Assembly (NCBI GenBank): GCA_018222345.1 | Contig: JAAFAL010000014.1 | Coordinates: 1 to 36,459, forward strand | Source of the DNA: a bacterium | GTDB taxonomy: Bacteria; Pseudomonadota; Gammaproteobacteria; Nevskiales; OUC007 | Length of the DNA stretch: 36,459 nt | Direction: 5' to 3' | Translations under genes and position numbers: made by a program | The notes under the pieces: model-generated | Told to the model about the DNA's origin: nothing | What the model saw: the letters and a program-made list of their open reading frames with translations, nothing else | The model's database searches: none | Part shown: piece by piece, positions 1 to 36,459 of the stretch | How the letters are laid out: every line of letters starts with the position of its first letter | Position numbering within the stretch: the first letter of the stretch is position 1

Positions 1-420
1 CTAATCATCGACGACCACCACACGGTGGAAGACCTAGGCATCACCTTTGGCCAGGCTTTTGCCAAGGCCGTGGGTGACAAGGCGGGCATCTACCGCTACG
101 GCCACGCTTACGTGCCGCTGGACGAGGCGCTGAGCCGCGTCGTGCTGGACTGCTCGGGCCGCCCGGGCCTGTTTTATGGCGTGGATTTCCCGCGCGCCCG
201 CATCAGCAACTTCGATGTCGATTTGTTCCGCGAGTTCTTCCAGGGCTTCGTCAACCATGCTTGGGTGACGCTGCACATCGACAGCCTCAAGGGCGATAAC
301 GCCCACCACGTGGCCGAAACCATTTTCAAGGCATTCGGCCGTACGCTCCGTGCTGCCGTGGCGCGCGACCCGCGCCGTGGCGATGCCACTCCATCGACCA
401 AAGGCACGCTGACCGCCTGA
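1..420 (+). CDS. hisB: Imidazoleglycerol-phosphate dehydratase, 3' part
   Basis: The reading frame is open from the first base of the window, so the gene starts upstream and only about the last 139 codons are present. HisB dehydrates imidazole glycerol phosphate to imidazole acetol phosphate in cytoplasmic histidine synthesis. The HHTVED metal-binding motif, followed by LGITFGQAF, is at the very start of the visible part. The end of the protein ([12 protein letters not shown], then [18 protein letters not shown]) contains the second typical His-His-Glu manganese site of the family. It heads the his operon, with hisH 24 bases downstream. The N-terminal half cannot be seen, so it is unknown whether it is fused to a histidinol phosphatase domain. 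Confidence 0.95.
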
Positions 421-444
421 CGGCCGCGTAGGAACCACCTTCGT

Positions 445-1101
445 ATGTCTTGTATTGGCGTTATCGACTACGGCATGGGCAACCTGCACTCGCTGGCCAA
501 GGCGCTGGCGCGGGTGGCTGCCGAGGACCGTATCGACATTAGCTACGACCCCGATAAGCTGGCGCGCGCCGACCGCCTGGTGTTGCCGGGCGTGGGCGGT
601 GCGAAGTACTGCATGGAGGAATTGCGGCGCTTGGAACTGGACGACTTCGTGCGCGAGGTGGCCGGCACCAAACCCATGTTGGGCGTGTGCCTGGGCATGC
701 AAATCATGCTGGAGCATTCCGACGAAAACGGCGGCGCCGACTTGTTGGGCCTGTTCGAAGGCGATGTGGTCAAGTTCCCCGACCCAGCACAGCACGACGC
801 CGACACGCCCGACGACACCCGCATCAAAGTGCCGCACATGGGCTGGAACCAGATCCACCGCACCCGCGAGCATTCGCTGTTTGACGGCGTACCGGAAGAT
901 GCCTGGTTCTACTTCGTGCACAGCTACCACGCCGCGCCCGAGCACGACAAAGACATCCTCGGCGTCACCGAGCACGGCGTCGATTTCGCCTCGGTGTTGC
1001 TCAAGGAAAACACCATGGCAGTACAGTTCCACCCCGAGAAAAGCCAGGGCGCAGGCATGAAGTTGCTGGCCAACTTCATGCACTGGGACGGGCAGGTTTA
1101 G
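445..1101 (+). CDS. hisH: Imidazole glycerol phosphate synthase, glutaminase subunit HisH
   Basis: This 218-residue class I glutamine amidotransferase hydrolyses glutamine and passes ammonia to HisF in the cytoplasmic HisHF complex. The nucleophile is Cys82 in LGVCLGMQ, and the His/Glu pair is His196/Glu198 in QFHPEKS. The N-terminus (IGVIDYGMGNLHS) and the oxyanion strand (PGVGG) are canonical. The length is only slightly above the family norm, because of a charged insert (DPAQHDADTPDDT, about residues 113-125). It lies between hisB and hisA on the same strand. Confidence 0.97.
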   Translation: MSCIGVIDYGMGNLHSLAKALARVAAEDRIDISYDPDKLARADRLVLPGVGGAKYCMEELRRLELDDFVREVAGTKPMLGVCLGMQIMLEHSDENGGADLLGLFEGDVVKFPDPAQHDADTPDDTRIKVPHMGWNQIHRTREHSLFDGVPEDAWFYFVHSYHAAPEHDKDILGVTEHGVDFASVLLKENTMAVQFHPEKSQGAGMKLLANFMHWDGQV

Positions 1102-1125
1102 ACCAAAGGCAACGCGAGCGAGATC

Positions 1126-1851
1126 ATGCAATTCATACCCGCCATCGACATCAAGGACGGCCAGTGCGTGCGCCTGCGCCAGGGCAAGATGGACGACGTC
1201 ACCGTATTTGGCGACCCCGTCGAAGTGGCTGGCCAGTGGGCCGAACAGGGCGCAACCCGCCTGCACATTGTTGACCTGGACGGCGCCACGGCCGGCGAGC
1301 CGGTTAACCTGCCTGTAGTTGCCGACATCGCCGCCGCCCACCCCGGCTTGCGCATTCAAATTGGCGGCGGCATCCGCCACGAAGGCACCGTGGTCAAGTA
1401 TCTCGACGCCGGCGTGCAGTGGATCATCCTCGGCACCAAAGTCATCAACGAGCCGCACTTGCTGGGCGATTTGTGCCTGGAATTTCCGCGCCACATTATC
1501 GTCGGCCTGGATGCGGTCGATGGCAAAGTGGCCACCGACGGCTGGAGCAAGCTGTCCAACCACGACCTCATCGACCTGGCTCAGCACATCGAACATGACG
1601 GCGCCGAGGCCATCATCTACACCGACATCAAACGCGACGGCATGATGAAGGGCGTCAATGTCGAGGCCACACGCGAGCTGGCCGCTGCGGTTCATTTGCC
1701 CGTGTTTGCCTCAGGCGGCATCACGTCGCTGGACGATCTCAAGGCGCTGAAAGCCGTCGAGGACGAAGGCGTGGCAGGCGCGATCATGGGCCGGGCGCTG
1801 TACGAAGGCGCGTTTACCTTGAAACAAGCGTTTGAGGTCGCGAATAGCTGA
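1126..1851 (+). CDS. hisA: ProFAR isomerase HisA
   Basis: This is 1-(5-phosphoribosyl)-5-[(5-phosphoribosylamino)methylideneamino]imidazole-4-carboxamide isomerase, 241 residues. It is a TIM barrel that performs an Amadori rearrangement in histidine synthesis. The catalytic aspartates are Asp8 in IPAIDIKDG and the one in [10 protein letters not shown]. The half-barrel phosphate sites IQIGGGIR and FASGGI are both present. Its stop codon shares one base with the hisF start (TGATG), which indicates translational coupling. Confidence 0.97.
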
Positions 1852-2639
1852 TGCCAGTCGCAAAACGCATCGTCCCCTGCCTGGACATCGACAAAGGCCG
1901 CGTCGTCAAAGGCGTCAAATTTGTTGACATCAAGGACGCCGGCGACCCGGTCGAGGCCGCGCGCGGCTATGACGCGCAGGGTGCCGACGAATTGGTCATC
2001 CTCGACATCACCGCCAGCCACGAAGGCCGCGACACGCTGGTGCAGGTTATCGAGGCCGTGGCCACGCAAATCTTCATCCCGCTGACCGTGGGCGGCGGCG
2101 TGCGCAAGAATGCCGACGTGCGCGCGCTGCTCAACGCCGGCGCCGACAAGGTGGCGATGAACACCGCGGCCATCGAGCGCCCGGAGTTCATTACCGAGGC
2201 CGCGCAGCGCTTTGGCTCGCAATGCATTGTTGTGGCTATCGACGCGCGGCGGCCGAAGAAAAAGAAAAAAGACGACACGCCCAGCGACATGCAGTGGGAA
2301 GTGTTCACCCACGGCGGCCGCAAGAGCACCGGCATTGACGCCATCAAATGGGCACGAGAGGTCGTCATGCGCGGCGCAGGCGAGATCCTGCTGACCAGTA
2401 TGGATCGCGACGGCACCAAGGAAGGGTTTGATATCGACCTCACCCGCGCCGTAGCCGACGCCGTCGATGTGCCGGTGATCGCCTCAGGCGGCGTTGGCAG
2501 CCTGGAAGACCTGTATGACGGCCTCACCGCAGCGCGCGCCGATGCCGTGCTGGCCGCCAGCATTTTCCACTTTGGCGAGCACACGGTAGGCAGTGCCAAG
2601 GAATACTTGCGTGGGCGCGGCGTGCACATCCGCGTGTAG
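1851..2639 (+). CDS. hisF: Imidazole glycerol phosphate synthase, cyclase subunit HisF
   Basis: HisF (262 residues) uses ammonia from HisH to make imidazole glycerol phosphate and AICAR. It is a TIM barrel with catalytic Asp12 (VPCLDIDKG) and a second Asp in VVAIDARRP. Phosphate-binding turns ([15 protein letters not shown]) are present. The loop after the second Asp carries a lysine-rich insert ([16 protein letters not shown]) before the conserved [13 protein letters not shown]. Inserts here occur in gammaproteobacterial HisF, but the five-lysine run is unusual. The start overlaps the hisA stop by one base. Confidence 0.97.
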
Positions 2640-2683
2640 CCCGGCGCTGCGTCATACAAGCGCAATGCTGGCACACTAGCCTT

Positions 2684-3010
2684 ATGTCTGAACAAGTCCT
2701 CGCCCAATTGGCCGACGTGCTCGCACAGCGCAAGCTGGCGGACCCCGGTGATTCCTACACCGCCAGCCTGCTGGCTGGTGGCGCCGAACGCATCGGCAAG
2801 AAAATTGGCGAGGAAGCCACCGAAACCGCCATGGCTGGCGTGCTCGGTGACAAGAGCGCCATCGTGGCCGAAACCGCCGATTTGTGGTTTCACACGCTGG
2901 TATTGTTGGCACACCACGATCTGGCGCCGCAGCAGGTGCTGGACGAACTCGCGCGCCGCTTTGGCGTGTCGGGCCTGGACGAAAAAGCCTCACGCGAGGC
3001 GGAGGACTAA
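2684..3010 (+). CDS. hisE: Phosphoribosyl-ATP pyrophosphatase HisE
   Basis: HisE (108 residues) hydrolyses PR-ATP to PR-AMP, the second step of histidine synthesis. It is an all-alpha MazG-like fold. Family signatures are the [28 protein letters not shown] stretch (positions about 22-49), with the metal-binding EEATE, and the later [14 protein letters not shown] helix. It is a stand-alone HisE rather than a HisIE fusion. The 44-base gap to hisF is too short for hisI, so PR-AMP cyclohydrolase must be encoded elsewhere. tatA starts three bases after the stop, as in the hisE-tatABC arrangement known from pseudomonads. Confidence 0.95.
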
Positions 3011-3012
3011 CT

Positions 3013-3288
3013 ATGGGACTTGGCGGCATATCCATGTGGCAGTTGCTCATCGTGCTAGCCATCGTATTGCTGGTGTTTGGCACCAAGCGCATCCGCAATT
3101 TAGGCGGTGATTTGGGCGGTGCCATCAAGGGCTTCAAAAGCGCCATGAACGACGGCGAGAAAGAACAGGACGAAGCACAGCAATCCGAAGCGCTTGAAGG
3201 CGAGGACGCGCCCAACGCCCAGGCCGAAGACAAGGCCGAAGACAAGGCCGACGATAAGACCAAGCAAACAACGGGCTCACCAAAATAG
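3013..3288 (+). CDS. tatA: Sec-independent translocase subunit TatA
   Basis: This 91-residue protein has the TatA architecture. A short N-terminal membrane helix ([16 protein letters not shown], about residues 8-23) is followed by the [24 protein letters not shown] hinge and amphipathic helix, then a long acidic/lysine tail with EDKA-type repeats. TatA oligomers form the passage for folded, twin-arginine-signal proteins across the inner membrane. The ATG at 3013 is chosen over in-frame upstream codons because GGAGG, in the end of hisE, lies just before it and the protein then begins with the family-typical MGLGG. A palindromic repeat separates it from tatB. Confidence 0.93.
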
Positions 3289-3292
3289 CGTG

Positions 3293-3382
3293 TTGTTGCG
3301 AGGCGTAAAGCGCCGCGGCAATCTCGCTGGGCGGCCAGCGCATCATTCAGATTGCCGCGCACCCTTAGCGCTCGCAATGGCA
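3293..3382. repeat. Dispersed palindromic repeat, copy 1 (tatA-tatB gap)
   Basis: The left arm reads GTTGCGAGGCG...GCCGCGGCAATCTC and the right arm AGATTGCCGCGC...GCTCGCAATGGCAG. Together they form a large imperfect inverted repeat that fills almost the whole tatA-tatB spacer. It belongs to the same family as the elements near 14408, 15988, 31660, 32965 and 33813. As RNA it could fold into a long hairpin inside the tat transcript. Confidence 0.85.
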
Positions 3383-3395
3383 GCGTGTTCTGACC

Positions 3396-3773
3396 ATGTT
3401 TGACATAGGCTTCGCGGAACTGTTGGTGCTGTCCATCATCGCCTTGGTGGTGCTCGGCCCCGAGCGCCTGCCCGAAGCCGCGCGCGCCGTCGGCCGTTGG
3501 GCCGGCAAGGCGCGGGCATTCGCGCGCAGCATCACCAACGAGCTCGACAAAGAAGTGCGCTACAGCGAAACCACCGCACAACTGCGCGCGGCGCAAGCGT
3601 CGGTGAAAAAGCAGATGGACGAGTTCAAGACCGAGGCCAGCCAGGACGTCACCCAGCCCGACGCCTCAATCGAATCGGCCGAATCGACCGACCCCGAACC
3701 CACACAGGAGCACGCCGATGGGACGCCCGCGCCGCAAGCCCGGCCCACCGCCGCGCCTGAAAAACGTGGTTGA
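3396..3773 (+). CDS. tatB: Sec-independent translocase subunit TatB
   Basis: TatB (125 residues) forms the signal-peptide receptor complex with TatC in the inner membrane. The N-terminus [30 protein letters not shown] is diagnostic: a short transmembrane helix with a conserved Glu at position 8, then the LGPERLP hinge. It continues with an amphipathic helix ([15 protein letters not shown]) and an acidic, proline-rich tail. The 3' end overlaps tatC by 56 bases in another frame. Confidence 0.95.
3706..3710 (+). promoter_or_regulatory. Ribosome binding site that sets the tatC start
   Basis: AGGAG lies seven bases before the ATG at 3718, inside the tatB coding region. The alternative GTG at 3766, which would avoid most of the overlap, has no comparable site. 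This supports the long 56-base tatB/tatC overlap. Confidence 0.6.
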
Positions 3774-4545
3774 AGCCAGCGCCAGCAAAGGCAATGAGGC
3801 GCCGCTGATCAGCCACCTGCTGGAATTGCGCACGCGGCTGCTGCATGCCGTTGCCGGCGTCATCATCATCTTCATCCCGCTGGCGTTTTTTGCCCAGGAT
3901 ATCTACAGCGTCGTCGCCGGCCCGTTGATGGCGCAGATGCCCGAGGGCACGACCATGATCGCCACCGAAGTGGCGGCGCCGTTCCTGACACCCTTCAAGA
4001 TGGCGCTGCTGCTGGCCGTGGTACTAGCCATGCCGTGGTTGCTCTACCAAATCTGGGGGTTTGTCGCCCCTGGCCTGTATGCCAACGAGCGCAGGCTGGC
4101 TGCGCCGCTGATCATTAGCAGCACGCTGCTGTTTTATGCCGGCATGGCGTTTGCCTATTTCGTCGTCTTCCCGCTGATCTTCGCGTTCCTGGTGGCGGTA
4201 GCGCCCGAAGGCGTGTCGGTGATGACCGACATCAGCCGCTACCTCGACTTCGTCATCAAGCTGTTCCTGGCCTTTGGGGTCGCCTTCGAAATGCCCGTGG
4301 CCATCGTGCTGATGGTGTGGAGCGGTTTCACCACGCCTGGCAAGCTCAAGCAAAAGCGGCCGTATGTTCTTGTCGGCGCGTTTGTCATCGGCATGTTGCT
4401 GACGCCGCCCGACGTGGTGTCGCAAACGCTGCTGGCCCTGCCTGCCTACGTGCTGTTCGAGATCGGCATTATCGCGGCACGATTGTTCGTACCCGGTAGC
4501 AAGCAGGTTGACGAACAACTTGAAGGGAAGATCCCCAATGAGTGA
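3718..4545 (+). CDS. tatC: Sec-independent translocase subunit TatC
   Basis: TatC (275 residues) is the polytopic core of the Tat receptor. The family hallmark [13 protein letters not shown] appears at about residues 30-42. It is followed by six hydrophobic segments and by conserved pieces such as [28 protein letters not shown], and the late [23 protein letters not shown]. The N-terminal extension ([14 protein letters not shown]) is basic and proline-rich and overlaps tatB. The stop overlaps the following SDR gene by eight bases. Confidence 0.96.
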
Positions 4546-5320
4546 ATCGACTCGATCCGTCTTCATCACCGGCGCAGCCGCTGGCATTGGCAAAGCTTGC
4601 GCGCAGGCCTTCCATGACGCTGGCTGGTTTGTGGGTTTGTACGACCGCGATGCCGCAGGTTGCGAAACACTGGCGCAAGCCCTGGGCGAGCGCTGCATCG
4701 CCGGCAGCCTGGATGTCACCGATGCTGGCGCCTGGCAGCCAGCGCTTGAGGCGTTCTGGACGGCCGCCGGCGGGCGCCTGGATCTGCTGCTCAACAACGC
4801 CGGCATCCTGGCGGCCGGCGGCTTTGAAGCCATCCCGCTGGCACAGCAACACGCCATTGTCGATGTCAACGTCAAAGGCGTGATGAATGGCTGCCACGCG
4901 GGCTTCGACTACCTGCGCCGCACACCGGGCGCCCGCGTCATCAACATGGCTTCGGCGTCGGCCTTGTATGGCCAGCCTGAACTGGCGACGTACGCCGCAA
5001 CCAAGTTCGCCGTGCGCGGGCTCACCGAGGGCCTGAATATCGAGTGGGATGCGCACGGAATTTACGTGTGCGACATCCTGCCGCTATTCACCCAAACGGC
5101 GATGATGGACGACGCCGACAAGGCCGCCAGCGCGCAAAACCTGAAAAAGCGCCTCAGCCCCGAAGATGTCGCCAGCGTGGTCATGCAGGCCGCAACCAGC
5201 ACCAGCCACAAACCACACTGGTTGGTGGGCGGCCAAACCAAAAGCCTGGCCATGGCACTAAAACTGACGCCTGCGGCCTTTGGTCGCGCGGTGGTCAAAA
5301 AACTGACGGCGGCGGAATAA
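4538..5320 (+). CDS. Short-chain dehydrogenase/reductase (SDR) family oxidoreductase
   Basis: This 260-residue classical SDR binds NAD(P)H and acts on an unknown alcohol or carbonyl substrate. Visible motifs are the TGAAAGIG Rossmann turn (11-18), NNAG (86-89), a catalytic serine in [10 protein letters not shown] (about 137-146) and YxxxK (Tyr152, Lys156). The ATG at 4538 is chosen because GAAGGGA lies before it and the protein then begins right at the Rossmann strand. It overlaps the tatC stop, so it is probably co-transcribed with tat. There is no twin-arginine signal, so it is likely cytoplasmic and only a passenger of the operon. Confidence 0.9.
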
Positions 5321-5364
5321 GCGTTCGCTACGCGGCGCGGCATCGTCGGGTGATAATCCGGCGC

Positions 5365-6624
5365 ATGCGCGCCGCCACAATCCGATACACGCTGCTGTTC
5401 GCTGCGCTGAGCGTGGCCGGCTGCGGTGGCCAAAACGCTGTGAACCCACAGGCCGTACTGGCCGGCTACCGCACCCTGGCACACCTCAACTACACCAAGG
5501 CGTATCAGGCAGCCGGCGACTTGCAGGTCGCCATTGCGAAACTCGATGCTAACCCCAGCGCGTCAACGCTCGAAGTGGCCCGCGAAGCATGGCGCGCCGC
5601 CCGCGTGCCCTATGCCCGCAGCGAGGCATTGCGATTCGGCAATCGGTTTGTTGATGAGTGGCAAACCCGTGTCAACGCATGGCCTGTTGACGAAGGCTTT
5701 ATCGATTACGTCGCCCGCGGCTATTCAGCCTCGCCCGGCAACCGGCTGGCACGGTTGAACTTGATTGCTTCCGAGCGCGTCACCATCGCCGGGAGCACGC
5801 TCAACACCGAGCCCATGCGGCGCATGCTCTTGCAGCAGGCGCAAGCGTTGTCGAGCACGGCAAGCAACGTGGCAACCGGCTATCACGCCATCGAGTTCAT
5901 GTTGTGGGGCCAAGATCTCAATGGCACCGGCCCTGGCGCCGGCCAGCGACCGTGGACCGACTTCGCCCACGACGCCGCCACCTGCACCGACGGCCCCAGC
6001 CCCGCACCACTGCGCCACTGCAACCGCCGGCGCGACTTCCTACGCGAACTGGTTGCCCTGCTACGCCTAGACTTACGCGACATGGCCGGCCAATGGGGGC
6101 CTCAAACGGGTAGCCAAGGCGACCGCCTGGTGGAAGGCGACCCCAACACCGGGCTGCGCCGGATGCTGCACGGCCTGGTGACCATGAGCGGCCGCGAGTT
6201 AGCGGGCCAACGCATGCAACGGGCACTACTGACTCACGCCCAGGAGTTTGAGCAGGACGCGTTCTCAGATGACACCCACAACTCGCTGTTCTTCAACGCC
6301 CAAGGCATCGAAAACTTCTACTACGGCCGAGCCGGCGCGCTTGACATGCCGGTCAGCCTCGCCGACCTGGCATTGCGCAGCGACGCCGACCTGGCGCAGC
6401 AACTCGATCTGGCCTTTGCTCGCACGCGCGCGGCCATGCAGTCCATCGTCAGCGCCGGCGAACGGGGCCAAAGCTTCGACATGCTCATCGCCGCCGGCAA
6501 CCGTGAGGGCGCTGCGCTAGTGCGTGAAGCCATTGCCACGCTGCAAGCACAAGCCCTGCTGCTGAAAACGCTTGGCGAGGTGCTGGAACTGGGTGAACTC
6601 GACCCAAAGAGCGCAAGTCGCTGA
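5365..6624 (+). CDS. Imelysin-family (M75/IrpA-like) lipoprotein
   Basis: This is a 419-residue putative lipoprotein of the imelysin family, which is linked to periplasmic iron uptake and was originally described as a metallopeptidase. A signal peptide ends in a lipobox (SVAGC, Cys about 20). The family core GYHAIEFMLWGQD (the GxHxxE motif) is present, followed by a C-terminal FFNAQGIENFYYG stretch. The ATG at 5365 places the signal peptide at the N-terminus; a GTG 15 bases upstream is also possible. No siderophore or other iron-transport gene is adjacent, so the iron role is by family only. Confidence 0.85.
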   Translation: MRAATIRYTLLFAALSVAGCGGQNAVNPQAVLAGYRTLAHLNYTKAYQAAGDLQVAIAKLDANPSASTLEVAREAWRAARVPYARSEALRFGNRFVDEWQTRVNAWPVDEGFIDYVARGYSASPGNRLARLNLIASERVTIAGSTLNTEPMRRMLLQQAQALSSTASNVATGYHAIEFMLWGQDLNGTGPGAGQRPWTDFAHDAATCTDGPSPAPLRHCNRRRDFLRELVALLRLDLRDMAGQWGPQTGSQGDRLVEGDPNTGLRRMLHGLVTMSGRELAGQRMQRALLTHAQEFEQDAFSDDTHNSLFFNAQGIENFYYGRAGALDMPVSLADLALRSDADLAQQLDLAFARTRAAMQSIVSAGERGQSFDMLIAAGNREGAALVREAIATLQAQALLLKTLGEVLELGELDPKSASR

Positions 6625-6677
6625 CGCACGAACTGTCATAGCCCACCGATTGCGGTGGCTGTGAAACAATATTTTGT

Positions 6678-7229
6678 ATGCACATTGCACTCACAGAATT
6701 TGCCCGCGGCAAGTTGTTCCGCAAGGCCGCCAACCGCGGCCTGCAGGGCACGAATCCGGATGATTTCCTGGCACACATCAATACAAGCTCGCCGCTTGCC
6801 GTGCTTGATGGCTATGCGCCGTTTTGCACACTGCACGTGCATGCCAATTGGACCGACACGCCGGTGTCAGCCGTGCCGATAACCGACGCCAACCGGCACA
6901 TGTTGCACAGCGCTTACGAGGCGCGCAGCGACGATGAATTACCGGTGTTGGTGCGTTGGTTTGAGGGTGTCACGCCCCCGCGCGCGGACTATCTGCTCGT
7001 GATCTTGTACGACCGCGAACAATTGCAACGCGAAGGCGATGCGGTGGATGCCGACTGGGGCGTGGTCGGCTGCCTGGCCACCGCCGAACCGGCGGAAACC
7101 CCGATGGCGCCGATCACCATGCTGCGCAATGCACTTGGCGTTGATGAAGGCGGCTCGGGCGTGGCCATCGACCGCGACGCTTACGCGGCCAGCGTGGCTT
7201 TCTGGGACACACACGCCAACTGGCGCTGA
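6678..7229 (+). CDS. DUF3228-like conserved hypothetical protein
   Basis: This 183-residue soluble protein has no signal peptide or membrane segment. From memory it resembles the DUF3228 family, mainly in the C-terminal block VDADWGVVGCLATAEPAETPMAPITMLRNALGV (positions about 115-147) and the end FWDTHANWR. The function is unknown. It is separated from the imelysin gene by 53 bases and lies convergent to the TraB-like gene. No strong ribosome binding site is visible before the ATG. The family assignment would need a profile search. Confidence 0.65.
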   Translation: MHIALTEFARGKLFRKAANRGLQGTNPDDFLAHINTSSPLAVLDGYAPFCTLHVHANWTDTPVSAVPITDANRHMLHSAYEARSDDELPVLVRWFEGVTPPRADYLLVILYDREQLQREGDAVDADWGVVGCLATAEPAETPMAPITMLRNALGVDEGGSGVAIDRDAYAASVAFWDTHANWR

Positions 7230-7247
7230 TGATTGGCTAGCAGACTG

Positions 7248-8213
7248 CTAGCGCTGAATCGCCACCAAATCGCGCTGCGCGAACAGGTCGATCAAGCTGT
7301 CGTCGCCCACTAAATGCAGAGCGCCAACGACCACGGCCACATCATCGCTGCCGGCCAATAGCTCCACCAGCTTCGGCATCCAAGACTTGTTGCGGTCGGT
7401 CAGCAAATGCGCGTAAGCCGCGGGGCTGTCATCGCGCAAGGGTTGGGCCAAGGCTGTCATCGCAGCCACATCGCCGTTGCGCCAGGCGGCGTAAAGGTCG
7501 TCAGCCACGCCGGGCTGCGCCTGCAACTGGGCAATGGTTGAGCGCAGCAAAGCCAAGCCGCCGTCGTCGCCAATGCTTGTGAGCAGGGCCATATGCGCTT
7601 CGGTGGTCTCCAGCCCCAGGCGCGGCTTGCCATCGGCCAGGGCCAAATTGTGAAAATGCTGATCGAGGCCGCGGCTGGGCTTGAAGCCGGCCTGCAGATA
7701 ATTGGCCAGCTCCAAGTTGAGGCTGGCAAACCACGGCTGCATGGCCTCGAAGCTGACCAGCGGCAAGTCGTAGCGGCGCACCAATGCGACAAAATCACCG
7801 TATTGCTCGCCCAACCGCTGGCGCAGCGCTTGCCCGCCGATGTTTTGCGCCTGCGCCAGCAGGCTGAGCTGCGTGGCAGGCGCTTGCAGCGCAGCGAGAT
7901 CTGTTTCGAACACCACCCGGTCGGCCGCGCGATAGGCCTCGGTCATCGCCTCGGGCAACGGGTAGGCGCGGTCGGGCAGCAGATGCATGGAGCCAATCAG
8001 GTGCAGCGTCGAGTCCTGGTCGGAGACCGACCAGACAAAACTGCTGGCGCTGGCATACCCACTCGCGAGACTGCAGGTCAGTGCAACTAACAAGGTTTTG
8101 ACAAGGCCGCTGCGCCACAGACTGACAGAAAGGAGTAGTCTTCCCGGATGGGGATTAGTGAGCCCACGAGGCAAGCGAGTGATCGACGCTGAATTCATTT
8201 TCAAAGGCGGCAT
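7248..8213 (-). CDS. TraB/GumN family protein, probably exported
   Basis: The frame encodes up to 321 residues. The TraB/GumN domain starts with FVWSVSDQDSTLHLIGSMHLLPDRAYPLPEAM and continues with AYRAADRVVFETD, which carries the GSMH and ETD-type conserved polar residues. The C-terminal VVVGALHLVGDDSLIDLF is the second conserved block. Enzymes of this family (TIKI-like) are proposed metalloproteases. A hydrophobic stretch (LLVALTCSLASGYASAS) just before the domain looks like a signal peptide. The true start is uncertain: ATG codons at 8213 and 8198 both give a long n-region, and both overlap the 5' end of the divergent signalling gene. Confidence 0.8.
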   Translation of the reverse strand: MPPLKMNSASITRLPRGLTNPHPGRLLLSVSLWRSGLVKTLLVALTCSLASGYASASSFVWSVSDQDSTLHLIGSMHLLPDRAYPLPEAMTEAYRAADRVVFETDLAALQAPATQLSLLAQAQNIGGQALRQRLGEQYGDFVALVRRYDLPLVSFEAMQPWFASLNLELANYLQAGFKPSRGLDQHFHNLALADGKPRLGLETTEAHMALLTSIGDDGGLALLRSTIAQLQAQPGVADDLYAAWRNGDVAAMTALAQPLRDDSPAAYAHLLTDRNKSWMPKLVELLAGSDDVAVVVGALHLVGDDSLIDLFAQRDLVAIQR

Positions 8214-10059
8214 GACGCTGGTGCTGGTGTCGGTTGTCCTTGTGGCTGCAATTTACGCACTCGGCTTTTTGCGCGCCACTTTTCGGCACAAGCGCCAACT
8301 CGACAAGCAGGCGCGGTTCAACAACATCTTGCTACACAACATGGCGGCCGGCGTTGTTGCCTGTGACAACAATGGTGAACTTTGCTTGTTCAACGACGTT
8401 GCAGTGGATTGGCACGGCGCCGACGCAACACGGCTACCGCAGGCCGACTGGAGCAAACATTACGACCTGTTCGAAGCCGATGGCACAACTCCGCTGACTC
8501 CAGACCGTATTCCGTTGTTGCGCGCGTTTCGCGGCCAACCTGTGCGCGGCCAGCTCATCACGATTGCGCCCAAGCACAAACTGCGGCGGCTGGTCAGCAC
8601 CAATGCCGACGCAATACTCGACAGCAACGGCCAACGCATTGGCGCAGTTGCTGTCATGCACGACATGTCGAGCGAATGGGCAACACGCCAGGAACTGGAA
8701 CAACGCGCTTATATCGACGAACAAACCGGCTTGCTCAATCGCGCCGGGCTGACCCGCGAGATTGAAAAGCTAGTGGCAAGCGGCGCAGGCTGGGAATGGT
8801 CTTGGGCGGTGTTGTTCTTGATTGACATCAGCGGTTTTCGCCGGCTCAACCAAGCCTTGGGTTACGACATTGGCGACACAATTTTGGCCGCCGTGGGCAA
8901 CCGCTTGCGTGGCCTGTTGCCGCCAGAGGCGTCGCTCGCTCGAATTGGTGCCGACGAGTTCGGTGTGCTGCTCGGCCAAGTAAGCACGAACGAGGGCGCC
9001 GCACGCGCCAAGTTGCTCGCACTCGCCGAGTCGGTGCAACGCACCATCGGTGAACCGCTTGATATTGGCCCCAACAACTTGCGGCTAAAGTTGAGCATTG
9101 GCGCGTCGTTGTTCTCGCCATCGAGCATGGGTGGTGACGAATTGCTCGCCCAATCGGGCTTGGCCTTGGGCCAAGCAAAGGCCAGCGAAGCCACGCCCAT
9201 CGTCATCTACGACAGCGCCATGCGCGACCTGCTGATTGAGCGCAGAGCATTGTCGGCAGCGCTTGAGGCTGCGCTGGACAACGACGAAATTGAAGTTGTA
9301 TATCAGCCGCAGTGCAATCGCGCAGGCCGCGTGGTTGGTGTCGAGGCATTGTCGCGCTGGGCGCCGGACGGCGTGCCCTGCTCGCCGGTGCAGTTCATCT
9401 CTATTGCCGAAGACTCCGGCGAGATCATTCGCATCGGCCAAAGCGTGCTGCGCAAAGCCTGCGCACAGCTCGTGGCGTGGGCCAGTGACCCGTCGCGGGC
9501 GGGGCTATCCATCAGCGTCAACGTGAGCGCACAGGAACTTGAGGCCGAGGATTTCGCACTGCGCACCATAGAGATCGTCCAGCAATCCGGCGCGCCGGTT
9601 GACCGCCTGCATCTGGAGATCACCGAAAGCTTGTTGCTGAAGAATACCGAGCACTCCATTAAAGCGATTCGGCAGCTGCGGCAGAATGGCTTGCGCGTCG
9701 TGCTTGACGACTTCGGCACCGGTTACTCCAGCCTGGCGTACCTGGCCCAACTGCGCGTGGATGCGCTGAAGATCGACCGCGGCTTTACCGCACGTGCGGG
9801 CGACGGCGGCCGCGGCGATATCCTGTTGCAGTCGATCGTGTCGCTGGCCAAACAGCTCGACCTGCAAATTGTTGCCGAGGGCATTGAATCAATCGAGCAA
9901 CTCGGCCACCTTGAACAGATGGGCTGCACCTTGTTCCAGGGTTTTCTGTTCACCCCCGGGGTGCCGGCCGACGACATCAAAACGCAATATTCGCTCAGTC
10001 AGCCGGGGTGCTCACCAACCAACGTGGCTGACCCGGTTCCAGAGCCTCTCTCAAGCTGA
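8212..10059 (+). CDS. Membrane-anchored PAS-GGDEF-EAL protein, probable c-di-GMP phosphodiesterase
   Basis: Using the ATG at 8212 this is a 615-residue protein. A transmembrane helix (about 2-22) precedes a PAS-like sensor (about 35-155), a GGDEF domain (about 165-335) and an EAL domain (about 345-590). The GGDEF signature is degenerate (GADEF, 246-250), so cyclase activity is doubtful. The EAL domain keeps EAL (378-380), the ITE glutamate (472), DDFGTGYSS (499-507), Lys520, EGIE and the QGF glutamine, so phosphodiesterase activity is expected. A GTG at 8179 is an alternative start. The 3' end overlaps the 3' end of ttcA by 65 bases in convergent orientation. Confidence 0.9.
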
Positions 10060-10888
10060 GGCCGGCAAAGTCGAACAAGGCTCGGTCGGCCAATTGTGAT
10101 GGCGCGATGTTGCCCATGGCGCGGAAAATCGTCTCCACCCGCCCCGGCGCGCTGCGCTCCCAGTCGGCCAACATGGCCTTGACCTGCTGACGCTGCAGGC
10201 CGTCCTGCGAGCCACACAAGTTGCACGGAATGATCGGGAATTGCTTGATGCCAGCGTAGGCTTCCAGGTCGGCCTCGCGGCAATAGGTGAGCGGGCGGAT
10301 GACAATGTGCTTGCCGGCGTCGGATTTGAGTTTGGGCGGCATGGCCGCCATCCGCCCACCGAAGAACAGGTTGAGGAACAGCGTCTCGACCATGTCGTCC
10401 ATGTGGTGGCCCAGCGCAATCTTGGTAAACCCGTTGGCCTCGGCGTGGGTGTACAGCGCGCCGCGGCGCAGCCGGCTGCACAGGCCGCACATGGTTTTGC
10501 CCTCGGGCACCACGCGGCTGACGGTGCTGTAAGTGTCCTGCTCCAAGATGGTAAACGGCACGTCCAGTTTGCTGAGATATTCAGGCAATACGTGCTCGGG
10601 GAACCCGGGCTGCTTCTGGTCGAGATTCAGCGCATGCAACTCGAACTCGACCGGCGCCTTGCGCTGCAATTGCAGCAGCACGTCGAGCATGGCGTAGCTG
10701 TCTTTACCGCCCGACAGGCACACCATGACCTTGTCGCCAGCCTCGATCATGTTGAAGTCTTCGACGGCCTGGCCCACCTGCCGGCGCAGGCGCTTAGCCA
10801 ACTTGTCGGCCTCGCGTTTGGCCACGCGCGGGTCGGCGCGCTTTGCGGCTGGCGCGTTGAAATTGTGCAGGGTGTGGACAGCGCTCAT
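9995..10888 (-). CDS. ttcA: tRNA 2-thiocytidine(32) synthetase TtcA
   Basis: TtcA (297 residues) thiolates cytidine 32 of certain tRNAs, using ATP and a [4Fe-4S] cluster. The PP-loop SGGKDS is at 59-64. The cluster/catalytic cysteines are CxxC at 134/137 ([11 protein letters not shown]) and at 222/225 (PCNLCGSQ). The [10 protein letters not shown] adenylation motif lies at about 160-169. Length and motif order match the TtcA group of the TtcA/TtuA family. It converges on the EAL gene with overlapping coding ends. Confidence 0.96.
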
Positions 10889-10964
10889 GTCGCGCGATTA
10901 TACGCAGCGCCGAACAGCAGCCCTTTGCAACAGGTGCCGACTAGCGAGATGGCTGGGGCAACCG

Positions 10965-11483
10965 TCAACGTGAGTCCTCATCCAGTTCGCGGGTGTAGCG
11001 CGCCAACATGTCGGCATCAAAGCAGGCAAAGGTGATGCTTTCGACCACGCCCGGGTTGGCGCCAATCCAATCGCGCGCCGCGCGCACAGCGGTTGCCACG
11101 GCTTGGTCAGGCGGATAGCCATACACGCCGCAAGAGATCGCGGGGAAGGCGACGGTGCGGCAGCCCGCCTTGGCGGCCAAATCCAGGCTGTTGCGATAAC
11201 ACGCTGCAAGCAATTCGGCCTCGCCCGCATCACCACCCTGCCAAACCGGCCCCACGGTGTGGATGACATGCTTTGTCGGCAAGGCGTAGCCAGCGGTGAT
11301 GCGCGCCTCGCCCGTTGGGCAGCCGCCGATGCTGCGGCATTCGGCTAGTAATTCGGGGCCGGCGGCGCGGTGAATCGCGCCATCGACACCGCCGCCGCCC
11401 AACAGGCTCTCGTTGGCGGCGTTGACGATGGCATCGACTGCCAGTGTTGTGAGGTCGCCTTGCCAGGCGGTGCATTGGGTCAT
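10965..11483 (-). CDS. Macrodomain protein (O-acetyl-ADP-ribose deacetylase type)
   Basis: This is a 172-residue stand-alone macrodomain that should bind ADP-ribose and hydrolyse O-acetyl-ADP-ribose or mono-ADP-ribosyl esters. The ligand signature [30 protein letters not shown] (about 16-45) is complete, and [13 protein letters not shown] supplies the distal-ribose/diphosphate loop. It resembles the YmdB/MacroD group. The ATG at 11483 forms a 4-base ATGA overlap with the stop of the upstream amidotransferase gene, so the two are translationally coupled. Confidence 0.92.
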
Positions 11484-12157
11484 GGCGTAAACAAGCGTTG
11501 CAACAGGCCGTCCATCATGGCTTGCAGCGCTTCGAATTTGCAGTGCGCTTGCAACATCGTAGCCGCCGACTGCGCCGTCGGCCCGGTTGTCCAAGTGGTG
11601 TTGGCAATGATGTCGCGGGCGCTGGCGGGCGTGGTTTCCAAGTGGCATTGCAGGGCCAGCGCGCGCTTGCCGAACACAAAGCCCTGATTGGCGCAGGCGT
11701 CGGATTCGAGCAAACGGGTGGCCCCGGCGGGAATGTCGAAGGTGTCGCTGTGCCAGTGGTAGGCGTCGAAGCTGTCTGGCACACCGGCCAACAATGGATG
11801 GCGTACAACCACACGGGTGGGAAACCAACCAATCTCTGGCGCGTGCCCGGCATGCACGGTGGCCCCAAGCGCTCGCGCCATCAATTGAGCACCCAGGCAG
11901 ATGCCCAGCACGGGCTTGCCCGAAGCAATCGTTTTACCGATGAACGCGGTCTCGCTCGCCAGCCAAGGGTATGCGTCGTGCGCGTCTGCATTCATGGGCC
12001 CACCCATGATGACCAAGCCATCGACATCGTTCACATCGGGCAACACATCGCCGGCCCACAAGGCCACCTTGCGGAACTTATGGCCCCGAGTTTGCATCCA
12101 AGGCGCGATCAGCCCGGGCCCTTCGAAAGGCACGTGCTGTAACCAAACGATATTCAT
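11480..12157 (-). CDS. Class I glutamine amidotransferase-like protein
   Basis: This 225-residue protein has the full GATase1 triad: Cys87 in LGICLGAQ, His172 and Glu174 in QCHLE. It resembles the stand-alone GMP-synthase-glutaminase-like proteins, some of which act in gamma-glutamyl hydrolysis. The acceptor is unknown because no synthase partner is nearby. The start [15 protein letters not shown] is preferred because it begins the domain's first beta strand. It is the first gene of a two-gene operon with the macrodomain protein and is divergent from the M13 peptidase gene. Confidence 0.88.
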
Positions 12158-12207
12158 AAGCGCGGAGTTTGCTAGCATTCGCGCGTCTTTCACAGGGGAA
12201 ATGTTTC

Positions 12208-14274
12208 GTGAAACGCCTATTAGTGACCGCGGCCACCGCCGCGACCGTTGCGGCATGCGCCAGCAACACCGGCTACGCGCCCAAGGCGCCTGTCGCCAAA
12301 GCGCCAACCAGCACCATGCCATCCGGCATTGCACTGGAAAACTTCGACCGTTCCGTCCAGCCGCAGGATGACTTTTACCGCTGGGTGAATGGCACCTGGC
12401 TGGAAACCAAGGAAATCCCGGCCGACAAGTCCAATTACGGCTCGTTCACCAAGCTGCATGACGAAGCCCAGGTGCAACTGCGCACTATCATCGAAGAGTC
12501 CGCCGCCACCAAGGCCGCCAAGGGCACCGATGAGCAAAAGGTTGGCGACTTCTATGCCAGCTTCATGAACGTCGAGGTGGTCAACAAACTCGGCGCCAAG
12601 CCACTGGCCGCCGACCTGGCCCGCATCGACGCCATGCAAAGCCCGGCCGACATCGCCGCGCTGCACGGCTATCTGGCGCGCATCAATGTTGACAGCATCT
12701 TCGGCAGCTTCGTCTATCAAGATGCCAAGAATCCCGATCAATACACCATCTACTTCAGCCAAGCTGGCCTGGGCCTGCCCGACCGCGACTACTACCTGGA
12801 CGCCGACAACGAAAAGTTCGCCAGCATCCGCAAAGCCTATGTCGCGCATATCGAGAAGATGCTGAACATGGCCGGTGTGGCCGATGCCAAAGCCGGCGCC
12901 AAACAAATCATGGCGCTGGAAACAAAAATGGCCGAGGCGCATTGGACCAAGGTTGATAGCCGCAACATCAGCAAGACGTACAACAAATACGCCGTGGCTG
13001 ACCTGGCCGAGCTGACGCCAAATTTCTCCTGGCTTGCCATGTTCGAGGCCGCCGGCATCGACACCAGCAAGTTCGATTCGGTGATCGTCAGCCAGCCCAG
13101 CACCTTCACCGCCATGAGCGACTTGATTGGCAGCACGCCGCTGAGCACCTGGAAGACGTACTACAAGTGGCACGCTATCAGTGATGCTGCGCCGTTCCTG
13201 TCGCAAGACTTCGTCGATGAAAACTTTGCGTTCTACGGCAGCACCTTGCGTGGCACGCCGGAAAATCAGCCGCGCTGGAAGCGTGGCGTGCAAGCCGTCG
13301 AAGGCTCGCTCGGTGAAGTGCTGGGCCGCATCTATGTGAAGCGCCACTTCCCGCCCGCCGCCAAGGCGCGCATGGAAGAGCTGGTGAACAACCTTACGCT
13401 GGCCTATGAGCAGTCGATTAAAGAACTCGACTGGATGACGCCAGCCACCAAGGAAAAAGCGCTGGAAAAACTCAGCAAGTTCACCACCAAGATCGGCTAC
13501 CCCGACGAGTGGAAGGACTACAGCGCCCTGACCGTTGAGGCCGACGACTTGTTCGGCAACATGAAGCGCAGCGCCATGGTCGAAACCCAGCGCCAGATCG
13601 ACAAGCTGGGCGGCCCGATCGACAAGGGCGAGTGGTTCATGACCCCGCAAACGGTCAACGCCTACTACAACCCCGTCGCCAACGAGATCGTCTTCCCGGC
13701 TGCCATCCTGCAACCGCCGTTCTTCGACTTTGAAGCCGATCCGGCGGTTAACTACGGCGGCATCGGCGCAGTCATCGGCCACGAAATCGGCCACGGTTTT
13801 GACGACCAGGGCAGCAAGTTCGACGGCGACGGCGTACTGAGCAACTGGTGGACCGACGAAGACCGCGAAGCCTTCGACAAACTGGGCAAAGATCTCGTCA
13901 ATCAGTACAACGCCTACGAACCACTGCCGGGCTATACCGTCAATGGCGAACTGACACTGGGCGAAAACATCGGCGACCTGGGCGGCATCACCATCGCCGC
14001 CGAGGCCTACAAGTTGAGCCTGGACGGCCAGCCCGCCCCGGTGATCGACGGCTTTACCGGCCCGCAGCGCGTGATGATTGGCTGGGCGCAAGTCTGGCGT
14101 AGGTTGTACCGCGAGGAAGCCCTGATCGAGCGCGTCAAAACCGACCCGCACTCGCCCAGCGAATTCCGCGCTAACGGTGCGTTGGTCAACCTGCCGGCCT
14201 TCCACGAAGCCTTCAACACCCAACCGGGTGACAAGATGTGGAAAGCGCCAGAAGACCGGGTGCAAATCTGGTAA
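12208..14274 (+). CDS. M13-family zinc metallopeptidase lipoprotein (PepO/neprilysin-like)
   Basis: This is a 688-residue endopeptidase of the neprilysin family. The GTG at 12208 is chosen because AGGGGAA lies before it and because it puts a lipoprotein signal (VAAC, Cys17) at the N-terminus; a TTG upstream has neither. The M13 N-domain begins PQDDFYRWVNGTWLETKEIP. The zinc site is HEIGH (525-529) with the third ligand in ENIGD (Glu586, Asp590). It ends in PEDRVQIW, as bacterial members do. It is likely anchored in the periplasm or outer membrane. An intrinsic terminator follows. Confidence 0.95.
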   Translation: MKRLLVTAATAATVAACASNTGYAPKAPVAKAPTSTMPSGIALENFDRSVQPQDDFYRWVNGTWLETKEIPADKSNYGSFTKLHDEAQVQLRTIIEESAATKAAKGTDEQKVGDFYASFMNVEVVNKLGAKPLAADLARIDAMQSPADIAALHGYLARINVDSIFGSFVYQDAKNPDQYTIYFSQAGLGLPDRDYYLDADNEKFASIRKAYVAHIEKMLNMAGVADAKAGAKQIMALETKMAEAHWTKVDSRNISKTYNKYAVADLAELTPNFSWLAMFEAAGIDTSKFDSVIVSQPSTFTAMSDLIGSTPLSTWKTYYKWHAISDAAPFLSQDFVDENFAFYGSTLRGTPENQPRWKRGVQAVEGSLGEVLGRIYVKRHFPPAAKARMEELVNNLTLAYEQSIKELDWMTPATKEKALEKLSKFTTKIGYPDEWKDYSALTVEADDLFGNMKRSAMVETQRQIDKLGGPIDKGEWFMTPQTVNAYYNPVANEIVFPAAILQPPFFDFEADPAVNYGGIGAVIGHEIGHGFDDQGSKFDGDGVLSNWWTDEDREAFDKLGKDLVNQYNAYEPLPGYTVNGELTLGENIGDLGGITIAAEAYKLSLDGQPAPVIDGFTGPQRVMIGWAQVWRRLYREEALIERVKTDPHSPSEFRANGALVNLPAFHEAFNTQPGDKMWKAPEDRVQIW

Positions 14275-14282
14275 GCAAAAAG

Positions 14283-14319
14283 CTGTCATTGCCGCGCGGC
14301 TACGCCGCTCGCAATGACA
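14283..14319. repeat. Partial palindromic repeat, copy 2
   Basis: TGTCATTGCCGCGCGGCTACGCCGCTCGCAATGACA-type half element (TGTCATTG ... CAATGACA). It is equivalent to the right arm of the dispersed repeat capped with a left end. It lies directly after the M13 peptidase stop and is itself a hairpin. Confidence 0.7.
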
Positions 14320-14330
14320 ATGGAATAGCA

Positions 14331-14362
14331 GCCGGCCGCGGGACACTGCGGCCGGCTTTTTT
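14331..14362 (+). terminator. Intrinsic terminator after the M13 peptidase gene
   Basis: A perfect 9-bp GC stem (GCCGGCCGC / GCGGCCGGC) with an 8-base loop is followed by six T residues at 14357-14362. It sits 56 bases beyond the peptidase stop codon. Confidence 0.9.
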
Positions 14363-14407
14363 GTGCCTGCCTCACGGCACCCATTGCCCGAATAGCCACG
14401 AAGAAAC

Positions 14408-14541
14408 CTGTCATTGTGATTCTTGCGCGTGAATGGACGCGCAATTTACTGATCGCGAAGCGATTTCAAGCGCCGCGGCAATCTCGGCACGGACTGCCAA
14501 CGTCATGAGATTGCCGCGGGCTTGCGGCCCTCGCAATGACA
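14408..14541. repeat. Palindromic repeat with internal insert, copy 3
   Basis: The outer end CTGTCATTG and the inner left arm AGCGCCGCGGCAATCTC are separated by about 52 extra bases. The right arm GAGATTGCCGCGG...CTCGCAATGACA is intact. The extra segment holds two small hairpins of its own: GCGCGT/ACGCGC at 14425-14442 and ATCGC/GCGAT at 14452-14464. The rest of the 14275-14587 gap holds the terminator and partial repeat described separately, and I see no gene in it. Confidence 0.75.
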
Positions 14542-14587
14542 TGGAGTATTGAGTAGCCGAGAACACACTGTTCGTTATAGTTGTGGC

Positions 14588-15499
14588 ATGTTGCGCACCG
14601 ACACACCGCTGTATCGCCGCCTGCAATGGCTGATCTTCCCGGCCCTGTTTATTGGGCCGTTGTGGGGTGCTGCGGTGCTGATCGGCGCAGGTTATTCGGT
14701 GGCGATCGTCACTTATGGCGTCATCGCAGCCATGTGGATCGCCTTCCTGGCACTCGAATGGCTGATGCCCTTTCGCCGTGACTGGAACACGCCCGCCGGC
14801 GATCTGCGCAACGACACCATCAGCGCGCTGATCGCCTACGGCCTGCTGCCCGCCCTGCTCAAACCAGTGTTCTACGCCATGCTGGCAGGCGCCGCGGCCT
14901 GGCTGGCGCTGCAATGGGGCGGCAACATCTGGCCCACACATTGGCCGCTGTGGGCACAGCTCATCATCTTGATGTTGGCGGGCGACGCCGGCCGCTACTG
15001 GGGCCACCGCCTGGCCCACGAGGTGCCGCTGCTGTGGCGCTTTCACGCCGTGCACCATTCGGCCACGCGGCTGTGGTTCTTCAATGCCATGCGCCAGCAC
15101 CCGGTGGATAAAACCGTGTTCACCTTCACCGAACTGCTATTCCCCATCCTGCTCGGCGCGCAAGGCGACGTGCTGGCGCTGTACCTCATCGCCACCGCGA
15201 GTTGCGGCTACTTCCAGCACTGCAACATCGACGTCAAGCTAGGCCCGCTGTATTACATCTTCAACATTGTTGATCTGCACCGCTGGCACCACAGCCGCGA
15301 GATCTGGCAGTCGAACAACAATTACGGCAACAACCTGATTGTGTACGACATCCTGTTCGGCACCCGTTACCTGCCCAAGGACGAACCCATCACCGACATC
15401 GGCCTGATCAACCCCGACTACCCACAAACTTATTGGCAGCAGTTCATGGCGCCGTTTCGCAAGGGGAATTTGGACAAGGAGGTTGGGCGGCGCGTTTGA
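14588..15499 (+). CDS. Fatty acid hydroxylase / sterol desaturase family membrane protein
   Basis: This 303-residue integral membrane di-iron enzyme has the three histidine clusters of the family: HRLAH (140-144), HAVHH (153-157) and HRWHH (231-235), plus His211. Four or five hydrophobic segments precede and separate them. Such enzymes use O2 to hydroxylate or desaturate lipids; the substrate cannot be told from sequence. The ATG at 14588 gives a short cytoplasmic N-terminus before the first membrane helix. It stands alone between two repeat-containing gaps. Confidence 0.9.
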   Translation: MLRTDTPLYRRLQWLIFPALFIGPLWGAAVLIGAGYSVAIVTYGVIAAMWIAFLALEWLMPFRRDWNTPAGDLRNDTISALIAYGLLPALLKPVFYAMLAGAAAWLALQWGGNIWPTHWPLWAQLIILMLAGDAGRYWGHRLAHEVPLLWRFHAVHHSATRLWFFNAMRQHPVDKTVFTFTELLFPILLGAQGDVLALYLIATASCGYFQHCNIDVKLGPLYYIFNIVDLHRWHHSREIWQSNNNYGNNLIVYDILFGTRYLPKDEPITDIGLINPDYPQTYWQQFMAPFRKGNLDKEVGRRV

Positions 15500-15528
15500 A
15501 CCCTTGGGCGCACGGCCATATAGCGATA

Positions 15529-15573
15529 TTGTCATGATAGAATTTTGACTGTTAATTTTTATTAGGCAAAATA
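15529..15573 (+). promoter_or_regulatory. AT-rich leader with possible promoter of the Xre/RES pair
   Basis: A local AT-rich island stands out from the GC-rich surroundings. TTGTCA at 15529-15534 followed after 17 bases by TTAATT (15552-15557) is one possible -35/-10 pair; TTGACT at 15545 is another -35-like hexamer. An antitoxin-bound operator would be expected here, but I see no convincing long palindrome. Confidence 0.35.
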
Positions 15574-15969
15574 ATGGGTGCTGGTGAAGCAATAGGCGAA
15601 TACCGCGTTGAAGCCCAACCCGACATGGCCCGCGTGGTGGGCACCGCCTTGTGCCGCGCCCGTGAAGGCTTGGGTTTGACGCTGCAGCAGACCAGCGCTG
15701 TGGTGGGCTTGAGCACTGCGTTTCTGTCAAAGCTGAGCCATGGCAAGGCGCAGCTTGAGCCTGGCAGCAAGCCGTTCCAGTTGGCGCTGATGCTGGTTCG
15801 CATCTACCGCGCGCTGTTTCCACTGGCCGGTGGCGACGAGGCGGCGATGCGCGGCTGGTTGGAAGCCGACAACAGCGACCTGGGCGCTCCGCCGCTGGCC
15901 ATGCTGGCCAACCCGGCCGGGTTGACGCATGTGCTGGATTATTTGGATGGCGAGCGGGCACGGATTTGA
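15574..15969 (+). CDS. Xre/MbcA/ParS-type antitoxin
   Basis: This is a 131-residue antitoxin of the RES-Xre class. An N-terminal helix-turn-helix (about 20-65, with LQQTSAVVGLSTAFLSKLSHGK) is followed by a C-terminal MbcA/ParS domain (LFPLAGGDEAAMRGWLEADNSDLGAPPLAML and beyond, about 88-130). That domain usually covers the toxin's active site. The RES toxin gene follows on the same strand, which strongly supports the call. It probably represses its own promoter in the AT-rich leader. Confidence 0.88.
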   Translation: MGAGEAIGEYRVEAQPDMARVVGTALCRAREGLGLTLQQTSAVVGLSTAFLSKLSHGKAQLEPGSKPFQLALMLVRIYRALFPLAGGDEAAMRGWLEADNSDLGAPPLAMLANPAGLTHVLDYLDGERARI

Positions 15970-15987
15970 GGCCGGCACCCCAAGGCC

Positions 15988-16082
15988 TTGTCAATGCGAG
16001 CGCCGGGGGCGTGCGGCAATCTCGTGATGACACCGCCACCCACCGAGATTGCCGCAGGCGCTGCGCGCCTTCGCAATGACAG
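15988..16082. repeat. Palindromic repeat inside the toxin-antitoxin operon, copy 4
   Basis: Left arm TGTCAATGCGAGCGCCG...GTGCGGCAATCTCG; right arm CGAGATTGCCGCAGG...CTTCGCAATGACAGG. It occupies almost all of the spacer between antitoxin and toxin. The ATG in its right end (GCAATGACA, 16076) is the apparent start codon of the toxin. Confidence 0.85.
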
Positions 16083-16789
16083 GTTCTTTTGAGCTGTCGC
16101 CCTACCGCGGCCAGCCTTGGCGGGTGGTGGAGGCGCAGCATCAGGTAGCGACGATGCAGTTGGCGGATTCGCTAGCCGACCAAAAGGTGCTCGAAGACGC
16201 GCTGGAGGCTTCAAAGCCGCCGTTGCCAGCGGGCTGCGCCGGCCTGCATTACCTTGCTGCTACGCCATTTCGCTATCGCAGCCGGCACCCGTCACGGTTT
16301 CGCGGCGCGGGGCAACGCGGGGTTTGGTACGGGGCAACGCAACTCGAGACCTCGCTGGTGGAAGTGGCCTACCATCGCCATCGCTTTTGGGCGGCCAGCG
16401 CCGCGCCACCGCCGCGCCGCCCGCTGTTGATGACCGGGTTTCGTGGCCGCCTGCGCAGCAAAGCCTTACTGGATTTGACCACCACGCCGCCCCTGCTGCC
16501 AGCCGAACAATTGTTTTGCGAGCCGCCCTACGCTCCAACTATTGCACTGGCGGAAAAAGCCCAGGCCGCTGGCGCGCAGCTCATCCGCTACACCTCGCTA
16601 CGCTGCCGGCAACTGCAGCAGCGCAACCAGCAAACCTGCTACGCCGCGTTATCGCCCAAGGCATTCGAGGGCGACGGGGTACTGGCGGGCAGCGAGCGCA
16701 ACTTCGCCTTGCATGTGCAGGCAGACGGCGTCGATGTTCTGGCCACAACCGGCCCCGAACGCATTGCGCTCAATATGCCGCCGGGCTAA
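16076..16789 (+). CDS. RES-domain toxin
   Basis: This 237-residue RES protein is the toxin of a RES-Xre pair; characterised members degrade NAD+. The RES core runs from about residue 58 (HYLAATPFRYRSRHPSRFRG), with the conserved Arg, through GVWYGATQLETSLVEVAYHRHRF with the conserved Glu, and ends near SPKAFEGDG. The family's long form begins WRVVEAQHQ, here at residues 15-23, so the start must lie upstream of 16118. The only ATG available is the one in the palindromic repeat; a TTG at 16049 is also inside the repeat. No ribosome binding site is visible. The stop overlaps the convergent gene's stop in CTAA. Confidence 0.88.
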   Translation: MTGSFELSPYRGQPWRVVEAQHQVATMQLADSLADQKVLEDALEASKPPLPAGCAGLHYLAATPFRYRSRHPSRFRGAGQRGVWYGATQLETSLVEVAYHRHRFWAASAAPPPRRPLLMTGFRGRLRSKALLDLTTTPPLLPAEQLFCEPPYAPTIALAEKAQAAGAQLIRYTSLRCRQLQQRNQQTCYAALSPKAFEGDGVLAGSERNFALHVQADGVDVLATTGPERIALNMPPG

Positions 16790-17433
16790 GCGGGTTTGCG
16801 CGCGACGCCGACGGGTAAATTGCGCGCCCTTTGCATGGCCGCGCTGTCCAAAAGGCTGGGATCACGCAAGCAAGCCAGCGCAAAGTCCATGGCGTCGTCG
16901 CCCCAGAACAATTCGCCTTGCACTTGCAAGGTCGGCACACCAAACACGCCGGCAGCAATTGCGTCGCCAGTGCTCTGGCGCAAGGCATCCTTCACCGTTT
17001 GATCAGTGACGGAATTCGGTGGCAAACCCAGCGCCTCGGCCGTAGCCGCGAACAGGTTCGGGTCAGCCGGGTCGGCCCCAGTAGTCCACACGGCCTTGAA
17101 CACTGCATCGACTGCAGCGCGCGCGCACCCCGCCGCGACAATCAGCCGAAGCCAGGCGATGGGGTTGAATGGGTGCGTGGCGGGCATCTGAAAATCACTC
17201 AACCCGCGCTGTTGCGCCGTCCAGGTGCACCAGCGGTAGGCGGCCTCGCGCTTGCCGGGGATTTCGGCCGGGCCTTTCTGGCCCCAGTGGTTGAGGATGG
17301 CCGCAAAGACAACCGGACGAAAGCGTAGCTCAGCTTGGCCATCAAACAGTTCTAAGCGCTGAAACGCGAAATAGGCATAGGGCGACAGCACGTCGAAGTA
17401 CCAGTCCACGCTTGGCAAGTTGTTGCCGGCCAT
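16786..17433 (-). CDS. DsbA-like 2-hydroxychromene-2-carboxylate isomerase family protein
   Basis: This 215-residue protein has the kappa-class GST / HCCA isomerase fold. The N-terminus DWYFDVLSPYAYFAFQRLE carries the catalytic serine in SPY (17-19) in place of the DsbA CxxC, and GVFGVPTLQVQGELFWGDD is the cis-proline loop and end motif. Such enzymes use glutathione for isomerisation in naphthalene breakdown, but no naphthalene genes are here. It is the last gene of the rubredoxin operon, six bases after the MAPEG gene. Substrate unknown. Confidence 0.85.
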   Translation of the reverse strand: MAGNNLPSVDWYFDVLSPYAYFAFQRLELFDGQAELRFRPVVFAAILNHWGQKGPAEIPGKREAAYRWCTWTAQQRGLSDFQMPATHPFNPIAWLRLIVAAGCARAAVDAVFKAVWTTGADPADPNLFAATAEALGLPPNSVTDQTVKDALRQSTGDAIAAGVFGVPTLQVQGELFWGDDAMDFALACLRDPSLLDSAAMQRARNLPVGVARKPA

Positions 17434-17439
17434 CGCTGC

Positions 17440-17838
17440 TTAAGCCGCAACCACGAACAACCCGATCACACAGGCCAACGCCCCTGCCCACACCGCCGTG
17501 CGCAGCGCGCCAATGTCGGCCATGTAGATAAACCCGTAAGCCAGTCGCAGGCCCACCCAAGCAAGCGCCAAAATATCAATGCTGGCCTGTGCAGCGCCGG
17601 CCAGATGCGCCACGATCACCGCCGCGGCAAATGCAGGAAACGCCTCGAAGGCGTTCTGCTGCGCCCAATGCGCACGCAAACGGTAGCCCTCCAGCGTGTC
17701 CAACCACGGCCGCGGCGCCTTGTTGCTACGCGGGGGCATAACGCCACGCTTGCCATCGAAGTTTGTGAACTTGGCGAAGCCTGTCCACAAGATGGGCATC
17801 AGCGCGCCGGCCAGCACGCACCAGTAAGCAATAGTCAT
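17440..17838 (-). CDS. MAPEG-family membrane protein
   Basis: This is a 132-residue protein with about four transmembrane helices, similar to bacterial MAPEG proteins related to microsomal glutathione transferases. Features are AHWAQQNAFEAFPAFAAAVIVAH (about 55-77), with the conserved N/E residues of the second helix, and the later ALAWVGLRLAYGFIYMADI. The ATG at 17838 overlaps the HIT gene stop (ATGA). Pairing with the kappa-GST-like neighbour suggests glutathione-linked chemistry in this operon; that is inference. Confidence 0.82.
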   Translation of the reverse strand: MTIAYWCVLAGALMPILWTGFAKFTNFDGKRGVMPPRSNKAPRPWLDTLEGYRLRAHWAQQNAFEAFPAFAAAVIVAHLAGAAQASIDILALAWVGLRLAYGFIYMADIGALRTAVWAGALACVIGLFVVAA

Positions 17839-18242
17839 GGTTGTAACCCCAAAGCGTTTTGCAGGCGTTGAATTTCGGCACTGGTATCTGCAATCGGCTG
17901 CGGCGTGCCAACACCCCACACCGGGCCCGGCCACGCGGCGTCGCCCAGTTTGCGGGCGATTACGTGAATGTGCAGTTGCGGCACCTGATTACCCAACGCG
18001 GCAATGTTGAGTTTGTCGCCGCCGGTGTGCGCCATGAGTGCCCGGCCCATGTCGGTGGCTTCGCCCCACAACGTGGCCTGCTCGGCCGCCGGCAGTTCGT
18101 AAGCCTCGACAATGTCGGCGCGCTGCGGCACCAGGATAAGCCAGGCGAAGCGGGCATCGTTCATGCGCAACACGCGGCACAGCGGCAGGTCGCCAACATG
18201 CAGCGTGTCGGCCGCCAGCCGTGGATGCAGCACGAAGCTCAT
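17835..18242 (-). CDS. HIT-domain protein
   Basis: This 135-residue histidine-triad protein ends its core with QVPQLHIHVIAR (about 86-97). The first histidine of the usual HxHxH triad is Gln, a variant I associate with one bacterial HIT subgroup; the last two histidines are kept. Family members hydrolyse or transfer nucleotidyl groups. It overlaps both neighbours by ATGA, so it is tightly coupled to the rubredoxin reductase and MAPEG genes. Confidence 0.85.
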   Translation of the reverse strand: MSFVLHPRLAADTLHVGDLPLCRVLRMNDARFAWLILVPQRADIVEAYELPAAEQATLWGEATDMGRALMAHTGGDKLNIAALGNQVPQLHIHVIARKLGDAAWPGPVWGVGTPQPIADTSAEIQRLQNALGLQP

Positions 18243-19390
18243 ACCAGTAGCGGCGGCATGGTTTTGGCCAGTTCGCCGCGGCGCGCCAACTTATCGCCGG
18301 TCAGCGCAAAACCCAGTGGCTCGCCGCCAGGCGACTCGAACACCGCTTCGAAGTTCGGGCTGTCACCGTCGATGCGCCAAGCGCCGGCGTCGGTCGCCGG
18401 TGGGCAGACTACCGTGGGGCATACAGGCGTTTTGACGATCACTGGCATTGCCGGCAGCGACAGCTTGGTCGGCTCGCCGGCCAGCGTCTTGGCCAATGTG
18501 CGTGCGCAGTGGGTGATGGGCAGTACATAAGGCAGCACTTGGCCGCCGGGCAGTTCGGCGCAGTCGCCCAAGGCAAAAATGTTCGGGTTGCTAGTTTGCA
18601 TTGTGGCGTCAACCTGGATGCCACGGCCGCAGGCCAGGCCGGCTGCATCGGCAAGCCCCGTGTTAGGCACCAGGCCGATGGCCGACAACACGACGTCGGC
18701 GGCGATGGTCGCACCGTGGCTAGTCGTGACTGCAAAGCCATCTTCGCTGTGGTTCACGGCAGTGGCCATTTGGCGCAACCCCAAGTGCACACCCAGGCCG
18801 TGCAAGGCATTGCCAATCGCCACGCCAACGGGCTCGGGCACCAGCCGGCCTAGCGGCCAGCCCAGCGGGTCGATGAGCGTGACTTTGAAACCATTGCTGC
18901 CCAGGTCGTTAGCAAATTCGCAGCCGATCAGCCCCGCGCCCAAAATGGCCACGCGTTTTTTGCTGTGCAGCCGGCTGCGGAAGTCGCGATAGTCAGCCAA
19001 ACTGTTGACATGCAGGATACTGCCGATGCCGTCGCCTTCTACTGGGCAGGCGCGCTGGTTGGCACCGACGGCCAGCACCAGCTTGCTGTAGCTGATGCGG
19101 TCGGTGTCGGTGGTGATGCTTTGGCTTTGCGGGTCGATGCCGGTCACGCGCGTATTGGCCAGCACCGTGGCGCCAAGCGCTTCGGCCTGGGCCTCGGCGG
19201 GCTTCATCACCAGCGCCTGGGCATCTTTGCCGTCGGCAAAAGCCTTGGACAAGTTGGGCTTGTAGTAGGCCGCGCCGTCGTCAGCGCTGATGAGTGTCAG
19301 CGGCGTGTCGGGCGCCTGCTTGCGAAACTCGCGGGCCAGTGTGTAACCGGCGTGGCCGGTGCCGATGATGACGACAGGTGCAGCAGTCAT
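18239..19390 (-). CDS. Rubredoxin-NAD(+) reductase
   Basis: This 383-residue FAD enzyme moves electrons from NADH to rubredoxin for the alkane hydroxylase. The FAD fold starts VVIIGTGHAGYTLA, the NAD-binding site is ILGAGLIGCEF, and the second FAD motif is IFALGDCAEL. YYKPNLSKAFADGK is typical of the AlkT/RubB/NorW type. The ATG at 19390 is preferred to an in-frame TTG that overlaps the rubredoxin stop. It lies between the rubredoxin and HIT genes in one operon. Confidence 0.93.
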   Translation of the reverse strand: MTAAPVVIIGTGHAGYTLAREFRKQAPDTPLTLISADDGAAYYKPNLSKAFADGKDAQALVMKPAEAQAEALGATVLANTRVTGIDPQSQSITTDTDRISYSKLVLAVGANQRACPVEGDGIGSILHVNSLADYRDFRSRLHSKKRVAILGAGLIGCEFANDLGSNGFKVTLIDPLGWPLGRLVPEPVGVAIGNALHGLGVHLGLRQMATAVNHSEDGFAVTTSHGATIAADVVLSAIGLVPNTGLADAAGLACGRGIQVDATMQTSNPNIFALGDCAELPGGQVLPYVLPITHCARTLAKTLAGEPTKLSLPAMPVIVKTPVCPTVVCPPATDAGAWRIDGDSPNFEAVFESPGGEPLGFALTGDKLARRGELAKTMPPLLV

Positions 19391-19394
19391 GGCC

Positions 19395-19574
19395 TTAGCC
19401 AATCTGGATCATTTCGAAGTCGGCTTTGCCGGCGCCGCAGTCGGGGCAGGTCCAGTCGTCGGGCACATCGCCCCAAGCGGTGCCCGGCGCAATGCCGTCG
19501 TCAGGCCAGCCTTCGGCTTCGTCGTAGATCAGGCCGCAGACCAGGCATTCCCAGCGTTTGGTGTTGTCACTCAC
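19395..19574 (-). CDS. Rubredoxin, AlkG2-like
   Basis: This 59-residue one-iron rubredoxin has both cysteine pairs, in [20 protein letters not shown] and [15 protein letters not shown]. The second motif is the plain CPDCG form of the rubredoxins that pass electrons to AlkB. The start is either GTG at 19574 (used here) or TTG at 19583; both follow GAGGA or GAAG sequences at imperfect spacing. It overlaps the 3' end of the damaged first rubredoxin if the TTG is used. It should be the working electron carrier of this locus. Confidence 0.93.
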
Positions 19575-19579
19575 GTTCT

Positions 19580-19751
19580 TCAATTGTCCTCAGTCGGTTC
19601 GAATTCGGGTTTTTCGCACACCGCGCAAGCGGGGCACGGGAAGTCCTCGGGCAGTTCGTCCCAAGTGGTTCCGGGCGGGTAGCCCTCGCGGGGCAAGCCC
19701 GCCGTCTCATCATAAACGTAGCCGCAGCCGGTGCACGTGTACCTCGCCATA
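19580..19751 (-). pseudogene. First rubredoxin gene (AlkG1-like), frameshifted at codon 4
   Basis: The reading frame ending at 19580 encodes a rubredoxin: TCTGCGYVYDETAGLPREG ... WDELPEDFPCPACAVCEKPEFE, with the extended second motif of AlkG1-type proteins. In that frame there is no ATG, GTG or TTG between an upstream stop and the first cysteine. The expected start, ATG at 19749-19751, gives Met-Ala-Arg and then TAA (19740-19742). Removing one A would restore MARYTCTGCGYVYDE. The ATG is also only five bases from the MITE-like element and has no ribosome binding site. It is a recently broken gene or a single-base sequence error. Confidence 0.8.
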
Positions 19752-19756
19752 GTATT

Positions 19757-20024
19757 AGGGCCTGGTCACACTATTTGAATGCGCCTCGCCGAAGGCAGAT
19801 TTTTTGCTAGGCAAGGCGTGTTGAGCGCCGTTTAGTACGGCTAAATCAGCGAAACACAACGCAGCATAGTGAAAAATCTGTCCGGCCCGAAGGGTTGACC
19901 CTGAAATCAAGCCATCCGGCGTTGCTCGTCGTTCATTTGGAATGACCAAATATCTCTCCTCGCGCCTTGACTGGCCTGATTTCAGGGTCAACGCGGCACA
20001 TTCAAATAGTGTGACCAGGCCCTA
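19757..20024. mobile_element. MITE-like element with 24-bp perfect terminal inverted repeats and TA flanks
   Basis: The left end GGGCCTGGTCACACTATTTG continues to 19782, and its exact reverse complement lies at 19999-20022. Each end is flanked by TA (19757-19758 and 20023-20024), as for elements moved by IS630/Tc1-type transposases. Inside are nested inverted repeats: CAGATTTTT/AAAAATCTG (19797-19805, 19872-19880), a 16-bp pair (19894-19909, 19977-19992) and ATTTGG/CCAAAT (19935-19951). No credible transposase gene is present. It lies between the alkB terminator and the damaged rubredoxin gene; the 19752-20128 gap otherwise holds only that terminator. Confidence 0.85.
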
Positions 20025-20036
20025 GTGATTCAAGCC

Positions 20037-20068
20037 AAAAAAATGGGCGCGGCTGTTGGGCCGCGCCC
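20037..20068 (-). terminator. Intrinsic terminator of alkB
   Basis: Read on the minus strand, a perfect 9-bp stem (GGGCGCGGC / GCCGCGCCC) with a 6-base loop is followed within one base by seven T residues (A at 20037-20043 on the plus strand). It lies about 60 bases after the alkB stop and separates alkB from the rubredoxin genes. Confidence 0.9.
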
Positions 20069-20128
20069 GAATAGCAGTCTAGCCGAACTGGGTGGGGATG
20101 TCGGCTGGCTGCTTCTGGGGTTGCTTGA

Positions 20129-21328
20129 TTAGGCGGCAGCGGCGGCCGGCGTTTCCACCGCGCGGTGCCACTTGTCCATCAACTTGGCCTCTTTACCGGG
20201 CTGTAGTGCAGCTTTGGTGAGGTCGTAGTTGTGATGCTCGGCGACGCGCTTGTCCATCATCCAGCTCCATAGCGGCGGAACGTAGGCGATCAACAACATG
20301 GCGGCATAACCGGACGGCAATTGCGGCGCATCGGGGAATTCACGCAGCGCCTGGTAGTGGCGCGTGGGGTTGGCATGGTGGTCGCTGTGGCGCTGCAATT
20401 GATACAGGAACAGGTTGGTGACGATGTGATTGCTGTTCCAACTATGGTGCGGTTGGCAACGCTCGTAGCGGCCGTTGTCTAGCTTCTGCCGGCGCAGGCC
20501 GTAGTGCTCCAGGTAGTTGACAACCTCGAGCAGCGAAAAGCCGTAAACCGCCTGAATCAGCAGGAAGGGCACGATGATCCAGCCCAACAAGGCGATCAGC
20601 CCACCCCACAACACCAGCGTCATGGCCCAGGCGTTGAGATTGTCATTCTCGATACTCCACACCGATTTGCCGCGGCGTGCCAGGCGTTCTTTTTCAATCG
20701 TCCAGGCACTACGTAGGCTGCCGAATATGGTGCGCGGCAAGAATGCGTAGAGGTTCTCGCCCATGCGCGAACTGGCTGGATCTTCCGGCGTGGCCACACG
20801 CTTGTGGTGGCCACGGTTGTGCTCGACAAAGAAATGACCATACGCCAGTGGCGCCAGGGTGATCTTGGCCAGCCAACGCTCGGCGGTGCCCGTTTTATGG
20901 CCAAGTTCGTGCGCGGTGTTGATGGCAACACCGGACACACCACCAACGGACAAAGTGATACCCAGCGCGGCCCACCACGGCAGGCCAGCGGTGGCGATCA
21001 TCCACGCACCCCAAATAAACGTGCCGTAGTACAGCGGGATATAGAGGTAGAGGATCCAGCGGTAGTAGCTGTCTTCGCTCAACGTGGGCACGACCGCTTC
21101 CGGCGGGTTGTTTTCGTCGGTGTCGAAGATCATGTCGAGGAACGGCAGCACGCCATAGACGAACAACAGCGAGAAGTACCAGAACACGCCCAAGCCCGTA
21201 GCCTCGACCAGCCCCCAGCCCACCAGCGGCAGCACGGGCACGATCATGCCCAGCATCCACAAGTAGCGGCGCGAGTCGGAATAGCTGACAGTTTCACCGT
21301 TGTCGGCGGTGGCTGTGTAAGTTGTCAT
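20129..21328 (-). CDS. alkB: Alkane 1-monooxygenase AlkB
   Basis: This 399-residue integral membrane di-iron hydroxylase oxidises the terminal carbon of n-alkanes using O2 and rubredoxin electrons. All AlkB histidine boxes are present: HELGH (140-144), EHNRGHH (169-175) and LQRHSDHHA (311-319), plus the AlkB signature NYLEHYGL (271-278). Six hydrophobic segments and the NNPPEAVVP loop also fit. Start ATG at 21328 has AGGAG nine bases before it. A promoter with an overlapping inverted repeat lies upstream, and a terminator follows. The C-terminus ends in a plain alanine tail without a fused rubredoxin. Confidence 0.97.
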   Translation of the reverse strand: MTTYTATADNGETVSYSDSRRYLWMLGMIVPVLPLVGWGLVEATGLGVFWYFSLLFVYGVLPFLDMIFDTDENNPPEAVVPTLSEDSYYRWILYLYIPLYYGTFIWGAWMIATAGLPWWAALGITLSVGGVSGVAINTAHELGHKTGTAERWLAKITLAPLAYGHFFVEHNRGHHKRVATPEDPASSRMGENLYAFLPRTIFGSLRSAWTIEKERLARRGKSVWSIENDNLNAWAMTLVLWGGLIALLGWIIVPFLLIQAVYGFSLLEVVNYLEHYGLRRQKLDNGRYERCQPHHSWNSNHIVTNLFLYQLQRHSDHHANPTRHYQALREFPDAPQLPSGYAAMLLIAYVPPLWSWMMDKRVAEHHNYDLTKAALQPGKEAKLMDKWHRAVETPAAAAA

Positions 21329-21368
21329 GGCGTCGGTCTCCTGAGCAGGCTTGCCCGCTTCTTGAACA

Positions 21369-21411
21369 ATCGTTTAACTGAACGATAGTTTAATTGCGCG
21401 GCAACTGTCAA
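21369..21411 (-). promoter_or_regulatory. alkB promoter with overlapping operator-like inverted repeat
   Basis: On the minus strand TTGACA (21411-21406) and TATCGT (21387-21382) are spaced by 18 bases, a good sigma70-type pair. An inverted repeat ATCGTT-N6-AACGAT (21369-21386) overlaps the -10 and the likely start point, where a repressor of TetR type could act. No regulator gene is adjacent, so the binding protein is unknown. Confidence 0.6.
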
Positions 21412-21457
21412 ATTCGCACTGACGAACGGTTGTGCGCCCGCTTGGACGGTGGTCAGG

Positions 21458-23398
21458 TCATGCCCGCTGGCGCATCCACGGGATCAAGCCACCGGCCGAC
21501 AACACCTCGATCTGCCGATCAGATAGCCCGTGTGACAGCGCCACCGAGCGGCCACCGAGCGTGGCCGTCAAACTGTCGGACTCCTGCAGCGCATCGGGCA
21601 GGCCATCCAGTTCCAGCATGTCGCCCTGCTCCACGGCGTCGTAGTCGTCGCCGTCCTTGAACACCAGCGGCAGCACGCCGAAATTAACCAGGTTCTGGCG
21701 GTGAATGCGGGCGAAGTTGCGGGCGACAACCACCCGCAAGCCGAGCGTGCGCGGCGCCAGCGCGGCATGCTCGCGCGACGAGCCCTGGCCATACACGCGC
21801 CCGCCAACAATGGCGTGGTCGCCGGTGTCGCGGGCGCGGCTGACGTACTCGGGGTCAACTGAGCGGAACACGAACTCGGCGATCTTGGGGATATTGCTGC
21901 GATACGGCAGCACTTCGGCGCCGGCCGGCATGATCTCATCGGTGGAAATGTCGTCACCCACCTTCAAGGCAACCGGAATCTTCAGGCTGGTCGGCAGGCC
22001 CTCCAGGTCGGGCAGCGACACCACATTTGGCCCCTTGATCAACTTCACTTCGGTGGCCGTGTCGGCGTCGGCCGGGGCCAACAGGTTTTGTGTGTCGATC
22101 ACCGGGTCGCCAGGTTCGGTGATCTTTGGCGGCTCGATGTCCAGCGTGCGCGGGTCGGTGATTTTGCCCGCCAAGGCGGATCCCGCAGCGGTTTCCGGGC
22201 TGCACAGCCACACCTTGTCGTCCTCGGTGCCAGAGCGGCCGGGGAAGTTGCGCGGCACGGTGCGCACACTGTGGGTGCCGCTGGCCGGCGCCTGACCCAT
22301 GCCGATGCAGCCATTGCACCCCGCTTGGTGCAAGCGTGCGCCGGCAGCCAGCAACGGCCCGATTTGGCCATCGCGCATCAGCGTCTGCAACATGCTGCGC
22401 GAGGTCGGGTTGATGTCCAGCGACACCTGCTCGGGCACTGCGCGGCCTTTGACGATGTGCGCCACAGCGGCAAAGTCGCGGTAGCCGGGATTGGCCGAAG
22501 AGCCAACATAGGCTTGGCCGATGTCCTGGCCGGCCACGTCCGACACCGGCACCACGGCGCCGGGGCTGGATGGCTTGGCGATCAGCGGTTCCAGGGCGCT
22601 CAGGTCGATGCTGTCGGTCAGGTCGTACTCGGCACCATCGTCGGCCTGCACAGGTTCGAACGCGTCCTCGCGCCCCTCGGCGGCCATGAAGCGCCGCACC
22701 GCATCGTCGGCCGGGAACACCGTGGTTGTCGCCCCTAGCTCGGCGCCCATATTGGCGATCACGTGCCGATCCATGGCCGACAGGCCCGCCAACCCTGGCC
22801 CGTAATATTCAATGATGCGACCGTTACCGCCATCCACACCGTGGCGGCGCAGCATCTCCAGGATGACGTCTTTGGCACTCACCCAGTCGGGCAGCTCGCC
22901 GGTCAACTCCACACCGAATATCTCCGGCATGCGGGTGTAAAACGGCTCGCCCGCCATCGCCATGGCCACCTCCAGGCCGCCGGCGCCCATGGCCAGCATG
23001 CCCAATGAGCCTGCAGCGCAGCTATGGCTGTCGGAACCCAGCAGGCTGCTGCCGGGGCGCCCGAAACGCTGCATATGCGTGGGGTGGCTCACGCCGTTGC
23101 CGGGCCGCGAGTACCACACCCCGAAACGCCGACACGCCGAGTACAGGAATAAGTGGTCGTCGGGATTGCGGTGGTCGGCCTGCAACAGGTTGTGATCGAC
23201 GTATTGGGCCGACACCTCGGTGCGGACACGGTCCAAGCCCATCGCTTCGAGTTCCAGCATGACCAAGGTGCCGGTGGCGTCCTGGGTCAGTGTCTGGTCG
23301 ATCCGCAGCGCGATTTCCTCGCCCGGCGTCATGTCGCCATCGAGCAAGTGATCCGCGATCAATTTGCGGGCGAGGTTTTGCTTGCCATCGGCGGCCAT
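21458..23398 (-). CDS. Aconitate hydratase, Aquifex-type
   Basis: This 646-residue aconitase interconverts citrate and isocitrate through a [4Fe-4S] cluster. Its length and sequence fit the short bacterial (Aquifex-type/mitochondrial-like) group rather than AcnA or AcnB. The cluster cysteines are in SDSHSCAAGS and GCNGCIGMGQAPAS; the swivel domain carries GQGSSREHAALAPR and ISTDEIMPAG. The ATG at 23398 is chosen because CGGAG lies eight bases before it and the protein then begins just ahead of LARKLIADHL. It is divergent from the NAD-salvage pair. Confidence 0.92.
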   Translation of the reverse strand: MAADGKQNLARKLIADHLLDGDMTPGEEIALRIDQTLTQDATGTLVMLELEAMGLDRVRTEVSAQYVDHNLLQADHRNPDDHLFLYSACRRFGVWYSRPGNGVSHPTHMQRFGRPGSSLLGSDSHSCAAGSLGMLAMGAGGLEVAMAMAGEPFYTRMPEIFGVELTGELPDWVSAKDVILEMLRRHGVDGGNGRIIEYYGPGLAGLSAMDRHVIANMGAELGATTTVFPADDAVRRFMAAEGREDAFEPVQADDGAEYDLTDSIDLSALEPLIAKPSSPGAVVPVSDVAGQDIGQAYVGSSANPGYRDFAAVAHIVKGRAVPEQVSLDINPTSRSMLQTLMRDGQIGPLLAAGARLHQAGCNGCIGMGQAPASGTHSVRTVPRNFPGRSGTEDDKVWLCSPETAAGSALAGKITDPRTLDIEPPKITEPGDPVIDTQNLLAPADADTATEVKLIKGPNVVSLPDLEGLPTSLKIPVALKVGDDISTDEIMPAGAEVLPYRSNIPKIAEFVFRSVDPEYVSRARDTGDHAIVGGRVYGQGSSREHAALAPRTLGLRVVVARNFARIHRQNLVNFGVLPLVFKDGDDYDAVEQGDMLELDGLPDALQESDSLTATLGGRSVALSHGLSDRQIEVLSAGGLIPWMRQRA

Positions 23399-23467
23399 GG
23401 GGCGCTCCGGCGTTTTCGGGCGGATGACTAACACTACGCCGGTCAGGCTTCGATTGCAGGCCGAAAC

Positions 23468-24853
23468 ATGTTCAACTGGTGGGTGATGCCGCCACAAACG
23501 CCCCTGTTTACCGACCTTTACGAGCTAACCATGGCGCAAGCCTGGTGGCACTGTGGCCGGGCGGATCAGACCGCCGTATTTCACCTCAGTTACCGCCAGC
23601 CGCCGCCGGGCGTGGCGTGCGTGTTGGCCTGTGGGCAGGCGGCCATCGCCGACTGGTCCGGCAAGCTGAAATTCAGCGATGACGACGCCGCCTACTTGGG
23701 CGAAGTCACGGGAAGCAACGGCCAGCCGCTGTTCCGGCCGGGCTTCATCGATTGGCTCCAAACGACGCCGTGGCAATGCCAGATCGACGCCGCATCAGAG
23801 GGCACGGCGGTGTTCCCCGGCGCGCCGCTGCTGCGGGTGACCGGCCCGCTGGCACAGGCGCAAATCATGGAAACCGCGCTGCTCAATGCCATTGGCATGC
23901 CCAGCCTGGTGGCCACCCAAGCTGCGCGGCTGGCGCTGGCGGCAGGCAACGACCCGGTGCTGGACTTTGGCCTGCGCAGCGCCCAGGGCCCCGACGGTGG
24001 CCTGTCGGCCAGCCGCGCAGCATGGATAGGCGGCTGCGCGGCAACGTCAAACACACTGGCCGGCAAACGTTTCGGCATTCCGGTCAAAGGCACGCACGCC
24101 CATGCTTGGGTGATGAGCTTTGATGATGAGCAGGCTGCGTTCGACGCCTATGCCGACGCTTTCCCCGACGACACCATTGCGCTGGTCGATACCTACGACA
24201 CCCGGCTTGGCTTGGAGCGCGCGGTGGCCACAGGCCTTCGCTTGCAACAGGCCGGCCACAGCCTGGCGGGTGTCCGGCTGGATTCGGGCGACCTGGACGC
24301 GCTATCCCGACATGCCCGGCAGACGTTGGATGACGCCGGCCTGACCGATACAAGAATCGTTGCCAGCGGCGACCTCGACCCCGACAAAATCCAGCGGCTC
24401 AAAGCCGCAGGCGCGCCGATCGACGCCTGGGGCGTAGGCTCGAACTTGGCCACTGGCGGCCCGTCCAGCACGCTGGACGTGGTCTATAAACTGGGCGCCA
24501 CCCGCGATGGCGACACCTGGACGCCACGGCTGAAACTGTCCGACAGCCCGGCCAAACAATCACTGCCGGGGGTGCTATCTGTGCTGCGCCACGCGTCGGC
24601 AGATCGCAGCATGGATGTGGTGGTTGACGACCGCTTCGGCGGACCAGAACCGCCTGCGTGGGCTGATACGTCCGAACTGTTGTTGCAGCGGCTGGTCGGC
24701 GGCGATGCGCCGCCCCGCGCGCCCTTGGACGCCACCCGTGACCATGCCGCCAAACAGGCGACACGCTACTTGTACGAGCCATCACACACGGTCGAACTTG
24801 CCGCTAGCGTGCAGCAACAATTGGAATCGCTCAGCGCGCGCGTCAGGCCATGA
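23468..24853 (+). CDS. pncB: Nicotinate phosphoribosyltransferase
   Basis: This protein of up to 461 residues makes nicotinate mononucleotide from nicotinate and PRPP. The family start LFTDLYELTMAQAWW is at about 13-27, followed by FGLRSAQGPDGGLSASRAA and GIPVKGTHAHAWVMSF with the phosphorylatable histidine; VRLDSGDL, VASGDLDPDKI and WGVGSNLATG form the PRPP/phosphate sites. The start may instead be the ATG at 23486. pncA follows 60 bases later, so the two form a Preiss-Handler salvage operon. Confidence 0.92.
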   Translation: MFNWWVMPPQTPLFTDLYELTMAQAWWHCGRADQTAVFHLSYRQPPPGVACVLACGQAAIADWSGKLKFSDDDAAYLGEVTGSNGQPLFRPGFIDWLQTTPWQCQIDAASEGTAVFPGAPLLRVTGPLAQAQIMETALLNAIGMPSLVATQAARLALAAGNDPVLDFGLRSAQGPDGGLSASRAAWIGGCAATSNTLAGKRFGIPVKGTHAHAWVMSFDDEQAAFDAYADAFPDDTIALVDTYDTRLGLERAVATGLRLQQAGHSLAGVRLDSGDLDALSRHARQTLDDAGLTDTRIVASGDLDPDKIQRLKAAGAPIDAWGVGSNLATGGPSSTLDVVYKLGATRDGDTWTPRLKLSDSPAKQSLPGVLSVLRHASADRSMDVVVDDRFGGPEPPAWADTSELLLQRLVGGDAPPRAPLDATRDHAAKQATRYLYEPSHTVELAASVQQQLESLSARVRP

Positions 24854-24913
24854 CTGAACGCTGAACCTGCCAGTTGTCCAAGACTTAAACCCCCCACCAA
24901 TGTTGGAGGCCCC

Positions 24914-25537
24914 ATGAAACGCGCACTATTGCTGGTCGATATTCAGAACGACTTCATGCCCGGCGGTTCGCTGGCCGTGGATGACGGCGATGCCGTCGTG
25001 CCGGTGGCAAACCGCCTGATGCCACGCTACTCGGTGGTCATCGCCAGCCAGGATTGGCACCCGCCCAACCACGGCAGCTTCGCCAGCAATCACGACGATG
25101 GCAAGCCCTTTGAAGTGAGCGAGCTCGATGGCCTGGAGCAAGTCCTGTGGCCGGATCACTGCGTGCAAAACAGCGTCGGCGCCGAGTTCCACGAAGGCCT
25201 CCACCAGGCGCCCATCCAGCACATTGTCCGCAAGGGCATCGACCCGATGATCGACAGCTACAGTGCCTTTGCCGACAACGGCCACCGCCGCCGCACAGGC
25301 CTCGATGGCCTGCTGCGCGCTCTCGGTGTCGAGGGCGTGGATATTGTCGGGCTGGCGCACGACGTGTGTGTGCGCTTCACTGCCGTCGATGCTGCCCAAG
25401 CCGGCTTTGACACACGGGTGATCCTACCGGGCACGCGCGGCGTGGAGGCGCAAACCGGTGATATTGAACGCGCCAACACGGCGATGCGCGATGCCGGCGC
25501 GGAGTTGCTGGACGAGCTACCAGACGACGCCAAGTAG
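24914..25537 (+). CDS. pncA: Nicotinamidase
   Basis: This 207-residue enzyme of the isochorismatase-like fold hydrolyses nicotinamide to nicotinate, the substrate of the upstream gene product. The catalytic triad is Asp9, Lys107 and Cys152 (AHDVCVRFTAVDA); the metal site is Asp47, His49 and His53 (DWHPPNHGSF). A GGAGG site lies just before the ATG. It converges on ubiB, whose stop is only six bases away inside a repeat remnant. Confidence 0.95.
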   Translation: MKRALLLVDIQNDFMPGGSLAVDDGDAVVPVANRLMPRYSVVIASQDWHPPNHGSFASNHDDGKPFEVSELDGLEQVLWPDHCVQNSVGAEFHEGLHQAPIQHIVRKGIDPMIDSYSAFADNGHRRRTGLDGLLRALGVEGVDIVGLAHDVCVRFTAVDAAQAGFDTRVILPGTRGVEAQTGDIERANTAMRDAGAELLDELPDDAK

Positions 25538-25538
25538 C

Positions 25539-25559
25539 CCTGTCATTGCGAACCGCGGC
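25539..25559. repeat. Remnant of the palindromic repeat (left end only), copy 5
   Basis: CCCTGTCATTGCGAACCGCG matches the left end of the dispersed repeat, but no right arm follows. It fills the short gap between pncA and ubiB, and its TCA supplies the ubiB stop codon on the minus strand. Confidence 0.5.
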
Positions 25560-27162
25560 CCGACCACCACAACGCTAGGCCCAGCCCACCGAGTAGCCAC
25601 GTCACCAGCGGCGCGTCACCCAGCATCAGCGGCCGAAACCCGTCCAGGCCGTAAATCACAGCCGCGGACACAACCAACGCACCACCCATCCACACCCGCC
25701 GGCTGCGCGCCTGCTGTGCGGCCATGCGTTGCGCGAACTCATCCAGCGCACGCCGCGTGAGCGGGGCATTCGGCCCGCCATCCAACTGACTGCGCAGGTG
25801 CTGCGCCATGCGCGGCAAATCAGCCATCAGGCCCGGCAATTGCAACTTGGCCTGCTCCACCGCGCGCATGGGGTTCATGCGGTCGCGCATCCACTGTTCC
25901 ATGATCGGCTTGGCGGTTTTCATCAGGTCCAGTTCGGGGTACAGCTGGCGGCCCAGGCCCTCAATTTGCAGGATAGTTTTTTGCAGCAGCACCAATTGCG
26001 GCTGCACCGTCATCTCAAAACGCCGCGCCACGGTAAATAGGCGGATCAGCAACTTGCCAAAACTGATCTCGCCCAGCGGTTTGTCGAAAATCGGCTCACA
26101 CACGGCGCGGATGGCGCCGGTGAATTCATCGACGCGTGTATGCGCCGGCACCCAGCCTGACTCCACATGCAGTTCGGCCACGCGGCGGTAGTCCTGGTTG
26201 AAAAAGGCGAGGAAATTCTCCGCCAGGTAGCGCTGATCTTCCGGCGTCAACGCGCCGACAATGCCGAAATCCAACGCCAGATAGCGCGGGTCGGTAGGCC
26301 GCTCGGGATCGACCATGACATTGCCGGGATGCATGTCGGCGTGAAAGAAGTTGTAGTAGAAGACTTCCTTGAAGAAGATCTCAACACCGCGCTCGGCCAG
26401 CTTTTCGAAGTCGAAACCCAGTTCGCGCAGTTTGTCGGTCTCGTCGATGGGCACGCCGTATATGCGCTCCATGACGATGACTTCTTCGGTGGTGTACTGC
26501 CACAAGATAATCGGGTGGTAGATATACGGGCTGGCCAACCAGTTGCGGCGCAGTTGGCTGGCATTGGCAGCCTCGCGGACAAAGTCCAGCTCGTCGCGGA
26601 TGACGTGCTCGTATTCGGCCACCACCTCGCGCGGGCGCAGGCGGCGGCCGTGGTCGGGCACCTTGGCGGCCAAACCGGCGACGGTGTGCAACAGGGCCAC
26701 GTCGCGCTCGACCTGCTTGGCAATGCCGGGCCGGCGCACTTTGACGACCACGTCCATGCCCGGTGCGCCATCAACACCTTTCAACCGAGCCGCGTGTACC
26801 TGCGCAATGGACGCCGAAGCCAGCGGCCGGTCATCAAAGGTGTCAAAGATTTTGCCGATGGGCTGGCCGAGGCTACGCTCGACCACCGCGCGCGCCTCGG
26901 CACCATCAAACGGCGGCACTTTGTCCTGCAATTTGCGCAACTCGGCGGCGATTTCGGGCGGCAGGATGTCGGGCCGCGTTGACAAGGCCTGGCCAAACTT
27001 GATGAACACCGGGCCCAATTGCTCCAGCGCAGTGCGCAGGCGCACGCCAATAGGCTGGTCGAAATTTCGCTTGGGCGGCTTGCCAAGCGCCTCGGACAGG
27101 CCATTGCGGCGATAAACCCGCCAAAGATGCAGCAGGCGACCAAATTGCGTGAGTTGGGACAT
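25543..27162 (-). CDS. ubiB: Ubiquinone biosynthesis accessory kinase-like protein UbiB
   Basis: UbiB (539 residues) is an atypical ADCK/ABC1-family ATPase required for coenzyme Q synthesis at the inner membrane. Motifs are KFGQ (55-58), the alanine-rich loop ASASIAQVH (115-123), ELD (191-193), HADMHPGN (274-281) and DFG (298-300). Two C-terminal hydrophobic helices (from about 498) anchor it. The ATG at 27162 gives the normal family length and N-terminus. It is not next to ubiE or ubiJ, unlike the common arrangement. Confidence 0.95.
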   Translation of the reverse strand: MSQLTQFGRLLHLWRVYRRNGLSEALGKPPKRNFDQPIGVRLRTALEQLGPVFIKFGQALSTRPDILPPEIAAELRKLQDKVPPFDGAEARAVVERSLGQPIGKIFDTFDDRPLASASIAQVHAARLKGVDGAPGMDVVVKVRRPGIAKQVERDVALLHTVAGLAAKVPDHGRRLRPREVVAEYEHVIRDELDFVREAANASQLRRNWLASPYIYHPIILWQYTTEEVIVMERIYGVPIDETDKLRELGFDFEKLAERGVEIFFKEVFYYNFFHADMHPGNVMVDPERPTDPRYLALDFGIVGALTPEDQRYLAENFLAFFNQDYRRVAELHVESGWVPAHTRVDEFTGAIRAVCEPIFDKPLGEISFGKLLIRLFTVARRFEMTVQPQLVLLQKTILQIEGLGRQLYPELDLMKTAKPIMEQWMRDRMNPMRAVEQAKLQLPGLMADLPRMAQHLRSQLDGGPNAPLTRRALDEFAQRMAAQQARSRRVWMGGALVVSAAVIYGLDGFRPLMLGDAPLVTWLLGGLGLALWWSGRGSQ

Positions 27163-27271
27163 CGTCCGATTGTGACCGGCTGGCGCCCTAGCGGCAACGT
27201 GCGGCAAGCGCTGGCGATTTCTTGACCGCCACCCCGCGGCTTGGAACAATGCGCGGTTCCATGGGGGAATT

Positions 27272-29698
27272 ATGACAATGATTAAAACCACGCTCGGTGT
27301 CAGCCTGCTCGCAGCCGCCGCACTCACTACCTTCAGCCTCACTGCAGTCATCGCTCAATCCGGCGATGAAGCACCGAGCTTTGAGGTCGGCGAGCCCGAC
27401 TTCACCCGCACGCTGCGCTCGCCGACGGCGGACGAGCTGGTCGAAGTGGGCTTCCCCACCGGCGTCTATCGCGGCAGCCCCAAAGTGCTGGCCAACAAGG
27501 CTGCCTACGAGGACGCGTTCTACGCAACCTTGGCTTCCAAGAAAGTCTGGAACGAAGGCACCAGCCCCGAAACCCACGAGCGCGGTGGCCCGATCACCTG
27601 GGGCTTTGCGCCCATCCCGCAGGCCGCGCCCCCGCCCTGCAGCAAACCGCAGCCCACCAAGTACGACGCCGAGGGCTGCCGCATCGTCAATGCGCTGTAC
27701 AAAGATGTTGAAGAAACCGACCCCGCGAAGGCCGAAGCGCTCCGCGAAGCTGTACGCCGCGGCCGCGACGTTTGGTTTAAGGGCAGCTTCGGCAACCAGG
27801 ACCTGAACGACATCCACTTGGCGCGCACGATTGGCGACGAGCGCATGCACTACACCAACTGGATTCACACCAAGCACCGCCCTTACCGCTACACCAAGTG
27901 GGGCATGATCAACGACCCCGATTGCAAGCAGGGCGACGAATCCACCTACTGGATGGATGCCTGCAACGACCCCAAATCGACGGGCGTGGTCGGTTATCGC
28001 AAATACTTCAAAGACCCGGTGCGCAACGACGCCGGTGACGTCGTGTATGACCCCCGCACGGCGCCGTACGAAGACGGCGAAATGGAAGGCCAAAAACGCT
28101 TCTGGATTGCCCACACCTGCGTGCAATGCCACGTCGCCTTCGACCCCACCAACCCGCCAGCCGACCCCAATGAGCCCAAGTGGGAACACCTGATGGGCCT
28201 GATCGGCAACCAGTACATCAACCAGCCGCATGCTGCGTTCTTGTCGGCCGTGCCGGAAGATGATTTTGCCAAGCAGGCTGTAGGCAGTGCCCGCCCCGGC
28301 ACCGTGGATACGTCGCTCAACCCCAACGACTTCATGCACAACCCGGGCACGCAGAACAACATCACCGACTTCATCAACCGGCCGATGTTCACGCACAGCA
28401 TGAAGCACCCGATTACGGGTGAAATTGGCGAGGCCACCACGCAGCACATCCTCAAGGGTGGCGAAGACAGCGTGGGCGACAAACTGGCCCTGCTGCGCGT
28501 CTATATCAACATTGGCATGTGCACCGAAGAATGCTGGGTGCCCAACTTCCCTGTGCCAGGCGACTTCTTCGGCGAGGGCAGCCGGCAGACACCGATGCGC
28601 GTCAAGCAATGCGCCGCCGACTGTGAGCCCTGGAACCACGCCGACGCCAAAATGGATGACTTGGCGGCGTATATCCTGACCGGTGGCCCCACTTACTTGC
28701 TGGACGCCACCGACGTTGATGGCCGTAAGGGCGAGGCGTTCATCGACCTCGACCAAGTACCCGAAGGCCGTAAAGTCTTTGCACGCAACTGTGCCAGTTG
28801 CCACAGCACCAAGGTGCCGCCGGACGCCATTACCGGTGACCCAGACGCGCTGGAGAAATTCTACGAAGGCCACGTGTTCGGCGCCGAGCCATTCTGGCAA
28901 TACGAGTTCACCGCCGACCAACGCGCCTCCGAAGCCTTCAAGGCCAAACACTTGGTCGAAGACGACGGTGAGTGGCGCCCGCGGCAGTTCGCCGAAGATG
29001 GCGTGTTCGGCCAGGACTGGCTGGGCAATGACCAACTGACCCCCTTCAACGTGGTGGGCACCAACAGTTGCCGCGCACGCCACGATAACCACAGCACTGG
29101 CCATATCTGGGAAGACTTCGCCTCGGAAACCTACCGCGAGAAAGCCTCGCCCGGCAGCGTGCCCAAGGTGGTCAACCGCATGGTGCCGCTGGTCGGTGGT
29201 GCCGCAGTCGGCACGCAGGAAATCGGCGGCCCGGCCAATGGCGATGGCTTCACCGACGATGGCGCCGGTTACTACCGCAACATCTCGCTGCTGAATGTCT
29301 GGGCGATCGCGCCGTTTTTGCACAACAACGCCGTCGGCGAGCTGACCTACCTGGACGATGGCGGCATCGACTACACCGTGGCCGGCCGCATCGCGCAGTA
29401 CGAAATCGCCATGGAGCGCCTGCTGATGTCGGACGACACTAGCGACGACGTGCATCGCCCGATCAAGACCGCCGTGACAACGACCGACATCAAGGTTGCC
29501 CCGCGCGAAGACGGTAAGGGCCTGATCAAGCTGCCCGTGAGCGAAGGCACACCGGTGGCCTATTTCGCCAGCAGCGATCCGCACAACCCGCTGTTCCAGA
29601 AGTGTGACGACCTGGTCGAGAACAAGGGCCACCAGTTTGGTGTGGACCTGTCGGCGGCGGAGAAAGAAGCGCTGACGGAATTTCTGAAACTGATGTAG
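27272..29698 (+). CDS. Large periplasmic di-haem c-type cytochrome (CcP/MauG/RoxA-like)
   Basis: This 808-residue protein has a signal peptide (to about residue 29) and two haem c sites, CVQCH (283-287) and CASCH (507-511). A third stretch, NSCRARHDNHSTGHIWEDF (from 598), has Cys and His but no second Cys. The C-terminal block NVWAIAPFLHNNAVGEL (675-691) resembles the distal region of di-haem peroxidases and rubber oxygenase RoxA. Extra cysteine pairs at 123/136, 219/231, 416/421 and 447/451 may form disulfides. GGGGGAA precedes the ATG. The substrate is unknown; oxygenase, peroxidase and electron-transfer roles are all possible. It heads a five-gene cluster. Confidence 0.8.
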   Translation: MTMIKTTLGVSLLAAAALTTFSLTAVIAQSGDEAPSFEVGEPDFTRTLRSPTADELVEVGFPTGVYRGSPKVLANKAAYEDAFYATLASKKVWNEGTSPETHERGGPITWGFAPIPQAAPPPCSKPQPTKYDAEGCRIVNALYKDVEETDPAKAEALREAVRRGRDVWFKGSFGNQDLNDIHLARTIGDERMHYTNWIHTKHRPYRYTKWGMINDPDCKQGDESTYWMDACNDPKSTGVVGYRKYFKDPVRNDAGDVVYDPRTAPYEDGEMEGQKRFWIAHTCVQCHVAFDPTNPPADPNEPKWEHLMGLIGNQYINQPHAAFLSAVPEDDFAKQAVGSARPGTVDTSLNPNDFMHNPGTQNNITDFINRPMFTHSMKHPITGEIGEATTQHILKGGEDSVGDKLALLRVYINIGMCTEECWVPNFPVPGDFFGEGSRQTPMRVKQCAADCEPWNHADAKMDDLAAYILTGGPTYLLDATDVDGRKGEAFIDLDQVPEGRKVFARNCASCHSTKVPPDAITGDPDALEKFYEGHVFGAEPFWQYEFTADQRASEAFKAKHLVEDDGEWRPRQFAEDGVFGQDWLGNDQLTPFNVVGTNSCRARHDNHSTGHIWEDFASETYREKASPGSVPKVVNRMVPLVGGAAVGTQEIGGPANGDGFTDDGAGYYRNISLLNVWAIAPFLHNNAVGELTYLDDGGIDYTVAGRIAQYEIAMERLLMSDDTSDDVHRPIKTAVTTTDIKVAPREDGKGLIKLPVSEGTPVAYFASSDPHNPLFQKCDDLVENKGHQFGVDLSAAEKEALTEFLKLM

Positions 29699-29703
29699 GA
29701 GTC

Positions 29704-29928
29704 GTGCCCAAGCCCTACCCCCTGCCCAAGCGCTTTTCCGCCGCCTTGTCCGAGGCGGCTTACGGGCGCTTGCGGGGCTTGAACGCCGACTACGGGCTCA
29801 GCAACAACTACTTGCTGACCGTGCTGCTGGAACATCTTGATGAAATCGCCGACGACGGCGCAATCGACACGGTGTTCCAGCGGTTCATTGATGAGTACGG
29901 CGCCCCTGCGGGCAGCATGAAAACATGA
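29704..29928 (+). CDS. Small CopG/ribbon-helix-helix-like protein
   Basis: This 74-residue protein starts at GTG 29704, where AGGAG overlaps the stop of the cytochrome gene at very short (2-base) spacing. Its stop overlaps the next gene's start as ATGA. The central part RFSAALSEAAYGRLRGLNADYGLSNNYLLTVLLEHLDEI (about 10-48) has the strand-helix-helix spacing of CopG-type DNA-binding proteins. It could be a regulator of this operon, or a small assembly factor; no function is established. Confidence 0.7.
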   Translation: MPKPYPLPKRFSAALSEAAYGRLRGLNADYGLSNNYLLTVLLEHLDEIADDGAIDTVFQRFIDEYGAPAGSMKT

Positions 29929-31652
29929 CCCTGCGTTTGGCGCTTGCGCTGTTACTTGGCGGCGTACTCGTGGCGTGCAGCAGCGAACCCAGTGGTGAAA
30001 CACTGGAGTCAGTCGCCGCCAAGCTGCCACCGATCTACGATCCGACCAGCCTGTCCGGTCAAGCCATCCCCAACAGCGACTTGCCGCCGGAAGGCACGCG
30101 CTCGCTGTTCGACCACTTGGTCGCACAAAACGGCGCGCTGCCCTATCCGTTTGAAGACGTTGTCGATTGGCTGGCCAGCCTCGACAAGGACGGCAAGCGC
30201 CCGACCACCGTGCTGGTGCCGCATGGCCGCTCACTGCAAAAAGGAAAGTCCAGCTTCGCCGATCCGCGGGTGATCCTGACGGCCGATATCACGCCGCCGG
30301 ACAGTGCGGCCAGCCACGCTCCCATCTACAAGGGCCGGCTGTTCTTGGGCTTTGTCGATAACGCCGAAGAGATCGAGGTGCTGTCGTACAACGAAGCCGC
30401 GGGCCGTTTCGAGTTCCAACTGGTCAAGGACTATTGCAAAGGCTGCACGCCGCGCATCGTTTATGCACAGCGCAATGTCTGCCTCACCTGCCACCAGAAT
30501 GCCGCCGGAATCTTCCCCGTGCGGCCGTGGCAGGAAACCAACGCCTCGCCGGAGATCGCGGCACGCATTGCCGAGGCGCTACCCGAGCGCGCCAGCTACG
30601 GCGGCGCACCGCTGAGCGTCAAGCTGGAATCGCCAGAGACCATCGACAACAACACCGATATTTCCAACATCATCCCGCTGGCACAGCGCATTTGGCTGGA
30701 TGGCTGCGGTGCTGGTGACATCGGCGCCACCTGCCGGCAACTGTTGCTACGCCAAGCGCTGAGCTTTGCCATTGCGCCGGGCCGCTACGACGCCGACAAC
30801 TCGGAATCGCAGATATTGCGCGAGCACTTTGCGCGCAACTGGCCTGAGCGTGGCGTGGCGCTGCCCGACAACAACCTGCTAAACCGCGACCCGCTGCAAG
30901 ACGACCTGTATGCGGGCGGCGTGTGGGCTGGCCTCAAGCGTGCGCTGTTCGGCCGTAGCGAAACCACAACGGCCGGCGGCGGCGACAAGCTGGCCGACTT
31001 CGACGCCCTGCCGCCGCTACCCAGCGAACTCGACCCGCTGACCCTGCGCCAGCCGCAACGCATCATCAGCAGCGACGAATTGGACGGCGTGTATGCGCTG
31101 GCGCAACTATTTGTGCCCAGCGATTTGGAGCGCTTGGAGGCACAAGCCAACTACAAGCTGGAAGCCATTCTCGCCGCGGTCGAACACCCCGCGCTGGCGC
31201 CAATCACCGACGCCAAACCCTTCCGCCGCATGGCCACAACAGACGCCTTGCTGACTGCCTTAGGCGCCAAAAGCACGCCCATCCATTGGGGCATGAACAT
31301 CACTGAGATGTCGCCACCCATCTTCGAAGGCGAGCCAGTGTTGGAGTTGGCCGAAGGCTCACAGCTCAAGCCGTTTGAAACCTATTGCTTTGGCTGCCAC
31401 CGCGGCAACCCCAACGCCAAGCTCAACTTCATGGCCGGCGCGGATGAGGCGGCAGTGCTGGACAACATCCAGAACGCCGACAAAGTGCGCGAGGTGTTGG
31501 ACTACGAGCGCTACCTGGGTAGCAAAAAGGCCAACACACTGATGCCACCAGCCGGGAGTTGGCAACGCGACAAACTGGACGCCGAGCTGTCAGAAGGACA
31601 AGACCCGCTAACGGCGATGCGTGAGCAAGTGCCGAGCCTCTTCGAGTTTTAG
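29925..31652 (+). CDS. Di-haem c-type cytochrome lipoprotein, uncharacterised
   Basis: This 575-residue predicted lipoprotein has lipobox VLVAC (Cys18) and two haem sites, CLTCH (186-190) and CFGCH (488-492). An extra pair CKGC (171-174) sits just before the first. The N-terminal part includes VPHGRSLQKGKSSFADPRVIL, and the region 340-480 is helical without haem sites. I do not recognise a named family. Its ATGA coupling to the small protein and its nearness to the large cytochrome suggest an electron-transfer or maturation partner at the membrane. Confidence 0.8.
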   Translation: MTLRLALALLLGGVLVACSSEPSGETLESVAAKLPPIYDPTSLSGQAIPNSDLPPEGTRSLFDHLVAQNGALPYPFEDVVDWLASLDKDGKRPTTVLVPHGRSLQKGKSSFADPRVILTADITPPDSAASHAPIYKGRLFLGFVDNAEEIEVLSYNEAAGRFEFQLVKDYCKGCTPRIVYAQRNVCLTCHQNAAGIFPVRPWQETNASPEIAARIAEALPERASYGGAPLSVKLESPETIDNNTDISNIIPLAQRIWLDGCGAGDIGATCRQLLLRQALSFAIAPGRYDADNSESQILREHFARNWPERGVALPDNNLLNRDPLQDDLYAGGVWAGLKRALFGRSETTTAGGGDKLADFDALPPLPSELDPLTLRQPQRIISSDELDGVYALAQLFVPSDLERLEAQANYKLEAILAAVEHPALAPITDAKPFRRMATTDALLTALGAKSTPIHWGMNITEMSPPIFEGEPVLELAEGSQLKPFETYCFGCHRGNPNAKLNFMAGADEAAVLDNIQNADKVREVLDYERYLGSKKANTLMPPAGSWQRDKLDAELSEGQDPLTAMREQVPSLFEF

Positions 31653-31659
31653 AACACCA

Positions 31660-31755
31660 CTGTCATTGCGAGCGCCGAAGGTGCGCGGCAATCTCGTCAC
31701 GCTGCCGCCGCCCAATGAGGATGCCGCGGCGCATGCTTCGCACTGTCGCTACGCG
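31660..31755. repeat. Decayed palindromic repeat in the cytochrome cluster, copy 6
   Basis: The left half CTGTCATTGCGAGCGCCGAAGG...GCGCGGCAATCTCGTC is well preserved. The right half (GAGGATGCCGCGGCGCATGCTTCG...) has drifted and lost the terminal CAATGACA. It fills most of the gap between two cytochrome genes. Confidence 0.7.
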
Positions 31756-31783
31756 ACCACCTCGCAACCAACACGCCAAGCCC

Positions 31784-32554
31784 ATGAACAACTCACACAG
31801 AATAGTCGCCGCACTCGCCATACTACTCATCAGCGCTCCCGCGCTCGCCGAACCCAGCTTCGCCCGCGCCTACAAGAGCCAGTTCGGCTACACGCCCTCA
31901 TGCAACGCTTGCCACAAGGACGGCGGTGGCACGCCGGTCAACATCTACGGCCAGCAATACAAGGATGCCGGCAGCAACGCCGGCGCCTTTGCACAAATTG
32001 CCATGCTCGATGCCGATGGCGACGGCTTCCTGAACGGCGAAGAAGCCCAGGCCAAGGCCAACCCCGGTAGCAAGCGCAGCACACCAAAAGACACCGGCGA
32101 TTGGCTGGACTTGTCCAACCTCATCCCCAAGGCCGTGCAGGCCGAGTTTGAAGGCATCACCACCTACAAGCCGCTGGATGCGATCTTCACAGATAAAGAA
32201 ATCGACCGCGCGAAGTCCAAGGGCGTGACGCTCACCGAGGCGGACGAAACCACCATTTACATTCCCGTGGCTGACCGCAAACCAGCCGGCACGGCCATCA
32301 TCGTGCCCGGCGTGTACGAGAACCAGCAGTTCTTCGTGCTGCTGGCCACCGACCGGCAACTCAACGTGACCAGTGTGCGCGCGCTGGAAGAAGGTCGAGC
32401 AGATGCTGCAGAAGCGCCTGAGCTTTACGCTGAATTTGTTGGCAAGCCGATAGCGGAACTGCCGGCAGGCAGTGGTGACGGCAGCGTGCAGGACGCGGTC
32501 AATGACACGGTGAAGAAGGCCGGGACGATGTTGTTGGTGCGTCTGAAAAAGTAG
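31784..32554 (+). CDS. Periplasmic mono-haem protein with EF-hand-like loop
   Basis: This 256-residue protein has a Sec signal peptide (cleavage near residue 22, ALA-EP) and one haem c site, CNACH (40-44). An EF-hand-like loop DADGDGFLNGEE (76-87) suggests calcium binding. The C-terminal half (from about 125) includes TTIYIPVADRKPAGTAIIVPG and ends near FVGKPIAELPAGSGDG..., which loosely resembles FMN-binding domains; this is weak. The ATG at 31784 is chosen for the signal peptide; no strong ribosome binding site is seen. Confidence 0.8.
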   Translation: MNNSHRIVAALAILLISAPALAEPSFARAYKSQFGYTPSCNACHKDGGGTPVNIYGQQYKDAGSNAGAFAQIAMLDADGDGFLNGEEAQAKANPGSKRSTPKDTGDWLDLSNLIPKAVQAEFEGITTYKPLDAIFTDKEIDRAKSKGVTLTEADETTIYIPVADRKPAGTAIIVPGVYENQQFFVLLATDRQLNVTSVRALEEGRADAAEAPELYAEFVGKPIAELPAGSGDGSVQDAVNDTVKKAGTMLLVRLKK

Positions 32555-32968
32555 ATGAAAACGCTGCAGGACGTCCGCAAGCGCCGACTCCTGTTCGCAT
32601 TATTGACGACCCCTTGGGTTGGCGCCGCACTTGCCGCCTTGGCCATGGCGGCACTAACCGCTGCATCCGGTCATCTCGCCCAAGCAATCCCAGTATTTAT
32701 CAAGACGCTCATTTACGCGATGCCGGTCGCCTGGGCCTGCGCCGTGGTATTTGGCCTACCGACGCTAATAGCAGGTCGCGCCTTGAAGGCTTCCCAGCCA
32801 GCGACGTGCATGCTGGGAGGCATGCTATGCGCGGCACCGCTGGCGGCGTGGCTGCTTGCCCAGACATTCTCAGGCATTGCGGTGTTTTGGGCTGTGGTCT
32901 CACTAATCGCGGGCACAGCGTCTGGCGGCACGTTTTGGGTGTTCACGTTGGGGCCAGGCCGGCGCTGA
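32555..32968 (+). CDS. Small four-helix membrane protein, unknown
   Basis: This 137-residue protein has about four transmembrane helices (roughly 13-38, 47-72, 83-102 and 107-130) and basic termini. Its ATG follows the previous stop codon immediately (TAGATG), so it is translationally coupled and belongs to the cytochrome cluster. I do not recognise a family. A membrane anchor or quinol-facing partner would fit the context but is inference. Confidence 0.7.
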   Translation: MKTLQDVRKRRLLFALLTTPWVGAALAALAMAALTAASGHLAQAIPVFIKTLIYAMPVAWACAVVFGLPTLIAGRALKASQPATCMLGGMLCAAPLAAWLLAQTFSGIAVFWAVVSLIAGTASGGTFWVFTLGPGRR

Positions 32969-33088
32969 CTTAGGAGGCCCTGTCATTGCGAGGCCCGAAG
33001 GGCCGCGGCAACCTCATTGGGTAGCGGTTTCGTTGACGAGATTGCCGCGCGGCTTCGCCGCTCGCAATGACAGGCCTACTCAACGCGT
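32965..33088 (+). repeat. 124-bp direct repeat with palindromic core, left copy (copy 7)
   Basis: A full palindromic repeat (TGTCATTGCGAGG...GCAATGACAGG) sits inside a longer repeated unit that starts CTGACTTAGGAGG and ends GGCCTACTCAACGCGT. The unit reappears in the same orientation at 33813-33936, with the same length and about 14 mismatches by eye. The two copies bracket the ParE-like toxin-antitoxin pair. Confidence 0.88.
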
Positions 33089-33165
33089 AGCGCCGTGCCC
33101 GCTGGCTTGTAGCCGGATAAAGCGCGACGTACACTGCATAGCAAATGCAATACGGGTGATTGGCT

Positions 33166-33432
33166 ATGAAAACCGCCACAATTCCACCGCTACGCGTTGA
33201 GCCCGAACTGCGCGAGGCGGCAACCAACGCGCTGCGAGATGGCGAATCGCTGAGCAGCTTTGTCGAGGACTCGCTGCGCGCCAACATTCGGCGCCGCCAG
33301 AATCAAAAAGCTTTTCTGGAACGTGGCTTACGCGCACGCGACGCAGCGAAAGCCACCGGCAATTACGCCAGCAAGCATGAGCTTATGGATTCACTACGAA
33401 GCATTCTCGACAAGGCCGAATCGACAGCGTGA
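33166..33432 (+). CDS. Antitoxin of a ParE-like pair (ribbon-helix-helix-like)
   Basis: This 88-residue protein begins MKTATIPPLRVEPELREAA, followed by a helix-rich part (ALRDGESLSSFVEDSLRANI). That matches a family of CopG/YlcI-like antitoxins found before RelE/ParE toxins. The ATG at 33166 is used; an in-frame TTG six bases upstream is less likely. GGGTGA lies before the start. Its stop overlaps the toxin start by four bases (GTGA). Confidence 0.82.
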   Translation: MKTATIPPLRVEPELREAATNALRDGESLSSFVEDSLRANIRRRQNQKAFLERGLRARDAAKATGNYASKHELMDSLRSILDKAESTA

Positions 33433-33728
33433 ACTACGAGGTCCGCTTTACTGCGGAAGCCACGCAAGACCTCGAACGCCTGTTCACATTCTTGGCAGCA
33501 CATGATCTACCAACGGCGCGCCGTGCGATTGATATCATTGATCGCGCTTGGGCCATGCTTGAAGTCTTTCCGTTCGCCTGCCGAAAGCCCGACCCGGAAG
33601 ACCCATTCCTGCGCGAACTGTTGATTCCGTTTGGCGGCGCCGGCTATGTCGCGTTGTTCGAAATCGCGGATGGGCAAACAGTCAACGTGCTCGCCGTGCG
33701 GCACCAGCGGGAAGACGACTATCAGTAG
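33429..33728 (+). CDS. ParE/RelE-superfamily toxin
   Basis: This 99-residue protein has the RelE/ParE pattern: YEVRFTAEATQDLERLFTFLA at the start, a central ...RKPDPEDPFLRELLIPFGGAGYVALFEI and the end NVLAVRHQREDDY. Toxins of this fold poison gyrase or cleave mRNA; which applies here cannot be told. The GTG start overlaps the antitoxin stop, the usual coupled order. The pair sits between two 124-bp direct repeats. Confidence 0.88.
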   Translation: MNYEVRFTAEATQDLERLFTFLAAHDLPTARRAIDIIDRAWAMLEVFPFACRKPDPEDPFLRELLIPFGGAGYVALFEIADGQTVNVLAVRHQREDDYQ

Positions 33729-33812
33729 CCTTAACGGCTACCTGCTACGCAGCGATTTGGCAGGTTGCCAAACAAAGGTATTACCAGTCCTACCCCAGCC
33801 TACGCTCGCTCC

Positions 33813-33936
33813 CTAACTTAGGAGACCCTGTCATTGCGAGGCGCGGAGCGCCGCTGCCATCTCACTGAGTGGCGGCTTCGTTAACGAGATTGCCGCGCGG
33901 CTTCGCCGCTCGCAATAACAGGCCTACTCAACGCGT
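33813..33936 (+). repeat. 124-bp direct repeat with palindromic core, right copy (copy 8)
   Basis: Same unit as at 32965-33088, starting CTAACTTAGGAG and ending GGCCTACTCAACGCGT. Its last bases include the stop codon (TCA at 33928-33930) and the last two codons of prpB, read on the minus strand. Confidence 0.88.
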
Positions 33937-34818
33937 GTCGTCGTCCGGGTCGGCGTCCGCCCCAAACAACGCATCCAACTTATCTTCGTAGTGGTGATAC
34001 CCCAGCACGTCGTACAAATCCTTACGGGTTTGCATGGCATCAACCATCACCTCCTGCGTGCCGGTCTGCTTGATGGCCTCGTAGGTCAAGATGGCGGCCT
34101 GACTCATGGCGCGGAAGGCGCTCAGGGGGTACAGCGCCATCTTGATGCCGACGCTGGCGAGTTGCTGTTGTGAATACAGTTCGGTCTTGCCGAACTCGGT
34201 GATGTTGGCCAGCACCGGCACGTCCAGCGCGTCAGTAAACGCTTTGTACATGTTCAGATCAGTCATGGCCTCGGCAAAAATCATATCGGCGCCGGCCTCA
34301 ACGTAAGCAACGCAGCGCGCAATAGCGGCTTCCAAGCCCTCACCCGCTAAGGCGTCGGTGCGCGCCATGATGACCATGCTGTCGCGGGCATCCACCGCGG
34401 CGCGAACGCGGTCTTGCATTTCCGCCGTGCTGACGATTTCCTTGTTGGGCCGGTGGCCGCAACGCTTTTGCGCCACCTGGTCCTCGATATGCACGGCGGC
34501 AACGCCAGCATTTTCCATCTGCCGCACGGTGCGAGAGATGTTGAAAGCGCCACCCCAGCCGGTGTCGATATCGACCAGTAGCGGCAAGTCGCAAGCGTCG
34601 GTGATTCGACTGGCATCGGTGAGCACATTGTCCAGCGAGGTCATGCCCAAGTCGGGCAAGCCGTAGCTAGCATTGGCCACACCCGCGCCCGACAAATAGA
34701 TGGCCTGGTGCCCGGAACGCTCGGCCAACATGGCTGAATAGGCGTTGATGGTGCCGACGATGGGCAGGGGGTCGTTGGATGCAACCGCCTGGCGAAAGGC
34801 TAGCCCTGGCTTGGTCAT
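33928..34818 (-). CDS. prpB: Methylisocitrate lyase
   Basis: PrpB (296 residues) splits 2-methylisocitrate into pyruvate and succinate in propionate breakdown, as needed for odd-chain substrates. The catalytic loop is KRCGH (118-122) and the metal site includes DIDTGWGG (83-90). VHIEDQ and MARTDAL are also conserved, and the KRCGH form and length separate it from isocitrate lyase. prpC and a 2-methylcitrate dehydratase are not in the window. Its last codons and stop fall in the right direct repeat. Confidence 0.95.
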
Positions 34819-34952
34819 GGATTCGGCTCTGCTAATTCGGCCGGGAATTATAGCCCCCCGCGCGACGCTGCCGAGTGCAACATATGTAACTGTAATGTCG
34901 CGCTGCGGCGTCCAAACTGGTTGTGAATTCGATGTCGAGAAGGAGTTCGACG

Positions 34953-35588
34953 ATGAAAAACATCAAACTTTGGATGAGCACACTCGTCGCCGCCGCGCTT
35001 GCAGCAGGCACTGCCATCGCTGGCACGGTGGACGACAAGCCAGACGGAAGCTGGATCAGCCTCAGCGGCACAGTCGCCTCAGCAGCAGATGACCAGTTCA
35101 CGCTAGACCATGGTGACGGCATCATCGTCGTCGAAATGGATGATTGGGATCAGTTTGCCGACGGTGAAGCTATCAACGCCGGCGAGACTGTGAGGGTGAA
35201 TGGCCGTTTGGACAAAACCTTCCTAAACTCGCAGTCGATCGAAGCTGGCTGGGTCTATGTGTATGACCGCAACACCTTTTACACTGCCAGCGCGGCCGAT
35301 GAGGAAGACGCTGTCTCGTACTACACCTACACCGTCGTTCCGCCAGAAGGCACTTGGCTCAACGTAGAAGGTACGGTCGAAAGCATTGACGGGCGCGAGT
35401 TCATTCTTGATACCGGCATCTTTGATATCGAAGTCGATACCGTCGAAATGAACTACAACCCGCTGGACAACATCGGTGCACAAACCATTGAAGTCGGCGA
35501 TACAGTCTCGGTATATGGCGCAGTTGAACGCCACTTGTTCGACAACCGCGAACTACACGCCACCGCCATTACATCGTTCGACAGTTAA
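34953..35588 (+). CDS. Secreted protein with two similar OB-fold-like halves
   Basis: This is a 211-residue exported protein with a clear Sec signal (cleavage near AIA-GT, about residue 24). The mature part has two related halves: [20 protein letters not shown]... (from about 31) and [20 protein letters not shown]... (from about 130). Each is followed by a VxVxG-type strand ([20 protein letters not shown]). This suggests a duplicated small beta-barrel like the bacterial OB-fold (YgiW/NirD-type) stress proteins; the family is not certain. AAGGAG lies eight bases before the ATG, so strong translation is expected. A terminator follows. Confidence 0.78.
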
Positions 35589-35605
35589 CCCGCTACCGGC
35601 GCAAC

Positions 35606-35636
35606 AAACCCTCGCTCCAAGAGCGGGGGTTTTTTA
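35606..35636 (+). terminator. Intrinsic terminator after the secreted protein gene
   Basis: A 9-bp stem (CCCTCGCTC / GAGCGGGGG, one G-T pair) with a 3-base loop is followed by a run of six T residues. It lies between two convergent genes and reaches the stop of the Crp-like gene. Confidence 0.85.
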
Positions 35637-36368
35637 TGCGCCATTGCCATTCAGATACGCATCACTAAACGCAGCCACTCGCTCCAAACGCTTGATATCT
35701 GCAATTTGTATCATGCCGCGACCCGGTGAAACGGCACCGGTTTCGGTCAGCGCCTGGCATACCCGGTTGGTGTGCACCCGGCTCAACCCCAAGGTGTCTG
35801 CCAGGTCACTCTGCGTGATGGGCAGTTCGGCTGCCTGCTTGGCAGCAATCCCACCCGCGATCTGGCGGTGATACAACTCTGCCAGCAGGTCTGCCAAGCG
35901 CTCAATCGAATCACGCAGGCCCAACCGCACGATCTGCTGCTCAAGCAGGCGCTCGTCACGCGCTGCCATCCATGTCAGTGCCAAGGCCAAGCGCGGGGCT
36001 TGGCCAAACAACTTAGCCAGCTCGGCGCCAGAGATGCGCCATACCGTGACGTCGGTTAGCGCTGCCACCTGGTACTCGGCAGCCGGGTAAACACCGAGAA
36101 AGACTCCCGCCATTTCACCCGGCAGTAAAAAGTTGATGATTTGCCGCCGGCCATCAGCATCCATTTGGCTACGCGTGCACCAGCCAGACGCCACCACCAA
36201 GGCATGCGACTGCTGCTGCCCAGCCGGAACGAGAACCTCGTCAGCTGAGAACTCACGCGGCTCGCCTAGCATGGCCTCAAAGCTTTGAATGTCGTCGCCA
36301 TACAGCCGTACAAAACCTTGCAAGCGATATCGCAATGCGGTGTGGGATAGCTTGCGTTTATTGCTCAT
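35634..36368 (-). CDS. Crp/Fnr-family transcriptional regulator
   Basis: This 244-residue regulator has an N-terminal cyclic-nucleotide-binding-like beta barrel (about 20-145, including GRRQIINFLLPGEMAGVF) and a C-terminal winged helix (about 165-235). The recognition part is LPITQSDLADTLGLSRVHTNRVCQAL. There is no Fnr-type N-terminal cysteine cluster, so an oxygen-sensing [4Fe-4S] role is unlikely. The effector and targets are unknown. It converges on the secreted protein gene. The remaining 91 bases to the window end hold no feature I can support. Confidence 0.9.
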   Translation of the reverse strand: MSNKRKLSHTALRYRLQGFVRLYGDDIQSFEAMLGEPREFSADEVLVPAGQQQSHALVVASGWCTRSQMDADGRRQIINFLLPGEMAGVFLGVYPAAEYQVAALTDVTVWRISGAELAKLFGQAPRLALALTWMAARDERLLEQQIVRLGLRDSIERLADLLAELYHRQIAGGIAAKQAAELPITQSDLADTLGLSRVHTNRVCQALTETGAVSPGRGMIQIADIKRLERVAAFSDAYLNGNGA

Positions 36369-36459
36369 ATTCTTGGCCCATCAATGCCTGCGCCGACCAG
36401 CGCGCTCAGGATTGTTCGCCCGTTGCGCAATACTGTACTTGTGCATCTGCGGTCAGAGC

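Follow-up and report, generated by a model that had tools for sequence, protein, structure and literature searches.

A non-autonomous inverted-repeat element beside an intact AlkG1-type rubredoxin gene, and the folded core it shares with elements carrying other ends

The alkane locus and the inserted element

The window, that is, the whole stretch of 36,459 nucleotides that was analysed, carries an alkane locus on its reverse strand. Read in this direction, alkB is followed by a terminator-like hairpin, the element, five bases, two rubredoxin genes (here rubredoxin 1 and rubredoxin 2) and a rubredoxin reductase gene. The features are:

20129-21328, reverse strand: alkB, alkane monooxygenase (Pfam FA_desaturase)
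20036-20068, reverse strand: intrinsic-terminator-like hairpin 3' of alkB, nine G-C pairs and then a T-run
19756-20024, no strand: non-autonomous element (MITE), 269 bp with the TA at each end and 265 bp without the TAs; recognised by inverted repeats, five copies and fold
19999-20022, no strand: terminal inverted repeat at the other end, pairing with 19758-19781
19886-19994, reverse strand: structured arm A, covariance model R1, 114.6 bits, E 4e-19 (a rough value from a shortened calibration; the window copy is among the 17 training sequences)
19786-19894, forward strand: structured arm B, model R1, 74.9 bits, E 3.7e-11 (equally rough; outside the training set)
19758-19781, no strand: terminal inverted repeat GGGCCTGGTCACACTATTTGAATG, perfect over 24 bp, partner at 19999-20022
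19751-19755, no strand: the five bases between the element end and the ATG of rubredoxin 1
19580-19750, reverse strand: rubredoxin 1, AlkG1-type, 56 aa, intact (Pfam rubredoxin, E 1e-15)
19395-19583, reverse strand: rubredoxin 2, AlkG2-type, its TTG start overlapping the stop of rubredoxin 1
18239-19390, reverse strand: rubredoxin reductase (Pyr_redox_2 and Rbx_binding)

The nearest AlkB sequences, from uncultured Salinisphaerales and Abyssibacter, are 65% identical to that of the window. In three relatives (G002, G003 and G007), alkB is followed by a hairpin with a T-run, an AlkG1-type and an AlkG2-type rubredoxin gene, and no element lies in the gap. A fourth (G001) has the same gene order and hairpin, and a distinct member of the superfamily described below lies between alkB and the hairpin. 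Because the element-free relatives already have the terminator-like hairpin in the gap, the uncoupling of alkB from the rubredoxin genes is likely older than the insertion in the window and independent of it. The view of an earlier note on this DNA, that the insertion separates alkB from its electron-transfer genes, is therefore not confirmed. The element of G001 (L144, contig C12, about 126614-126860) is an independent one with ends TTAAGGAAACACTGACC, upstream of the alkB terminator-like hairpin. Elsewhere in the window, a gene for an Xre/MbcA/ParS-type antitoxin (PF09722; 15574-15969, forward strand) is followed by one for a RES-domain protein (PF08808; 16049-16789, forward strand), a probable RES-Xre toxin-antitoxin pair.

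The two ends of the element form inverted repeats of 33 nt (19756-19788 and 19992-20024) that are 94% complementary; their outer 26 nt are perfect including the TA, which leaves 24 bp inside it. When the assembly (3.0 Mb, 220 contigs) was searched for copies of the element, as the earlier note had proposed, five full-length ones with 90-100% identity were found, the window copy included, and all of them have a TA at either end. The pattern of the terminal inverted repeat occurs 11 times in this genome, compared to 0 for the reversed control. Repeats and copy number are far beyond chance. Folded as single-stranded DNA, the window element reaches -82 kcal/mol compared to -38 kcal/mol for shuffles (z -11.5); in this fold, the ends pair into an outer stem that encloses two large arms. 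A short, non-coding sequence (269 bp) that is bounded by 24-bp terminal inverted repeats and present in five copies is a MITE, so the earlier description of a MITE-like element with perfect 24-bp ends and TA flanks stands, as does its placement five bases before the ATG of rubredoxin 1. Compared to the other four copies, the window copy carries G for T at one position, and does so in both ends, a pattern that could reflect copying of one end onto the other or descent from an already symmetric source. A 29-bp remnant in the same genome (G000, L023, C166:55929-55960) looks like one element end joined almost without a gap to the terminal bases of its counterpart. Some copies, in G053 and in the window's own genome (L164, L002), start where the adjoining open reading frame ends, the TAG of the element end apparently serving as its stop codon. 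The terminal inverted repeat had no matches in viral contigs, and the element was not found in phage records.

Rubredoxin 1 and the effect of the insertion

On the reverse strand from 19750, rubredoxin 1 reads ATG GCG AGG TAC ACG TGC and continues uninterrupted to a TGA. AlkG1 rubredoxins carry CXXCG and CXXCX, AlkG2 rubredoxins two CXXCG motifs, and AlkG1 is not essential (PMC8918992). By this rule rubredoxin 1, with CTGCG and CPACA, is of the AlkG1 type, as had been proposed, and rubredoxin 2, with two CXXCG motifs, of the AlkG2 type. The arginine of CxxC[AG]VR, which lies outside the published AlkG1 rule, is conserved among the AlkG1-like sequences gathered for this comparison and absent in rubredoxin 1, where a cysteine follows the second cysteine pair (arginine in 31/31 other AlkG1-like sequences). 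Phe and Glu stand at two further conserved sites. The solved structure closest to rubredoxin 1 (E 9e-18) is the AlkB-fused rubredoxin domain of Fontimonas thermophila (8f6t), in which fusion to AlkB is natural (PMC10113152); this organism is a relative with an AlkG1-type rubredoxin like that of the window. Since the closest solved relative is a natural AlkB fusion, it is not safe to assume for the window's order that AlkG1 types are poor partners of AlkB, as the earlier note had done.

Rubredoxin 1 has no Shine-Dalgarno sequence, and all four relatives have one: the duplex with the anti-Shine-Dalgarno sequence amounts to -2.5 kcal/mol, compared to -4.6 to -10.3 kcal/mol in the relatives. The missing ribosome binding site was thus correctly noted before. 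When the flanks of the element are joined, the duplex is -1.5 kcal/mol and again no Shine-Dalgarno sequence appears, so its loss is not due to simple insertion. Either drift removed it, or a deletion that has left no visible trace. Rubredoxin 2 has an SD-like GAGG within the end of rubredoxin 1, and an alternative GTG start a few codons downstream.

We are fairly confident that the locus represents a non-autonomous element recognised by an IS5-family transposase, lying beside an intact AlkG1-type rubredoxin gene on which its effect is probably quantitative. An IS5-family transposase (transpos_IS5_3) acting at TA/CTAG sites would recognise the ends, and the element would have inserted between the alkB terminator-like hairpin and rubredoxin 1, five bases before the start codon of the latter. 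A transcript running across the element should then form a very stable hairpin, the base of which lies five bases from an ATG without a Shine-Dalgarno sequence. Rubredoxin 1 would be translated poorly, the local effect likely being a quantitative one, and rubredoxin 2, which belongs to the AlkG2 type, whose support of AlkB has been demonstrated elsewhere, would still be made via its own Shine-Dalgarno sequence. A sigma-70-like promoter for the rubredoxin genes was looked for and not found.

A stronger effect, in which loss of the Shine-Dalgarno sequence and the insertion together have silenced rubredoxin 1, so that an intact gene goes untranslated and drifts toward loss, is possible and rather unlikely. 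The weak duplexes before the start codon, with and without the element, are in line with it. Rubredoxin 1 is 55-58% identical to that of the family relatives, a lower value than is seen for AlkB (64-68%) or rubredoxin 2 (79-81%); when the relatives are compared with one another, conservation of rubredoxin 1 is similar to that of AlkB. Relative-rate counts of 10:2, 9:4 and 10:5 point to faster change in the window's lineage, one of the three exceeding the chi-square value of 3.84, and three substitutions hit positions that are conserved in 94% or more of the relatives. Relaxed constraint on rubredoxin 1 is plausible. On the other hand, dN is 0.32-0.36 and dS is above 1.3 or saturated, which places most of the divergence under purifying selection. 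A further point against silencing is that the reading frame may be kept only for the overlapping rubredoxin 2: as the TTG of rubredoxin 2 overlaps rubredoxin 1 and the SD-like GAGG lies inside it, this start and Shine-Dalgarno sequence may be what keeps the end of rubredoxin 1 open. The same observations bear on the earlier proposal that the AlkG1-like rubredoxin became dispensable. Divergence, the missing Shine-Dalgarno sequence and the unique exchange of Arg to Cys hint at dispensability, whereas the iron-binding cysteines and the glycine and proline invariants have all been preserved and dN is much lower than dS.

It is improbable that the element regulates the operon and has been retained because, as a promoter, a processing site or a control of read-through, it helps to set the ratio of AlkB to rubredoxins. 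Its very strong structure would suit such a role, and so would the different superfamily element that G001 independently carries in the same gap, on the alkB side of the hairpin. Elements of this kind are frequent in these genomes, however, with about 20 loci in the window's own, so coincidence is plausible. A consensus scan of the element found no sigma-70-like promoter, and three relatives have no element in this gap.

Finally, the earlier note saw a freshly decayed AlkG1 pseudogene, shifted out of frame by one base at codon 4 as a result of, or together with, insertion of an IS630-type MITE; this is scarcely credible, since the lack of a Shine-Dalgarno sequence, the fast divergence and the exchange of Arg to Cys would agree with decay, but direct translation refutes the frameshift (19740-19742 read TAC and the A-run is absent), the frame is open from ATG to stop over 19580-19750 with neither a frameshift nor a premature stop, the product scores as a rubredoxin with all invariant cysteines, and the ends of the element match IS5 rather than IS630 in a genome where DDE_3 is absent. 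The comparison with relatives, also suggested in that note and made here with relatives from other genera, gave three element-free loci and one with a different element; the frameshift that was to be compared is itself absent. Locally, this corrects a false pseudogene call and leaves an ordinary insertion beside an intact rubredoxin gene.

Ends of the element and a putative transposase partner

The ends of the element were compared with those of insertion sequences. When 274 gammaproteobacterial genomes were scanned for TAGGGYCTGTTSACRYT and for its reversed control, the former matched in 21 of them and the latter in none. One pair of matches in G199 spans 806 bp, carries TAGGGCCTGTTCACACT at both ends and encodes a transposase of 251 aa that belongs to NCBIfam transpos_IS5_3 (NF033580, E 7e-55) and contains Pfam DUF4096 (PF13340) and DDE_Tnp_1 (PF01609). 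The end TAGGGCCTGTTCACACT of the other four copies of the element is identical to the end of this IS5-family insertion sequence, and the 17-bp ends of the latter show one mismatch to the window copy. Homologous insertion sequences occur on plasmids of Pseudomonas, Polaromonas, Paraburkholderia, Enterobacter and Cupriavidus and in the genome G041, with the ends CTAGGGC[CG]TGTT[AC]ACACTA (divided as C-TA-GGGC...) or TAGGGCGTGTTGCCGTTTC. Small MITE elements with GTTGCCGTTTC-type ends were found in other genomes of the genus of G041. Because homologous IS5-family insertion sequences carry the same or nearly the same ends, those of the element are most likely recognised by an IS5-family transposase and not by one of IS630. 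Judging from the TA/CTAG targets, the partner probably belongs to the IS427-like group. An autonomous partner in the same genome is usual for a MITE and not strictly required. Searches with PF13340 and the IS5_3 protein found no IS5_3 or DUF4096 transposase in the window's own genome, whose 220-contig, 98%-complete assembly may lack the partner.

TA flanks are typical of IS630, and the earlier note had accordingly looked to an IS630-type transposase. That the element is an IS630/Tc1-mariner MITE has next to no probability: the TA flanks would fit, but the IS630 transposase domain DDE_3 has no match in the own genome and only two across the five genomes searched, neither with the ends of the element, and no IS630 element with such ends was seen in these genomes, whereas several IS5-family elements have them.

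Empty sites were available for other elements of the superfamily. The joined flanks of four elements in G375 (genus g261) align uninterrupted to the sister genomes G369 and G391; therefore these elements are real insertions. The net gain at the empty sites equals the element plus about 2 bp where it was measurable, the junction bases having diverged in the sister genomes. We infer a TA duplication at the window site, and mobilisation of the element in trans by an IS5 transposase.

Elements sharing a folded core

Arm A consists of a stem and a conserved loop, CAAGGCGCGAGGAGAG..TTTGGTCATTCCAAATGAACGACGAGCAACGCCG, and the model built from it finds arm B in the window as its inverted homologue. 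By BLAST, the core matches in many genomes whose elements carry other ends, among them TAAGGAAGCTCTGATTGAATC in the own genome, TTAAGGAAACACTGACC in G001, TAGGGTCTGTTGACGTTT on plasmids of Azotobacter and Pseudomonas aeruginosa, TAGGGCCTGTTGACGTTTCA on a Halomonas plasmid, TAGGGCCTGTTAACACG and others. Nearly all of these superfamily elements are 265-276 bp long. Under one common structure for an alignment of 20 elements, 94% of the cells pair, compared to 68% (maximum 70%) in column shuffles, and changes on both sides occur in 81 of 94 pairs; these figures are supportive rather than a formal test, as this alignment itself yielded the structure and relatedness among its rows exaggerates the contrast with the shuffles. 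Arm A alone shows compensatory changes in 27 of 36 pairs, and its loop, CAAGGCGCGAGGAGAG..TTTGGT.ATTCCAAATGAACGACGAG.AACGCCG, is conserved in sequence while the stems vary. With E-values that are rough owing to the shortened calibration, the arm A model has matches at E <= 1e-5 in 23 genomes out of a set of 143 from Gammaproteobacteria, each from a different genus; in a phylum-wide sample it matches in 23 of 120 genomes, 16 of them outside the class. The own genome holds about 20 loci of this model. No family of Rfam 15 reaches its gathering score for the element, sub-threshold matches being those of chance. Keywords and sequence strings retrieved no description of the superfamily from the open-access literature; a prior description elsewhere is possible.

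Further forms of these elements were observed. A second set in the own genome (G000), 275-290 bp long with ends TA[AG]GGAAGCTCTGATTGAATC and the same core arms, occupies about 15 loci (L006, L008-L012 and L018-L020; contigs C66, C118, C147, C154, C62, C123, C83 and C213). A 48-bp palindrome in G178 (L215, C6:37079-37126), one of two such copies there, consists of two TAGGGCCTGTTGACATTT ends and is a minimal element without a core. In G099, a superfamily element of 435 bp (L199, C37:135783-136217) seemingly carries a further insertion within one core arm. A relation of the folded arms to integron attC sites was considered and dropped, the consensus, judged by eye, having no attC core sites.

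We tentatively suggest, as a real possibility that falls short of probable, that these elements form an undescribed and widespread superfamily of about 268 bp, in which two homologous arms, inverted relative to each other on either side of a CCCGAAGGG mini-hairpin, are conserved in structure and loops and the ends have been exchanged or re-adapted to different IS5-family transposases. If so, selection would act on the ends and also on the fold, whether as single-stranded DNA, a cruciform or RNA. MITEs are usually viewed as shrunken insertion sequences with a freely drifting interior. Here, covarying stems and conserved loops extend over a very large evolutionary distance despite clearly different ends. 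It can now be tested whether the interior of a MITE has a job of its own, such as binding of a transposase or host factor, a hairpin intermediate or an RNA function, and whether a MITE can change its transposase partner without losing its core. The conserved-core superfamily is the interesting part of this work, and the locus itself is ordinary.

Compared with known systems, rubredoxin 1 resembles AlkG1-type and AlkB-fused rubredoxins (8f6t) in its CXXCG and CPXCA motifs and in that these, too, lie adjacent to or fused with AlkB; it differs from the 8f6t type in being a stand-alone protein and in the change of Arg to Cys after the second cysteine pair. The element has the same or nearly the same terminal inverted repeat and TA/CTAG flanks as IS5-family insertion sequences (transpos_IS5_3, IS427-like), but it lacks a transposase gene and has a folded core that is absent from the insertion sequence. 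With the bacterial MITEs Correia, ERIC/RU and QMITE (reviewed in PMC10969869) it shares being short, bounded by terminal inverted repeats, intergenic, multi-copy, non-coding and of high fold potential. In contrast to these, it has a conserved interior that folds into two arms and shows compensatory changes in the stems. Its sequence presumably differs from theirs as well, and its two-arm interior is common to elements with different ends in many families and beyond the class.
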